Positions 1-47,825 of a stretch of DNA of 47,825 nucleotides are shown here, piece after piece. Both the position numbers and the translations under genes were made by a program. This DNA comes from a bacterium (lineage in GTDB: Bacteria > Bacteroidota > Bacteroidia > NS11-12g > UBA955), in NCBI GenBank assembly GCA_029945665.1, contig JAQSCZ010000017.1, positions 1 to 47,825 on the forward strand, written 5' to 3'. The notes under the pieces were generated by a model. The model had not been told where the DNA came from, searched no databases, and saw only the letters and a list, made by a program, of their open reading frames with translations. Numbering within the stretch: the first letter of the stretch is position 1; each line of letters starts with the position of its first letter.

Positions 1-73
1 GCAATTTACAATATTACGTATACTTGTGCAAGCTTTCTGACAGTCATATAATATTTTTATACTCCTTATAATT

Positions 74-301
74 TTGCTTGTAGCTTTTATATGGCTTGAG
101 CAATTTTTAATTAATAAATACCTTGACAGTTATTCTTCAACGGATAAATTGAAATGGACCTATTATCAATTTATAACTGTTGTGATAAGTTACTTCATAA
201 TCAATAAATTTACATTAGATTGGAAAATGTTAGTTGTAACTGCTCTATTTCTCTTACAGTGCTTTTTTAATTTCTATAAATTTTATAAATTAAAAAAATA
301 G
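74..301 (+). CDS. Small hypothetical membrane protein at the window edge
   Basis: A 75-residue hydrophobic protein with about two or three predicted membrane segments and a basic tail (YKFYKLKK). The only usable start in frame is TTG at 74. The frame stays open back to a TGA at 38-40, and the codons between that stop and the TTG are also hydrophobic, so the real start may be non-standard or the gene may be a remnant of something that begins outside the window. I do not recognise a family. It converges with the substrate-binding lipoprotein gene to the right. It may be a short real membrane protein or a decayed tail. Confidence 0.35.
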   Translation: MLVAFIWLEQFLINKYLDSYSSTDKLKWTYYQFITVVISYFIINKFTLDWKMLVVTALFLLQCFFNFYKFYKLKK

Positions 302-313
302 TTTTTTTTATAC

Positions 314-340
314 GAAATTTCATCATTAAAATGAAGTTTC
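314..340. terminator. Possible hairpin between convergent genes
   Basis: Arms at 314-323 and 331-340 pair over 10 bp, with one G-U pair and a 7-nt loop. It lies between the end of the small membrane ORF and the end of the lipoprotein gene, where a bidirectional terminator would be expected. Neither side has a clear U-tract directly after the stem, so the assignment is weak. Confidence 0.3.
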
Positions 341-378
341 ATGCAGGCTATTAATAAACAATTAAAAGGATTAAAAAA

Positions 379-2025
379 TCAATAAATTTTCTTTACGCAA
401 CGCAGTCGCAAAAAGTTAGCAGGATTACTCGTTAATCCTTTTACCCAAGGGTGACTCATGCGAATACTTTCATCGTAATACAAAACGATACACACGGCCG
501 ATTCAACCATTAGCTGATCGGCTTTTGCCAACATTGAATTTCGACTGCTATCACTGATACTTAAATTGCTTTGAGTAATTGCCTCATTGGCTGCTTCATT
601 GTAAAAATGGAAGTAATTGGGCCCGTTGGGACTAAAGTTTTCTTTTTTGAAACACACCAAATAATTTTCAGCATCTGGATAATCCGCAATCCAACTACCT
701 CTGAAGAAATTGATTTTATTTTCTTTTTTTAATTGCCTTAAAAAACTAGCTGGATGAACTTCAATTTTAATTGGTACACCTATCAATTCTAATTCTTTTT
801 GAACAAAAACGGCCATGTCGAGATAATCGGAAGTAATGTTTAAAACAATTGGCGTTGATTTGTTAAAATCAATCCCACTCTCTTTAATTAAATGACGAGC
901 TTTTTCAAGGTCGTATTGATACCCTTTAACATCTTGGTAAGGGTAATTGGGCAAACCATTTGGCACGAAACCATGCTCGGCCGCTACGCCAACGCCATTT
1001 CGAATATATGAAATCATTTTCTTTTTATCAATGGCATACTGCATGGCTTGTCTAACCTTTAAATTATTAAGTGGGCTTTTATTAAATTTAGGGTCGATAT
1101 TAAAACCAAAATATTCAGTGTTTAAAAAAGGTGTTTTTAATAATTTGAATTTTGATTTGTACTTATTTTTGAGTGTTCCATTTTTATTTAATAGTTCATC
1201 CTTCGTACTAGCATCTATTCCATTAAAAAAATCATATTCTCCTTGGACAAATCGCATAAATGCAGTTTGCTTATTCTTTATATTATCAATGTATACGCCA
1301 GATAAATAGGGTAGACGCATGCCATTTTCAAACCTGTAATATTTTGGATTTTTTTCAAAAAGTAAGGCCACATCTTCTTCCCATTTTTTGAATTGAAATG
1401 GACCTGAACCCACAGGATGGCTTCTGAAATATTCGCTATTCGAAGCCGCTTCTTTTGGCACAATATAACAATATGGCATTGCCAAAATGCCCAAAAAAGG
1501 GGCAAAGGCATTAATTAAATTAATTTCAATGGTACTGTCGTTTAATGCCTTTACAGGAAACAAAAAAGAATCGGATCGAAAGCAACGTAAATCCATTTTG
1601 TCGTTAAAAATCCAAGCGCCAGGTGAGGCCGTTTTGGGATCCGCTATTCTTTTAAAGCTATAAACCACATCATCGGCAATTAATTTCCGATTTTTTAAAG
1701 GCCTAATATTTATTTCATGAAAATAGACATCTGTTCTTAAGTTAAAAATATACCTTGTGCCATTATCAAGTACGCTCCAGGTTTTTGCAATACATGGTTT
1801 TATTTCTAAACTGTCATTATACTCAACTAAGCCTTCAAATAGCTGTGAGACAGCCCAGTTATCGCTCTGAGATTTTACATAAGCAGGATCTAACGTAGAA
1901 ATATTTGCATCTTCATTATAGAAAAAGTAATTCCTAAATTTAGAATTATCCACATTTTTACAACCAATCAAGCCATATAGAATGGGGAAAAAAAGAAAGT
2001 ATTTGGGCGTGTTTCTAAAAAGCAT
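379..2025 (-). CDS. ABC-type peptide/nickel substrate-binding lipoprotein (SBP_bac_5)
   Basis: A 548-residue extracytoplasmic solute-binding protein of the OppA/DppA class (family 5). The N-terminus is a lipoprotein signal ending in LIGC with the lipid-accepting Cys at residue 22. The family core follows: an early STLDPAYV segment, then AKTWSVLDNGTRYIFNLRT, VGSGPFQFKKW and VRQAMQYAIDKKKM, all typical of peptide binders. Length fits the family. No permease or ATPase gene is adjacent, so the binding protein is orphaned here, as is common in Bacteroidota. It is divergent from the UPF0173 gene with only 34 bp between starts. The ligand (peptide, or a metal complex) cannot be told from sequence. 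Confidence 0.9.
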   Translation of the reverse strand: MLFRNTPKYFLFFPILYGLIGCKNVDNSKFRNYFFYNEDANISTLDPAYVKSQSDNWAVSQLFEGLVEYNDSLEIKPCIAKTWSVLDNGTRYIFNLRTDVYFHEINIRPLKNRKLIADDVVYSFKRIADPKTASPGAWIFNDKMDLRCFRSDSFLFPVKALNDSTIEINLINAFAPFLGILAMPYCYIVPKEAASNSEYFRSHPVGSGPFQFKKWEEDVALLFEKNPKYYRFENGMRLPYLSGVYIDNIKNKQTAFMRFVQGEYDFFNGIDASTKDELLNKNGTLKNKYKSKFKLLKTPFLNTEYFGFNIDPKFNKSPLNNLKVRQAMQYAIDKKKMISYIRNGVGVAAEHGFVPNGLPNYPYQDVKGYQYDLEKARHLIKESGIDFNKSTPIVLNITSDYLDMAVFVQKELELIGVPIKIEVHPASFLRQLKKENKINFFRGSWIADYPDAENYLVCFKKENFSPNGPNYFHFYNEAANEAITQSNLSISDSSRNSMLAKADQLMVESAVCIVLYYDESIRMSHPWVKGLTSNPANFLRLRCVKKIY

Positions 2026-2030
2026 AAACC

Positions 2031-2038
2031 TATTTTTG
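2031..2038 (+). promoter_or_regulatory. -7 promoter element for the UPF0173-parAB unit
   Basis: TATTTTTG matches the Bacteroidota -7 consensus TAnnTTTG and lies 21 nt before the ATG at 2060. A TTTG at 2002-2005 is farther upstream than the usual 19-20 nt spacing, so the -33 element is unclear. Confidence 0.45.
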
Positions 2039-2059
2039 AAAGTTCAATATTAGGTACAA

Positions 2060-2740
2060 ATGGAGGTAAAATACTATGGTCATTCTTGTTTTAGTGTTCA
2101 CATTGGTGGAAAAACCATTTTGTTCGATCCTTTTATATCTGTTAATGAATTAGCGAAGAATATTGATATCACTGCCATAAAGGTTGATTATATCTTTTTA
2201 AGTCATGCACACCAAGACCACATGTATGATGCCTTAGAAATCGCAAAAAATAACAATGCTAAGATTGTAGGGATTTGGGAGGTATCACAATGGTACAATA
2301 ATCAAAATTACACCAATACCCATGCTATGAATTTGGGTGGCTTCTGGGAATTTGATTTCGGTAAAGTTCAAATGGTAAAAGCAGTGCATTCGAGTTCTTT
2401 TCCCGATGGTACCTATGGCGGTAACCCTGCTGGTTTTGTGATTAGCGATGGCAACAAAACCTTTTATTACAGTGGCGATACAGCCCTTACGCTAGATATG
2501 CAACTGATTCCCTTGAGACACTCCATTGATTTTGCTTTTCTTTCTATTGGCAATAATTTTACAATGGATATTACCGATGCCATTACTGCAGCTAGCTTTA
2601 TAAAATGCAATCACATCATTGGAATGCATTACGATACCTTTGGTTATATTCAAATCAACCATGAAGAAGCCATCAATCAATTTAACAAATCGGGTAAAAT
2701 TCTTACCCTAATGAACATAGAACAAAAATTAGACTTATAA
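2060..2740 (+). CDS. UPF0173 family metal-dependent hydrolase (metallo-beta-lactamase fold)
   Basis: A 226-residue protein that starts with the family hallmark MEVKYYGHSCF and carries the metal-binding signature HAHQDH (His49, His51, Asp53, His54). Further ligand candidates are the His in KAVHSSSFPDG, the Asp in SGDTAL and the His in IGMHYDTF. This is the YtkL-like branch of the metallo-beta-lactamase superfamily. Its members are cytoplasmic binuclear-metal hydrolases whose substrates are mostly unknown. It ends 6 nt before parA and probably shares its transcript. Confidence 0.92.
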   Translation: MEVKYYGHSCFSVHIGGKTILFDPFISVNELAKNIDITAIKVDYIFLSHAHQDHMYDALEIAKNNNAKIVGIWEVSQWYNNQNYTNTHAMNLGGFWEFDFGKVQMVKAVHSSSFPDGTYGGNPAGFVISDGNKTFYYSGDTALTLDMQLIPLRHSIDFAFLSIGNNFTMDITDAITAASFIKCNHIIGMHYDTFGYIQINHEEAINQFNKSGKILTLMNIEQKLDL

Positions 2741-2746
2741 ATATAA

Positions 2747-3547
2747 ATGGGAAAAATAATTTCGATAGCAAATCAAAAGGGTGGTGTTGGTAAAACTACA
2801 ACTGCCATCAATCTTGCAGCAAGTTTAGCTGTATTGGAATACAAAACACTTTTGATTGATGCAGATCCTCAGGCGAATTCGTCCTCTGGTATAGGTTTCG
2901 ATCCTCAAAACATTAAAATAGGATTATATGATTGTTTAGTAAATGAAGTGCAAGCAAAAGATGTAATTCTTAATACAGATCTTAAGTTTTTGAAATTATT
3001 GCCTTCAAATATCAATTTAGTAGGTGCTGAGCTTGAAATGATTGATATGCAACTAAGAGAGAAAGTAATGAAGAAGGCATTAGAGCCGATTAAAAAAGAT
3101 TATGATTTTATAATCATCGATTGTTCACCTTCTCTTGGTTTAATAACTACCAATTCCCTTTGTGCCTCGGATTCGGTTATTATACCAGTACAATGCGAAT
3201 ATTTTGCATTGGAGGGTCTTGGTAAATTGCTAAATACCATTCGTATTATTCAAAAAGAATCTAACAAACAGTTGAACATAGAAGGTATTTTATTAACGAT
3301 GTACGACTCCAGATTGCGTTTGAGTAACCATGTGGTAGAGGATGTTAAAATGCATTTTCAAGACATCGTTTTCGATACTATTATTCCAAGAAATACAAAA
3401 TTGAGCGAAGCACCTAGTTTCGGAATTCCTGTCATTACGCACGATGTGGCTAGCAAGGGTTCGACAACTTATTTGAACTTAGCGCGCGAAATATTACAGA
3501 GAAATGGCATGACCCAAATGGATTCAAAGGAAAAAGCAAGCATTTAA
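2747..3547 (+). CDS. parA: Chromosome-partitioning ATPase ParA (Soj)
   Basis: A 266-residue ParA/MinD-type ATPase. The deviant Walker A KGGVGKTT lies at residues 11-18 with the signature Lys11, followed by [12 protein letters not shown] (Walker A') and [12 protein letters not shown] (Walker B). It has the length of chromosomal Soj and lacks the N-terminal DNA-binding extension of plasmid ParA. It is followed 35 nt later by parB. Together they would position the replication origin by ATP-dependent nucleoid binding. No match to the canonical 16-bp parS palindrome was noticed in the nearby intergenic DNA. Confidence 0.96.
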
Positions 3548-3582
3548 ATAAATAACCTTTTTACAAATACTGGATAATTAAA

Positions 3583-4509
3583 ATGACAACCGTTAACAAT
3601 AATAAAACTAAAAAGAGTGGATTAGGCAGAGGACTTTCAGCTTTACTTCATAATGCAGAAACCGACATTACACTCTCATCGGAATATAAAAGCAATGGCA
3701 ATAGCAGCATACAATTTGTTGAGATTAGTCAGATTGAAGCCAATCCGTTTCAACCAAGAACAGAGTTTGAACAAAAAGCATTAGAAGAATTAGCCGAATC
3801 AATTAGAGTCCATGGTCTCATTCAACCCATCACTGTTAGAAAAATGGGTTATGATAAATTCCAAATCATCAGTGGAGAACGCAGAACGCGCGCTTCTATA
3901 TTAGCAGGACTAGAGCGCATTCCCGCTTATATAAGAATTGCCAACGACCAAGAAATGTTGGAAATGGCTTTGATTGAAAACATTCAAAGAGAAAATTTAA
4001 ATCCAATTGAAGTCTCTCTATCTTACAAAAGATTGTTAGATGAATGTCACTTAAAGCAAGAGGAATTAGGCGAAAGAGTAGGTAAGGACCGCAGTACGGT
4101 AAGTAATTATTTGCGTTTATTGAGATTGCCTGAACCGATTCAATTTGCTATTAAAACCAACAAAATTTCTATGGGACACGCCAAAGCTATTATGGGTGTT
4201 GAGGATCTAGAGGATCAATTGGCTTTATACAAAAGAATTGAGTTGGATGGATTAAGTGTGCGTGGGACGGAAGAAATCGTTAAACTTTCAAAACAAGACA
4301 AAACTTTAACATCTGAAATTGGCGTAAAATCAGTTGTTGCAGGGCTTGAATTGGACGATGCGATGAAGTATAAAATTGAAAAATTATCAAAAAGATTTGG
4401 AATTGCAACGCAACTGAAAACAAAAGGCAATAAAGGCGAACTCATTATTCCATTTAAGAATTACGAAGATTTGGAACGCATTTTGAGTAGTTTAGCAGAT
4501 AATGAATAA
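3583..4509 (+). CDS. parB: Chromosome-partitioning protein ParB (Spo0J)
   Basis: A 308-residue ParB. It has the N-terminal SGLGRGLSALL box thought to contact ParA. The ParB/Srx nucleotide-binding domain follows, with NPFQPRTEF (box I) and ISGERRTRAS (box II, the GERRxRA motif used for CTP binding). Then come ENIQREN and the helix-turn-helix EELGERVGKDRSTVSNYLRLL that recognises parS, and a C-terminal dimerisation region ending in NYEDLERILSSL. The last 8 nt overlap the DUF5683 gene, which suggests translational coupling. Confidence 0.96.
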   Translation: MTTVNNNKTKKSGLGRGLSALLHNAETDITLSSEYKSNGNSSIQFVEISQIEANPFQPRTEFEQKALEELAESIRVHGLIQPITVRKMGYDKFQIISGERRTRASILAGLERIPAYIRIANDQEMLEMALIENIQRENLNPIEVSLSYKRLLDECHLKQEELGERVGKDRSTVSNYLRLLRLPEPIQFAIKTNKISMGHAKAIMGVEDLEDQLALYKRIELDGLSVRGTEEIVKLSKQDKTLTSEIGVKSVVAGLELDDAMKYKIEKLSKRFGIATQLKTKGNKGELIIPFKNYEDLERILSSLADNE

Positions 4510-5119
4510 GTGGGTACTAATTACTTTTTTAGCTTTACTGCCAATTTTATCGAGCGCACAGTCTTTTAATAATTCTAGTGAATTTAGTATTTTTTCAACC
4601 GAGATTCTTTCAAAATTGATTGCTCAAAAGGCACTAAAAGATTCAGCGCCTAGTACCGATAAAGTCCATTCTCCTCATAGAGCAACTGTCTATAGTGCAA
4701 TATTACCTGGCTTAGGTCAGGCTTACAATAAAAAATATTGGAAGATTCCTTTGATTTATGCAGGTTTGGGTACTACTGCTTTTTTCATTATAAAAAACCG
4801 AGATAGTATGCTTATTTATCAAAATGCACTAAAACTTCTTTTAGATACCGATACGACCTCTTTTCCTTTGGCCTACTTGCGCAATCAACCCATAACACAA
4901 CTGAGGGCTCAAAGAAATCAATACCGTACCAACAGAGATTATAGCATTATTGGTTTTGCAGGTATTTATTTATTGAACATTGTAGACGCTGCGATAGACG
5001 CACATTTCTATAATTTTAATATTGATAAACCATTGGCTTTACAAAAAACAAGACATATTTATTTCGCCTCTAGCCGTGTGCAGAATATTCCAGCTTTGGG
5101 TTTGGCTTACCGTTTCTAA
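4502..5119 (+). CDS. DUF5683 domain protein, secreted or membrane
   Basis: A 205-residue protein with an N-terminal signal sequence (MNKWVLITFLALLPILSSAQS). The DUF5683 core starts with the motif SAILPGLGQAYNKKYWKIPLIY, and a predicted hydrophobic hairpin follows (IYAGLGTTAFFII and IIGFAGIYLLNIVDAAIDAHF). The PGxGQxYN motif is shared with small TM2-like membrane proteins. The 8-nt overlap with parB is commonly seen in Bacteroidota genomes. Its function is unknown. The location after ParAB could mean a cell-envelope role tied to the cell cycle, but that is inference from position only. Confidence 0.85.
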   Translation: MNKWVLITFLALLPILSSAQSFNNSSEFSIFSTEILSKLIAQKALKDSAPSTDKVHSPHRATVYSAILPGLGQAYNKKYWKIPLIYAGLGTTAFFIIKNRDSMLIYQNALKLLLDTDTTSFPLAYLRNQPITQLRAQRNQYRTNRDYSIIGFAGIYLLNIVDAAIDAHFYNFNIDKPLALQKTRHIYFASSRVQNIPALGLAYRF

Positions 5120-5216
5120 AACAAAATAATTTGTTCTTATATTGCAGAATTATACTTAATCGTATATACATGATGTTGTAAATACGAGATTATTTCTTTT
5201 GAAAGAAATATTTGCT

Positions 5217-5224
5217 TATCTTTG
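5217..5224 (+). promoter_or_regulatory. -7 element of the DEAD-box helicase promoter
   Basis: TATCTTTG is an exact TAnnTTTG match, 61 nt before the ATG at 5286. The nearest plausible TTTG at 5198-5201 has a spacer of 15 nt, shorter than usual. The implied leader is long and contains nested inverted repeats. Confidence 0.5.
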
Positions 5225-5229
5225 CAAAA

Positions 5230-5278
5230 AATTTGAGCAAAGCTGAAGGCTTTTATTCTTCTCATTATCCCTCAAATT
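5230..5278 (+). promoter_or_regulatory. Structured 5' leader of the DEAD-box helicase mRNA
   Basis: An outer 8-bp stem pairs AATTTGAG (5230-5237) with CTCAAATT (5271-5278). Inside it, AAAGC (5239-5243) pairs with GCTTT (5249-5253) across a 5-nt loop. The fold ends 7 nt before the start codon. A leader fold just upstream of an RNA helicase gene could allow cold-induced or autogenous control. That is inference; only the complementarity is seen. Confidence 0.35.
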
Positions 5279-5285
5279 ATTATTC

Positions 5286-6530
5286 ATGCAGTTTCAATCC
5301 CTTAACATTATAGATTCTATTCTTCAATCTTTAAAAGAAGAAGGTTATACAACACCAACTCCCATTCAAGCCCAAGCAATTCCGATTGTATTGGAAGGTA
5401 AAGATTTATTAGGCTGTGCGCAAACAGGTACAGGAAAAACAGCCGCTTTTGCCATACCAATTCTTCAGTTATTGAGCGCTGGCAGAGTAAACGAAAAGAA
5501 ACGCAAGATTAGAAGTTTGATAGTTACGCCAACCCGAGAACTTGCCATACAAATTGACGAAAGCTTCAAAGCATACGGAAGACATACAGGACTTATAAGC
5601 ACTGTTATTTTTGGCGGTGTAGGTCAGGGTGCACAAACGAATGCCCTAAACAAGGGTGTCGATATTTTAATTGCTACTCCGGGCCGCTTATTAGATTTAA
5701 TGGGTCAAGGTTATATTTCCCTTGATAATATCGAAATATTTGTCTTGGATGAGGCCGATAGAATGTTGGACATGGGTTTCATTCATGATGTTAAGAAATT
5801 GCTGAAGGTATTACCTCAACGCAGACAATCTCTTTTCTTCTCGGCTACTATGCCTCCGGAAATCATACAGTTGTCTAATTCCATATTAAACAAACCGATA
5901 AAGGTTGAAGTAACGCCTGTTTCCTCAACTGCAGATACCATCCAACAGTATATTTTCTTTGTAGATAAAGGCAATAAAAATGCGTTACTGATTGATGTTT
6001 TAGATGATGTAAAGATTAAAACTGCTTTGGTTTTTACCCGCACTAAACATGGTGCAGATAAGATTGTAAAAGTACTATTAAAGCATGATATTAAAGCCGA
6101 GGCTATTCATGGTAACAAAGCGCAGAATGCCAGACAAAGAGCGTTAACTAATTTTAAAGCGCAAACCACACGCGTTTTAGTTGCTACTGATATTGCTGCT
6201 AGAGGAATCGACGTAGATGAGTTGGAATATGTTATTAATTATGACGTTCCAAATATAGCAGAAACTTATGTGCATAGAATCGGTAGAACAGGTAGGGCAG
6301 GAGCCAATGGCACTGCATTCTCCTTCTGCGATGCAGAAGAAAAGGCTTATTTGAAAGACATAGAAAAATTAATTGGCAAAAAAATACCGATGATAGACAA
6401 CCATCCATTTCCTTTGATGGATCATAATCCGGTAAAAGAACCCAAACAACAACAAGGTCGACCGAACCACAACAGACCGAAACCTATTTCGAATGTTGGC
6501 GGAAAAAAGAAGTATTACGGTAGACGTTAG
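5286..6530 (+). CDS. rhlE: DEAD-box ATP-dependent RNA helicase, RhlE type
   Basis: A 414-residue RNA helicase with a complete motif set: Q motif (PTPIQAQAIP, residues 24-33), motif I AQTGTGKT (45-52), Ia PTRELA, Ib TPGR, II DEAD, III SAT, IV LVFTRTKH, V ATDIAARGIDVDEL and VI HRIGRTGRAG. The short basic Lys/Arg/Asn/Pro/Gln-rich tail ending in KKKYYGRR is typical of RhlE and its likely role is RNA contact. It would unwind short duplexes in rRNA maturation or mRNA decay, often at low temperature. It converges with the next gene, with only 4 nt between their stops. Confidence 0.94.
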   Translation: MQFQSLNIIDSILQSLKEEGYTTPTPIQAQAIPIVLEGKDLLGCAQTGTGKTAAFAIPILQLLSAGRVNEKKRKIRSLIVTPTRELAIQIDESFKAYGRHTGLISTVIFGGVGQGAQTNALNKGVDILIATPGRLLDLMGQGYISLDNIEIFVLDEADRMLDMGFIHDVKKLLKVLPQRRQSLFFSATMPPEIIQLSNSILNKPIKVEVTPVSSTADTIQQYIFFVDKGNKNALLIDVLDDVKIKTALVFTRTKHGADKIVKVLLKHDIKAEAIHGNKAQNARQRALTNFKAQTTRVLVATDIAARGIDVDELEYVINYDVPNIAETYVHRIGRTGRAGANGTAFSFCDAEEKAYLKDIEKLIGKKIPMIDNHPFPLMDHNPVKEPKQQQGRPNHNRPKPISNVGGKKKYYGRR

Positions 6531-6534
6531 TTTC

Positions 6535-6918
6535 TTAATACTCCATCAACCATAATTCTGCTTTCAACCGATCTGTAAAAAACTGAATCGGATAAATATT
6601 TTTTAGAAATAAAATATAAAAGTTTGCGCTTAGCTTTTGTGCAAAAGAATTAACCAAAATTGCTTCAGCTATAATTTTTTCTTGTCTTTGTTTATTTTCC
6701 TCTACAATGAGTAGTCTTGCATCCTTAGTTATTTCCGTTAATTTCCCTATAATAACCAATTTTTTGAGACGCTCTTTATTTGTGAATGTATCTAAGATTC
6801 TGTAGGCTTCGCGAACACCATTAGTTTCAACTACTATTTCATCGAGAAACTCAATCTCCACCGTTCGTTTATTGAGCATTTTCAATGACTTAAATATTGT
6901 ACTTATTGCCTTTATCAT
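6535..6918 (-). CDS. STAS-like small protein (DUF7793-type)
   Basis: A 127-residue cytoplasmic protein. The pattern is a beta strand with acidic residues (VEIEFLDEIVVETNG), a helix (VREAYRILDTF), a strand (LKKLVIIGKLTEI), then TKDARLLIVEE, a strand with Ala-rich helix (IIAEAILVNSFAQKL), FLKNIYPIQFFTD and a final ELWL. This order and the KDAR and FF-T-D features match the STAS/SpoIIAA-like DUF7793 family that is widespread in Bacteroidota. Members have no known partner. No anti-sigma factor or kinase gene is adjacent. The family call rests on motif resemblance, so confidence is moderate. Confidence 0.65.
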   Translation of the reverse strand: MIKAISTIFKSLKMLNKRTVEIEFLDEIVVETNGVREAYRILDTFTNKERLKKLVIIGKLTEITKDARLLIVEENKQRQEKIIAEAILVNSFAQKLSANFYILFLKNIYPIQFFTDRLKAELWLMEY

Positions 6919-7032
6919 ATTATGTATTTGAGGTTTTTAGCGAAGTTAGGTTAAATAACAATTAATGATTAGGAATCTGTAAAACATGTAAGAATTAGCA
7001 TCTGAAGAATCTGAACTTTTGAAATTACCGAA

Positions 7033-7048
7033 CTAAATATTAATTTAG
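7033..7048. promoter_or_regulatory. Short inverted repeat upstream of the SGNH hydrolase gene
   Basis: CTAAAT at 7033-7038 and ATTTAG at 7043-7048 are complementary around ATTA. The site ends 20 bp before the ATG at 7069 and could be an operator. In DNA this A/T-rich, a 6-bp arm can also arise by chance. Confidence 0.2.
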
Positions 7049-7068
7049 CGAATTGATTGATAGCATAA

Positions 7069-7935
7069 ATGTTTCAAAAAAAATGGTTTAAATGGCTTAT
7101 TGGAATAGTCCTATTCTTATCACTCTTGCTCAACGCTTTTATTATAAGGGAAATCGTTGTTTTTAAACCTTTTGGTTTTACGAAACGAAGTAATAAGCGA
7201 ATAAAGCAATTGGGTATATTTAATAATAAAGTAGATTTAAAGGAGCTCAAATCAGACAGTACTATCTTTATTTTAGCGCTTGGGCAATCAAATGCGGCTA
7301 ATTCTGGTGGAGAGTATTATACAGTTAGACACAATGTGTTAAACTTCTATGAAGGCACGCTTTATAAAGCGGAAGAACCATTGATAGGGGCAAGTGGCGA
7401 TGGTGGATGCGTGTGGACAATGTTAGCAGATAAATTAATAGACAGTGGCTGGTGTAAAAAAGTGGTTATAATTACCATTGCGCAAGATGGTTCGACAATG
7501 GATAGATGGGCCAATGGTGATTTGAATATAAAATTAAAAAATACATTGACTGATTTAAATGCCCATCAAATTCAACCGACTTGGGTGTTTTGGCACCAAG
7601 GGGAATCGGATAATGGCTATTCCCATAAAAATTATAAGAGAGATTTATTTAAAGTTGTTGCAGATATCAAAGCAGCAAATATTAAAGCCCCTTTTTATTG
7701 TTCTGTTGCTACCTATTGTATTGGTGTTTTAGATAAGCAACCGCATGGCTTGGATTTTGAATTACAAGCGATTCAAAGAGATTTTATTAAATCAAATGCC
7801 AATGTACTGGAAGGACCATTTACGGATAGCTTAATTTATGCGTTCCAAAGGCATGATACCCAACATTTCTCATATTATGGCAATCAGCAATATGCACAAT
7901 TGTGGTTCAATGCTTTGAAAAATAAAATTGAATAA
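7069..7935 (+). CDS. Sialate O-acetylesterase-like SGNH hydrolase (SASA domain)
   Basis: A 288-residue carbohydrate-esterase-like protein held at the membrane or exported by an N-terminal hydrophobic segment (WLIGIVLFLSLLLNAFII). The nucleophile block is ALGQSN with Ser74, the next conserved block is FWHQGESD, and the C-terminal catalytic pair would be the DTQH motif in HDTQHFSYYG. These are the blocks of the SASA/DUF303 family, which removes acetyl esters from sugars such as sialic acid or xylan. The substrate here is not known. The next gene begins 1 nt after its stop, so the two are probably cotranscribed. Confidence 0.8.
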   Translation: MFQKKWFKWLIGIVLFLSLLLNAFIIREIVVFKPFGFTKRSNKRIKQLGIFNNKVDLKELKSDSTIFILALGQSNAANSGGEYYTVRHNVLNFYEGTLYKAEEPLIGASGDGGCVWTMLADKLIDSGWCKKVVIITIAQDGSTMDRWANGDLNIKLKNTLTDLNAHQIQPTWVFWHQGESDNGYSHKNYKRDLFKVVADIKAANIKAPFYCSVATYCIGVLDKQPHGLDFELQAIQRDFIKSNANVLEGPFTDSLIYAFQRHDTQHFSYYGNQQYAQLWFNALKNKIE

Positions 7936-7936
7936 C

Positions 7937-8404
7937 ATGATTTTATTAAAAAAAAAATATGGGTTATTGTCGATAATTTGTTGTTTTGCTTTGTGTTTAC
8001 AAGCTAAAAAATCACCTCAAATAGATACTTTCCAATTTATGACTTCCAATTATTGGTTGATTGAGGATGGTAAATGGTTTGGTGATTCCATAATAGAACT
8101 GCTACAAAGCACTGAAAAATCTATAGAACAACATAAAACGAGACAACCACATCACTATTTTTATTATTTTGATTTTGATTCATCCAAAATTGTTAAGCCT
8201 CGCGCTTATATACCAGGTGGCTGTCCAGTAGGATTTCCGAGCCTAACCTTGACGGATATTAAGTTCAATAAAGGTGATTTAATGGTCTATTTCTCCATTC
8301 ATGATTATTTAAACAAAATACATATTAAAAATGGTATTGCTTTGTATACAATTACTTATTTTTCAAAGAAGAAAATAATTTTAACAAAAAAAAATAGCAA
8401 TTAG
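7937..8404 (+). CDS. Hypothetical secreted protein
   Basis: A 155-residue protein starting at ATG 7937, one base after the esterase stop. An in-frame TTG at 7928 overlaps the previous gene and is less likely. An N-terminal signal sequence (YGLLSIICCFALCLQAKK) indicates export, and the two Cys in it (ICC) do not form a clear lipobox. The mature part is rich in aromatic residues and has a GGCPVGFPSLTLTDI segment. No family is recognised. Coupling to the upstream esterase suggests a shared periplasmic role. Confidence 0.65.
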   Translation: MILLKKKYGLLSIICCFALCLQAKKSPQIDTFQFMTSNYWLIEDGKWFGDSIIELLQSTEKSIEQHKTRQPHHYFYYFDFDSSKIVKPRAYIPGGCPVGFPSLTLTDIKFNKGDLMVYFSIHDYLNKIHIKNGIALYTITYFSKKKIILTKKNSN

Positions 8405-8469
8405 TATGTCTATTCATTCCGATTTGTGATCAAGTGAAACTAATCTTGAATTCTCAATATTGATTCGTC

Positions 8470-9180
8470 CTATTTGCGCTCACAACAATTCACTTCACCT
8501 TTTTCCAAACTCGGAGAAACATAAGGAATACCCAAATTTAAACCGCGTATAATTAATAAACATGCAACGCCCATTATAATATATGGGCTAATTTTATTTA
8601 ATCTATTACGCACACCAATTGAAATAAATTTACCAAAAGCCATAGTGAGTGCCATAATAGGCATTGTGCCGAATCCAAATGCTAACATTAGTAAACTGCC
8701 ATGCAATAGGCTACCTGTAGCCAAAGAGGCTGCAATAGCCAAATATACCAAGCCACAAGGTAAATATCCATTTAAAACACCTATGCTTAAATAGGTTTTC
8801 GTAGTTTTAGGTGAACTAAGATAATGTGATAGGCGAAATTTAATGTTTTGTGTAAGCTTGGCTAATGCGGGAAATGTATAATGACTGAATTTCCCTAACA
8901 AGAAAATTGCTAATATAAAGACTCCAGCAACTATAGAAAGCCATTGTTGAAGATGGAAAATTTGAAAACTACTTCCAATCGCACCAAATACAATTCCAAG
9001 TGAAGCATAGGAGAGTGCCCTACCAAAATTATATAACAGAATGGCCGTTGTTTTTTTTGTACCTGCCAATTGTTGCACTGGTAGCGCTAGCGCTAAAGTT
9101 CCACACATACCGATGCAATGAAAACTGCCTAATACACCAATGCTCAATCCGGATAATATTGCAAGGACTATTGGATTCAC
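8470..9180 (-). CDS. TauE/SafE (UreH-like) membrane protein of the cbb3 operon
   Basis: A 236-residue polytopic membrane protein with about six transmembrane helices, read from GTG at 9180. The start overlaps the fixH stop as GTGA. The first helix carries SFHCIGMCG, the hallmark of this branch of the sulfite-exporter/UreH-like fold. It contains His21, Cys22, Met25 and Cys26, a set suited to Cu(I). The C-terminus ends in CCERK. NGYLPCGLVYLA is the second conserved block. It is the last gene of the cco operon. Such proteins regularly accompany cbb3 oxidase genes in Bacteroidota, and a role in copper or heme delivery is plausible but unproven here. Confidence 0.8.
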   Translation of the reverse strand: MNPIVLAILSGLSIGVLGSFHCIGMCGTLALALPVQQLAGTKKTTAILLYNFGRALSYASLGIVFGAIGSSFQIFHLQQWLSIVAGVFILAIFLLGKFSHYTFPALAKLTQNIKFRLSHYLSSPKTTKTYLSIGVLNGYLPCGLVYLAIAASLATGSLLHGSLLMLAFGFGTMPIMALTMAFGKFISIGVRNRLNKISPYIIMGVACLLIIRGLNLGIPYVSPSLEKGEVNCCERK

Positions 9181-9620
9181 TTTTGTACCATTAAATCTTG
9201 TTCCCTATAATAAGATTTATCATTGCTTTGCCATTGTAACCGAACCTTGTATAATCCGCTAACAAATTCTTTCCCATCTATTCTAAATACACCATTACTA
9301 TCCGGCTCGAAACTCAAATTTTTATCCTTGCTTTTATCGTCGCTTTTATAAAATTCGATGCTTCCTCTGGCAAAACTTTTAATCGTGTTTTTTGGCAAAG
9401 ATACTTGCACATACTTTTCATTCTGAGCAACCAATACTTCATTACTCGAAATAGAATTTAAATTTTCTGCTGCATCAATTTTTAATTGATATTTAAGTTC
9501 CTTGTCATAATAGTTGGTTTCAACCATTTCATTGGTTTGTTGAAAAGCCAAATAAACCATACTCAACATGGCTATTATAAATAGTGCGATTACGATTGTT
9601 ATTTTATGTCCCCAATTCAT
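9177..9620 (-). CDS. fixH: FixH/CcoH family cbb3 oxidase assembly protein
   Basis: A 147-residue protein with one N-terminal membrane anchor (ITIVIALFIIAMLSMVYLAF), followed by the family motif TNEMVETNYYDKELKYQ and a periplasmic beta-rich domain ending in SGLYKVRLQW. FixH/CcoH proteins are needed for assembly or stability of cbb3 oxidase. It lies 13 nt after ccoG and overlaps the TauE-like gene by 4 nt. Confidence 0.88.
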   Translation of the reverse strand: MNWGHKITIVIALFIIAMLSMVYLAFQQTNEMVETNYYDKELKYQLKIDAAENLNSISSNEVLVAQNEKYVQVSLPKNTIKSFARGSIEFYKSDDKSKDKNLSFEPDSNGVFRIDGKEFVSGLYKVRLQWQSNDKSYYREQDLMVQK

Positions 9621-9633
9621 TTGTTTGTTTTTA

Positions 9634-11037
9634 TTATTGATAAGGTCCTAAGAATTTTGATTGGATGGTCTGTAATTTCTCACCACCGCGATAGACACCA
9701 ATTTTGATTTTGGTGCTGTGATGTTGAATTAATGATTCAGGTATTTCTAAGAAAAAAGTGAACTCACCAATCGATTCTTCTTTTAATATAATGTCTTTGC
9801 TCCCTATTAGTTTTACAACACCCTCCAATCCTTCTAATCGAAGTGTTATCGGGATTTTTTCTCTTGTTTTATTGATGATTTTAGCATCGTATAAATTACT
9901 TATTTGATGGTTCGGCATTTCTTGATAGGTTTGACCTTTTACCCTAGTAATGTGAGCATCCACAGTTTTCCGACTGGCTATCATAATTACCATAACCACA
10001 AGTAGTACCGAAAGCAAAATGGTATAGGCTTTCATTCGGGTATTAAAATGGAATTTCTTACCAGTACTTATTTCATTTTCTGAAGCATAACGAATAAGCC
10101 CTTTTTCTAAATGAACACTTTCCATAACTTCGTTACATGCATCTATGCAAGCAGTGCATCCAACGCACTCCATTTGAATACCATCGCGTATATCAATACC
10201 AGTTGGGCATACCTGAACACATTTGTTACATCCAATACAATCGCCTTCTGTTCTTTCAACACCTTTTTTAAATTTACCACGCGGCTCACCGCGCTTGTAA
10301 TCATATGCAATTTGCATGGTGTCTTTATCGAACATAACACTTTGTAATCTGCCATATGGGCAAATAGTGGTGCACACAATATCGCGCACAAAAGCATATA
10401 CACCATAAAACAATAAAGTGAAAATAATCAATCCTGTGAGTAGTCCAATATGGTCATCAACAGGTTCACGAATAATTGCTATGACCTCATCGATACCTAA
10501 AATATAAGCCAAAAACGTATGTGCTATGGCAAATGAAAATACGAGGAATAAAAAATGTTTGAATGTTTTTTTGAAGATTTTTTCTCCAGTCCATGCCCCG
10601 TCATTTAATTTTCTTTGTTGATTGGGTGTACCTTCAATCATCCATTCTATTGGTCGGAATATAAATTCCATAAAAATAGTTTGAGGGCACACCCATCCAC
10701 AAAACAAACGGCCAAAGACTACTGTAAATAAGACAATGAATACTATAAAAGTTATCATGGCGATTGCGAAAATAAAGAAATCCTGTGGCCAGAAAATCTT
10801 ACTGAAAAGTATAAACTTACCTTCGATTATATTAATCATCATGAATGGTAAATCATTCATTTTAATAAATGGAAGGGTAAAGAAAGTAATCAGATAGAAG
10901 AAAGCTAAATACTTACGATAATTGGTCCACTTTCCTTTAGGTTTTAGGGCATAAATCCAATTTCTATTTCCCTTTTCTGTAACATTACTAATCCTGTCTC
11001 GGAAAGTTTCTGCGTGTAATAGTTCTTCGTCTGTCAC
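9634..11037 (-). CDS. ccoG: Cytochrome c oxidase accessory protein CcoG (FixG, RdxA)
   Basis: A 467-residue membrane ferredoxin-like protein. Membrane helices surround the motif GRLFCGWVCPQTIF and the second pair IVCTTICPYGRLQ. Two 4Fe-4S clusters are bound by CIGCNKCVQVCP and CVGCTACIDACN. After another helix comes a periplasmic immunoglobulin-like C-terminal domain. Established knowledge of CcoG is that it reduces Cu(II) to Cu(I) for insertion into cbb3 oxidase. It lies 7 nt downstream of ccoP. Confidence 0.95.
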   Translation of the reverse strand: MTDEELLHAETFRDRISNVTEKGNRNWIYALKPKGKWTNYRKYLAFFYLITFFTLPFIKMNDLPFMMINIIEGKFILFSKIFWPQDFFIFAIAMITFIVFIVLFTVVFGRLFCGWVCPQTIFMEFIFRPIEWMIEGTPNQQRKLNDGAWTGEKIFKKTFKHFLFLVFSFAIAHTFLAYILGIDEVIAIIREPVDDHIGLLTGLIIFTLLFYGVYAFVRDIVCTTICPYGRLQSVMFDKDTMQIAYDYKRGEPRGKFKKGVERTEGDCIGCNKCVQVCPTGIDIRDGIQMECVGCTACIDACNEVMESVHLEKGLIRYASENEISTGKKFHFNTRMKAYTILLSVLLVVMVIMIASRKTVDAHITRVKGQTYQEMPNHQISNLYDAKIINKTREKIPITLRLEGLEGVVKLIGSKDIILKEESIGEFTFFLEIPESLIQHHSTKIKIGVYRGGEKLQTIQSKFLGPYQ

Positions 11038-11044
11038 TTTGTTT

Positions 11045-12223
11045 TTAATTTTTAGGGGCTATTGAATCGTTGATAGTTGAATCGCTATTGTTTGATATTG
11101 ATTCATCTTTATAAAGATCGCCCTGTGGCTCTTTAGCCCCTGCAGGAGTAGTTCCCTTTAAAGATAAAATATAACTAGATACTTGTGCCATTTCTTTGGC
11201 CGATAGTTGATCTTTCCAAGATATCATGCCTTTTTCTGGCCAACCATACTTAATCGATTTGAATATATCTTTAATTGAACCACCATGTATCCAATAAGCA
11301 TCCACTAAATTGGGTCCAACTCCACCCGGAGCACTGCCACCAGTGGCGCCGTGACAAGAAGCGCAATTTTTGGTAGCGAATACTTTTTTACCAATCTCAA
11401 TATCATTCCCTGATAAGAAAGTAACCGAGTTTTCATCTACTTTATTGCCTTGTATGGCCAACCTTGCAGCATCTTCTTTAGCGGCTTCTGCTAATTCAAT
11501 ATTATATTCTTCAATTTGCAACGGAGATGATTTAAGGACATGGTAATTAATCAAATAAGCCGCCGCAATAATAATTGAGCCAATAAATCCAAAAACAAAC
11601 CAAGGTGGTGCAATATTGTCTAATTCACGGATGCCGTCATAACTGTGGCCTGTGTCAATATCAACTTCCTCTTTTAATGATTTAAATTTATTCATTTTAA
11701 ACCAAATTTTCTTTAGCCAGCTTTCTTCGCTTGTTTCAGTTGCACTATTGTTAGATTTTGCATTAGCAGGTTTTGCTTCATCTACTTGGTTTTTAATAAA
11801 TGAATTGGTTAAAAACGAGAAGAAAATGATTAAAACCGACAGTAGAACGATTACAATCACTAGAATCCAAGTGGTGGTTGAAGTCGAAAATAAATTGCCT
11901 GATTTAGGTCCTGCTGCAACCTCTATTGCTTGCGAAAAAGCTTGTTGGGAAATCATTAAAAACAAAGCCAATGCAGCCATTTTATTGATATTAGTGGCCC
12001 TTTCTTTTCTTTTTTTCGCATAGTCTACAGCCACCAATAAAAATGTTTTACTCGAAATATAGAGTGGCAATAGCAATATTATGGCAACAATTGTTAGTAT
12101 TGCATTAATATCTAAGCTGCTTTTGGCAGACGTAGCCGCAGTGTTTTCTGCACCAAACAAAATACAAGGTATCACAATTGCGAATAAACTTGATATTATT
12201 TTTTTTATATTATTTTTAGTCAT
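11045..12223 (-). CDS. ccoP: cbb3 oxidase subunit CcoP, cytochrome c with long membrane N-terminus
   Basis: A 392-residue protein. It begins with a signal-like helix, then the hydrophobic segments AILTIVAIILLLPLYI, WILVIVIVLLSVLIIFF and FGFIGSIIIAAAYLI, of which the last, preceded by DNIAPPWF, is the usual CcoP anchor. The cytochrome c domain has a single CASCH heme site (Cys287, Cys290, His291) and a late Met candidate in GWPEKGMISWKDQLS. Proteobacterial CcoP has two hemes; only one is encoded here, as is common in Bacteroidota. The extended N-terminus is also lineage-typical. It lies next to the CcoQ-like gene. Confidence 0.92.
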   Translation of the reverse strand: MTKNNIKKIISSLFAIVIPCILFGAENTAATSAKSSLDINAILTIVAIILLLPLYISSKTFLLVAVDYAKKRKERATNINKMAALALFLMISQQAFSQAIEVAAGPKSGNLFSTSTTTWILVIVIVLLSVLIIFFSFLTNSFIKNQVDEAKPANAKSNNSATETSEESWLKKIWFKMNKFKSLKEEVDIDTGHSYDGIRELDNIAPPWFVFGFIGSIIIAAAYLINYHVLKSSPLQIEEYNIELAEAAKEDAARLAIQGNKVDENSVTFLSGNDIEIGKKVFATKNCASCHGATGGSAPGGVGPNLVDAYWIHGGSIKDIFKSIKYGWPEKGMISWKDQLSAKEMAQVSSYILSLKGTTPAGAKEPQGDLYKDESISNNSDSTINDSIAPKN

Positions 12224-12227
12224 ATAG

Positions 12228-12398
12228 TTATTTTTTTGTATCCTCCAATGGTAAATTCTCTAGTCTTTCAATATCATTCTTATCAATACTGTATATCCAT
12301 AAAGTAACGATGGCAAAAAATGCAAAGAACATAATGAGCGATACAACAGGATAGATACTAACACCTGCAATTTTTTCTAAATAGGTTGAAAATTTCAT
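12228..12398 (-). CDS. ccoQ: CcoQ/FixQ-like small cbb3 oxidase subunit
   Basis: A 56-residue protein found by reading the minus strand between ccoNO and ccoP. It starts MKFSTYLEKIAGVSIYP, has one strong membrane helix (VVSLIMFFAFFAIVTLWIY) and ends in the acidic, Lys-capped tail ERLENLPLEDTKK. Size, topology and position between the catalytic fusion and CcoP are those of CcoQ, which stabilises the complex. Its ATG at 12398 lies 4 nt after the ccoNO stop, and its TAA is 4 nt before the ccoP start. Sequence conservation in this family is low, so the name rests on context. Confidence 0.82.
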   Translation of the reverse strand: MKFSTYLEKIAGVSIYPVVSLIMFFAFFAIVTLWIYSIDKNDIERLENLPLEDTKK

Positions 12399-12402
12399 GT
12401 TC

Positions 12403-14532
12403 TTATTGTTTTTTTTCTAAATTGATATCTGTTCCCAAACGCTTTAAGTAGGCTATCATCGCAATGATTTCTTTATTGCTAACAATTTTAATTCTCTTAC
12501 CTGCTCTCAATTCATTCGCAATTACTTCAGCTTGTTTAAGTAGGTCATTATTTGCCTCTGCTTCATAGCCTTCAGGGTAAGGAACACCCATTTTGCGCAT
12601 GGCATGAATTTTAGAATTAGTACTTCCAACATCAATATCATTTTCATACAATGACGGATAGGAAGGCATTACAGAACCAGGCGAGGTCAGAGTAGGCTCC
12701 AACATGTGGTTAAAATGCCAAACAGAACTAGGTTGACTAACACCTTCTCGCGCTAAATCTGGTCCGGTGCGTTTACTTCCCCATTGGAAAGGATGATCGT
12801 ATACGAATTCGCCTGCTTTGGAATATTCTCCATAGCGTTTTACTTCGTATCGGAATGGACGAATCATTTGTGAGTGGCAGTTATAACAACCTTCCCTAAT
12901 GTAGATGTCACGGCCTTGCAGTTCAAGCGGCGTATATGGCTTAACAGAAGCTATGGTTGGAATATTTTCTTTTACAAGAAAAGTAGGAACCATTTCTATT
13001 ATTCCTCCAATCGCCACTACAACTAAACTAAGTACTAACAATAAAATTGGTTTTCTTTCAATAAAACTATGCCATATTGAATTTGATGGTTCTTTATATT
13101 CTTTCTCTAGTGCCGGCGCTTCTGCTTCCTCAGTTGCTAAGAAAGATCCTTGCTTGGCCGTTTTAATTAAATTATAAATCATGATAAAGACACCCGTTAA
13201 GAAAATGGTACCTCCAATAGCTCTCATAACGTAAAAAGGAATAACCGTTTGAACAATATCAATAAATTGATATTGTAATTGGCCTTCTGGAGTAAAGGCT
13301 TTCATCATAAAGTACGAACGGAAAGCACTCCAATACATTGGAATAGCATATAGTAAAATACCTAAAGTGCCAATCCAAAAATGGGTTGCAGCCAATTTTG
13401 TAGAATATAATTTGGTGTTAAATAATTTAGGAATCAACCAATACATCATACCAAAAGTTAAGAATCCATTCCAACCGAGTGCGCCAATATGAACGTGTGC
13501 AACTGTCCAATCGCTATAATGCGAAATCGCATTGACATTTTTCAAAGACATCATTGGTCCTTCGAAAGTACTCATACCATAACACGTAACAGCTACCACA
13601 AAGAATTTCAAAACAGGATCCTCTCGTACTTTGTCCCAAGCCCCCCTTAAGGTGAACAAGCCATTTAACATACCACCCCAACTTGGCAATAGCAACATAA
13701 TCGAGAATGCTGTACCCAAAGATTGAGCCCATTCTGGTAAGGCCGTATATAGTAAATGGTGTGGACCTGCCCAAATATATAAGAAAATTAAACTCCAAAA
13801 ATGGACAATACTTAGTCTGTATGAATAGACCGGTCGATTCGCTGCTTTTGGAAGAAAATAATACATTAATCCTAAATAAGGTGTGGTTAAAAAGAAAGCC
13901 ACCGCATTGTGTCCATACCACCATTGCACCAAAGCATCTTGAACACCTGCATACCATGAATAACTTTTCATGAACGAAACTGGAATCTCAAATGAATTAA
14001 CAATGTGCAGCATAGCAACAGTTACCCATGAAGCAATGAAGAACCAAATGGCAACGTATAAGTGACGTTCTCTTCGGGTAATAATCGTTGCAAACATATT
14101 AATACCAAAAACCACCCAAATAAGTGTGATTAATATATCAATAGGCCATTCTAATTCAGCATACTCTTTGCCTGTTGTGAAACCCATCAATAATGAAACA
14201 GCAGCGCATACAATAATAAACTGCCAACCCCAAAAATGGATGTTTCCTAATTTGTTGCTCCACATTGGAGTCTTCAATAATCTAGGAATTGCATAATAAA
14301 TGCCAGTAAATATACCGTTACCAACAAAAGCGAAAATGACTGCGTTGGTGTGCACTGGACGCAAACGACCAAAGGCCAAATGCGGAAAATACTCACTGAA
14401 ATTAAGTACTGGAAATGCTAACTGAAAGGCGGCTATTACACCCAATAGCATGCCTACAGCGCCCCAGAAAATACATGCAATAGCAAAGAATTTCGGTAGC
14501 TTGTTGTCGTAGTAGAATTTTTCTAAACTCAT
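12403..14532 (-). CDS. ccoN: cbb3-type cytochrome c oxidase, fused CcoN-CcoO
   Basis: A 709-residue fusion. Residues about 1-470 are the heme-copper oxidase subunit I with the expected ligand blocks: RLRPVHTNA (heme b), WWYGHNAVAF and WAGPHHLLYTALPEW (CuB and neighbours), and WTVAHVHIGALGWNG (the two heme His residues). Residues about 490-709 are the monoheme cytochrome CcoO with CYNCH (Cys549, Cys552, His553), RPFRYEVKRYG and GPDLAREG. It catalyses oxygen reduction with proton pumping at low oxygen. In Proteobacteria the two are separate genes; the fusion is a known Bacteroidota arrangement and removes the stoichiometry problem. Confidence 0.96.
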   Translation of the reverse strand: MSLEKFYYDNKLPKFFAIACIFWGAVGMLLGVIAAFQLAFPVLNFSEYFPHLAFGRLRPVHTNAVIFAFVGNGIFTGIYYAIPRLLKTPMWSNKLGNIHFWGWQFIIVCAAVSLLMGFTTGKEYAELEWPIDILITLIWVVFGINMFATIITRRERHLYVAIWFFIASWVTVAMLHIVNSFEIPVSFMKSYSWYAGVQDALVQWWYGHNAVAFFLTTPYLGLMYYFLPKAANRPVYSYRLSIVHFWSLIFLYIWAGPHHLLYTALPEWAQSLGTAFSIMLLLPSWGGMLNGLFTLRGAWDKVREDPVLKFFVVAVTCYGMSTFEGPMMSLKNVNAISHYSDWTVAHVHIGALGWNGFLTFGMMYWLIPKLFNTKLYSTKLAATHFWIGTLGILLYAIPMYWSAFRSYFMMKAFTPEGQLQYQFIDIVQTVIPFYVMRAIGGTIFLTGVFIMIYNLIKTAKQGSFLATEEAEAPALEKEYKEPSNSIWHSFIERKPILLLVLSLVVVAIGGIIEMVPTFLVKENIPTIASVKPYTPLELQGRDIYIREGCYNCHSQMIRPFRYEVKRYGEYSKAGEFVYDHPFQWGSKRTGPDLAREGVSQPSSVWHFNHMLEPTLTSPGSVMPSYPSLYENDIDVGSTNSKIHAMRKMGVPYPEGYEAEANNDLLKQAEVIANELRAGKRIKIVSNKEIIAMIAYLKRLGTDINLEKKQ

Positions 14533-14553
14533 ATTTTGTTACGTTGTTTTTAT

Positions 14554-14703
14554 TTATTTTTTAAGTTCATTATCAAAAAGCATTCTCTGCGCTGGGCTTT
14601 GTTGGTCGTCGAATTGACCATCCTTAACACTCCATAAGAATCCAATTAAAAAGCCGCCTGCAATTAGTAAGCTTATAATTAATAAAATGATAATTACACT
14701 CAT
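14554..14703 (-). CDS. ccoS: CcoS, cbb3 oxidase maturation protein
   Basis: A 49-residue protein read directly from the minus strand. It starts MSVIIILLIISLLIAGGF, a single membrane helix, and continues FLWSVKDGQFDDQQSPAQRML, which holds the FxWxxxxGQFDD motif diagnostic of CcoS. CcoS is needed for heme and copper incorporation into CcoN. It sits 10 nt after the CBS-pair gene and 21 nt before ccoNO. Confidence 0.93.
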   Translation of the reverse strand: MSVIIILLIISLLIAGGFLIGFLWSVKDGQFDDQQSPAQRMLFDNELKK

Positions 14704-14713
14704 AATGATTGTT

Positions 14714-15130
14714 TTAATATTGCTCGATTAGGTATTTTATCATATCAGTAGTGGTAACTATACCAACTAATTGATCATTTTCTAAAACTGGCAATGCATG
14801 GAAATTGGCACTTGCAAAAATTTCAGCAACTTCTTTAATCGATAAGTCACTCTGCACCACCTGCGGTTGAGCAGTCATTACTTGCTCGAGTGTAAGTGAA
14901 CTAACCATGGCCGCTTCCGAACCTTCTTGATGTTCGAATAATTTGCCAAATGTTAATCTGTTGATATCAGTGCTGCTAATAATTCCTATTACATTGCGAC
15001 CATTCATTACTGGTAAATGGTGGATGTTATTTTCTTTAATAAGTTTGACTGCATTTTCTAAGGTCTCATTCTGATTAACAAAATGTACATTCTTGGTCAT
15101 GATGTGGCTGATAGGTTCTCTTTTTTTCAT
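14714..15130 (-). CDS. Tandem CBS-domain protein within the cbb3 operon
   Basis: A 138-residue soluble protein consisting of two CBS motifs only. The first includes ENAVKLIKENNIHHLPVM and VIGIISSTDI; the second includes SIKEVAEIFASANFHALPVL and LVGIVTTTDM. The linker is QEGSEAAMVSSLTLEQVMTAQPQVV. CBS pairs bind adenosine nucleotides and act as energy sensors. It stands between the copper ATPase (6 nt) and ccoS (10 nt), so it is transcribed with the oxidase. It may report AMP/ATP state to oxidase assembly or copper import; that link is inference. Confidence 0.88.
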   Translation of the reverse strand: MKKREPISHIMTKNVHFVNQNETLENAVKLIKENNIHHLPVMNGRNVIGIISSTDINRLTFGKLFEHQEGSEAAMVSSLTLEQVMTAQPQVVQSDLSIKEVAEIFASANFHALPVLENDQLVGIVTTTDMIKYLIEQY

Positions 15131-15136
15131 CTTTTT

Positions 15137-17557
15137 TTATAATTTAGAGGTTTGATTTAATTGATAATATTTCGATAGCCATTCGGTTAAACCGTAGGTT
15201 AAGGCTATTATTGTGATGGAGCTGCAAGGCATTAGTATAGCTGCAACTACTGGCGATAGAATGCCTTGAATAGCAAAATATAATCCAATGACATTGTATA
15301 TAGCAGATATTGAAAAAGTAATGTAAATAATCTTCTTTCCAGCAATGGCAAACTGAATAAAAGTATTTAACATTGATAGTTTTGAACTGTCAATTACACC
15401 ATCTGATGAAGGTGTGAAGTTATTATTAGTTTCGGCTACGGCAATGCCAACATCGCTTTGTTTTAATGCACCCGAATCGTTTAATCCATCGCCTATCATC
15501 ATTACATTGAAATGGTAAACGTTTTGTAATTCTTTTATATAATCCAATTTTTGTTGTGGACTTTGATTGAAAAAAACATCACTCTCTTTGCCCAACATTT
15601 CTTGAATATTAGCCAACTCGGTATTGTTATCGCCAGATATTAACGACAACGTATATTTTTTCTTTAATGCTTGAATAAGTTTAGAAACACCAAATCTATA
15701 CTTATTCGATATTGTATATTCACCTACAATTTCCCCATCTATATTCACTACTACCTTTGTGCCTTGCCTTTCCGTAAAATAAGCTCCACCAACAAAATTT
15801 GATGATCCAATTTTAATGTGCTTTTCATTCACCCAGCCCTCAATTCCTTGCCCTTCGGTTTCCTTAAAGTGCTTTACCATTGAGACATTTGGAACGTTTA
15901 AAAAATCACTTACTAATTGACTTGCAGGATGCGAAGATTGTTTTAATAATGAAGCCACATCCACTTGAATGGCATGGTTTAATAATTTACCCGCATATTT
16001 GACATTCGAACCTTTAGTTTGAGTAATTGTACCCGTTTTATCCAAAACAATATGGTTAATTCGAGACAGTCTTTCTATAATTTCGGGTGAACGCAGATAG
16101 AATTTATTAAGACCGAAAATCCTTAAAATATTACCATTGGTATAGTTCTGAGAAAGTAATAATGCACAAGGACACGCAACAATAAGTACTGTTGTTATGG
16201 CATTCCACATTAATTTTGTCTCACCCATTTTAAACCAATACATACCTGCTATCAATCCAATAACTAAAACAGCATAAGTGAAATATTTTCCAATAGTATC
16301 ATAACTACTTTTTTGTATGGATTCCTTCTTGTTAAATATCGGATTGTTCCATAAATTAGTTAAATAACTTTGTGAAACTTCCTTGACTACAACCAATTCT
16401 AATAAGCCTTCTAACTGTTTGCCCCCAGCATATACCAATTCTCCAATATTTACTTTTATGGGTAAACTTTCGCCACTCACAAAACTATAATCTATATTGG
16501 CATTGCCCTTCGAAAGGATAGCGTCTACCGGAATAATTTCATTTGAATATACCTGTATGAGGTCGTTGACTTTTACATTCGATATTTCTGTCGGTATCAC
16601 AATGTTATCTTTGATGACATTCAATGCAATTGGAAAAAATGATTTATAATCCCTGTCGAAAGAAATTGTTTGATAGGTTCTCGATTGCAACCAGCGACCA
16701 ATAAGCATAAAGAATACAATGCCACTCATGCTGTCTAAATAGCCATTACCAGCGCCATTAATTATTTCATATATACTTCTGATAAAAGTAATCACCAACG
16801 CCAAGGCTACGGGTAAATCAATATTGAGGTATCTGTTTTTGAGACCATACCATGCTGATTTAAAAAACTCTGTCGCTGAATAAAATAATACGGGAATGGA
16901 CAATAGTAAACTGATTGTTTGAAAAACGATTTCTATTTTGGTATCTATAAATCCATTACTAACAAAATAATGGGCTAAACTCATCATCATGATATTAGCA
17001 AAACAAAAACCAGCAATTCCTATTTTATACCAACGTGTACGATCAGTTTTACTGACAGAACCAGTTGCTAGTTCATTTAAACTTAAATAAGGCTCATAAC
17101 CAATACCCTCTAATGATTCAACTACACCCCTCAGTGATGTTTCATGGTGATTAAAGACGATAAAAACTTCTTTCTTTGTGAAATTTACCCTAGATGAAAT
17201 AATACCAGGATTAATCTTGTGAATATTTTCTAAAAGCCATAAACAACTTGAGCAATGAATTTGAGGCAGATATAGGGTCGTGTGGCTATTCTTTTGATTA
17301 GAAAAGTGAATCAATTTATTTTTGATTTCTGTATTGTCAAGAAAATTATATTTATCACTTCTCCTTGATTTATTTTGAATAACACCAGGCTGCTCATTTA
17401 ATTCATAATAATTACAAAGCTGATGATCTTGCAAAATTTCATAAACCATTTTGCAACCATTACAACAAAACAATTTTTCTCCAATGCCTATTGTTGAATT
17501 AAAAACATCGTTTCCGCAATGGTAACATTGTAATGATATGGCTCTGGAATTACTCAC
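15137..17557 (-). CDS. ccoI: CcoI/FixI copper-translocating P-type ATPase
   Basis: An 806-residue P1B ATPase. The N-terminus holds a zinc-finger-like metal domain (CYHCGN and FCCNGCKMVYE) and an HMA-like domain with IHCSSCLWLLENI. The membrane part includes the metal channel motif CPC (Cys462, Cys464). The phosphorylation site is DKTGTIT (Asp506), and GDGLNDSGAL is the hinge motif. It starts at GTG 17557, overlapping the upstream small gene stop as GTGA. CcoI proteins export Cu(I) to the periplasmic side for the CuB centre of cbb3 oxidase. Confidence 0.95.
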   Translation of the reverse strand: MSNSRAISLQCYHCGNDVFNSTIGIGEKLFCCNGCKMVYEILQDHQLCNYYELNEQPGVIQNKSRRSDKYNFLDNTEIKNKLIHFSNQKNSHTTLYLPQIHCSSCLWLLENIHKINPGIISSRVNFTKKEVFIVFNHHETSLRGVVESLEGIGYEPYLSLNELATGSVSKTDRTRWYKIGIAGFCFANIMMMSLAHYFVSNGFIDTKIEIVFQTISLLLSIPVLFYSATEFFKSAWYGLKNRYLNIDLPVALALVITFIRSIYEIINGAGNGYLDSMSGIVFFMLIGRWLQSRTYQTISFDRDYKSFFPIALNVIKDNIVIPTEISNVKVNDLIQVYSNEIIPVDAILSKGNANIDYSFVSGESLPIKVNIGELVYAGGKQLEGLLELVVVKEVSQSYLTNLWNNPIFNKKESIQKSSYDTIGKYFTYAVLVIGLIAGMYWFKMGETKLMWNAITTVLIVACPCALLLSQNYTNGNILRIFGLNKFYLRSPEIIERLSRINHIVLDKTGTITQTKGSNVKYAGKLLNHAIQVDVASLLKQSSHPASQLVSDFLNVPNVSMVKHFKETEGQGIEGWVNEKHIKIGSSNFVGGAYFTERQGTKVVVNIDGEIVGEYTISNKYRFGVSKLIQALKKKYTLSLISGDNNTELANIQEMLGKESDVFFNQSPQQKLDYIKELQNVYHFNVMMIGDGLNDSGALKQSDVGIAVAETNNNFTPSSDGVIDSSKLSMLNTFIQFAIAGKKIIYITFSISAIYNVIGLYFAIQGILSPVVAAILMPCSSITIIALTYGLTEWLSKYYQLNQTSKL

Positions 17558-17736
17558 TTTTTAATGGGTGCAATTTCACTCTGCATTTTTGGAATCATAC
17601 TGACGGCAGTCACCTTATGACATGACCCTTGTCCTTTACAATCGCCGCAACAATTAGGCTTGTTAACCATTGTGAGAGTAAGATTTACTGCTTGTGAAAC
17701 CTGAATTACTTTTGTTGGTGTTATGATTTTTGTCAT
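17554..17736 (-). CDS. Small Cys-rich peptide coupled to ccoI
   Basis: A 60-residue protein whose stop overlaps the ccoI start by 4 nt, so it is very probably translated. It has no signal sequence or membrane helix. The centre has NCCGDCKGQGSCHK with Cys29, Cys30, Cys33, Cys39 and His40, a potential soft-metal site, flanked by Val/Thr-rich segments. I do not recognise a named family. Because it is the first gene after the Rrf2 regulator and is coupled to a copper pump, a copper chaperone or sensor role is a reasonable guess, not shown. Confidence 0.72.
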   Translation of the reverse strand: MTKIITPTKVIQVSQAVNLTLTMVNKPNCCGDCKGQGSCHKVTAVSMIPKMQSEIAPIKK

Positions 17737-17785
17737 ATATTAATATTAAAATACCTTTTTATCTTTTATTAATTCAAAAAAATAG

Positions 17786-18220
17786 CTATTTATTTCTTAA
17801 GAAAAATTTTCCGGAATCTAGTTTCTCATTAAAATCGCCAATCGTATTGTCCTCTATCATCATTATCAAATTCTTTTTTATTTCTTTGAATTCATTGTGG
17901 ACAGGGCAGGGGTTCTTTTCTGAACAAGCCTTTAAACCCAATACACAATCCTTATAAATTGAATCCCCGTCAATGGCCTTAACAATATCCGCTAATGAAG
18001 TTTTTAAATCAAAATGATCCATATAAAATCCACCATTTGGACCTTTTACTGAGTGTACTAATTTTCTTCTACTTAAATCTTGCATTATTTTAGCTACAAA
18101 ATGCTCGGGTGAATCTGTGCCTTTTGCAATTTCCTTAATGCCTACACGCGCTTCATCTTTTGACTTTTGTGCGATAAAAATCATTGCTTTAATGGCGTAT
18201 TCACAGGACTTAGAAAACAT
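17786..18220 (-). CDS. Rrf2 family transcriptional regulator with Cys cluster site
   Basis: A 144-residue winged-helix regulator. It starts MFSKSCEYAIKAMIFIAQKS, the typical Rrf2 opening, and continues through GIKEIAKGTDSPEHFVAKIMQDLSRRKLVHSVKGPNGGF, the helix-turn-helix and wing. The C-terminal half has CVLGLKACSEKNPCPVH, three Cys residues spaced as in Fe-S binding members such as NsrR and IscR, though the first gap is 6 residues rather than 5. It would sense nitric oxide, oxygen or Fe-S state and control the cbb3 operon that follows 49 nt downstream, and probably itself. Confidence 0.92.
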   Translation of the reverse strand: MFSKSCEYAIKAMIFIAQKSKDEARVGIKEIAKGTDSPEHFVAKIMQDLSRRKLVHSVKGPNGGFYMDHFDLKTSLADIVKAIDGDSIYKDCVLGLKACSEKNPCPVHNEFKEIKKNLIMMIEDNTIGDFNEKLDSGKFFLRNK

Positions 18221-18238
18221 TAGTGCTTTATTATGTTA

Positions 18239-18246
18239 CAAAACTA
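18239..18246 (-). promoter_or_regulatory. -7 element of the rrf2-cco operon promoter
   Basis: On the minus strand the sequence is TAGTTTTG, an exact TAnnTTTG match, 18 nt before the rrf2 start codon. A clear TTTG -33 element is not seen upstream, as expected if the promoter needs an activator or is tuned by the nearby palindromes. Confidence 0.45.
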
Positions 18247-18252
18247 AAAGAA

Positions 18253-18266
18253 TTAATTTAAATTAA
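18253..18266. promoter_or_regulatory. 14-bp perfect palindrome in the rrf2 promoter spacer
   Basis: TTAATTTAAATTAA reads the same on both strands. It lies 6 bp upstream of the -7 element of rrf2, where a repressor would block RNA polymerase. It is a candidate autoregulatory operator for the Rrf2 protein. A/T-rich composition makes chance palindromes more likely. Confidence 0.35.
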
Positions 18267-18391
18267 AAGAGTTTAATATCTTTTAATGGGTTTTAACTAA
18301 AATGACCTCCGTTAATAAATGACGTTAAACCTTAATACCATTATGTAAATCACTGTTGATAAGCTAATGGTGACAAATATCTTTTCAGTGA

Positions 18392-18405
18392 CTGATGAAA
18401 ATCAG
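18392..18405. promoter_or_regulatory. FNR/CRP-geometry palindrome CTGAT-N4-ATCAG
   Basis: Perfect 5-bp arms around a GAAA centre reproduce the geometry of FNR boxes (TTGAT-N4-ATCAA) with one base change per arm. It lies in the 262-bp divergent region between rrf2 and the small membrane gene. A possible rightward -7 box at 18428-18436 (TAGCATTTG, one base longer than consensus) would put the centre near -43, a class II activator position. Confidence 0.4.
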
Positions 18406-18482
18406 ATAATGTTCTGTTTTTTTTCAATAGCATTTGTGTCTCAAATGCAGTAGATTCGCTATTAGAAGCTTACTAAATTATT

Positions 18483-18749
18483 ATGAAAAATTTATTTGAA
18501 AAAACCATTGAGTGGATTGGTTGGCTTCAAATTGTTGCATCACCACTTTTAATTGGCTTTGCGCTTGGCGTAATTGTATATATCAACTTTTATAATGCCA
18601 TTGGTTTAAGTTTTGGAATTCTAAGCACTATTATTGGATTGGTTATAGGCATTCGTTTTGCCACTAAAAAATTAAAAGGAGAAGGCACAATGTCGTTTCT
18701 TTCCAAAGTAATAGCGAGTCATGAACTCAATAAAAAAGAAGAAGAATAG
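18483..18749 (+). CDS. Small two-helix membrane protein
   Basis: An 88-residue protein with two predicted membrane helices (WLQIVASPLLIGFALGVIVYI and IGLSFGILSTIIGLVIGIRFA), then a Lys-rich cytoplasmic tail ending in KKEEE. I do not recognise a family. It is divergent from the cbb3 operon and shares its control region. The beta-barrel gene begins 3 nt after its stop, so both are likely on one transcript. Confidence 0.75.
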   Translation: MKNLFEKTIEWIGWLQIVASPLLIGFALGVIVYINFYNAIGLSFGILSTIIGLVIGIRFATKKLKGEGTMSFLSKVIASHELNKKEEE

Positions 18750-18752
18750 AAT

Positions 18753-19481
18753 ATGAAATTTAATACCCTTACAATGATATTGGTGTTGTTTTGTTTCAAA
18801 GCAAATGCGCAGCAGCAATACGAAACTGGACAAATTTGGATAGGATTAAACGTCTCTCCAAACAGAAGTTTTAGGAATTTGGATAATACTGAAAACAATG
18901 CTTACAATGATTCTATTTACAATGAAAAAAGTAAAGAGACTCAAAAAACAGGCTATTCATTTGGATTTGCTTTTAGCAAAATGATGCGTAAAAAAATCTC
19001 ATTTGAAACGGGTTTGCAATTCTCTAACCAAGGTTATCAAAAAATATACAGAGGCCTTGTTTTCGGCAGTATGCTTACTTCCTCTGGAACTCCTACAAAA
19101 ACAGCTACAATGTATTACCGATATAAATTTCAATACTTAGGAATTCCCCTAAAATTAAGCTTTCTATTTGGAGAAGAGAGAACACGTTTTTTTGTGTGTG
19201 CAGGTATGAATTTAAATATACTTTTAAAATCTAATATAAGAGGCACAATAGATTACCCTAGCAGTAAAAACGAAGTTATCAAATTTTCTTCAAACACAAC
19301 ATACAATAAATTTAATTTGGCGCCTTATATAAGCCTCGGTGTAATGAGCCAGATTAATTCCAAACTTAATTTTAAAATAGGTCCTTACTTTAATTATGAC
19401 ATTCTATCTATTCGAAACTCATCTTTAAAGGAAAATCTTTGGGACTTAGGTTTTAATATTGGTTTATACCGATTACTATAA
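18753..19481 (+). CDS. Outer-membrane beta-barrel protein (PorT/OMP_b-brl type)
   Basis: A 242-residue protein with a signal peptide (MKFNTLTMILVLFCFKANAQQ). The rest shows alternating beta strands such as ISFETGLQFSNQGYQK, YKFQYLGIPLKLSFLFG, RFFVCAGMNLNILL and LAPYISLGVMSQI. The YxxLGIPLKL strand with GxNxxxLL is the signature of the outer-membrane beta-barrel family (PF13568-like) that includes PorT. It is not necessarily PorT itself. No substrate can be assigned. Confidence 0.82.
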   Translation: MKFNTLTMILVLFCFKANAQQQYETGQIWIGLNVSPNRSFRNLDNTENNAYNDSIYNEKSKETQKTGYSFGFAFSKMMRKKISFETGLQFSNQGYQKIYRGLVFGSMLTSSGTPTKTATMYYRYKFQYLGIPLKLSFLFGEERTRFFVCAGMNLNILLKSNIRGTIDYPSSKNEVIKFSSNTTYNKFNLAPYISLGVMSQINSKLNFKIGPYFNYDILSIRNSSLKENLWDLGFNIGLYRLL

Positions 19482-19484
19482 CCC

Positions 19485-19515
19485 AAAAAAATGCACCTGC
19501 TTTGAACAGGTGCAT
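19485..19515 (-). terminator. Intrinsic terminator of the SprB-repeat gene
   Basis: Arms at 19491-19499 and 19507-19515 (ATGCACCTG/CAGGTGCAT) form a perfect 9-bp stem with a 7-nt loop. On the minus strand the stem is followed by six T (19485-19490). It lies between convergent genes and may also stop rightward transcripts, though the U-tract is only on the leftward side. Confidence 0.8.
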
Positions 19516-19538
19516 CTCTAATTTATCAATTACAATTT

Positions 19539-22500
19539 TTATTCTTTTATGAATTTCACACTTTCGCTATAGCCATTATTAGATTGAACCTTGGCAATGT
19601 AAATACCTGGTGATAACTCATCCATATTTATTTGAAGGTCATTTCCTATAACATTAACAGTCTTTACAACTTGTCCTTGAACATTGTATATTACAACAGT
19701 ATTGGTAGTTCCAAACAATTCATTTAATTGAAAATTAAGGATACCTCCTGTTGGATTCGGATAAATAGTCAACCCATTTTTTCTGCTTAAAATAGTGTTC
19801 ACCTTACTCGTGTTTTTAACATAAGTATTTATTGCAGTGTTAGTAAATACTGGTGCATTGTAATCAAAATAAATACCTGCCATATTTTTTAATTGTGTAC
19901 CTACTTTTATGCTCGCAGATTTAGGTTTTATATTATAGGCTACCCATCCTTGTGCAAAGGCATTATAAGTACCTTTGGGAGTATAATCTAAATTGATATT
20001 ATCGAAAGTAAAGAAAATAACACCCGCATCATTCATCGTTGTATTCACCTTGTGAGAAGCTCCAATAATATTTAAAGTTTCGATATCAAAATCTTTAGAT
20101 AAAGTATCAATTACCACTACTTTTTGCGCCAATGCAGTTCCGTTGTTTTCAAAATGTATAACATATCTAAAATCTTTATCCGTTAAAGGAATTAAACCTT
20201 CTATGCCAGTACCTTTTGGATAAACCTCTTTGTAATTTGGATCATATGAACTTCTAACAACAGTTGTGTTGCTGTAAATATTATTCCAAGGTGTAGATTC
20301 ACCAGTTATCCATTTTGTATAGACCGGAGAATCGTAAGCAGCACTATCAATAAAATCAATTTCAGTACCCAATGGTATATTGGTTGGAGTAAAGTAATAT
20401 TGATAGGATGAAGTGTATCTGCCAGGCTTTATGGTAATGGGAGAGGTAAATTCATATTGATTTGGAAAGCCCGAATTAGGAACACTCATTGGAATACTAC
20501 TTGCACTAAAAGACAATTGTCCATCGTGCGAATAGCTGGTCTGCACTGCCGTTTCCTTCGTATTTCCTTGATTGTAAGTAACCATCTCTTGGATATAGGT
20601 GTTGCCCGGTATTGGTGAATTCCTATTCATTAAAAAGCTTTGAATATCGTGAATAGGCGTTAAATTATTAGCAAAATCAAGCGTCTTTGTGCAAGTACTT
20701 CCAGTTGTTGCCGTATAACTAATATTATTACTTTGACAAGAGGCTAATGCATTATTCGCACCAATTATTTCTTCTATAACATAACTGCCATTTGGTAATT
20801 TTATACTGTAATATCCATTGTCATTGGTAGCGGCATAGCCACCGCCGTTGGTATTAATTAAAACATTGGCAATGCCATCTTCTCCTGCATCCTGTGTACA
20901 ATTAGAATTTAAGTCATTATAAACTATTCCACTCACTTCGCAATAGCAATTTTTACCAGCTGGATTATAACCAACCCTCACGTATTCATATCCGCTACAT
21001 CCATTAGCATCTGTAACCACTAAATTATAATAGCCTTCTTTTAAACTTGATATTGTAGAAGTTGTGGCACCATTGGACCACTTGTAAGTATAGGGTGTTT
21101 TACCTCCATATGGCGAAGCAGTGGCCGTTCCATCGCTTGCAAAAATGCAACTTGATCGGGTCGAATTCATTCCAATACCAATTGGAGAAACTTGTCCAAC
21201 ATATACATATTTTGTAACAGAACACTGATTAGCATCCTTTATGATGCATGAATATGACCCTAATGGAACACCCGAAATATAACTTGTAGTTGCCCCACTG
21301 CTCCATAAATAAGTGAGTGGTGGCGAACTTCCAGAAGCACTTACATACACAGCTCCTGTAGTATTTGGACAAATTGCATCATTTTTTCCAGGGTTAGCAT
21401 ATATCTGCGATATAGGTGGTACATTAACAGCTCCATGTTGTTTGCAACCAACTGCATCTACAATAAAGAATGAATAATCACCAATTCCAACACTGCTTAT
21501 GGTATTAGTCGTGCTAGATAACCCCGACCACTTATAAGTGTATGGGGTAGTGCCGCCATTTACAGTTAATACGGCTCCTCCTGTTTTACTTGTACAAGCA
21601 CTTGGTGTAGAATTATAATTAACTGTTATTGGAGTGCTAGTAGTTATGTATGCCCCACCAGCGCCGATACAACCATTCACATCTGTTACTTTTACGGAAT
21701 GATAAGCATCGCCCGTTAAATTTGTAACCGAAGCAGTAGTTGAACCATTGTCCCATAAATAAGAATAAGGGCCAGTTCCGCCTGTAATAAAGGCTGTAGC
21801 CTTTCCGTCGGCATTTAAACATTTTGCGGGTCCTGAAGTGGTATTAACACTTATTTGTGGATTTTGAGCTACATAAATTCCTGCCTCTCCGCCGCATCCA
21901 TTTACATCTGTTACGTAACAACTGTATACGCCTGTTACCAATCCTGTAATACTATTTGTAGTAGCCCCATTGTTCCAAGCGTATGAATAAGGAGAACTGC
22001 CGCCTGTAACACTTGTAATTGTGGCAGAACCATTGGTACAACTGGCAACAGTGTTACTTGTTTTTAAATCTAATCCTTTGCAATTAACATAAAAACTATC
22101 TTGCATTACATAGCAACCATTCGCATCGCTAATCTTAATTTGGGTTCCACCCCTTCCTGCTGGACAACCTTGGGCATAAGTAACACTTAATGGACTTGCG
22201 CCAGATACAAGACTGCTACCACTTTTGCCATCTATTAAATCAACCGTGTATGGGCCTGTACCTCCTTTAATATTGTTGACTATTAAAGTACCTCCACTGC
22301 AAGAAATAGTTAAAGAGGCTATTCCATCATGTGTAATTCCAACACCAAAGTTTCCTAAATAAACACTATTGTTAATGTAAAAATTCGGAGAGGCTCCAAG
22401 ACCATTATAGTTTCCACTACCCGAGCTTCCAGTGAATGTAATTGTTTGTGGACTGCCTGTTATACTTATACTGCCGTCCTGAACATTTGCCCCATTATAC

Positions 22501-22676
22501 CAATTTAAGGTAAAAGGGTAGGTGACCCCAGTAAAACTGACTGTTGCGGTACCAGTACCTCCCGGACACACCGGTGTGTTTGAAGTCAGTGTCATCGTTT
22601 GGGAAATTGCATTTATTGCAAAAAGTAATAATGGCATAAGCAACCATTTTTTGATTTGTAAAAGATTTGATATCAT
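19539..22676 (-). CDS. SprB-repeat adhesin-like T9SS type A cargo protein
   Basis: About 1045 residues from ATG 22676, which gives a clean signal peptide (MISNLLQIKKWLLMPLLLFAINAIS). An in-frame ATG at 22700 would add 8 residues. After an N-terminal Ig-like region come five SprB-type repeats of about 60-70 residues, each with GGxxPYxYxW and VTDxNGC blocks. Then follow an SdrD-B-like segment (GIVYNDLNSNCTQDAGEDGI), a DUF7619-like beta domain (YDPNYKEVYPKG, FENNGTALAQKV) and a type A sorting tail (LTIYPNPTGGILNF to ESVKFIKE). The likely role is a surface or secreted adhesin; SprB itself mediates gliding in Flavobacterium. Confidence 0.9.
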   Translation of the reverse strand: MISNLLQIKKWLLMPLLLFAINAISQTMTLTSNTPVCPGGTGTATVSFTGVTYPFTLNWYNGANVQDGSISITGSPQTITFTGSSGSGNYNGLGASPNFYINNSVYLGNFGVGITHDGIASLTISCSGGTLIVNNIKGGTGPYTVDLIDGKSGSSLVSGASPLSVTYAQGCPAGRGGTQIKISDANGCYVMQDSFYVNCKGLDLKTSNTVASCTNGSATITSVTGGSSPYSYAWNNGATTNSITGLVTGVYSCYVTDVNGCGGEAGIYVAQNPQISVNTTSGPAKCLNADGKATAFITGGTGPYSYLWDNGSTTASVTNLTGDAYHSVKVTDVNGCIGAGGAYITTSTPITVNYNSTPSACTSKTGGAVLTVNGGTTPYTYKWSGLSSTTNTISSVGIGDYSFFIVDAVGCKQHGAVNVPPISQIYANPGKNDAICPNTTGAVYVSASGSSPPLTYLWSSGATTSYISGVPLGSYSCIIKDANQCSVTKYVYVGQVSPIGIGMNSTRSSCIFASDGTATASPYGGKTPYTYKWSNGATTSTISSLKEGYYNLVVTDANGCSGYEYVRVGYNPAGKNCYCEVSGIVYNDLNSNCTQDAGEDGIANVLINTNGGGYAATNDNGYYSIKLPNGSYVIEEIIGANNALASCQSNNISYTATTGSTCTKTLDFANNLTPIHDIQSFLMNRNSPIPGNTYIQEMVTYNQGNTKETAVQTSYSHDGQLSFSASSIPMSVPNSGFPNQYEFTSPITIKPGRYTSSYQYYFTPTNIPLGTEIDFIDSAAYDSPVYTKWITGESTPWNNIYSNTTVVRSSYDPNYKEVYPKGTGIEGLIPLTDKDFRYVIHFENNGTALAQKVVVIDTLSKDFDIETLNIIGASHKVNTTMNDAGVIFFTFDNINLDYTPKGTYNAFAQGWVAYNIKPKSASIKVGTQLKNMAGIYFDYNAPVFTNTAINTYVKNTSKVNTILSRKNGLTIYPNPTGGILNFQLNELFGTTNTVVIYNVQGQVVKTVNVIGNDLQINMDELSPGIYIAKVQSNNGYSESVKFIKE

Positions 22677-22776
22677 AATGTTTGGTATATTTAATACCAT
22701 AGACGCATAACCCCAAAATTATGTGACACATTGCTTGGCTTTTAGTAAAATCCCTACACTGTCATTAGCATTTTAT

Positions 22777-23439
22777 TTACTTCCAACCATTTTTCCCAAT
22801 CAATGGTACAAAACTAAAATCCTCGAAAATTTCAGATTTTAATTCATTTCCTGGAAGTTTTGTAATTCGAACCATCTTTTGTTTGGTGTCGTTTCCAACA
22901 GGAATTACTAGGTATCCATTTTCTTTTAATTGATTAAATAATATTTTAGGAACCGATGGTGCACCAGCAGTTACTATGATTTTATCAAATGGTGCTTGCT
23001 CCACCCAACCAATTGTGCCATCGCCAACTTTTAAATGAAGTTGTTTATCTCCAATCAATTTTAAAATTTTCGCTGCTTGTTTTGATAATTCAGCATGCCT
23101 CTCGATACTATAAACAATTGCACCACATGCTAATAAAATGGAAGCCTGATAACCACTTCCTGTGCCTATCTCTAAAACTTTGTCTCCAATGCTCAATTGC
23201 AGTAATTGACTTTGGTAAGCAACAGTATATGGTTGAGATATGGTTTGTCCAGAACCAATGGGGAAAGCTTTATCTTCATAAGCATGTATTTCGAACTCAC
23301 TTGGTATAAAAAAATGCCTTGGTACTGAATTAATAGCCATTAATACGGCTTCGGCTTTAATCCCTTTTAGCCTCAGCTTATCGGTTAAACCATTTCTTAG
23401 GCCCTTGTGTTTATAGGTATCTTCAAACTTTCTATGCAT
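22777..23439 (-). CDS. pcm: Protein-L-isoaspartate O-methyltransferase
   Basis: A 220-residue SAM-dependent methyltransferase. The conserved blocks are FIPSEFEIHAYEDKAFPIGSGQTISQP (substrate loop), VLEIGTGSGYQASIL (SAM motif I), VYSIERHAEL and FDKIIVTAGAPSVPKILFNQL. It repairs isoaspartyl residues in aged proteins by methylating them with S-adenosylmethionine. It stands alone, divergent from the Gfo/Idh-like gene across a 93-bp region. Confidence 0.95.
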   Translation of the reverse strand: MHRKFEDTYKHKGLRNGLTDKLRLKGIKAEAVLMAINSVPRHFFIPSEFEIHAYEDKAFPIGSGQTISQPYTVAYQSQLLQLSIGDKVLEIGTGSGYQASILLACGAIVYSIERHAELSKQAAKILKLIGDKQLHLKVGDGTIGWVEQAPFDKIIVTAGAPSVPKILFNQLKENGYLVIPVGNDTKQKMVRITKLPGNELKSEIFEDFSFVPLIGKNGWK

Positions 23440-23502
23440 GCGGTTGTATGTTCTTTAGTACACGGTTCATAACAAAATATGGATACAAATAACAAGGTGA
23501 TG

Positions 23503-23510
23503 CATTTTTG
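23503..23510 (+). promoter_or_regulatory. Possible -7 element for the Gfo/Idh-lipoprotein-sugar transferase unit
   Basis: CATTTTTG differs from TAnnTTTG at one base and lies 22 nt before the TTG start at 23533. No convincing -33 partner was found. Confidence 0.3.
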
Positions 23511-23532
23511 TACCAAATAAATTTTATCACAA

Positions 23533-24498
23533 TTGTCTAAAATTAAGATTGGAATTGCCGGAAACTCAGATTCAGTGAATCAATATTTGCCTTTTATTAA
23601 TGCTCAAAATCATTATAAATTTGTTGGCGTATTTGATTCAACTAAATCCGAAAATTTTGAAACTTTTTACGGTTTAAATCCTTTTGTTGATTTTGTTAAA
23701 CGCACCGATGCTGTATTGTTTTGTGGTAGCCTGCATCTTAATTTAACAGAAAATATAATTAGCTGCATTAAATTAAGCAAACATATTATACTCGAAAAAT
23801 TCAATCAATTAGACTATTACGAACTATTAACAATTCAAAAGTTGTTGAAAGAAGCAGGTTCATTGTTCTACTATTCAAATGTCTCAGGTACACAAAGCGT
23901 TTACACAACTGCACGTCAATTAATCAATAACCCCGGTAATATTTCCGCAAAAGTGCATTTACCTTATGTTAAAACTTTTAGCGAAATTGAAAAATTTAAT
24001 ATCTTGGCAGAATCTGTCGATATGGTCATAAGAAGTGTTTCTTCTCCAATTGCGAAAATCAAAGTCAATAGACATTATATTTTTAATCAGCAACCCGATG
24101 AACTCAAAGTTCACCTATTATTTGATAATGGAACGGTCGCCGATATTGTCTATAATCTATTTAGTAAAAATGCGATTAACTACTTCACTGCCTACCAAAA
24201 GGGCAAAATTATAACCGCTGATTTTGATTTAAATAAAGTGGAAGAAACAAGAGTCGATATGATGATGGAAAATCAATTATCGCTCTATAACGATACCAAC
24301 TCAAACCTTACAATTGCCAACAAAATGCAAGTTTTTGAAAAAAAAGTACTTTATTTTGATGCATTACAAAAAGATTTGCTGAATTTTGCAGATTGTATTA
24401 CTAACCATGTTTCACCTCTTGTGGGTATAGAGGAGGCTATAAACGTGGCACATGTATTACAACAAATACAATATACCCGGCATGAATCAATTGTTTAA
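23533..24498 (+). CDS. Gfo/Idh/MocA-like oxidoreductase, divergent
   Basis: A 321-residue protein starting at TTG 23533, the first start in frame. The N-terminus IKIGIAGNSDSVNQYLPFI has the Gfo/Idh Rossmann layout, but the third Gly of the usual GxGxxG/A loop is replaced. LSKHIILEKFNQLDYYE corresponds to the family EKP motif, with Pro replaced by Phe. The C-terminal half has the mixed sheet typical of the family. Such enzymes use NAD(P) on sugars. Neighbouring sugar transferase and lipoprotein suggest a polysaccharide role. The altered motifs leave catalytic activity uncertain. Confidence 0.7.
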   Translation: MSKIKIGIAGNSDSVNQYLPFINAQNHYKFVGVFDSTKSENFETFYGLNPFVDFVKRTDAVLFCGSLHLNLTENIISCIKLSKHIILEKFNQLDYYELLTIQKLLKEAGSLFYYSNVSGTQSVYTTARQLINNPGNISAKVHLPYVKTFSEIEKFNILAESVDMVIRSVSSPIAKIKVNRHYIFNQQPDELKVHLLFDNGTVADIVYNLFSKNAINYFTAYQKGKIITADFDLNKVEETRVDMMMENQLSLYNDTNSNLTIANKMQVFEKKVLYFDALQKDLLNFADCITNHVSPLVGIEEAINVAHVLQQIQYTRHESIV

Positions 24499-25378
24499 TT
24501 TCAGCATTTTAAGTCTTGTTTTAATATTTTTTCTAGGATGTGACAAAGAGAAGGAGCCTATTCCTTCCTATTTACACATTAAAAAATTCACGCTTACAAC
24601 AAATAATCTATCGCAAGGTACTAACACGCAAGATATCACAGATGCGAAGGTTTTTGCCAATGGAAAGGAAGTCGGTACATTCGAACTTCCTGTAACTATT
24701 CCCATATTTTCAGAAGGAGTTGTTGAAATAACAATCTTTCCAACAATTAAGGAAACAGGCAGTGCATACAACAGAAAGTATTACAAACCCTATATTTCTT
24801 TCATCGATACAATCAATTTAAAAGCACTTAGGGTTGATACCATCCAACCTACAACAAAATATAAAGACAATGCAAAATTCGATTGGATATTAGATTTTGA
24901 AAACACGGGGAGTTCATTGGTTAAATACGGTTTAAATAATACTACGGATTCTCTAAAAGTGATTCCAACAAGCTCCCCAGGCATTAATCAACCCTTTTCA
25001 AATTCTAATTATTGTGGTGTTATTAGTATCGACTCACCATCCATTTTCGAAGATTTTGAAGTGGCAACCATTGCTTCCTATACAGTTCCCTCACTTGGAA
25101 CCGATGTTTATGTTGAAATGGATTTTAAAAGCAATGCAAATTTTCAAGTAGGTATATTTACAGATGATGGTGCAAGCATTGTTAGAAGCCCCGTTTTCTA
25201 TGCCTTTCCAACAAACAATGTATGGAAAAAAATATACGTAAACTTAAAAACTGAAACTGGAGACTTACGTCCAGGTTCAAATATTCGTGTATTTTTTGGC
25301 GTCTACAAAGATCCAGCAAATCCGGATCTCAAACCATTGGTATACATGGATAATTTAAAATTAGTCTACGTTCCTTAA
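24482..25378 (+). CDS. Hypothetical lipoprotein
   Basis: A 298-residue lipoprotein from ATG 24482, which gives a proper lipoprotein signal (MNQLFNFSILSLVLIFFLGC, Cys20) followed by DKEKEP. An in-frame ATG at 24452 would bury the signal and is unlikely. It overlaps the previous gene by 17 nt, so the two are coupled. The mature protein is beta-rich and ends with KPLVYMDNLKLVYVP, like the carbohydrate-binding-type sheets found in surface lipoproteins of Bacteroidota. I do not recognise a named family. Confidence 0.8.
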   Translation: MNQLFNFSILSLVLIFFLGCDKEKEPIPSYLHIKKFTLTTNNLSQGTNTQDITDAKVFANGKEVGTFELPVTIPIFSEGVVEITIFPTIKETGSAYNRKYYKPYISFIDTINLKALRVDTIQPTTKYKDNAKFDWILDFENTGSSLVKYGLNNTTDSLKVIPTSSPGINQPFSNSNYCGVISIDSPSIFEDFEVATIASYTVPSLGTDVYVEMDFKSNANFQVGIFTDDGASIVRSPVFYAFPTNNVWKKIYVNLKTETGDLRPGSNIRVFFGVYKDPANPDLKPLVYMDNLKLVYVP

Positions 25379-25383
25379 TCCAT

Positions 25384-26805
25384 TTGATATTGACAAAAAA
25401 TAAACAAATACTAAAATATGTAATAACAGATTACCTGGCGGCAGCGCTTGTTTGGTTTCTGTTATTTTGGTTTAGAAAGCATTATGTTGACACAGCACAT
25501 AGTGATTATCAATTAGCCATTGGAGATGATAGGAAATTGCTACTTGGTATAATTGTAATCCCTTCGTTTTGGTTAATTCTTTACTATTTTACTGGTTTTT
25601 ATAAAAATATTTTCAGAAGATCTCGTCTGCGTGAATTAAAACAAACCATTTACACTACTTTATTTGGATCGTTTGTTATATTCTTTGCCTTATTATTAGA
25701 TGATTCTGTAAGTAGCTACAGAGGTTATTATCAAACTTTTTTCTTGTTATTATCCCTTCAATTAATCGTCACTTATTTAGGCCGATTTATACATTCAAGT
25801 GGTATTAATAGAAAAATACAAAACAGGGAATTTGGGTTTAATACCATTTTAGTTGGTTCTAACGAAAAGGCCCTTAAGTTGTTTAATGATTTACAAAATG
25901 CTAAAACTACCAATGGATTTTTCTTTAAGGGTTATGTGAGTATCAATGGTGAAACATCGCAATTATTAGCAGATAAACTAACCTATTTAGGTGATTATTC
26001 AATGCTAGAATCTTTGATAAAAAAATATGCAATCGAAGAACTCGTAATAGCCTTAGACACGCCCGATCATCAAAAATTAAATGATGTATTAACCATCGTA
26101 GAAAATGAACCTGTATTTATAAAAATTATTCCAGATATGTATTCTGTTTTTACCAGAATGGTGAAAATGAATAATATTTTAGGTGCTGTATTAATCGAAG
26201 TTGATTTTGAAGTAATGCCTGAATGGCAAAAAAATGCCAAAAGAGTATTTGATATTTTATTTTCTCTATTTGTTTTATTATTGGCAATTCCTTTTCTTCT
26301 AATGATTGCTGTGCTTATTAAGTTATCAAGTAAAGGTCCTGTTTTTTTTAAACAAGAAAGAATTGGTTTGAAAGGTAAGCCATTTAATATTATAAAATTT
26401 CGTTCGATGAGGCCCGATGCCGAAATGAATGGGCCTCAATTATCGCGCGAAGACGATCCTAGAATAACCAAAATAGGTAAGTTCCTCAGAAAGTCGCGAT
26501 TAGATGAATTTCCTCAATTCTACAATGTGCTTATTGGTGAAATGAGTGTTGTTGGACCTCGTCCAGAAAGACAATTTTTCATTGATCAAATAATGAAACG
26601 CGCACCTTATTATAGCCGTTTAAATAAAGTTCGTCCTGGTATTACCAGTTGGGGGCAAGTTAAATATGGCTATGCCGAAAATATTGACCAAATGCTAGAA
26701 CGCTTATTTTATGACATTCTTTACATCGAAAATAACAGTTTGGCACTCGACTTTAAAATAATGGCCTACACCGTGCTAATTATGATTCAAGGTAGGGGGA
26801 AATAA
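25384..26805 (+). CDS. Polyprenyl-phosphate sugar-1-phosphate transferase (WbaP/WcaJ type)
   Basis: A 473-residue membrane enzyme. Four N-terminal helices precede a CoA-binding-like nucleotide domain (FNTILVGSNEKALKLF), then one helix (ILFSLFVLLLAIPFLLMIAVLIKL) and the bacterial sugar transferase catalytic domain with FFKQERIGLKGKPF, IIKFRSMRPDAE, KSRLDEFPQFYNVL and GEMSVVGPRPE. It starts the lipid-linked repeat unit of an exopolysaccharide by moving sugar-1-phosphate from UDP-sugar to undecaprenyl phosphate. The start is TTG 25384, or a second TTG at 25390, 5 nt after the lipoprotein stop. Confidence 0.93.
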   Translation: MILTKNKQILKYVITDYLAAALVWFLLFWFRKHYVDTAHSDYQLAIGDDRKLLLGIIVIPSFWLILYYFTGFYKNIFRRSRLRELKQTIYTTLFGSFVIFFALLLDDSVSSYRGYYQTFFLLLSLQLIVTYLGRFIHSSGINRKIQNREFGFNTILVGSNEKALKLFNDLQNAKTTNGFFFKGYVSINGETSQLLADKLTYLGDYSMLESLIKKYAIEELVIALDTPDHQKLNDVLTIVENEPVFIKIIPDMYSVFTRMVKMNNILGAVLIEVDFEVMPEWQKNAKRVFDILFSLFVLLLAIPFLLMIAVLIKLSSKGPVFFKQERIGLKGKPFNIIKFRSMRPDAEMNGPQLSREDDPRITKIGKFLRKSRLDEFPQFYNVLIGEMSVVGPRPERQFFIDQIMKRAPYYSRLNKVRPGITSWGQVKYGYAENIDQMLERLFYDILYIENNSLALDFKIMAYTVLIMIQGRGK

Positions 26806-26811
26806 ATACGA

Positions 26812-28944
26812 CTACCTGATGAGTTGAACCGTGCCATTCACTTCTTTTATTAAATTTGTTTTTGAGTTGGTAAACTTATAGATATAGTAATAAGTGCCCG
26901 CTGGACAGGGACTGCCAACCTGGTTATGCAAATTGCCATCCCAATAAGAATCTTCCGGATAATTAAAACGATATACAACAACACCCCAACGGTTGTATAT
27001 TATTCCTGTAAGCTTATTGTATCCAGTAAATTCAGCTTCAAGATAATCATTTAACTCATCCAAAGTTCCAGGCGTAAAAACATTAGGAATTTTTATTGAA
27101 TTGGTGTCGCAATTAATAAACTTCAAATTAATACTATCGGTATAAGTACATTTATTAGAATCTGTTACTGTTAAATAGAAAAGGCCCGAATTGCTCGCAT
27201 TGAATGACCGATATTGGCTGCTATTCTGCCATAAAAATTTTGATTTAGGTCTTGCAAATGGTGCTAAGGTATAATAATCACCTGAACATAACGAAGTATC
27301 CTTACCCAGTGTAAAATAGGGACGAGAAAAGATGGTAATAGATTTCTCAAAAGTATCTGCCTTGCAACCATCGCTATTTAAATAATTTACAAATAAATTT
27401 AATTTAAAAGTCCCTGTTTTATTGTAAACCTTATTTACAATACTATCCCCATTTTGGGTACTTCCATCGCCAAATTTCCAAAAATAGACGGCCAAAGAAT
27501 CGCTAGTGGCCTTAAAAGTAAAAGTATGAAAGGTATCGCATGAAAAATTAGAAGCAGGCTCAACACTTAATTTTGCTTTGTTTAATTCAAATGCCCCGCC
27601 TAATTCTGTAGCATAACTTTCATTGTTGCCATTGGCATATAGGTAAGCTAAAAAACCTTTAGAGGATTCAATGGTATAAGCAGTAAGTGCCAAAATCTTA
27701 ATATTTATAAAAGCGTTGTTATTACAAGTTATGGTTGCTTTTGTAGAATCTATCGGTAGATTATTTATAAAGATTGACTTCAAATTTTGTTTAGGACAAG
27801 TGAGGCCAATGTAAAACTCGGCCGGTGAAGATGAAAGTTCAATAGTAGTGGGCGCTATGAATTGGACATTTTGTGTTAATTGATCATCTGGTAAAACTGT
27901 CATGAGACATGGATTGCCAATTAAACTGCCGTTACAAATGCCGCTTTTCATTAATTGCACCACCGAAATATTTTTATCTGCACGGATACAATTAGAAGAA
28001 TTATTTGTATTGTTATAAATATAAACTTCTCTTTCATTCATTATTTTTATAAAGCTGCCATCTATAAATAATGAAGTATTGTTTTCTGCGGCAACAATTT
28101 GTACTAAGTAGCCTTTGGCTAAGCCTTGAAACGGCAATGTTGTATAAGCTTTTCCTTGCAATTCAATCGGTCGCGACTGATTGAACAAATGGTCGACTCC
28201 ACTGCAAGTTGGGTCGCTTGTTAAGATTCTAGAGGCCTTGCAACCTTCAAAAACAACAAAGCGCTTACAACCTTTATTGTTCCAAATTTTCGATCCAGCT
28301 AAACTTTGACTGTCCGTAGTTTGTAAATAAATCAACTGGTTGCGTCTTAATAAACGATAAATAGTGCTATCCTTTTGATCTGATGTATTAATAGATCCCC
28401 CAAAAGTTGTTACATCTGCAGAAGGTATAATGTTTATATAACAGCTGTCATCTATTGCCAAAATACTAAATTCACTGCTATTATTTCCTCCTGAGCCGCG
28501 ATCGCCTTTAAAGGAATTGATGTAATAATGCGGATTGTATGGGATATTATTTATCGGAACAACTGTTGCAATATCGCTGCTTTTCGTACTGCTATTTAAA
28601 GCGTAAACACTAATGTCCTTTATAGAAGAAATTCTTAAATTGGTGTTAATAAAGTTGCTTGCATTTGGGGTTACCGCAGCGCTTGTAAAGCTAATAACAG
28701 TATCTTTTCTATATATAGTGAAATAAAGTGTTGGGATGGGGTAGGCATCTATCGCAATCGTATTAGGGGCAGTTCTACAAGAAATAGAAAACGAAACTTT
28801 CACAGTAGGCAGATGGGTCTCTAAAAATGAAAACAAGAACTCTTTTCCCATATTATCAGTTTGGTTCTGAGCTTTTAAATGCGGAAAATTAACAAATAAA
28901 ATAAGTGCGCATAGGCTTAATTTTTTACTATATTTTAAAAACAT
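26812..28944 (-). CDS. T9SS type B cargo with IgGFc-binding-like and PKD domains
   Basis: A 710-residue secreted protein. The signal peptide (MFLKYSKKLSLCALILFVNFPHLKAQ) is followed by NMGKEFLFSFLE, the opening of IgGFc-binding-like domains, and a matching PCLMTVLPDDQL block. A PKD domain follows (YFWKFGDGSTQNGDSIVNKVY). The C-terminus is a gliding-motility-associated (CHU_C, type B) sorting domain: IPNVFTPGTLDELNDYLEA, IYNRWGVVVYRF and CPAGTYYYIYKF. Type B cargo are secreted by T9SS and usually processed differently from type A. Its partner or target is not evident. Confidence 0.88.
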   Translation of the reverse strand: MFLKYSKKLSLCALILFVNFPHLKAQNQTDNMGKEFLFSFLETHLPTVKVSFSISCRTAPNTIAIDAYPIPTLYFTIYRKDTVISFTSAAVTPNASNFINTNLRISSIKDISVYALNSSTKSSDIATVVPINNIPYNPHYYINSFKGDRGSGGNNSSEFSILAIDDSCYINIIPSADVTTFGGSINTSDQKDSTIYRLLRRNQLIYLQTTDSQSLAGSKIWNNKGCKRFVVFEGCKASRILTSDPTCSGVDHLFNQSRPIELQGKAYTTLPFQGLAKGYLVQIVAAENNTSLFIDGSFIKIMNEREVYIYNNTNNSSNCIRADKNISVVQLMKSGICNGSLIGNPCLMTVLPDDQLTQNVQFIAPTTIELSSSPAEFYIGLTCPKQNLKSIFINNLPIDSTKATITCNNNAFINIKILALTAYTIESSKGFLAYLYANGNNESYATELGGAFELNKAKLSVEPASNFSCDTFHTFTFKATSDSLAVYFWKFGDGSTQNGDSIVNKVYNKTGTFKLNLFVNYLNSDGCKADTFEKSITIFSRPYFTLGKDTSLCSGDYYTLAPFARPKSKFLWQNSSQYRSFNASNSGLFYLTVTDSNKCTYTDSINLKFINCDTNSIKIPNVFTPGTLDELNDYLEAEFTGYNKLTGIIYNRWGVVVYRFNYPEDSYWDGNLHNQVGSPCPAGTYYYIYKFTNSKTNLIKEVNGTVQLIR

Positions 28945-28981
28945 TGAGGGTTCAATTTTATTTTACTTCTTATTTATCAAA

Positions 28982-28989
28982 CAAAGATA
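28982..28989 (-). promoter_or_regulatory. -7 element for the T9SS type B gene
   Basis: On the minus strand the sequence is TATCTTTG, an exact TAnnTTTG match, 37 nt before the start codon. The -33 partner is not clear. Confidence 0.45.
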
Positions 28990-29067
28990 TATTTTTGACG
29001 AATAAAATACTGAAAAAGTTGCTCACGGTGCTTTTTTTGAACATTATTTAATAATTTAAAAAATTAC

Positions 29068-31926
29068 ATGAAAAAATTGTTTTACTTATCAGTCGCATTA
29101 TCGCTCCTTTTTACACAAGGAGTTAATGGACAAACAACAGCTACCCTTATTAAGAAAGTGGAGGCTCAACCAGGCAAATTAATTATACCTTACTCAAAGT
29201 ATAAATTGCCCAACGGACTTACTATATTAATTAACGAAGACCACAGCGATCCAATCGTTCACGTTGAAGTTACTTACCACGTAGGTTCCAATCGCGAGAC
29301 GGCTAAAAGAACTGGATTCGCCCATTTCTTTGAACACATGATGTTCCAAGGTTCTCAGAATGTAGCGGATGAAGAGCATTTTAAAATTGTGCAGGGTGCT
29401 GGTGGCGAAATGAACGGTACTACCAATAAAGACCGTACTAATTATTTCGAAACTGTTCCTAGCAATTATCTTGAAACAGCATTGTGGTTAGAGGCCGATA
29501 GAATGGGATTCCTTTTACCAGCCTTTACAAAAAAGAAATTTGAAGTACAACGTGCTACTGTAAAAAATGAAAAAGACCAGCGTTATGGTGAAGGTTATGG
29601 TGCACTTGCCGAAGTACAAGATGAAACAATCTATCCTTTTGGACACCCATATAGTTGGCAAACAATTGGGTATGTTGATGATTTGAATGCTGCTGATTCA
29701 AGTGATTTGAGAAATTTCTTTATCAAATGGTATGGCCCGAATAATGCAATTCTTGTAATTTCAGGTGACGTAAACACAGAAGCAACTATTAAAATGATAG
29801 AAAAGTATTTCGGTGGTATCAATAGGGGTCCTGAAGTTCCAGCTTTACCTAAAAGACCAGTTACTTTAGAAGAATCCAAAAATGTAACACTCTTAGCCAA
29901 AGTTAGCTTCCCTTTATCTAGCATTACCTTTCCAAGCGTTCCTCAATTTCACGTTGATGAGCCTGCTTTAGATTTGTTGGCTTCTCTATTATCTGATGGA
30001 AAAAATTCAGAATTATACAAAACATTCATGGATCCTGAATATTGTGTGCAAGCAAGATGTTTTAACTCTTGTCAAGAAATTGCCGGTGAATTTAATTTTC
30101 AAATTGTTTCTTACCCAATGTCAGCAGGTGGGTTAACCGAAAAACAAATCAGAGATTCTTTAACAGTAGCTTTAGCCCGTTTTGAAGCAAAAGGAATTAG
30201 TGATGACGACTTATTTAGAATCAAACAAGGATTCATAGCAAGTTACTATGGCATTCTTGAAACTGTTGCGAGCAAATCTTCCGTACTTACTGTTTATGAA
30301 ATGCTTTTACCAAATAAAGATTTTACCTTACAAGATGACCTTGACAGATATTCAAAAGTTACAAAAGAGGATATCATGAGAGTATTTAAAAAATACATTA
30401 AAGATAGAAACTACGCATGTATAAATATTCTTCCTCATCCTAAATATGAAATGGATAGAACCTTTAAGGTTCCGCCATACGAAAGTATTAACCAATATGC
30501 AAAAGAAAACCCTAATAAATCTGCTTACCAAGGTTTAGCATATACAGCTCCAGTTGATCAAGCGGGCTTAGACAGAAAAAACCACCCAGTAATTCCGGCA
30601 GCTACACCTGTTCAAGTTCCAAATTTCTTTAAAATTACTTATGACAATGGCGTAAAAATAATTGGTACCAAATCTCTTGAGTCACCGCGCGTTTACTTTA
30701 CAGTAAATATTAGAGGTGGACATAGATTCGAAAATGGTAAAATTAAAAATGGAACAGCTTCCATGTTAGCAGATGCCTTAAATGAAAGTTCAACAACTAC
30801 AAAGTCAGTTGATATCGAAAATAAATTACAAGCAATGGGAAGCCAAATCGGATTCTCTGCTGGTGCGAACTCAATAAATTGCATGGTTACTTGTTACAAA
30901 GATAAAATTGGTGAAACTATGGCCATTCTTGAAGAAAAATTATTCAATCCTGCATTTGACAACAAAGAGTTTAAAACAAATAAAAAAGCGCAATTAGAAT
31001 CAATATCTTCAACTAATATTAGTCCTGTTTCTTTTGGAACTAAGTCTTTCTTTCATACATTATATGGTACTGACAACCCAATCGGTGTAACAGCGCTTAG
31101 CGATTATAAAGCAGCAAGCGGTATTTCTATTGATGATTTGAAAAACTACTATAACAATTTTATTTCTTCAAATATGACGACAGTCACTGTCGTTGGTGAT
31201 GTTGATGAAGCGCTTATTGCAGATAAGTTATCATTCTTGAAAAAGATGCAAAATAAAAATTTAACAATGCCTGTATTTAGCAAGTTTCCTGAAGTAGGTG
31301 GAACTCAAATATACCTTGTAAATGCCGATTATGCTAAACAAACTAACCTAATGATGGGTTATAGAACCATTCCTTATGATATGGAAGGTGATTTTTACAA
31401 ATCAACTATTATGAACTTTGCCTTGGGTGGTAACTTTAACAGTCGCCTAAACCTAAATATCAGAGAAGATAAAGGTTGGACCTATGGTATACGCTCGGGC
31501 TTTAGTTCAATGGGAACTGATCAACCGGGGTATTATATTGTAAGCGCTGGTATCAAAACTTCAGCTACTGATAGTGCAATCAATGAAATTTTAAAAGAAA
31601 TAAAAAAATATAAAGAAGGCGGTATAACAGATGAGGAATTGGCCTTTACAAAACAGTCTCTAATAGGAAACGATGCATTAAAATACGAGAGCCCAAGAGA
31701 TAAATTAGGTTTCTTGAGTCAAATCATAATTTTAAATTTGGATAGAAATTACAATGAAAAGCGCGCTGAAATTGTAAAAAACATTACCAAAGAACAAATC
31801 AATGAATACGCTAAAAAAATGCTCTCAACAGATAACCTTGTTATTATGTGTGTAGGAGATGATATCTTGATAAAAGAAAAACTTGAAAAACTTGGACTTG
31901 GAAAAGTAAAAGTTATCAAAATGTAA
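29068..31926 (+). CDS. Double-domain M16 family zinc metallopeptidase
   Basis: A 952-residue exported peptidase with a signal sequence (MKKLFYLSVALSLLFTQGVNGQ). The first M16 half carries the inverted zinc motif HFFEH (His86, Glu89, His90) with a downstream acidic ligand candidate in the KNEKDQRYGEGYG region. The second half starts near FFKITYDNGVKII and has no HxxEH, as is normal for the inactive partner half. RLNLNIREDKGWTYG is the conserved block that closes the chamber. It would degrade peptides in the periplasm. A strong terminator follows. Confidence 0.94.
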   Translation: MKKLFYLSVALSLLFTQGVNGQTTATLIKKVEAQPGKLIIPYSKYKLPNGLTILINEDHSDPIVHVEVTYHVGSNRETAKRTGFAHFFEHMMFQGSQNVADEEHFKIVQGAGGEMNGTTNKDRTNYFETVPSNYLETALWLEADRMGFLLPAFTKKKFEVQRATVKNEKDQRYGEGYGALAEVQDETIYPFGHPYSWQTIGYVDDLNAADSSDLRNFFIKWYGPNNAILVISGDVNTEATIKMIEKYFGGINRGPEVPALPKRPVTLEESKNVTLLAKVSFPLSSITFPSVPQFHVDEPALDLLASLLSDGKNSELYKTFMDPEYCVQARCFNSCQEIAGEFNFQIVSYPMSAGGLTEKQIRDSLTVALARFEAKGISDDDLFRIKQGFIASYYGILETVASKSSVLTVYEMLLPNKDFTLQDDLDRYSKVTKEDIMRVFKKYIKDRNYACINILPHPKYEMDRTFKVPPYESINQYAKENPNKSAYQGLAYTAPVDQAGLDRKNHPVIPAATPVQVPNFFKITYDNGVKIIGTKSLESPRVYFTVNIRGGHRFENGKIKNGTASMLADALNESSTTTKSVDIENKLQAMGSQIGFSAGANSINCMVTCYKDKIGETMAILEEKLFNPAFDNKEFKTNKKAQLESISSTNISPVSFGTKSFFHTLYGTDNPIGVTALSDYKAASGISIDDLKNYYNNFISSNMTTVTVVGDVDEALIADKLSFLKKMQNKNLTMPVFSKFPEVGGTQIYLVNADYAKQTNLMMGYRTIPYDMEGDFYKSTIMNFALGGNFNSRLNLNIREDKGWTYGIRSGFSSMGTDQPGYYIVSAGIKTSATDSAINEILKEIKKYKEGGITDEELAFTKQSLIGNDALKYESPRDKLGFLSQIIILNLDRNYNEKRAEIVKNITKEQINEYAKKMLSTDNLVIMCVGDDILIKEKLEKLGLGKVKVIKM

Positions 31927-31945
31927 TTGAATAAATAATAATAGA

Positions 31946-31980
31946 AAAAGTCCTTCCAAAAATTTGGAAGGACTTTTTTT
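31946..31980 (+). terminator. Intrinsic terminator after the M16 peptidase gene
   Basis: Left arm 31946-31960 and right arm 31963-31977 are perfectly complementary, with a core of AGTCCTTCC/GGAAGGACT, and the right arm runs into a T-tract up to 31982. It starts 20 nt after the stop codon. Confidence 0.9.
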
Positions 31981-31982
31981 TT

Positions 31983-32229
31983 GCCCACCCATTATTTTAT
32001 AGTTTTACCTACAACGAGACAATATTATCTTTTAAATGTCTTAGTGAAGCTAAAAAAGCTCAATTTCCCGCCTTTTATGATTGCAATAGGATATCAAAAA
32101 TTAAACTTAAAAATCTGGGTTAAAAAACAACCTGAATAGTGTGTCTATTTGTTGGTAGTTTGTGGAATCTTAAGCTTGAAATATGGCCAAAATATTGTAT
32201 TTTGCACTGTTTTTTAACAATCAACATAT
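31983..32229 (+). promoter_or_regulatory. gyrA upstream region with a candidate promoter at 32175-32204
   Basis: This stretch holds no gene. Near its end, CTTG (32175-32178) and TATTTTG (32198-32204) are separated by 19 nt, close to the Bacteroidota promoter pattern, although the -7 box is one base short (TAnTTTG). The predicted leader is about 20 nt. Nothing else is apparent. Confidence 0.35.
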
Positions 32230-34839
32230 ATGGACCAAAACCCAGAAGATAACTTCATTGAACGTATTATCCCGATTAACATTGAGGACGAAATGAAAAC
32301 CGCATACATCGATTATTCGATGTCGGTTATTGTAAGTAGAGCATTGCCAGATGTAAGAGATGGTTTAAAACCTGTACACAGAAGGGTTTTATATGGAATG
32401 ACAGAATTGGGATTAGGTCCAAGTAGACCTTATAAAAAATCTGCTAGAATAGTAGGTGAGGTGATGGGTAAGTATCACCCGCATGGTGATTCATCTGTTT
32501 ACGATACGATGGTTCGTATGGCACAACCTTGGAGCTTGCGTTATGAGATGGTTGATGGGCAAGGAAACTTTGGCTCGATTGATGGTGATTCTCCAGCTGC
32601 AATGCGTTATACCGAAGCAAGATTGAAAAAAATTGCTGAGGAAATGTTGAACGATCTTGAAAAAGATACGGTTGACTTTCGTCCTAACTTTGATGATTCA
32701 CTAAAAGAACCAACTGTTTTGCCATCCAAATTCCCTAACTTGTTAGTGAATGGAGCTTCTGGTATAGCAGTAGGTATGGCTACCAATATGGCGCCACATA
32801 ATTTATCTGAAGCGATTGACGCAACCATTGCTTACATTGACAATAGGGAGATAGAAATCTCTGAGTTAATGGTGCACATAAAAGGACCTGACTTTCCAAC
32901 TGGCGCAATTATTCATGGTACAGATGGTATACGTTCTGCCTTTGAAACAGGTAGAGGTCGTATCCTGATGCGCGGAAAAACAGAAATTGAAACAATGGGC
33001 AATGGGAAAGAAATGATTATCGTTACTGAAGTTCCATACCAAGTAATGCCAAATCAAATTATTACACGTGCTGTTGAATTGGTTCAAGAAAAAATAATCG
33101 ATGGTATTGTTGGTGTTAGAGATGAATCTGGTAGACAAGGAATGCGTTTGGTGTTTGAATTAAGAAAGGATGTTATTGCAAACGTAATTCTTAACCAATT
33201 ATTTAAATATACATCGTTGCAATCTTCTTTCTCTGTAAACAACATTGCTCTTGTAAAAGGTCGACCTGAAATGCTTAATCTAAAAGATATGATTAAACAT
33301 TTTGTTGAACACAGGCATGAAGTTGTTGTTAGAAGAACAAAATATGATTTAGCAGAAGCACAAAAAAGAGCCCACATTTTAGAAGGCTTATTAATAGCCT
33401 TAGATCACCTTGATGAGGTGATAGCGCTAATCAGATCTTCCAAAGGACCAGATGAGGCCAGAGAAGGTTTAATTAGCAAATTTGGTTTAACTGAAATACA
33501 AGCCAAAGCTATTCTTGATTTAAGATTGCAGCGTTTAACAGGTTTAGAACGTCAAAAGATCAAAGAAGAGTTCGAAGAATTAATGAAATTGATAGCTTAC
33601 CTACAATCTATATTGAACGATGAAGCCCTAAGATATGTTATCATTAAGGATGAATTGCGCGAAATGAAAGAAAAGTATGGCGATGACAGAAGAACCAGAA
33701 TTGAACACAGTGCAGGCGAAATTGATATTGAAGATTTAATTCCAAATGAAAAAGTGGTCCTAACCATTTCACACATGGGTTATATTAAAAGAACAAGCTT
33801 AAGTGAATATAAAGAACAAAATCGCGGCGGTAGAGGGAACAAAGGTGTTTCGCACAGAGATGAGGATTTTGTTGAACACTTATTTGTAGCCAATACGCAT
33901 AATTATATGCTATTCTTTACAGAGCAAGGGCGTTGTTTTTGGATGAAAGTTTATGAACTGCCTGAAGGTGGAAAAGCTACAAAAGGTAGGGCAATCCAAA
34001 ACCTAATCGCTATTCCTAAAGAAGATAAAATAAAAGCATACCTAAACATTGAAAATCTTAAAGATGCTGACTATTTGAATTCTCATAATATTATTATGTG
34101 TACCAAAAAAGGTATTATTAAGAAAACTACATTGGAGGCTTATTCCCGTCCTAGAACCAATGGTATAAATGCCATTACAATTAGAGAAGGTGACGAGTTA
34201 TTGGAAGCAAAATTAACCAATGGAAATTGCGAAGTAATCATTGCAAAAAAATCAGGCAAAGCAATTCGCTTTAACGAATCTCTCGTTCGTCCAATGGGAA
34301 GAAATGCAAGTGGTGTAAAAGGGATAACACTTGAATCAGAGAAAGATGAAGTAATTGGAATGTTAACTGTAGACAAGGAAACCTTGGATACTGCAACGGT
34401 TTTAGTGGTATCAGAAAAAGGCTATGGCAAACGTTCTTATTTAGTTGATCCTGAAACAAAAGAAGATGAATACAGAGTAACTGGTAGGGGAGGAAAAGGT
34501 GTTAAAACGCTTAATATAACAGATAAAACTGGCGACTTAATTGCAATCAAAAATGTGTCCGATGAAGACGGTTTAATGATTATTAACAAATCAGGGCTTA
34601 CCATTCGAATGCGTGTTGATGCTTTAAGAACAATGGGTAGAGCAACCCAAGGCGTTCGACTTATAAATATTAAAGATAGTGATGCTATTGCTTCGGTTGC
34701 AGTGGTTCCAGTTGAAGAAGAAGAGGAAGAAATATTGGATAATATTGAAGCAGGAGTAGTTACAGATACCGATACAACAGATTTACCAGAAAACCCTGAT
34801 AAACCTGCTGATGACGAAAATGGCATAACTATTGAATAA
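32230..34839 (+). CDS. gyrA: DNA gyrase subunit A
   Basis: An 869-residue type II topoisomerase subunit. It has the canonical N-terminus ([32 protein letters not shown]) and the catalytic Tyr127 in RYTEARL. The C-terminal pinwheel domain includes the GyrA box [10 protein letters not shown], which separates gyrase from Topo IV ParC, and an acidic tail ([12 protein letters not shown]) ends the protein. The quinolone-resistance region reads [10 protein letters not shown], retaining Ser and Asp at the positions equal to E. coli 83 and 87, so no known target mutation is visible. It supplies DNA breakage and rejoining for negative supercoiling. Confidence 0.97.
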
Positions 34840-34864
34840 TTAATATAAATTACCTTAAAAAGAA

Positions 34865-36136
34865 ATGAAAATGAATAGAATTTTAGCAGGACTTACATTA
34901 ACACTTTTATTGTTGAATGTCCATTCGGTTAGCGCACAAGTAAACAAAATAAAATCAGTCCGAAATATAATGAATTCCGGACAAGATGTGAATATTACAA
35001 CTGCTAAGTATAATATTGATTTGGCATACGAGAATGCGCAAACTAGCAATAGTGTTGATATGTGGTGCTGGAGGGCTATCGTCTATTCATACATAGGTTA
35101 TAACACGGACACATCTATTTCTAATATGGACATAGATGCAGCAAGAAAGTCTGGTCAATCATTTAAGAAATATTACGAGTTTTCAGAACAAGAAAGATCA
35201 TCTACCCAAGATGAAGCAAATAGTTATATTTTAATGTCAGGCATATTATGCTTCAACAAAGCCCTAAACTTGTCTAATGAAAATGATAAATTTAATGAAG
35301 TAAAAGAATACATGGGATATGTAGAAAATATCATGAAAAATGATGAGAAAGGTCAACTAGCTGCGCAAAATTTAACTTTAGCCAAAGTTTACTTAATACT
35401 TTTGCAGTCTGCCCAAAAAAACAACTTAGTTGATGAAGAAATCTATTATCTGAATCAACTAGTAGCGACTCCTAAATATTTCAATGCCTATATCTACATT
35501 CGTTTGAGTGAAATTTACTCAGAAAAAAAAGAATATGACAAAGCTTTGGATATTCTTGCAAAAGGAAAAGAAAAAATCCCCGCCAGTACAAGTGACTTTT
35601 TAAATGCTGAAATCACAATCGAGATAGAAAGAGATCATATAACGGCTTTAATTGCAAAATTTAACGAGGGTATTGCGCAAGATCCCGAAAATGCCATATA
35701 CTACTACAACAGAGGAACTACCTATTCAATGCTGAAAAATAAAGATGTAGAGAATGAAGTAACTCCTTCGAAATATTACTTTTCTCAAGGTTTAAACGAC
35801 TTTAAAAAGGCGATAGAACTTGACCCTTCAAATCAAGATGCGAGTTTTAATGAAGCCTCATTATTGGTAGATTCTGCAAATTTTGTTTATAGATTAAAAT
35901 CAAAATTTCCTGAAAAATATGATTTTTATGAAAAATTAAGCATTAGTATTTACAAGCAAGCTTTAGAAAAACTTGAATTAATTCGTCAAACCGGTTTGAG
36001 AAAAGATGCTGAATTAATAGATATGTTAAAAACAATGCGCAGTATCTGTTCTAAAATTGGTGATGAAGATGGTAGAAAAAAATACAACGAAATGTATAAG
36101 GAAGAGGAAAACAAACTGAGAAACAGTTCTAATTAG
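34865..36136 (+). CDS. Secreted TPR-repeat protein
   Basis: A 423-residue protein with a signal peptide (MKMNRILAGLTLTLLLLNVHSVSAQ) and several tetratricopeptide-like helical pairs, the clearest being AIYYYNRGTTYSMLKN and YYFSQGLNDFKKAIELDPSNQDASFNEASLL. TPR arrays act as protein-binding scaffolds, here in the periplasm or at the outer membrane. It follows gyrA by 25 nt and may be cotranscribed, a neighbourhood often seen in Bacteroidota. An in-frame ATG at 34871 is an alternative start. Confidence 0.85.
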   Translation: MKMNRILAGLTLTLLLLNVHSVSAQVNKIKSVRNIMNSGQDVNITTAKYNIDLAYENAQTSNSVDMWCWRAIVYSYIGYNTDTSISNMDIDAARKSGQSFKKYYEFSEQERSSTQDEANSYILMSGILCFNKALNLSNENDKFNEVKEYMGYVENIMKNDEKGQLAAQNLTLAKVYLILLQSAQKNNLVDEEIYYLNQLVATPKYFNAYIYIRLSEIYSEKKEYDKALDILAKGKEKIPASTSDFLNAEITIEIERDHITALIAKFNEGIAQDPENAIYYYNRGTTYSMLKNKDVENEVTPSKYYFSQGLNDFKKAIELDPSNQDASFNEASLLVDSANFVYRLKSKFPEKYDFYEKLSISIYKQALEKLELIRQTGLRKDAELIDMLKTMRSICSKIGDEDGRKKYNEMYKEEENKLRNSSN

Positions 36137-36146
36137 AAATACTTAC

Positions 36147-36181
36147 AAATAAGGGGCAAATCATATTTAGCCCCTTATTTT
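36147..36181 (+). terminator. Intrinsic terminator after the TPR gene
   Basis: Arms at 36147-36157 and 36170-36180 (AAATAAGGGGC/GCCCCTTATTT) pair perfectly across a 12-nt loop and run into TTTT. It lies in the 120-bp gap between convergent genes. Confidence 0.75.
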
Positions 36182-36256
36182 AAAATAATACAAGTTAACA
36201 TAATATTAATTATAAGACAAAATAGAATGGGATTGAATATTCGGTAACCATTGATA

Positions 36257-36721
36257 TTAATAGATCTCTGATATTTGATAAACTTTACCGTTAAAATTAA
36301 ATTTATCTTTTAGTCCTAGGTTTAACATCAATTTGGCCAAAGGCGATTGACTAGATATTATAAAAATATCTTCAGATTCAATGTTGATCTTTCCTAAAGA
36401 AATCGAAATGTAAAATATTCCTGAATCAGTCACAACAAAACTTCCAAAAGAAATTTTTGCAGAACTAATACCCGGATTGATTGAAGCTAATATTTTCTTA
36501 CTGTTAACCAATTCTTTAAACTGCACACCCAATTTTTCTTGCTCCATTTGCATCATCGCTTTTCCAGTATCATGCTTGTCTCCAGCAGAACTTTTAGTTT
36601 CATTTGCGGCAGAATCTTGGTATAATTTATATTCTTTCTGTATTGTGGCTATTTTGGAATCTATCAATGCACTGCAAGATTGATAAACCTTTAACTTGAA
36701 ATCTTTACTAAATCGCATCAT
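36257..36721 (-). CDS. GreA/GreB-like protein
   Basis: A 154-residue protein. The N-terminal part forms a helical hairpin with ETKSSAGDKHDTGKAMMQMEQEKL, the conserved Bacteroidota form of the GreA/GreB coiled coil. A C-terminal FKBP-like fold follows, with FVVTDSGIFYISISLG and SQSPLAKLMLNL. True Gre factors stimulate transcript cleavage by RNA polymerase using acidic residues at the coil tip. Only Glu and Asp around SSAGDK are candidates here, so activity is uncertain. It starts at ATG 36721, overlapping the upstream stop by 4 nt, and is the last gene of the five-gene operon. Confidence 0.82.
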   Translation of the reverse strand: MMRFSKDFKLKVYQSCSALIDSKIATIQKEYKLYQDSAANETKSSAGDKHDTGKAMMQMEQEKLGVQFKELVNSKKILASINPGISSAKISFGSFVVTDSGIFYISISLGKINIESEDIFIISSQSPLAKLMLNLGLKDKFNFNGKVYQISEIY

Positions 36722-39588
36722 TCCTTAATAAACTTGTAAGTCTTGATCGTATCGCCTGAATAAATAACAAGGATATAATTTCCTGAAACTATTTCATCAA
36801 TATCAAATCGTATCGTATTTGAACCCATTATTTTAATTGGAACTGTTATTTCTTGACCCATGCTATTATAAATCCGATAAACATTCGATTTATTTTTGTT
36901 AGAAAATATGTCTAAATTTAAATCAGTCTGCGCTGGATTGGGATAAACATTATAAGCATCCCACGATTCTGACCCTTCACAATAATCTAATTGTTGATCT
37001 ATTCCTTTTAATAATCTACCACTCAATTTTACTCCAATGTAAACATGGTTGTCAATAGATGTCTCAAATGACTGTAATTTTTGTCCATCTAATTTAACAA
37101 TACTGTTCCATCTATTATCTTTGGTTAATCCTTCGATGATGTAATATTCGTAATCTTGTATTTCATAAGTGTAAAATGAAATTCTATACAAATCATTTTT
37201 TGTAAAATCGCATGAAAAAAGAAAATTATCTACTGGCAATGCCTGTAAGCAACTTACATTTATTAACGATGAATCAATATGTTTACATCCATTTATGGTA
37301 TCTGTAATTGTTAGGATATTTATGAATGACCCTATCGAAAGATAATTTACCAATCCTGGATTTGAATATCCAATACCACTGACTGATGCGGGATTTCCAC
37401 TTGGGAATACCCAAGCATAATTAAAACCGTTTCCATTCCGAAGCGTACTAGAAAAATTGGTGGAATCTTTGCAACTATTTTGCATGGATTGCGTAATGGT
37501 TTCTGAAACTGGACCTTGTAACGTTAATTGAACCGTGTCTTTAACAATACAATTGCTCATCGTGTCCGTTGCCGTTAAAATATAATTTGCACTTGTTTTT
37601 GCAATAAAAGTGGTTGTATCTTTTGTACTCGTATTCGGTGACCAATTATAAATAGTATTTGAATTAGAATTGGTCCTTCCAAGCCTTATTGATTGATTTT
37701 TACAAAATGTGGAATCTCTGCCTGCATAAATATTCGGTTTGAAATAATTATTTGTATTAATCGAAGCAAATACGCCTTGTCCTAAATTATAATAGGTACC
37801 ACTCCCACTTAATTGAAGCTTCATATCTCTAATCATGTATACATTATTGCCGTTTAATGGAAAAGAATCAATAAAGGTTAATTGAGAGGTGCTTGATAAC
37901 AAGCTAAAGCTACTATCTATGTCTTTAGATCGGTAGATAAAATAAGTGTGAACGGCCGTATCGATTGAAGCCTGCCATTTCAATTTGAAATTATGGGAAC
38001 AACCGTCCTGATTAACCGCAAAGTTTTTAGCTGGATCAACCATTTGCATTCTAATGGTGGGATCACCCATTAAGGCTGGATGAATATTCCAATATGAGTA
38101 ACCAAGACTTGGGTAGAGTAAAGAAGCATTTGAGGTGTCAAAGTTATTTTGACTCATCATGGTGCTAAACCCAATTGGATCACCCATGCCCATGTGATGA
38201 AAAAACCAATGAGGCCGGCCAACAGCAAATGTATTCAATACATATCCCTTTGATGCAAGTGGAGCTCTTAAAAAATTATTAGAATTATCCCAATCAATAA
38301 AATAGCTGCCAAAGAAACCACTAAACACACTTTTTATATTTTGAGATGCGCTCGCAATATCAGCCGTGTAACCAATAGCACTGTTATAATTATAACCCCC
38401 GTAACCGTATCCAAAACTCCACATATAATCAGCGGTATCTAGCGTTTTTAAATAATCCTTAGCCTTTGTGCATGTATCATTTATCAATGGGGCCATGTTT
38501 CTGTAAGCATTATTTGCAAAATCCTCTGGAACCAATGCGGTACCAAATACATCATCCAACAAACAACGTTCTTTGACACTGTAAACCCTGTTTCTATAAT
38601 CATGGTCACGTTTTAGATATTGTTTTAATAATTCTCTTTCTGACAAAGAAAAACTGCTCATATCTGATAGATCAAGTCGACCTACTTGTAGGGTAATCAA
38701 ATATGGTATGAGTGTATTATCAAATTTCCCATCTCCAATTGCATTATTATTCGCACTTCTACTTCCGCTAGAATTTGAAACAATGCTATCGGTCCAAAGT
38801 GAATCTGTTAAAACATCGCCATAATAACAATCTGCAGGCCAAGCGCCTTCGTGGCTGGCGCCTGGTGTATTTACTGAGGTATGTCCATCAGGAGGATACG
38901 TTCTGTTTTCGTGAAAATCTCCAGCGTATGGAACCGCTAAATCCCCTATTAGCAGTAGGCTTTTCACATTCGTCGGGTCAGACTTATAAGTACTTAAAAT
39001 ATATGATTTGATTTGGGAAACAGTTGTAGATGGTGAAAAATATTTAACGACCGGAATCCAGCCATCGCCTATTAAATCGTTTCTTAAAACCCTGAGCGAA
39101 GTATCTAAAAAAGCCCTATGAGTACTATCAATAATCAATAAAATCTTCCCTCTAGCTGAAATAGCAGGTACTTGATGACCAGCGGTTATATACCCATAAA
39201 CAGGATAAGAAAAGGAATACGGACCATCGGTTTTTTCAACCATGTATTCATATTGTAACCCAGTGGGTATGGTATCGCTAAATGAAGTATCGGTATTGGA
39301 TAAATTGCGGAAAGCAGATCCCCATGACAAGGTGTTTTTTGATTTTCTATAAACAATTTGGCTCGAGGCTGTTGGGGTGCGATTTCGCCATTTAAAATCA
39401 AGAATAGAATTAGAAGAATTGTAATACTTGCTTTTACACGAAATTTCAATGGTATAGTTTCTAATTGCTTGCGACTTTAACTGAATGGAACAAGATAGCC
39501 CAATTAAAATAGTTAAGATGTATTGAATATTGTTTGATCGCAAGTTAATTTTAGTTTGGCTCAAAATTAAGTAATTTTTTAATGACAA
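36718..39588 (-). CDS. T9SS type A protein with degenerate gingipain (C25)-like domain
   Basis: About 956 residues from TTG 39588; later TTG codons would give a shorter signal peptide ending near LKSQA. The central part follows the C25 caspase-like fold: KILLIIDSTHR, LLLIGDLAVPY, DCYYGDV and LQVGRLDLSD. Where active C25 enzymes have a GHG His block and a later Cys, this protein has FGYGYGGY and GSYFIDWDNSNNF, with no His or Cys. Then come a beta region, PKD-like segments and a type A sorting tail (NVYPNPAQTDLNLD to TYKFIKE). It is probably a non-proteolytic surface protein. Confidence 0.8.
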   Translation of the reverse strand: MSLKNYLILSQTKINLRSNNIQYILTILIGLSCSIQLKSQAIRNYTIEISCKSKYYNSSNSILDFKWRNRTPTASSQIVYRKSKNTLSWGSAFRNLSNTDTSFSDTIPTGLQYEYMVEKTDGPYSFSYPVYGYITAGHQVPAISARGKILLIIDSTHRAFLDTSLRVLRNDLIGDGWIPVVKYFSPSTTVSQIKSYILSTYKSDPTNVKSLLLIGDLAVPYAGDFHENRTYPPDGHTSVNTPGASHEGAWPADCYYGDVLTDSLWTDSIVSNSSGSRSANNNAIGDGKFDNTLIPYLITLQVGRLDLSDMSSFSLSERELLKQYLKRDHDYRNRVYSVKERCLLDDVFGTALVPEDFANNAYRNMAPLINDTCTKAKDYLKTLDTADYMWSFGYGYGGYNYNSAIGYTADIASASQNIKSVFSGFFGSYFIDWDNSNNFLRAPLASKGYVLNTFAVGRPHWFFHHMGMGDPIGFSTMMSQNNFDTSNASLLYPSLGYSYWNIHPALMGDPTIRMQMVDPAKNFAVNQDGCSHNFKLKWQASIDTAVHTYFIYRSKDIDSSFSLLSSTSQLTFIDSFPLNGNNVYMIRDMKLQLSGSGTYYNLGQGVFASINTNNYFKPNIYAGRDSTFCKNQSIRLGRTNSNSNTIYNWSPNTSTKDTTTFIAKTSANYILTATDTMSNCIVKDTVQLTLQGPVSETITQSMQNSCKDSTNFSSTLRNGNGFNYAWVFPSGNPASVSGIGYSNPGLVNYLSIGSFINILTITDTINGCKHIDSSLINVSCLQALPVDNFLFSCDFTKNDLYRISFYTYEIQDYEYYIIEGLTKDNRWNSIVKLDGQKLQSFETSIDNHVYIGVKLSGRLLKGIDQQLDYCEGSESWDAYNVYPNPAQTDLNLDIFSNKNKSNVYRIYNSMGQEITVPIKIMGSNTIRFDIDEIVSGNYILVIYSGDTIKTYKFIKE

Positions 39589-39596
39589 TAGCAGAT

Positions 39597-40613
39597 TTAG
39601 AAATATCGGCTTCTAAATTTTCTAATCATTTCAACATGTTCAGCCGGTTTTACACCTTTTAATTTATTGTAATTTGAAATCCTATACAAATATTTCCAAG
39701 TAGTTATAAAAGATAAGAGTGATTTAAAATAACCATAAGTATTGTCATAGATATGCGTTGGCTCAGCAGTTATTCCATTAAATTCAATAATTTTTATCGC
39801 TTCTAATTTTTCAAGATTTTTATAACTTTCTACTTTAATATCAAACCTTCCGTAGTATATCCCTTTGATGTTTGACATTACTTTATTCATCGAAATGTCC
39901 AATTCTTCAGAAATCCACTGATTTCTGTTAATAAACTCAGTGCCATTGCAATGATTCCCTATAGTGTGTAAAATACAAATTTCATTTAATCTTGGAATAT
40001 AGTTTATGTCATAGAAGGTTCTTTCCATTATTTGCTCAAAAAACACACACCCACGTTCGCTTTTTTTAATTAATTGTTCAATCGTATTAAATGCATTTCC
40101 AATGACCGTAAAAAATTTTTTTTCTGTTAGTGAGATTACTTTATATTTATCTTCATTAGGTAAATACGATACAAAAACACCGTACTCCAAATTATAAGCA
40201 ATATACTCCTGAATTAAATGTGGTATGGTTATCTGTTCTAAAACTTTTTTAAGTTCTATTTCGGTTATTATTTTCACCACACCTCTTCCTCTCTCACCTG
40301 AATCGGGTTTTAAAATAACGGGAAATGTAAAAGGTGTTTTTTGAATAAACTCATCAATTTCATTGACCGTATGAAATGGATTAGTTAGTACCGAAATTGG
40401 TCTATATTCGACTGGGATATTTTTATCTATATTATTTTTAGAATCAAAAAAAAATCCCCCATATTGGTCAATACCGGGATTGGCATTGGTGTAAAAAAAT
40501 AGATGACGCTTCAATATTCCATAAAATAAAATGACTGGCAACAATGGCAAATAAAAAGCCCACATTGGCCAATATTCATAATGCATTAATTTTATTAGCC
40601 AAACTTTTTTCAT
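39597..40613 (-). CDS. ATP-grasp family ligase-like protein
   Basis: A 338-residue protein. An N-terminal hydrophobic helix (WAFYLPLLPVILFYGIL) suggests membrane attachment. The ATP-grasp core shows FPVILKPDSGERGRGVVKI (nucleotide-binding strand and glycine loop), LIQEYI and, near the end, GRFDIKVESYKNLEKLEAIKIIEFNGI, with Asp/Glu/Asn metal ligands. This family includes D-Ala-D-Ala ligase and peptide ligases, joining a carboxylate to an amine with ATP. The substrate is unknown. It overlaps the NRDE gene by 4 nt and lies 8 nt before the C25-like gene. Confidence 0.82.
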   Translation of the reverse strand: MKKVWLIKLMHYEYWPMWAFYLPLLPVILFYGILKRHLFFYTNANPGIDQYGGFFFDSKNNIDKNIPVEYRPISVLTNPFHTVNEIDEFIQKTPFTFPVILKPDSGERGRGVVKIITEIELKKVLEQITIPHLIQEYIAYNLEYGVFVSYLPNEDKYKVISLTEKKFFTVIGNAFNTIEQLIKKSERGCVFFEQIMERTFYDINYIPRLNEICILHTIGNHCNGTEFINRNQWISEELDISMNKVMSNIKGIYYGRFDIKVESYKNLEKLEAIKIIEFNGITAEPTHIYDNTYGYFKSLLSFITTWKYLYRISNYNKLKGVKPAEHVEMIRKFRSRYF

Positions 40614-41278
40614 GCCTCAAAAGTCAAATCACTGGTATTAAAAACATCGTAATATCTCGCATTCAACGTTCCATTTCTATATCTAAATTGCGTAATACTA
40701 ACCGTATCAACTAAATCCGTGAATTTATTTTTATTAGACCCAATTCTCATTTGATCATGAAAATTAAATATTGATTCAAAATTTACCAATCTAAATTCAG
40801 AGTTAATAGCGTTTTGGGCTTCGTTATTGTATAGTGTGCTTGAGCAAATGAGCATTGGTTTTAAAAGATCAGAAGTTTCAATGGTTATTTGAATGCCGTC
40901 ATGTCTGTATATACTTAGATTTTTTAACGCCAAATTATAAATACTTAAAGTAAAGGGTTCAATTTTATGTCCTTTAACATATCTCAGCAATGAATCAATG
41001 TCATTATTTATCAGTAAATCCTTTAAAATTTGTCCTCTACTTATTTCATATGGCAGATCTCTGGAATGTTTTTCTAAGGCGCCATTTTGCAGACAAGCTA
41101 TTATCTTTCTATTATACCCTATCCAAGTACCACCAGCGACTTTGTCGATTGGACAAAAAATCGGATTCGACTCTAAATTTCGCCAAGCAGGTTTTTCACT
41201 TGATCTCCCTCTCCTTTCATCTCTATTAAATGTGAGTATAAATTCTTCGCTCGTCTTAACAAAAGAAACAATACACAT
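40610..41278 (-). CDS. NRDE family protein (TANGO2-like)
   Basis: A 222-residue protein that begins MCIVSFVKTSEEFILTFNRDERRGR. Cys2 would become the N-terminal residue after Met removal, as in Ntn-hydrolase-fold proteins, and NRDE is the family motif. GGTWIGYN and LPYEISRGQILKDLL follow. TANGO2 relatives have been linked to heme trafficking and lipid homeostasis; the bacterial role is not settled. It shares one base with the DinB-like stop (TAATG) and 4 nt with the ATP-grasp gene, so translation is coupled on both sides. Confidence 0.9.
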   Translation of the reverse strand: MCIVSFVKTSEEFILTFNRDERRGRSSEKPAWRNLESNPIFCPIDKVAGGTWIGYNRKIIACLQNGALEKHSRDLPYEISRGQILKDLLINNDIDSLLRYVKGHKIEPFTLSIYNLALKNLSIYRHDGIQITIETSDLLKPMLICSSTLYNNEAQNAINSEFRLVNFESIFNFHDQMRIGSNKNKFTDLVDTVSITQFRYRNGTLNARYYDVFNTSDLTFEA

Positions 41279-41769
41279 TAATTACTCTGAGAAAGTCTAT
41301 AAATACTGGTTGATTCTGCAATTCCAAAATCAGGATAATTTGAAAAATTAAACCCATTCGATTCCGCAATAAAACGAATAATTGCAAAATGGTGAACTGT
41401 GTGTTCAGATAGATAACTTAATTCCCTCCCGATACTACTAGTATAGGTATATTCATTAATTCTGGTAAAAATCGACTGATTTTCATCTAAAACCAATAGA
41501 TCAAGTTCGATAATTAATTTGTTTAAAGCGGTTTCAAATAATTTTTTACTTTGTTCTAATTTCAAATCTCTTTTTCTGAAATCATAATTAATTTGTTCCA
41601 AACGATATGAACTCAGAAATTGTTCGTAAAATTCTATGACATGCCTGCTATGAGAACATATTGCTCCTGAAAATGAATGACCATTTTGCGGCTTCAAGAA
41701 GCATAACTCATCCATTTTGCTCAATATTTCAGCAAATATTCTAAGCGATTGTAGATTTATTTTTACCAC
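41278..41769 (-). CDS. DinB-like four-helix protein
   Basis: A 163-residue protein starting at GTG 41769, directly after an in-frame stop. Its helices carry His residues in the DinB/YfiT pattern: SHSRHVIEFYEQFL near residue 40 and LSEHTVHHFAIIRFIAE near residue 125, which would form the usual three-His metal site. DinB relatives include thiol-dependent transferases that use bacillithiol or mycothiol. It is the first gene of the operon that continues with NRDE, ATP-grasp, C25-like and GreA-like genes. The substrate is unknown. Confidence 0.78.
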   Translation of the reverse strand: MVKINLQSLRIFAEILSKMDELCFLKPQNGHSFSGAICSHSRHVIEFYEQFLSSYRLEQINYDFRKRDLKLEQSKKLFETALNKLIIELDLLVLDENQSIFTRINEYTYTSSIGRELSYLSEHTVHHFAIIRFIAESNGFNFSNYPDFGIAESTSIYRLSQSN

Positions 41770-41775
41770 CTATTG

Positions 41776-41807
41776 CAAATAAAACAAGGAATTCTGATTA
41801 TACCAAA
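41776..41807 (-). promoter_or_regulatory. Promoter of the DinB-NRDE-ATP-grasp operon
   Basis: On the minus strand TTTG (41804-41807) and TTTATTTG (41776-41783, one mismatch to TAnnTTTG) are separated by 20 nt. The -7 element ends only 6 nt before the GTG start, so the transcript would have almost no leader. Confidence 0.55.
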
Positions 41808-41857
41808 ACTCTTTTTAATATTGTTTAATAGAAGTGAATAAAGCGTTTACTATTTTA

Positions 41858-41889
41858 TTGTTTCCATTAAAACGAACACCTTATCTTTG
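41858..41889 (+). promoter_or_regulatory. Promoter of the DUF3127 gene
   Basis: TTG (41858-41860, within ATTG) and an exact -7 match TATCTTTG (41882-41889) are 21 nt apart. The -7 box ends 5 nt before the ATG at 41895, implying a leaderless or nearly leaderless mRNA. Confidence 0.6.
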
Positions 41890-41894
41890 TGACA

Positions 41895-42269
41895 ATGGAA
41901 ATTTCAGGAAAAATTATCAAAAAATTAGATGCTGTTACTGGTAACAGTACACGTGGAGAATGGAAAAAGCAAGAGTTTATTATCGAAACTGAGGATAAAT
42001 ATCCAAAACAGGTATGCATAAGCGCATGGGCTGAAAAAGTTGATGAATTAACTAAATTTAACATAAACGATAAAGTTAAATTATCGCTAAATGCTGAAAG
42101 TAGAGAGTACAATGGCAGATGGTATACAGACTTGCGTTTCTGGAAGATTGAAATGTTAGGTTCAAACCCTGCGAGCACCAACACTATAGCACCAGCTACT
42201 GCAGCGCCTGTTGTTGAAGATTTCTCTAATTTCGACAATAGTCAAGAATCAGACGATCTTCCTTTTTAA
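41895..42269 (+). CDS. DUF3127 protein, single-strand-binding-like OB fold
   Basis: A 124-residue protein from ATG 41895, the typical DUF3127 start (MEISGKIIKKLD). A GTG at 41889 overlaps the promoter and is unlikely. The body has GEWKKQEFIIETEDKYPKQVCISAWAEKVDEL and KVKLSLNAESREYNGRWYTDLRFWKIE, followed by a Pro/Ala-Thr linker and the acidic end ESDDLPF. The OB-like sheet and the DDLPF tail resemble single-stranded DNA-binding proteins, whose acidic tip binds partners. The role is unknown. The M42 peptidase gene starts 12 nt later. Confidence 0.88.
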   Translation: MEISGKIIKKLDAVTGNSTRGEWKKQEFIIETEDKYPKQVCISAWAEKVDELTKFNINDKVKLSLNAESREYNGRWYTDLRFWKIEMLGSNPASTNTIAPATAAPVVEDFSNFDNSQESDDLPF

Positions 42270-42281
42270 TCTTCATCTCTT

Positions 42282-43352
42282 ATGGATAAAAAAGATAAAA
42301 AATTCTTAAGCGACTACCTCAATAACGCATCCCCTACTGGATTTGAAACTTCTGGTCAGAAAATTTGGCTAGATTTCATGAAACAATATTCAGATGAGTA
42401 CATTACTGATGCCTATGGTTCTGTTGCTGCAATTATAAATCCTGGAAAAGATTTTAAGGTAGTTATTGAAGCACATGCCGATGAAATTAGTTGGTTTGTT
42501 AAATATATTTCTGATGATGGTTACATTTATGTAACCCGCAATGGAGGCTCAGATCATATGATTGCACCTTCAATGCGGGTAAAACTATTGACTGAAAAGG
42601 GCTCTGTGCGTGGCATTTTTGGTTGGCCAGCTATTCATGTTAGAACCTCTGATAAAGATATTGTACCTACCATGGATAATATTTTTATTGACGTTGGTTG
42701 CTCGAAAAAAGAAGAAGTTGAAAAATTAGGTATCCATGTTGGCACAGTTGCAATATTCGAGGATGAATTAATGGAACTCAACGACAAATATTACACCGGA
42801 AGGGCTTTAGACAATAGAATTGGTGGTTTTATGATCGCGCAAGTTGCTAAGAGAATTAAAGAAAACAAGGATAAACTGCCTTTTTCCTTATATGTAGTCA
42901 ATGCCGTTCAAGAAGAAATTGGATTAAGAGGTGCCGAAATGATATCAAGGAAAATAAAGCCTGATGTTGCCATAATTACAGATGTTTGCCATGATACGTC
43001 CTCCCCATTGTATGATAAAAAGAAACAGGGCGATCAAAAATGTGGAAAAGGTCCTGTATTAACTTATGGCCCAGCAGTGCAGAATAATCTTCTTAAAATG
43101 GTCATTCAAACTGCTGAAAAATATAAAATACCCTTTCAAAGAGCTGCTGTTAGTAGAAGTACAGGCACAGATACAGATAGTTTTGCATACAGTGGCGAAG
43201 GTGTGCCATCTGCATTAATTTCTTTGCCTCTAAAATATATGCATACCACAGTTGAGACAATTAGCAAAAGCGATATGAACCAAGTAATAGATTTAATGTA
43301 TCGCTTTGTTACAAATCTTAAATCAGGGCATGATTTCAAATACATAAAATAA
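42282..43352 (+). CDS. M42 family metallo-aminopeptidase
   Basis: A 356-residue peptidase of the M42 (glutamyl aminopeptidase/FrvX-like) family. Metal and catalytic blocks are VIEAHADEISW, YTGRALDNRIGG, VQEEIGLRGAEM with the general-base Glu pair, ITDVCHDT and MHTTVETI. Members form large tetrahedral complexes in the cytoplasm and trim peptides from the N-terminus. It lies between DUF3127 (12 nt upstream) and an acyltransferase gene (25 nt downstream), probably on one transcript. Confidence 0.94.
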   Translation: MDKKDKKFLSDYLNNASPTGFETSGQKIWLDFMKQYSDEYITDAYGSVAAIINPGKDFKVVIEAHADEISWFVKYISDDGYIYVTRNGGSDHMIAPSMRVKLLTEKGSVRGIFGWPAIHVRTSDKDIVPTMDNIFIDVGCSKKEEVEKLGIHVGTVAIFEDELMELNDKYYTGRALDNRIGGFMIAQVAKRIKENKDKLPFSLYVVNAVQEEIGLRGAEMISRKIKPDVAIITDVCHDTSSPLYDKKKQGDQKCGKGPVLTYGPAVQNNLLKMVIQTAEKYKIPFQRAAVSRSTGTDTDSFAYSGEGVPSALISLPLKYMHTTVETISKSDMNQVIDLMYRFVTNLKSGHDFKYIK

Positions 43353-43377
43353 GTACAAATAATACTTTTACAAGTTA

Positions 43378-44256
43378 ATGCAAAATAGATTCAATAAAAT
43401 AGGTTCTATTCTTGGCATTTTCTTTTTGAAAATATTATCGCATTTTCCTCTTTTTTTTCTTTACATTTTAGCCGATTTCCTTTATTTCGTATTTTACCGA
43501 TTGATTAAATACAGAATTAAAGTTGTTAGAAATAACTTGGCCAATTCATTTCCTGAAAAAAGCAAGGCTGAACTCCTTCAAATAGAAATCAAATTTTACA
43601 AATACTTAGCAGATTTAGTAATTGAAACTATCAAAAGTTTTACAATTTCTAAACGCAAATTATTGAAAAGAATGACCTTTTTGAATACAATCTATGTAGA
43701 TCAATTGGTTAACGACAATAAAAGTGCAATGGTTGTTATGGGTCACTATGGTAATTGGGAGTGGATTTGTCGTTCGGCTCCTCTTTTTATTAAAAACAAT
43801 ATAATTGTTGCATACAAACCATTAACCAATCCTCAATTTGACAAACTTTTATATCAAGCAAGAATCGAATTTGGTGTCCGTCAGGTGCCTATGCACCAAT
43901 TGCCTCGTGTCTTATTAGCCGAGAAAAAGCCCTACCTATTGATATTATTAGCCGATCAGTCACCATCAGATTCAGAATCAAGTATTTGGGTTGAATTTCT
44001 TAACCAAGATACAGCGGTCTTGCCTGGTATAGAAAAATTAGCTATTAAGTATAAATTACCCATCTATTATAACGAAGTAAAACTCTTAAAAAGAGGTTAT
44101 TATACATGTGAGTTTAAACCAATGATTGAAGTTACTGAAAATTCTAAATATTCAGAGATAACCCAATTGCATTCTATGCGTTTAGAGGAAAATATTAAAT
44201 CAAATCCTACGCTTTGGCTATGGAGTCATAAACGATGGAAGTTAAAAAGAAATTAA
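43378..44256 (+). CDS. LpxL/HtrB-type lysophospholipid acyltransferase
   Basis: A 292-residue inner-membrane acyltransferase. An N-terminal helix pair (FPLFFLYILADFLYFVFY) anchors it. The catalytic HX4E motif lies in GHYGNWEW, the second conserved block is ILLADQSPSDSES, and the C-terminus has PTLWLWSHKRWK. Members add secondary acyl chains to lipid A or to ornithine and glycine lipids. The lipid A role is the most common in Gram-negative bacteria. It ends 65 nt before the ArsR-type regulator. Confidence 0.92.
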   Translation: MQNRFNKIGSILGIFFLKILSHFPLFFLYILADFLYFVFYRLIKYRIKVVRNNLANSFPEKSKAELLQIEIKFYKYLADLVIETIKSFTISKRKLLKRMTFLNTIYVDQLVNDNKSAMVVMGHYGNWEWICRSAPLFIKNNIIVAYKPLTNPQFDKLLYQARIEFGVRQVPMHQLPRVLLAEKKPYLLILLADQSPSDSESSIWVEFLNQDTAVLPGIEKLAIKYKLPIYYNEVKLLKRGYYTCEFKPMIEVTENSKYSEITQLHSMRLEENIKSNPTLWLWSHKRWKLKRN

Positions 44257-44285
44257 GTCTTTATTTTATTTTTTGAATTAAACAA

Positions 44286-44317
44286 GTTGCACACTTAATA
44301 TTTAGATAGTATTATTG
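44286..44317 (+). promoter_or_regulatory. Promoter of the ArsR-type regulator gene
   Basis: GTTG (44286-44289, one mismatch to TTTG) and TATTATTG (44310-44317, one mismatch to TAnnTTTG) are 20 nt apart. The -7 box ends 4 nt before the ATG at 44322, which again implies a leaderless mRNA. Confidence 0.45.
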
Positions 44318-44321
44318 CAGC

Positions 44322-44660
44322 ATGGCAATGAGCAAAAAATCATTATTTGATAGTAACGAAGCAGATTTGAGTGTTATTTGTAAGGCCCTTGGGCACCCAG
44401 CAAGAATCAGAATTATAAAATTGTTGTTAGCAAAAAACGATCAAACTTGCCAGCAAATAGTTGATAAACTTCCTTTAAGTCAATCAACTGTTTCTCAACA
44501 TTTAAGCGAATTAAGATCTGCCAATTTATTGAACGCTAAAAATTACAAGACCAGTGTTATATATAGTGTAGATAAAGATTACTTGGCAAAGGCTCAGAAA
44601 ATGTTCTCTGACTTGTTTTATGCTCACATACTGAATGTAAAGCAAACTTCTTTATTTTAA
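44322..44660 (+). CDS. ArsR family winged-helix regulator
   Basis: A 112-residue DNA-binding protein. CKALGHPARIRIIKLLL is the ArsR opening, and TCQQIVDKLPLSQSTVSQHLSELRSANLL is the helix-turn-helix, followed by a wing (SVIYSVDKDYL). The ELCVCD metal site of SmtB/ArsR sensors is absent, so a metal-independent or other ligand mode is likely. An in-frame ATG at 44328 is an alternative start. Its 3' end overlaps the XRE-type gene convergently by 9 nt. Confidence 0.9.
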   Translation: MAMSKKSLFDSNEADLSVICKALGHPARIRIIKLLLAKNDQTCQQIVDKLPLSQSTVSQHLSELRSANLLNAKNYKTSVIYSVDKDYLAKAQKMFSDLFYAHILNVKQTSLF

Positions 44661-44990
44661 ATCGGTTACCACCATTTCAAAGGTACTTAATTGCTTTGTA
44701 ATTGATAGATTCGTATCTTTCAATGTTCTAATTTGAGCCAAAAGCTTATATTTTAGTGCATCCTTATCATCTGTTTCAGATTTATACATCTCCCCTTTAT
44801 CCAATATAAGCCATTCCGCACTAATTTTAGGAAAATTGATTAAAACAGCTATTACAAGGTCTAAGCTTGCCTTGTTTCTTCCTGATGCCAAATGAGAAAG
44901 GACGGCATTAGAAATACCTAATTTATTGGCAAAGTCAAGCCTACTCATTCCTGAACTTACAAATACTTGTATTATTTTACTCTCAATCAT
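44652..44990 (-). CDS. XRE-type helix-turn-helix regulator
   Basis: A 112-residue protein with an N-terminal Cro/CI-type helix-turn-helix (MSRLDFANKLGISNAVLSHLASGRNKASLDLVIAVLINFP), then SAEWLILDKGEMYK, the usual Bacteroidota linker, and a C-terminal coiled-coil-like helix (KLLAQIRTLKDTNLSITKQLSTFEMV) for dimerisation. Three palindromic sites start 1 nt before its start codon, which strongly suggests autorepression. Its target genes elsewhere are unknown. Confidence 0.88.
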   Translation of the reverse strand: MIESKIIQVFVSSGMSRLDFANKLGISNAVLSHLASGRNKASLDLVIAVLINFPKISAEWLILDKGEMYKSETDDKDALKYKLLAQIRTLKDTNLSITKQLSTFEMVVTDLK

Positions 44991-44991
44991 G

Positions 44992-45049
44992 TTTACAAAT
45001 GTAAATTATAACCTTTACATTTGTAAACAAAGTGTTTTACATTTGTAAA
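44992..45049. promoter_or_regulatory. Three palindromic operators spaced 22 bp
   Basis: O1 TTTACAAATGTAAA (44992-45005), O2 TTTACATTTGTAAA (45014-45027) and O3 TTTACATTTGTAAA (45036-45049) share TTTACA/TGTAAA arms around a 2-bp centre, AA in O1 and TT in O2 and O3. Centres are exactly 22 bp apart, so all three face nearly the same side of the helix. O1 contains TACATTTG on the minus strand and O3 contains it on the plus strand, while O2 supplies TTTA at 20 nt from either. The layout looks like mirrored divergent promoters covered by one regulator, most likely the XRE protein. Confidence 0.75.
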
Positions 45050-45447
45050 TTTATATATATGCTTATATATCAATTAATTGTAATTATACTATTTGTATTA
45101 ATAGTGATGGCTGAGATATAAAACGAGTGATCAAGTTGGATTTATTCACTAAATGCAAACTTTACTTCTAAAGTCAAAAGATCTAACAAAAATATCAACA
45201 TTTTATTGGCAATAAAGTTAATTAAATCTAAATTTTGATACCTATATTAATAGTTTATATAACAATCATATATAAATGATTTGTAATTATTTAGATAATT
45301 TGTATAGTTATTATTTAGCCCGTTAAAAGTGGCGAAATACCCAAATTAACCTTGGTCTGCTATCCCCTATTATTACTTGTTTCTTACAACCAATTTATAA
45401 ATCAATTTATTTACACTATTTTTACAACTTATTTATTAACTGTGTAT
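45050..45447 (+). other. Gene-free A/T-rich stretch before the Asp-box gene
   Basis: About 400 bp without a convincing coding frame. It is very A/T-rich, with alternating TATA runs near 45051-45070 and repeated TTTGTA/ATTTGT motifs near 45280-45305. An in-frame ORF reaches back to 45352, but the codons before 45448 spell a hydrophobic stretch unlike a signal peptide. No promoter of good quality was found for the downstream gene. It could be the leader of a rightward transcript from the O2/O3 promoter. Confidence 0.4.
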
Positions 45448-47433
45448 ATGAACAAAAAATTACTATTGCTTGCATTGGGATTACCATTCCTACTAAATGC
45501 TCAAAAGTCAGCAAGGCCTGACATCCAGCCCGCTCAAGGCTTATTATTAACCCCAAATGTTGAACACTTTACGGAAAAACAAACAGATTCTATCTCTTCA
45601 AATTCTGTAATGACCTCTAAATCATCAACTAAAAGAGGTACTTCAACTTCCTATAATTTCATACAAATTGGAAATACTTACTATGATTTGCAGACGAATG
45701 CTAGTATTGGTCGTAGAATAATGTTACTTCCAAACGGTAAGGTATCAGCTGTATGGACGACTTCTGATAACAAAACAATTGGTTTCCCCAACAGAGGAAC
45801 TGGTTATAACTTCTATGATTCTCTTGCTTGGTTCCCTAGCCCTATTCATACCCCTCGCCTTGAAACTTCTAGAACTGGCTGGCCCTCACTTGGTGTCAAC
45901 GGCAATAGCGAATGGGTAATGGGTCACGATGCTACATTGGGAGGATTCGTAAAATCGACAAACAGCTCTATTGGAAGTAAATCATGGACTTCATCTTCAG
46001 CTGTGCTGACTCAAATTAATAAACGTCCAATTTGGGGTAGAGTTGCAAACAACGGAAATTATTTCCATTGCGTTGCAAATTATTCTGATTCGGGTGCAAT
46101 TGGTGAAAAGAGAGCACCGACAATCAATGGTGTTTTTGCTCCTATGACCTACAGCCGATCAACAGATGGTGGTGTTACATGGTCAACACAACACATGCTA
46201 TTACCAGGTTATGACAGTTCAAGATATGTTTCTGGTGGTGGCGATCAATATGCAATTGATGTTAGAGATTCAATTGTTGTGATTGTTTCAGGAGATATAC
46301 ATGAAGATGTTGCAATGTGGAAATCTACGGACAATGGCTTAACATTCAACAAAACGATTATGGATACCTTCAATTATTCGCCTTACAGAGATACCATGGT
46401 ATTTGTTGGTAGCCCTTTTGTTTGTGACGGGTCATTAGATGTAATTATTGATAAATCAGGAGCCGCACACGCTTTTTGGGGTGTAACTAATGTAACCAAA
46501 AGAAATAAAAGTGCTGACAGTAGTTTCTTTTCCCCAGCCCAATCCTTATTGGCTTATTGGAGCGAAAATACACCTTTAACTCAATTTATTGCGGCAGGTT
46601 CTCAATTCCCAATAGATCCAAATCCAGATCTTAATGTAGGCGGACTCTCTGACACAACCTATTCTGTTTACCCTGGCACATACGCTCCAAGACAAGCTAA
46701 TTTCTTGCTAAGAGATGGTTCATCTGCTACCTTACAAGGTGCACGTTTAACCAATACAGCTTTATTGCGTTCCCCTTCTGCTGGTATGGATAACAATGGT
46801 AACATCTTCGTTAGTTTTTCATTGCCCGTTGCAGGCGATGTTGATGATGCATTCTGTAATTTTAGAGATATTATGATGGTGCATTCTACAGACAATGGTT
46901 TAACTTGGGAAAGACCAATCGATATTACTAAAATAGCCGGAAGTGAAGAAGATTTTGGCTGTGTTGCAAAAAAAGTTGACAATTTCGTTCACTTGATTTT
47001 CCAACAAGATGAATCTACCGGCACCAATTTATCAAACCGTGCAGGTGATGTTTCTTTAATTGGTGACAATGGTAATTATATTATGTATGCTGCAGTTCCT
47101 GTATCAAAAATTTTAGATGGTACAATTGGCAATAGCTACACAAAAATTGATAAGGTTATTAATTCAAAAGAAATATTTATTGTTTCTCAGAACCAACCGA
47201 ACCCTTTCAGCTCAAATTCAGAAGTTTTAATTTGGTTAGAAAATCAAGCCGATGTTACTTTAGAAATTACTAACATGATGGGCCAAGTAATTTCAACTCA
47301 AACTTACTCTGAAATGAGTGCTGGAAATCAAATTTTAAAAATCAATGGCGACGCTTTAACAACTGGTATTTATTTTTATACTGTAAAAACAAGTACAAAC
47401 AGTGTTACTCAAAAAATGATGATTCAACGTTAA
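45448..47433 (+). CDS. Secreted Asp-box (sialidase-fold) protein, T9SS type A cargo
   Basis: A 661-residue protein from ATG 45448, which gives a clean signal peptide (MNKKLLLLALGLPFLLNAQK). The body is a beta-propeller with Asp-boxes STDGGVTW, STDNGLTF and STDNGLTW, as in sialidases and BNR-repeat proteins. I did not identify the Arg triad and FRIP motif of true sialidases, so enzyme activity is unproven. The C-terminus is a type A sorting domain (QNQPNPFSSNSEVLIWL, LTTGIYFYTVKTSTNSVTQKMMIQR). It is likely surface-exposed or released. A strong terminator follows. Confidence 0.88.
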   Translation: MNKKLLLLALGLPFLLNAQKSARPDIQPAQGLLLTPNVEHFTEKQTDSISSNSVMTSKSSTKRGTSTSYNFIQIGNTYYDLQTNASIGRRIMLLPNGKVSAVWTTSDNKTIGFPNRGTGYNFYDSLAWFPSPIHTPRLETSRTGWPSLGVNGNSEWVMGHDATLGGFVKSTNSSIGSKSWTSSSAVLTQINKRPIWGRVANNGNYFHCVANYSDSGAIGEKRAPTINGVFAPMTYSRSTDGGVTWSTQHMLLPGYDSSRYVSGGGDQYAIDVRDSIVVIVSGDIHEDVAMWKSTDNGLTFNKTIMDTFNYSPYRDTMVFVGSPFVCDGSLDVIIDKSGAAHAFWGVTNVTKRNKSADSSFFSPAQSLLAYWSENTPLTQFIAAGSQFPIDPNPDLNVGGLSDTTYSVYPGTYAPRQANFLLRDGSSATLQGARLTNTALLRSPSAGMDNNGNIFVSFSLPVAGDVDDAFCNFRDIMMVHSTDNGLTWERPIDITKIAGSEEDFGCVAKKVDNFVHLIFQQDESTGTNLSNRAGDVSLIGDNGNYIMYAAVPVSKILDGTIGNSYTKIDKVINSKEIFIVSQNQPNPFSSNSEVLIWLENQADVTLEITNMMGQVISTQTYSEMSAGNQILKINGDALTTGIYFYTVKTSTNSVTQKMMIQR

Positions 47434-47453
47434 CCACTTTTACTAACTTCATT

Positions 47454-47490
47454 AAAAAAATCCTGATTAAGCAATCAGGATTTTTTTTTT
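47454..47490 (+). terminator. Intrinsic terminator after the Asp-box gene
   Basis: Arms 47454-47468 and 47473-47487, with core ATCCTGATT/AATCAGGAT and a 4-nt AAGC loop, are followed by a T-tract to 47490. Confidence 0.92.
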
Positions 47491-47530
47491 GAACCCAATC
47501 TAAAAATAATTAAAATAATTTTGAAAAACA

Positions 47531-47561
47531 TTTGTTTCTAAGTTTAAAAAACATACATTTG
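47531..47561 (+). promoter_or_regulatory. Promoter of tRNA-Lys
   Basis: TTTG (47531-47534) and TACATTTG (47554-47561) are separated by 19 nt, a full match to the Bacteroidota housekeeping promoter. The -7 element ends 21 nt before the mature tRNA 5' end. Confidence 0.75.
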
Positions 47562-47582
47562 CACCACTCTAAAAAAGAGTAT

Positions 47583-47658
47583 GATTCCGTAGCTCAGCTG
47601 GTAGAGCATTACACTTTTAATGTAGTGGTCCTGGGTTCGAATCCCAGCGGGATCACCA
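47583..47658 (+). tRNA. trnK: tRNA-Lys (anticodon TTT)
   Basis: A complete cloverleaf: acceptor GATTCCG/CGGGATC with one G-U pair, D arm GCTC/GAGC, anticodon stem TTACA/TGTAG with loop CTTTTAA (anticodon TTT), T arm CTGGG-TTCGAAT-CCCAG, discriminator A at 47655 and an encoded CCA at 47656-47658. It decodes AAA and AAG. It stands alone with its own promoter and terminator. Confidence 0.97.
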
Positions 47659-47663
47659 GCCAT

Positions 47664-47697
47664 AAAAAACCCTTTGAAAAAATCAAAGGGTTTTTTT
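47664..47697 (+). terminator. Intrinsic terminator of tRNA-Lys
   Basis: Arms at 47664-47677 and 47683-47697, core ACCCTTTGA/TCAAAGGGT, with a 5-nt A loop and ending in seven T. It starts 6 nt after the CCA end. Confidence 0.9.
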
Positions 47698-47825
47698 ATT
47701 TACTCCTTTTTGGAAGGAAGCAGATCAGGTTCAAAAGCTGTGGGGAGAATAATTTAAAATCAGATATTTGGGATCAAGACCAAAAGTTGTGGGCTAGGCA
47801 TATAATTTAGCTAAACGAAAAAGGA

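Follow-up and report, generated by a model that had tools for sequence, protein, structure and literature searches.

A 22-bp-phased triple operator overlapping the promoter of an XRE-type regulator gene in a genus of Bacteroidota: a probable autoregulatory array

The window, the whole 47,825-nucleotide stretch of DNA analysed here, carries three copies of a 14-bp inverted repeat immediately upstream of a gene for a small XRE-type DNA-binding protein. We consider it very likely that these copies form an autoregulatory operator array at which the protein represses its own gene. The sequence-only reading had arrived at a triple operator with a 22-bp phase overlapping the XRE promoter, and comparative evidence ties this arrangement to the XRE gene. 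The elements concerned are as follows.

44652..44990, minus strand: XRE-type HTH regulator gene, 112 aa, the presumed array binder (HTH_3; homologues with the same upstream palindromes; structure model)
44992..45005, minus strand: operator O1, reading TTTACATTTGTAAA on the gene strand; the copy nearest the start, carries the gene-directed −7 box; zero mismatches
44996..45003, minus strand: within O1, predicted −7 box TACATTTG for sigma-ABfr in the XRE promoter; fits TAHHTTTG, 4–5 nt to the start site
45014..45027, unstranded: operator O2; zero mismatches; centre 22 bp from O1; presumed to cover the XRE promoter's −33 region
45036..45049, unstranded: operator O3; zero mismatches; centre 22 bp from O2

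All three copies have the motif TTTACANNTGTAAA and begin at 44992, 45014 and 45036, in steps of 22 bp. Each consists of 6-bp arms flanking an AA or TT centre; the earlier description of three phased 14-bp palindromes is exact in its copies, positions and steps, but with such centres the repeats are not perfect palindromes. A single base, 44991, lies between O1 and the minus-strand ATG of XRE at 44990, which confirms the placement of the array 1 nt upstream of the gene. Eight further matches are found in the window, each with two mismatches. Elsewhere in the 3.79-Mb genome there is one exact copy, as there is of the reversed control pattern, which is background level, and this genome contains no second 22-bp pair even when three mismatches are allowed. 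One-mismatch sites are in mild excess (55 versus 30 in the control), so that weak extra targets may exist in this genome. No exact-site regulon emerged from the 17 genomes of the genus, in which sites outside the arrays are no more frequent than in the control and, where inspected, fall mostly within open reading frames. In the genus, the array seems to serve the gene of the regulator alone.

Relatives of the XRE protein are present in 40 of 59 genomes, and upstream regions were read at the 30 retained loci, among them that of the window. Conservation beside XRE orthologues, the point on which the sequence-only reading had staked its case, was found: all 15 same-genus XRE loci have an array of three to five copies, and the array is absent from both genus genomes in which the XRE gene was not detected (these genomes are 82–83% complete). 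Allowing at most one mismatch, we counted 61 upstream copies in the genus, against 0.18 in shuffled sequences; the members of the genus are related, so that such counts, including the sample of −7 box orientations, are partly non-independent. In the rest of the order, 30 copies were counted against 0.14. A scan of 108 genomes of the order for 22-bp pairs, made independently of the protein, gave 16 genomes with a pair and no control hits. Fifteen of these are the genus genomes with the XRE gene, and the sixteenth, from the same family but outside the genus, has its pair again at the XRE locus.

The spacing within the genus arrays is strict, with 44 of 46 intervals at exactly 22 bp. The copies occupy a grid at about −15, −37, −59, −81 and −103 with respect to the start codon, a register held in most genus loci, and the O1-type copy keeps the same register across the 15 arrays or lies one step further upstream. 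Among the 61 copies the arms are almost invariant and the central two bases are variable. The identity of the 8-bp spacers is near random, at 0.30 within arrays and 0.33 between them versus 0.28 expected. The conserved feature is therefore the length of the spacer and not its sequence, and the copies are unlikely to stem from recent tandem duplication.

In Flavobacterium johnsoniae, the −7 element TAHHTTTG is situated 4–5 nt from the start site, and the −33 element is weak (PMC6847099). The box TACATTTG reads leftward in O1 and rightward in O3, as had been noted, but O2 reads rightward too. The TTTA of O2, which had been put forward as a −33 element, differs from the consensus TTTG, and this claim is not upheld, the −33 element being weak in F. 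johnsoniae in any case (PMC6847099). The consensus palindrome produces a −7 box in the direction of the gene only when its centre is TT, and one in the opposite direction only when it is AA. In all 15 genus arrays, one of the two copies nearest the start contains a gene-directed box (p=0.0007 against random orientation, for arrays that are related to one another). Beyond the genus, the box lies inside the palindrome at every one of 15 further loci in the order and at 22 of 29 in other families, and the claim of a gene-directed −7 box within the palindrome is thereby sustained. The copies thus overlap the regulator's own promoter, as in multi-operator autoregulators, the box falling within the start-proximal copy in the genus arrays.

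From the position of the box, the XRE transcript is predicted to start at 44991 or 44990, giving a nearly leaderless mRNA; in relatives whose box lies one or more copies further up, a leader of about 20–45 nt is expected. Leaders exceed 10 nt in 87% of the predicted transcripts of F. johnsoniae (PMC6847099), and leaderless mRNAs make up 5.5% in F. psychrophilum (PMC9723704).

The XRE protein is assigned to HTH_3 (Pfam) over residues 12–60 with a score of 25.1 bits, just above the cut-off of 23. A structure model built from a two-sequence alignment (pLDDT 77.8, pTM 0.50) shows a long C-terminal helix besides the HTH. Among solved structures, its closest fold matches are to XRE-type HTH proteins, at weak E-values. 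The top NCBIfam model, NF041951 for RstR-type phage repressors, scores 19.7 bits, far under its cut-off of 80, and membership of the RstR family was rejected.

The association of repeat and gene extends to other families. Exact pairs with a gap of 4–24 bp occur in three of 395 genomes of the phylum, each directly upstream of an independently found XRE homologue. At 29 loci of other families, 41 upstream copies with at most one mismatch were counted, against 0.27 in shuffled sequences and 2.6 expected from the remainder of the same loci; such a copy is missing at seven of the 29. The 22-bp phase is not kept in families f2, f5 and f6. Whereas the 22 bp of the genus amount to about two helical turns, the intervals in f2 are 26/19 and 15/18–19 bp, and those in f5 and f6 are irregular.

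At 21 of these 29 loci, a gene for an M14 carboxypeptidase-like protein is divergent to XRE; two examples match PF00246, and the others were assigned by the motif QMHGNE. At 16 of the 21 loci, a palindrome with no more than one mismatch lies 130 nt or less from the M14 start, and at 12 of the 21 a site contains an M14-directed −7 box. The M14 gene is probably a second target of the regulator in these families, judging from the sites before it. The loci with the palindromes before the divergent M14 gene are found in f6 (L066–L068, L071–L074, L077–L079, L081 and L082) and in f5 (L057, L060, L061 and L064). A BLAST search with one f6 protein as query detected no M14 gene in the genus.

At five f6 loci (L068, L071, L073, L077 and L079), the XRE start codon falls inside the palindrome TTTACAATGGTAAA, at −30 from the protein match, so that an operator copy overlaps the translation start. 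Phage and plasmid records gave only distant XRE matches; two of the five records read have similar sites and three do not, and no relatives were confirmed in viral contigs. Similar sites occur in a Phocaeicola plasmid record carrying a distant XRE homologue, and a fecal phage scaffold (L116, MT836585.1) has similar palindromes at −99 to −22 before an XRE gene, one of them exact. A small contig (L098, G013:C265) has two exact palindromes 64 bp apart, at 1871 and 1935; no XRE gene was recognised on it, and its origin may be phage or contaminant.

These observations suggest the following mechanism. Each palindrome would probably bind one XRE dimer, and three dimers two turns apart, on nearly one face of the helix, could contact one another and bind cooperatively. 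The centre of O1 would provide the sigma-ABfr −7 box and O2 would cover the −33 region, so that protein on O1 and O2 would block RNA polymerase and thereby repress transcription of the XRE gene itself. Since dimers on O1 and O2 would cover both promoter regions, autorepression offers the simplest interpretation. That the XRE protein is the binder is a plausible inference, to which the co-conservation of gene and array lends indirect support; repression rather than activation is likewise plausible, and the same holds for cooperativity between dimers. Within the genus, the strictness of the two-turn phase speaks for contact between adjacent dimers; since the spacing differs in f2, f5 and f6, cooperativity through the 22-bp geometry would not be general.

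The OR and OL regions of phage lambda each have three operators for an HTH dimer (CI, Cro), about two helical turns apart and overlapping promoters. The present system shares the operator triple, the approximate two-turn spacing and the promoter overlap, but lacks a peptidase-type repressor domain, a divergent lytic promoter and a Cro partner, and its chromosomal neighbourhood is conserved in the genus. RstR-type repressors (NF041951) are likewise small XRE repressors, but no phage genes are found among the neighbours of the array that were read. The closest documented parallel appears to be the C proteins, and the array would work like multi-operator autoregulators of this kind. C.Csp231I is an XRE-type protein whose own promoter contains two inverted repeats and whose transcript is apparently leaderless, and in Esp1396I a second box lies upstream of another gene (PMC4824078). 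Common to C.Csp231I, C.Esp1396I and the present protein are a small XRE-type HTH and inverted repeats within the regulator's own promoter; the apparently leaderless transcript there has its counterpart in the nearly leaderless one predicted here. There are, however, two copies there versus three to five here, and the repeat sequences are unlike. No restriction-modification genes were found among the neighbours read, and membership of the restriction-modification controllers was rejected.

The C proteins also suggest that the array might be a dual switch, in which the upstream copies fill first and aid RNA polymerase and the promoter copy later represses. C.Csp231I, with its two repeats, acts both ways (PMC4824078), and the several copies upstream of the −7 box copy and the nearly leaderless mRNA predicted here would fit; nevertheless, O2 lies over the −33 region in this species, where a second copy should block as well, and several relatives have an extra copy downstream of the predicted start, which suits repression, so that we regard this as rather unlikely. 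Other explanations turn on the neighbouring genes, two of which are listed here.

44322-44660: ArsR-type gene, convergent with XRE; 3′ ends overlap by 9 bp; pair in 15/15 genus loci
45448-47433: sialidase-like protein, predicted to be secreted by the T9SS; Por_Secre_tail scores above its cut-off, the BNR repeat below

The window neighbours are ArsR, a LipA acyltransferase, an M42 peptidase and a T9SS protein; the LipA-acyltransferase gene is a conserved neighbour in 14 genus loci, and one locus is incomplete. That another protein binds the array, such as the ArsR-type regulator whose gene adjoins XRE throughout the genus, is highly improbable, since, at the loci read in other families, XRE and the palindromes stay together beside different neighbours. 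The sequence-only reading had further proposed a symmetric divergent design around O2 with a rightward promoter, by which O2 and O3 would drive a transcript to the sialidase-like gene, co-regulated with XRE. Rightward TACATTTG boxes in O2 and O3 and the palindromes before the divergent M14 gene in other families favour this. The symmetric divergent design is not supported here: O2 also reads rightward, the far-side gene is not conserved and the direction of the outermost copy varies, its outward −7 box being limited to some species. The sialidase-like gene is about 400 bp away. The gene across the array varies in the genus, being sialidase-like in four members and another gene elsewhere; in at least six relatives, a gene judged transporter-like from its sequence lies upstream in the same direction as XRE. 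As the neighbour across the array differs between members, a rightward promoter is not a conserved function, and we hold its operation here to be unlikely. It is extremely improbable that a DNA or RNA hairpin, formed by O1 pairing with O2, is the functional element: the 71-nt strand does fold with a 16-bp stem (z −4.56), but such a stem follows from two mirrored palindromes, and an Rfam search gave no match. The centres vary across species (AA, AT, GA, CC, GC), which breaks the stem and leaves each palindrome intact, so that the hairpin is not conserved. Finally, the phased platform of three to five sites, apparently the only one of its chromosome, might hold an ordered XRE oligomer with a further role, such as marking or organising that chromosomal site, and be maintained even though the M14 gene of other families was not detected in the genus; this idea is very doubtful.

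Autorepression from a phased array remains the preferred reading. No description of the operator or of the regulator family came up when open-licence literature was searched for the 14-bp words and for autoregulation by XRE proteins in Bacteroidetes, and provisionally, within that limited literature, the operator appears to be unreported. For a regulator family that occurs in several families of a single phylum, the analysis yields a concrete operator sequence, a rule for its spacing and the probable targets. The operator would double as the unusual −7 box of the phylum, the centre dinucleotide alone setting whether a copy is a promoter and in which direction. With three to five copies on one 22-bp grid and a shifted promoter, the genus offers a natural series on the number and phase of operators in autoregulation, and the pairing of XRE with M14 in other families is a first lead to function.
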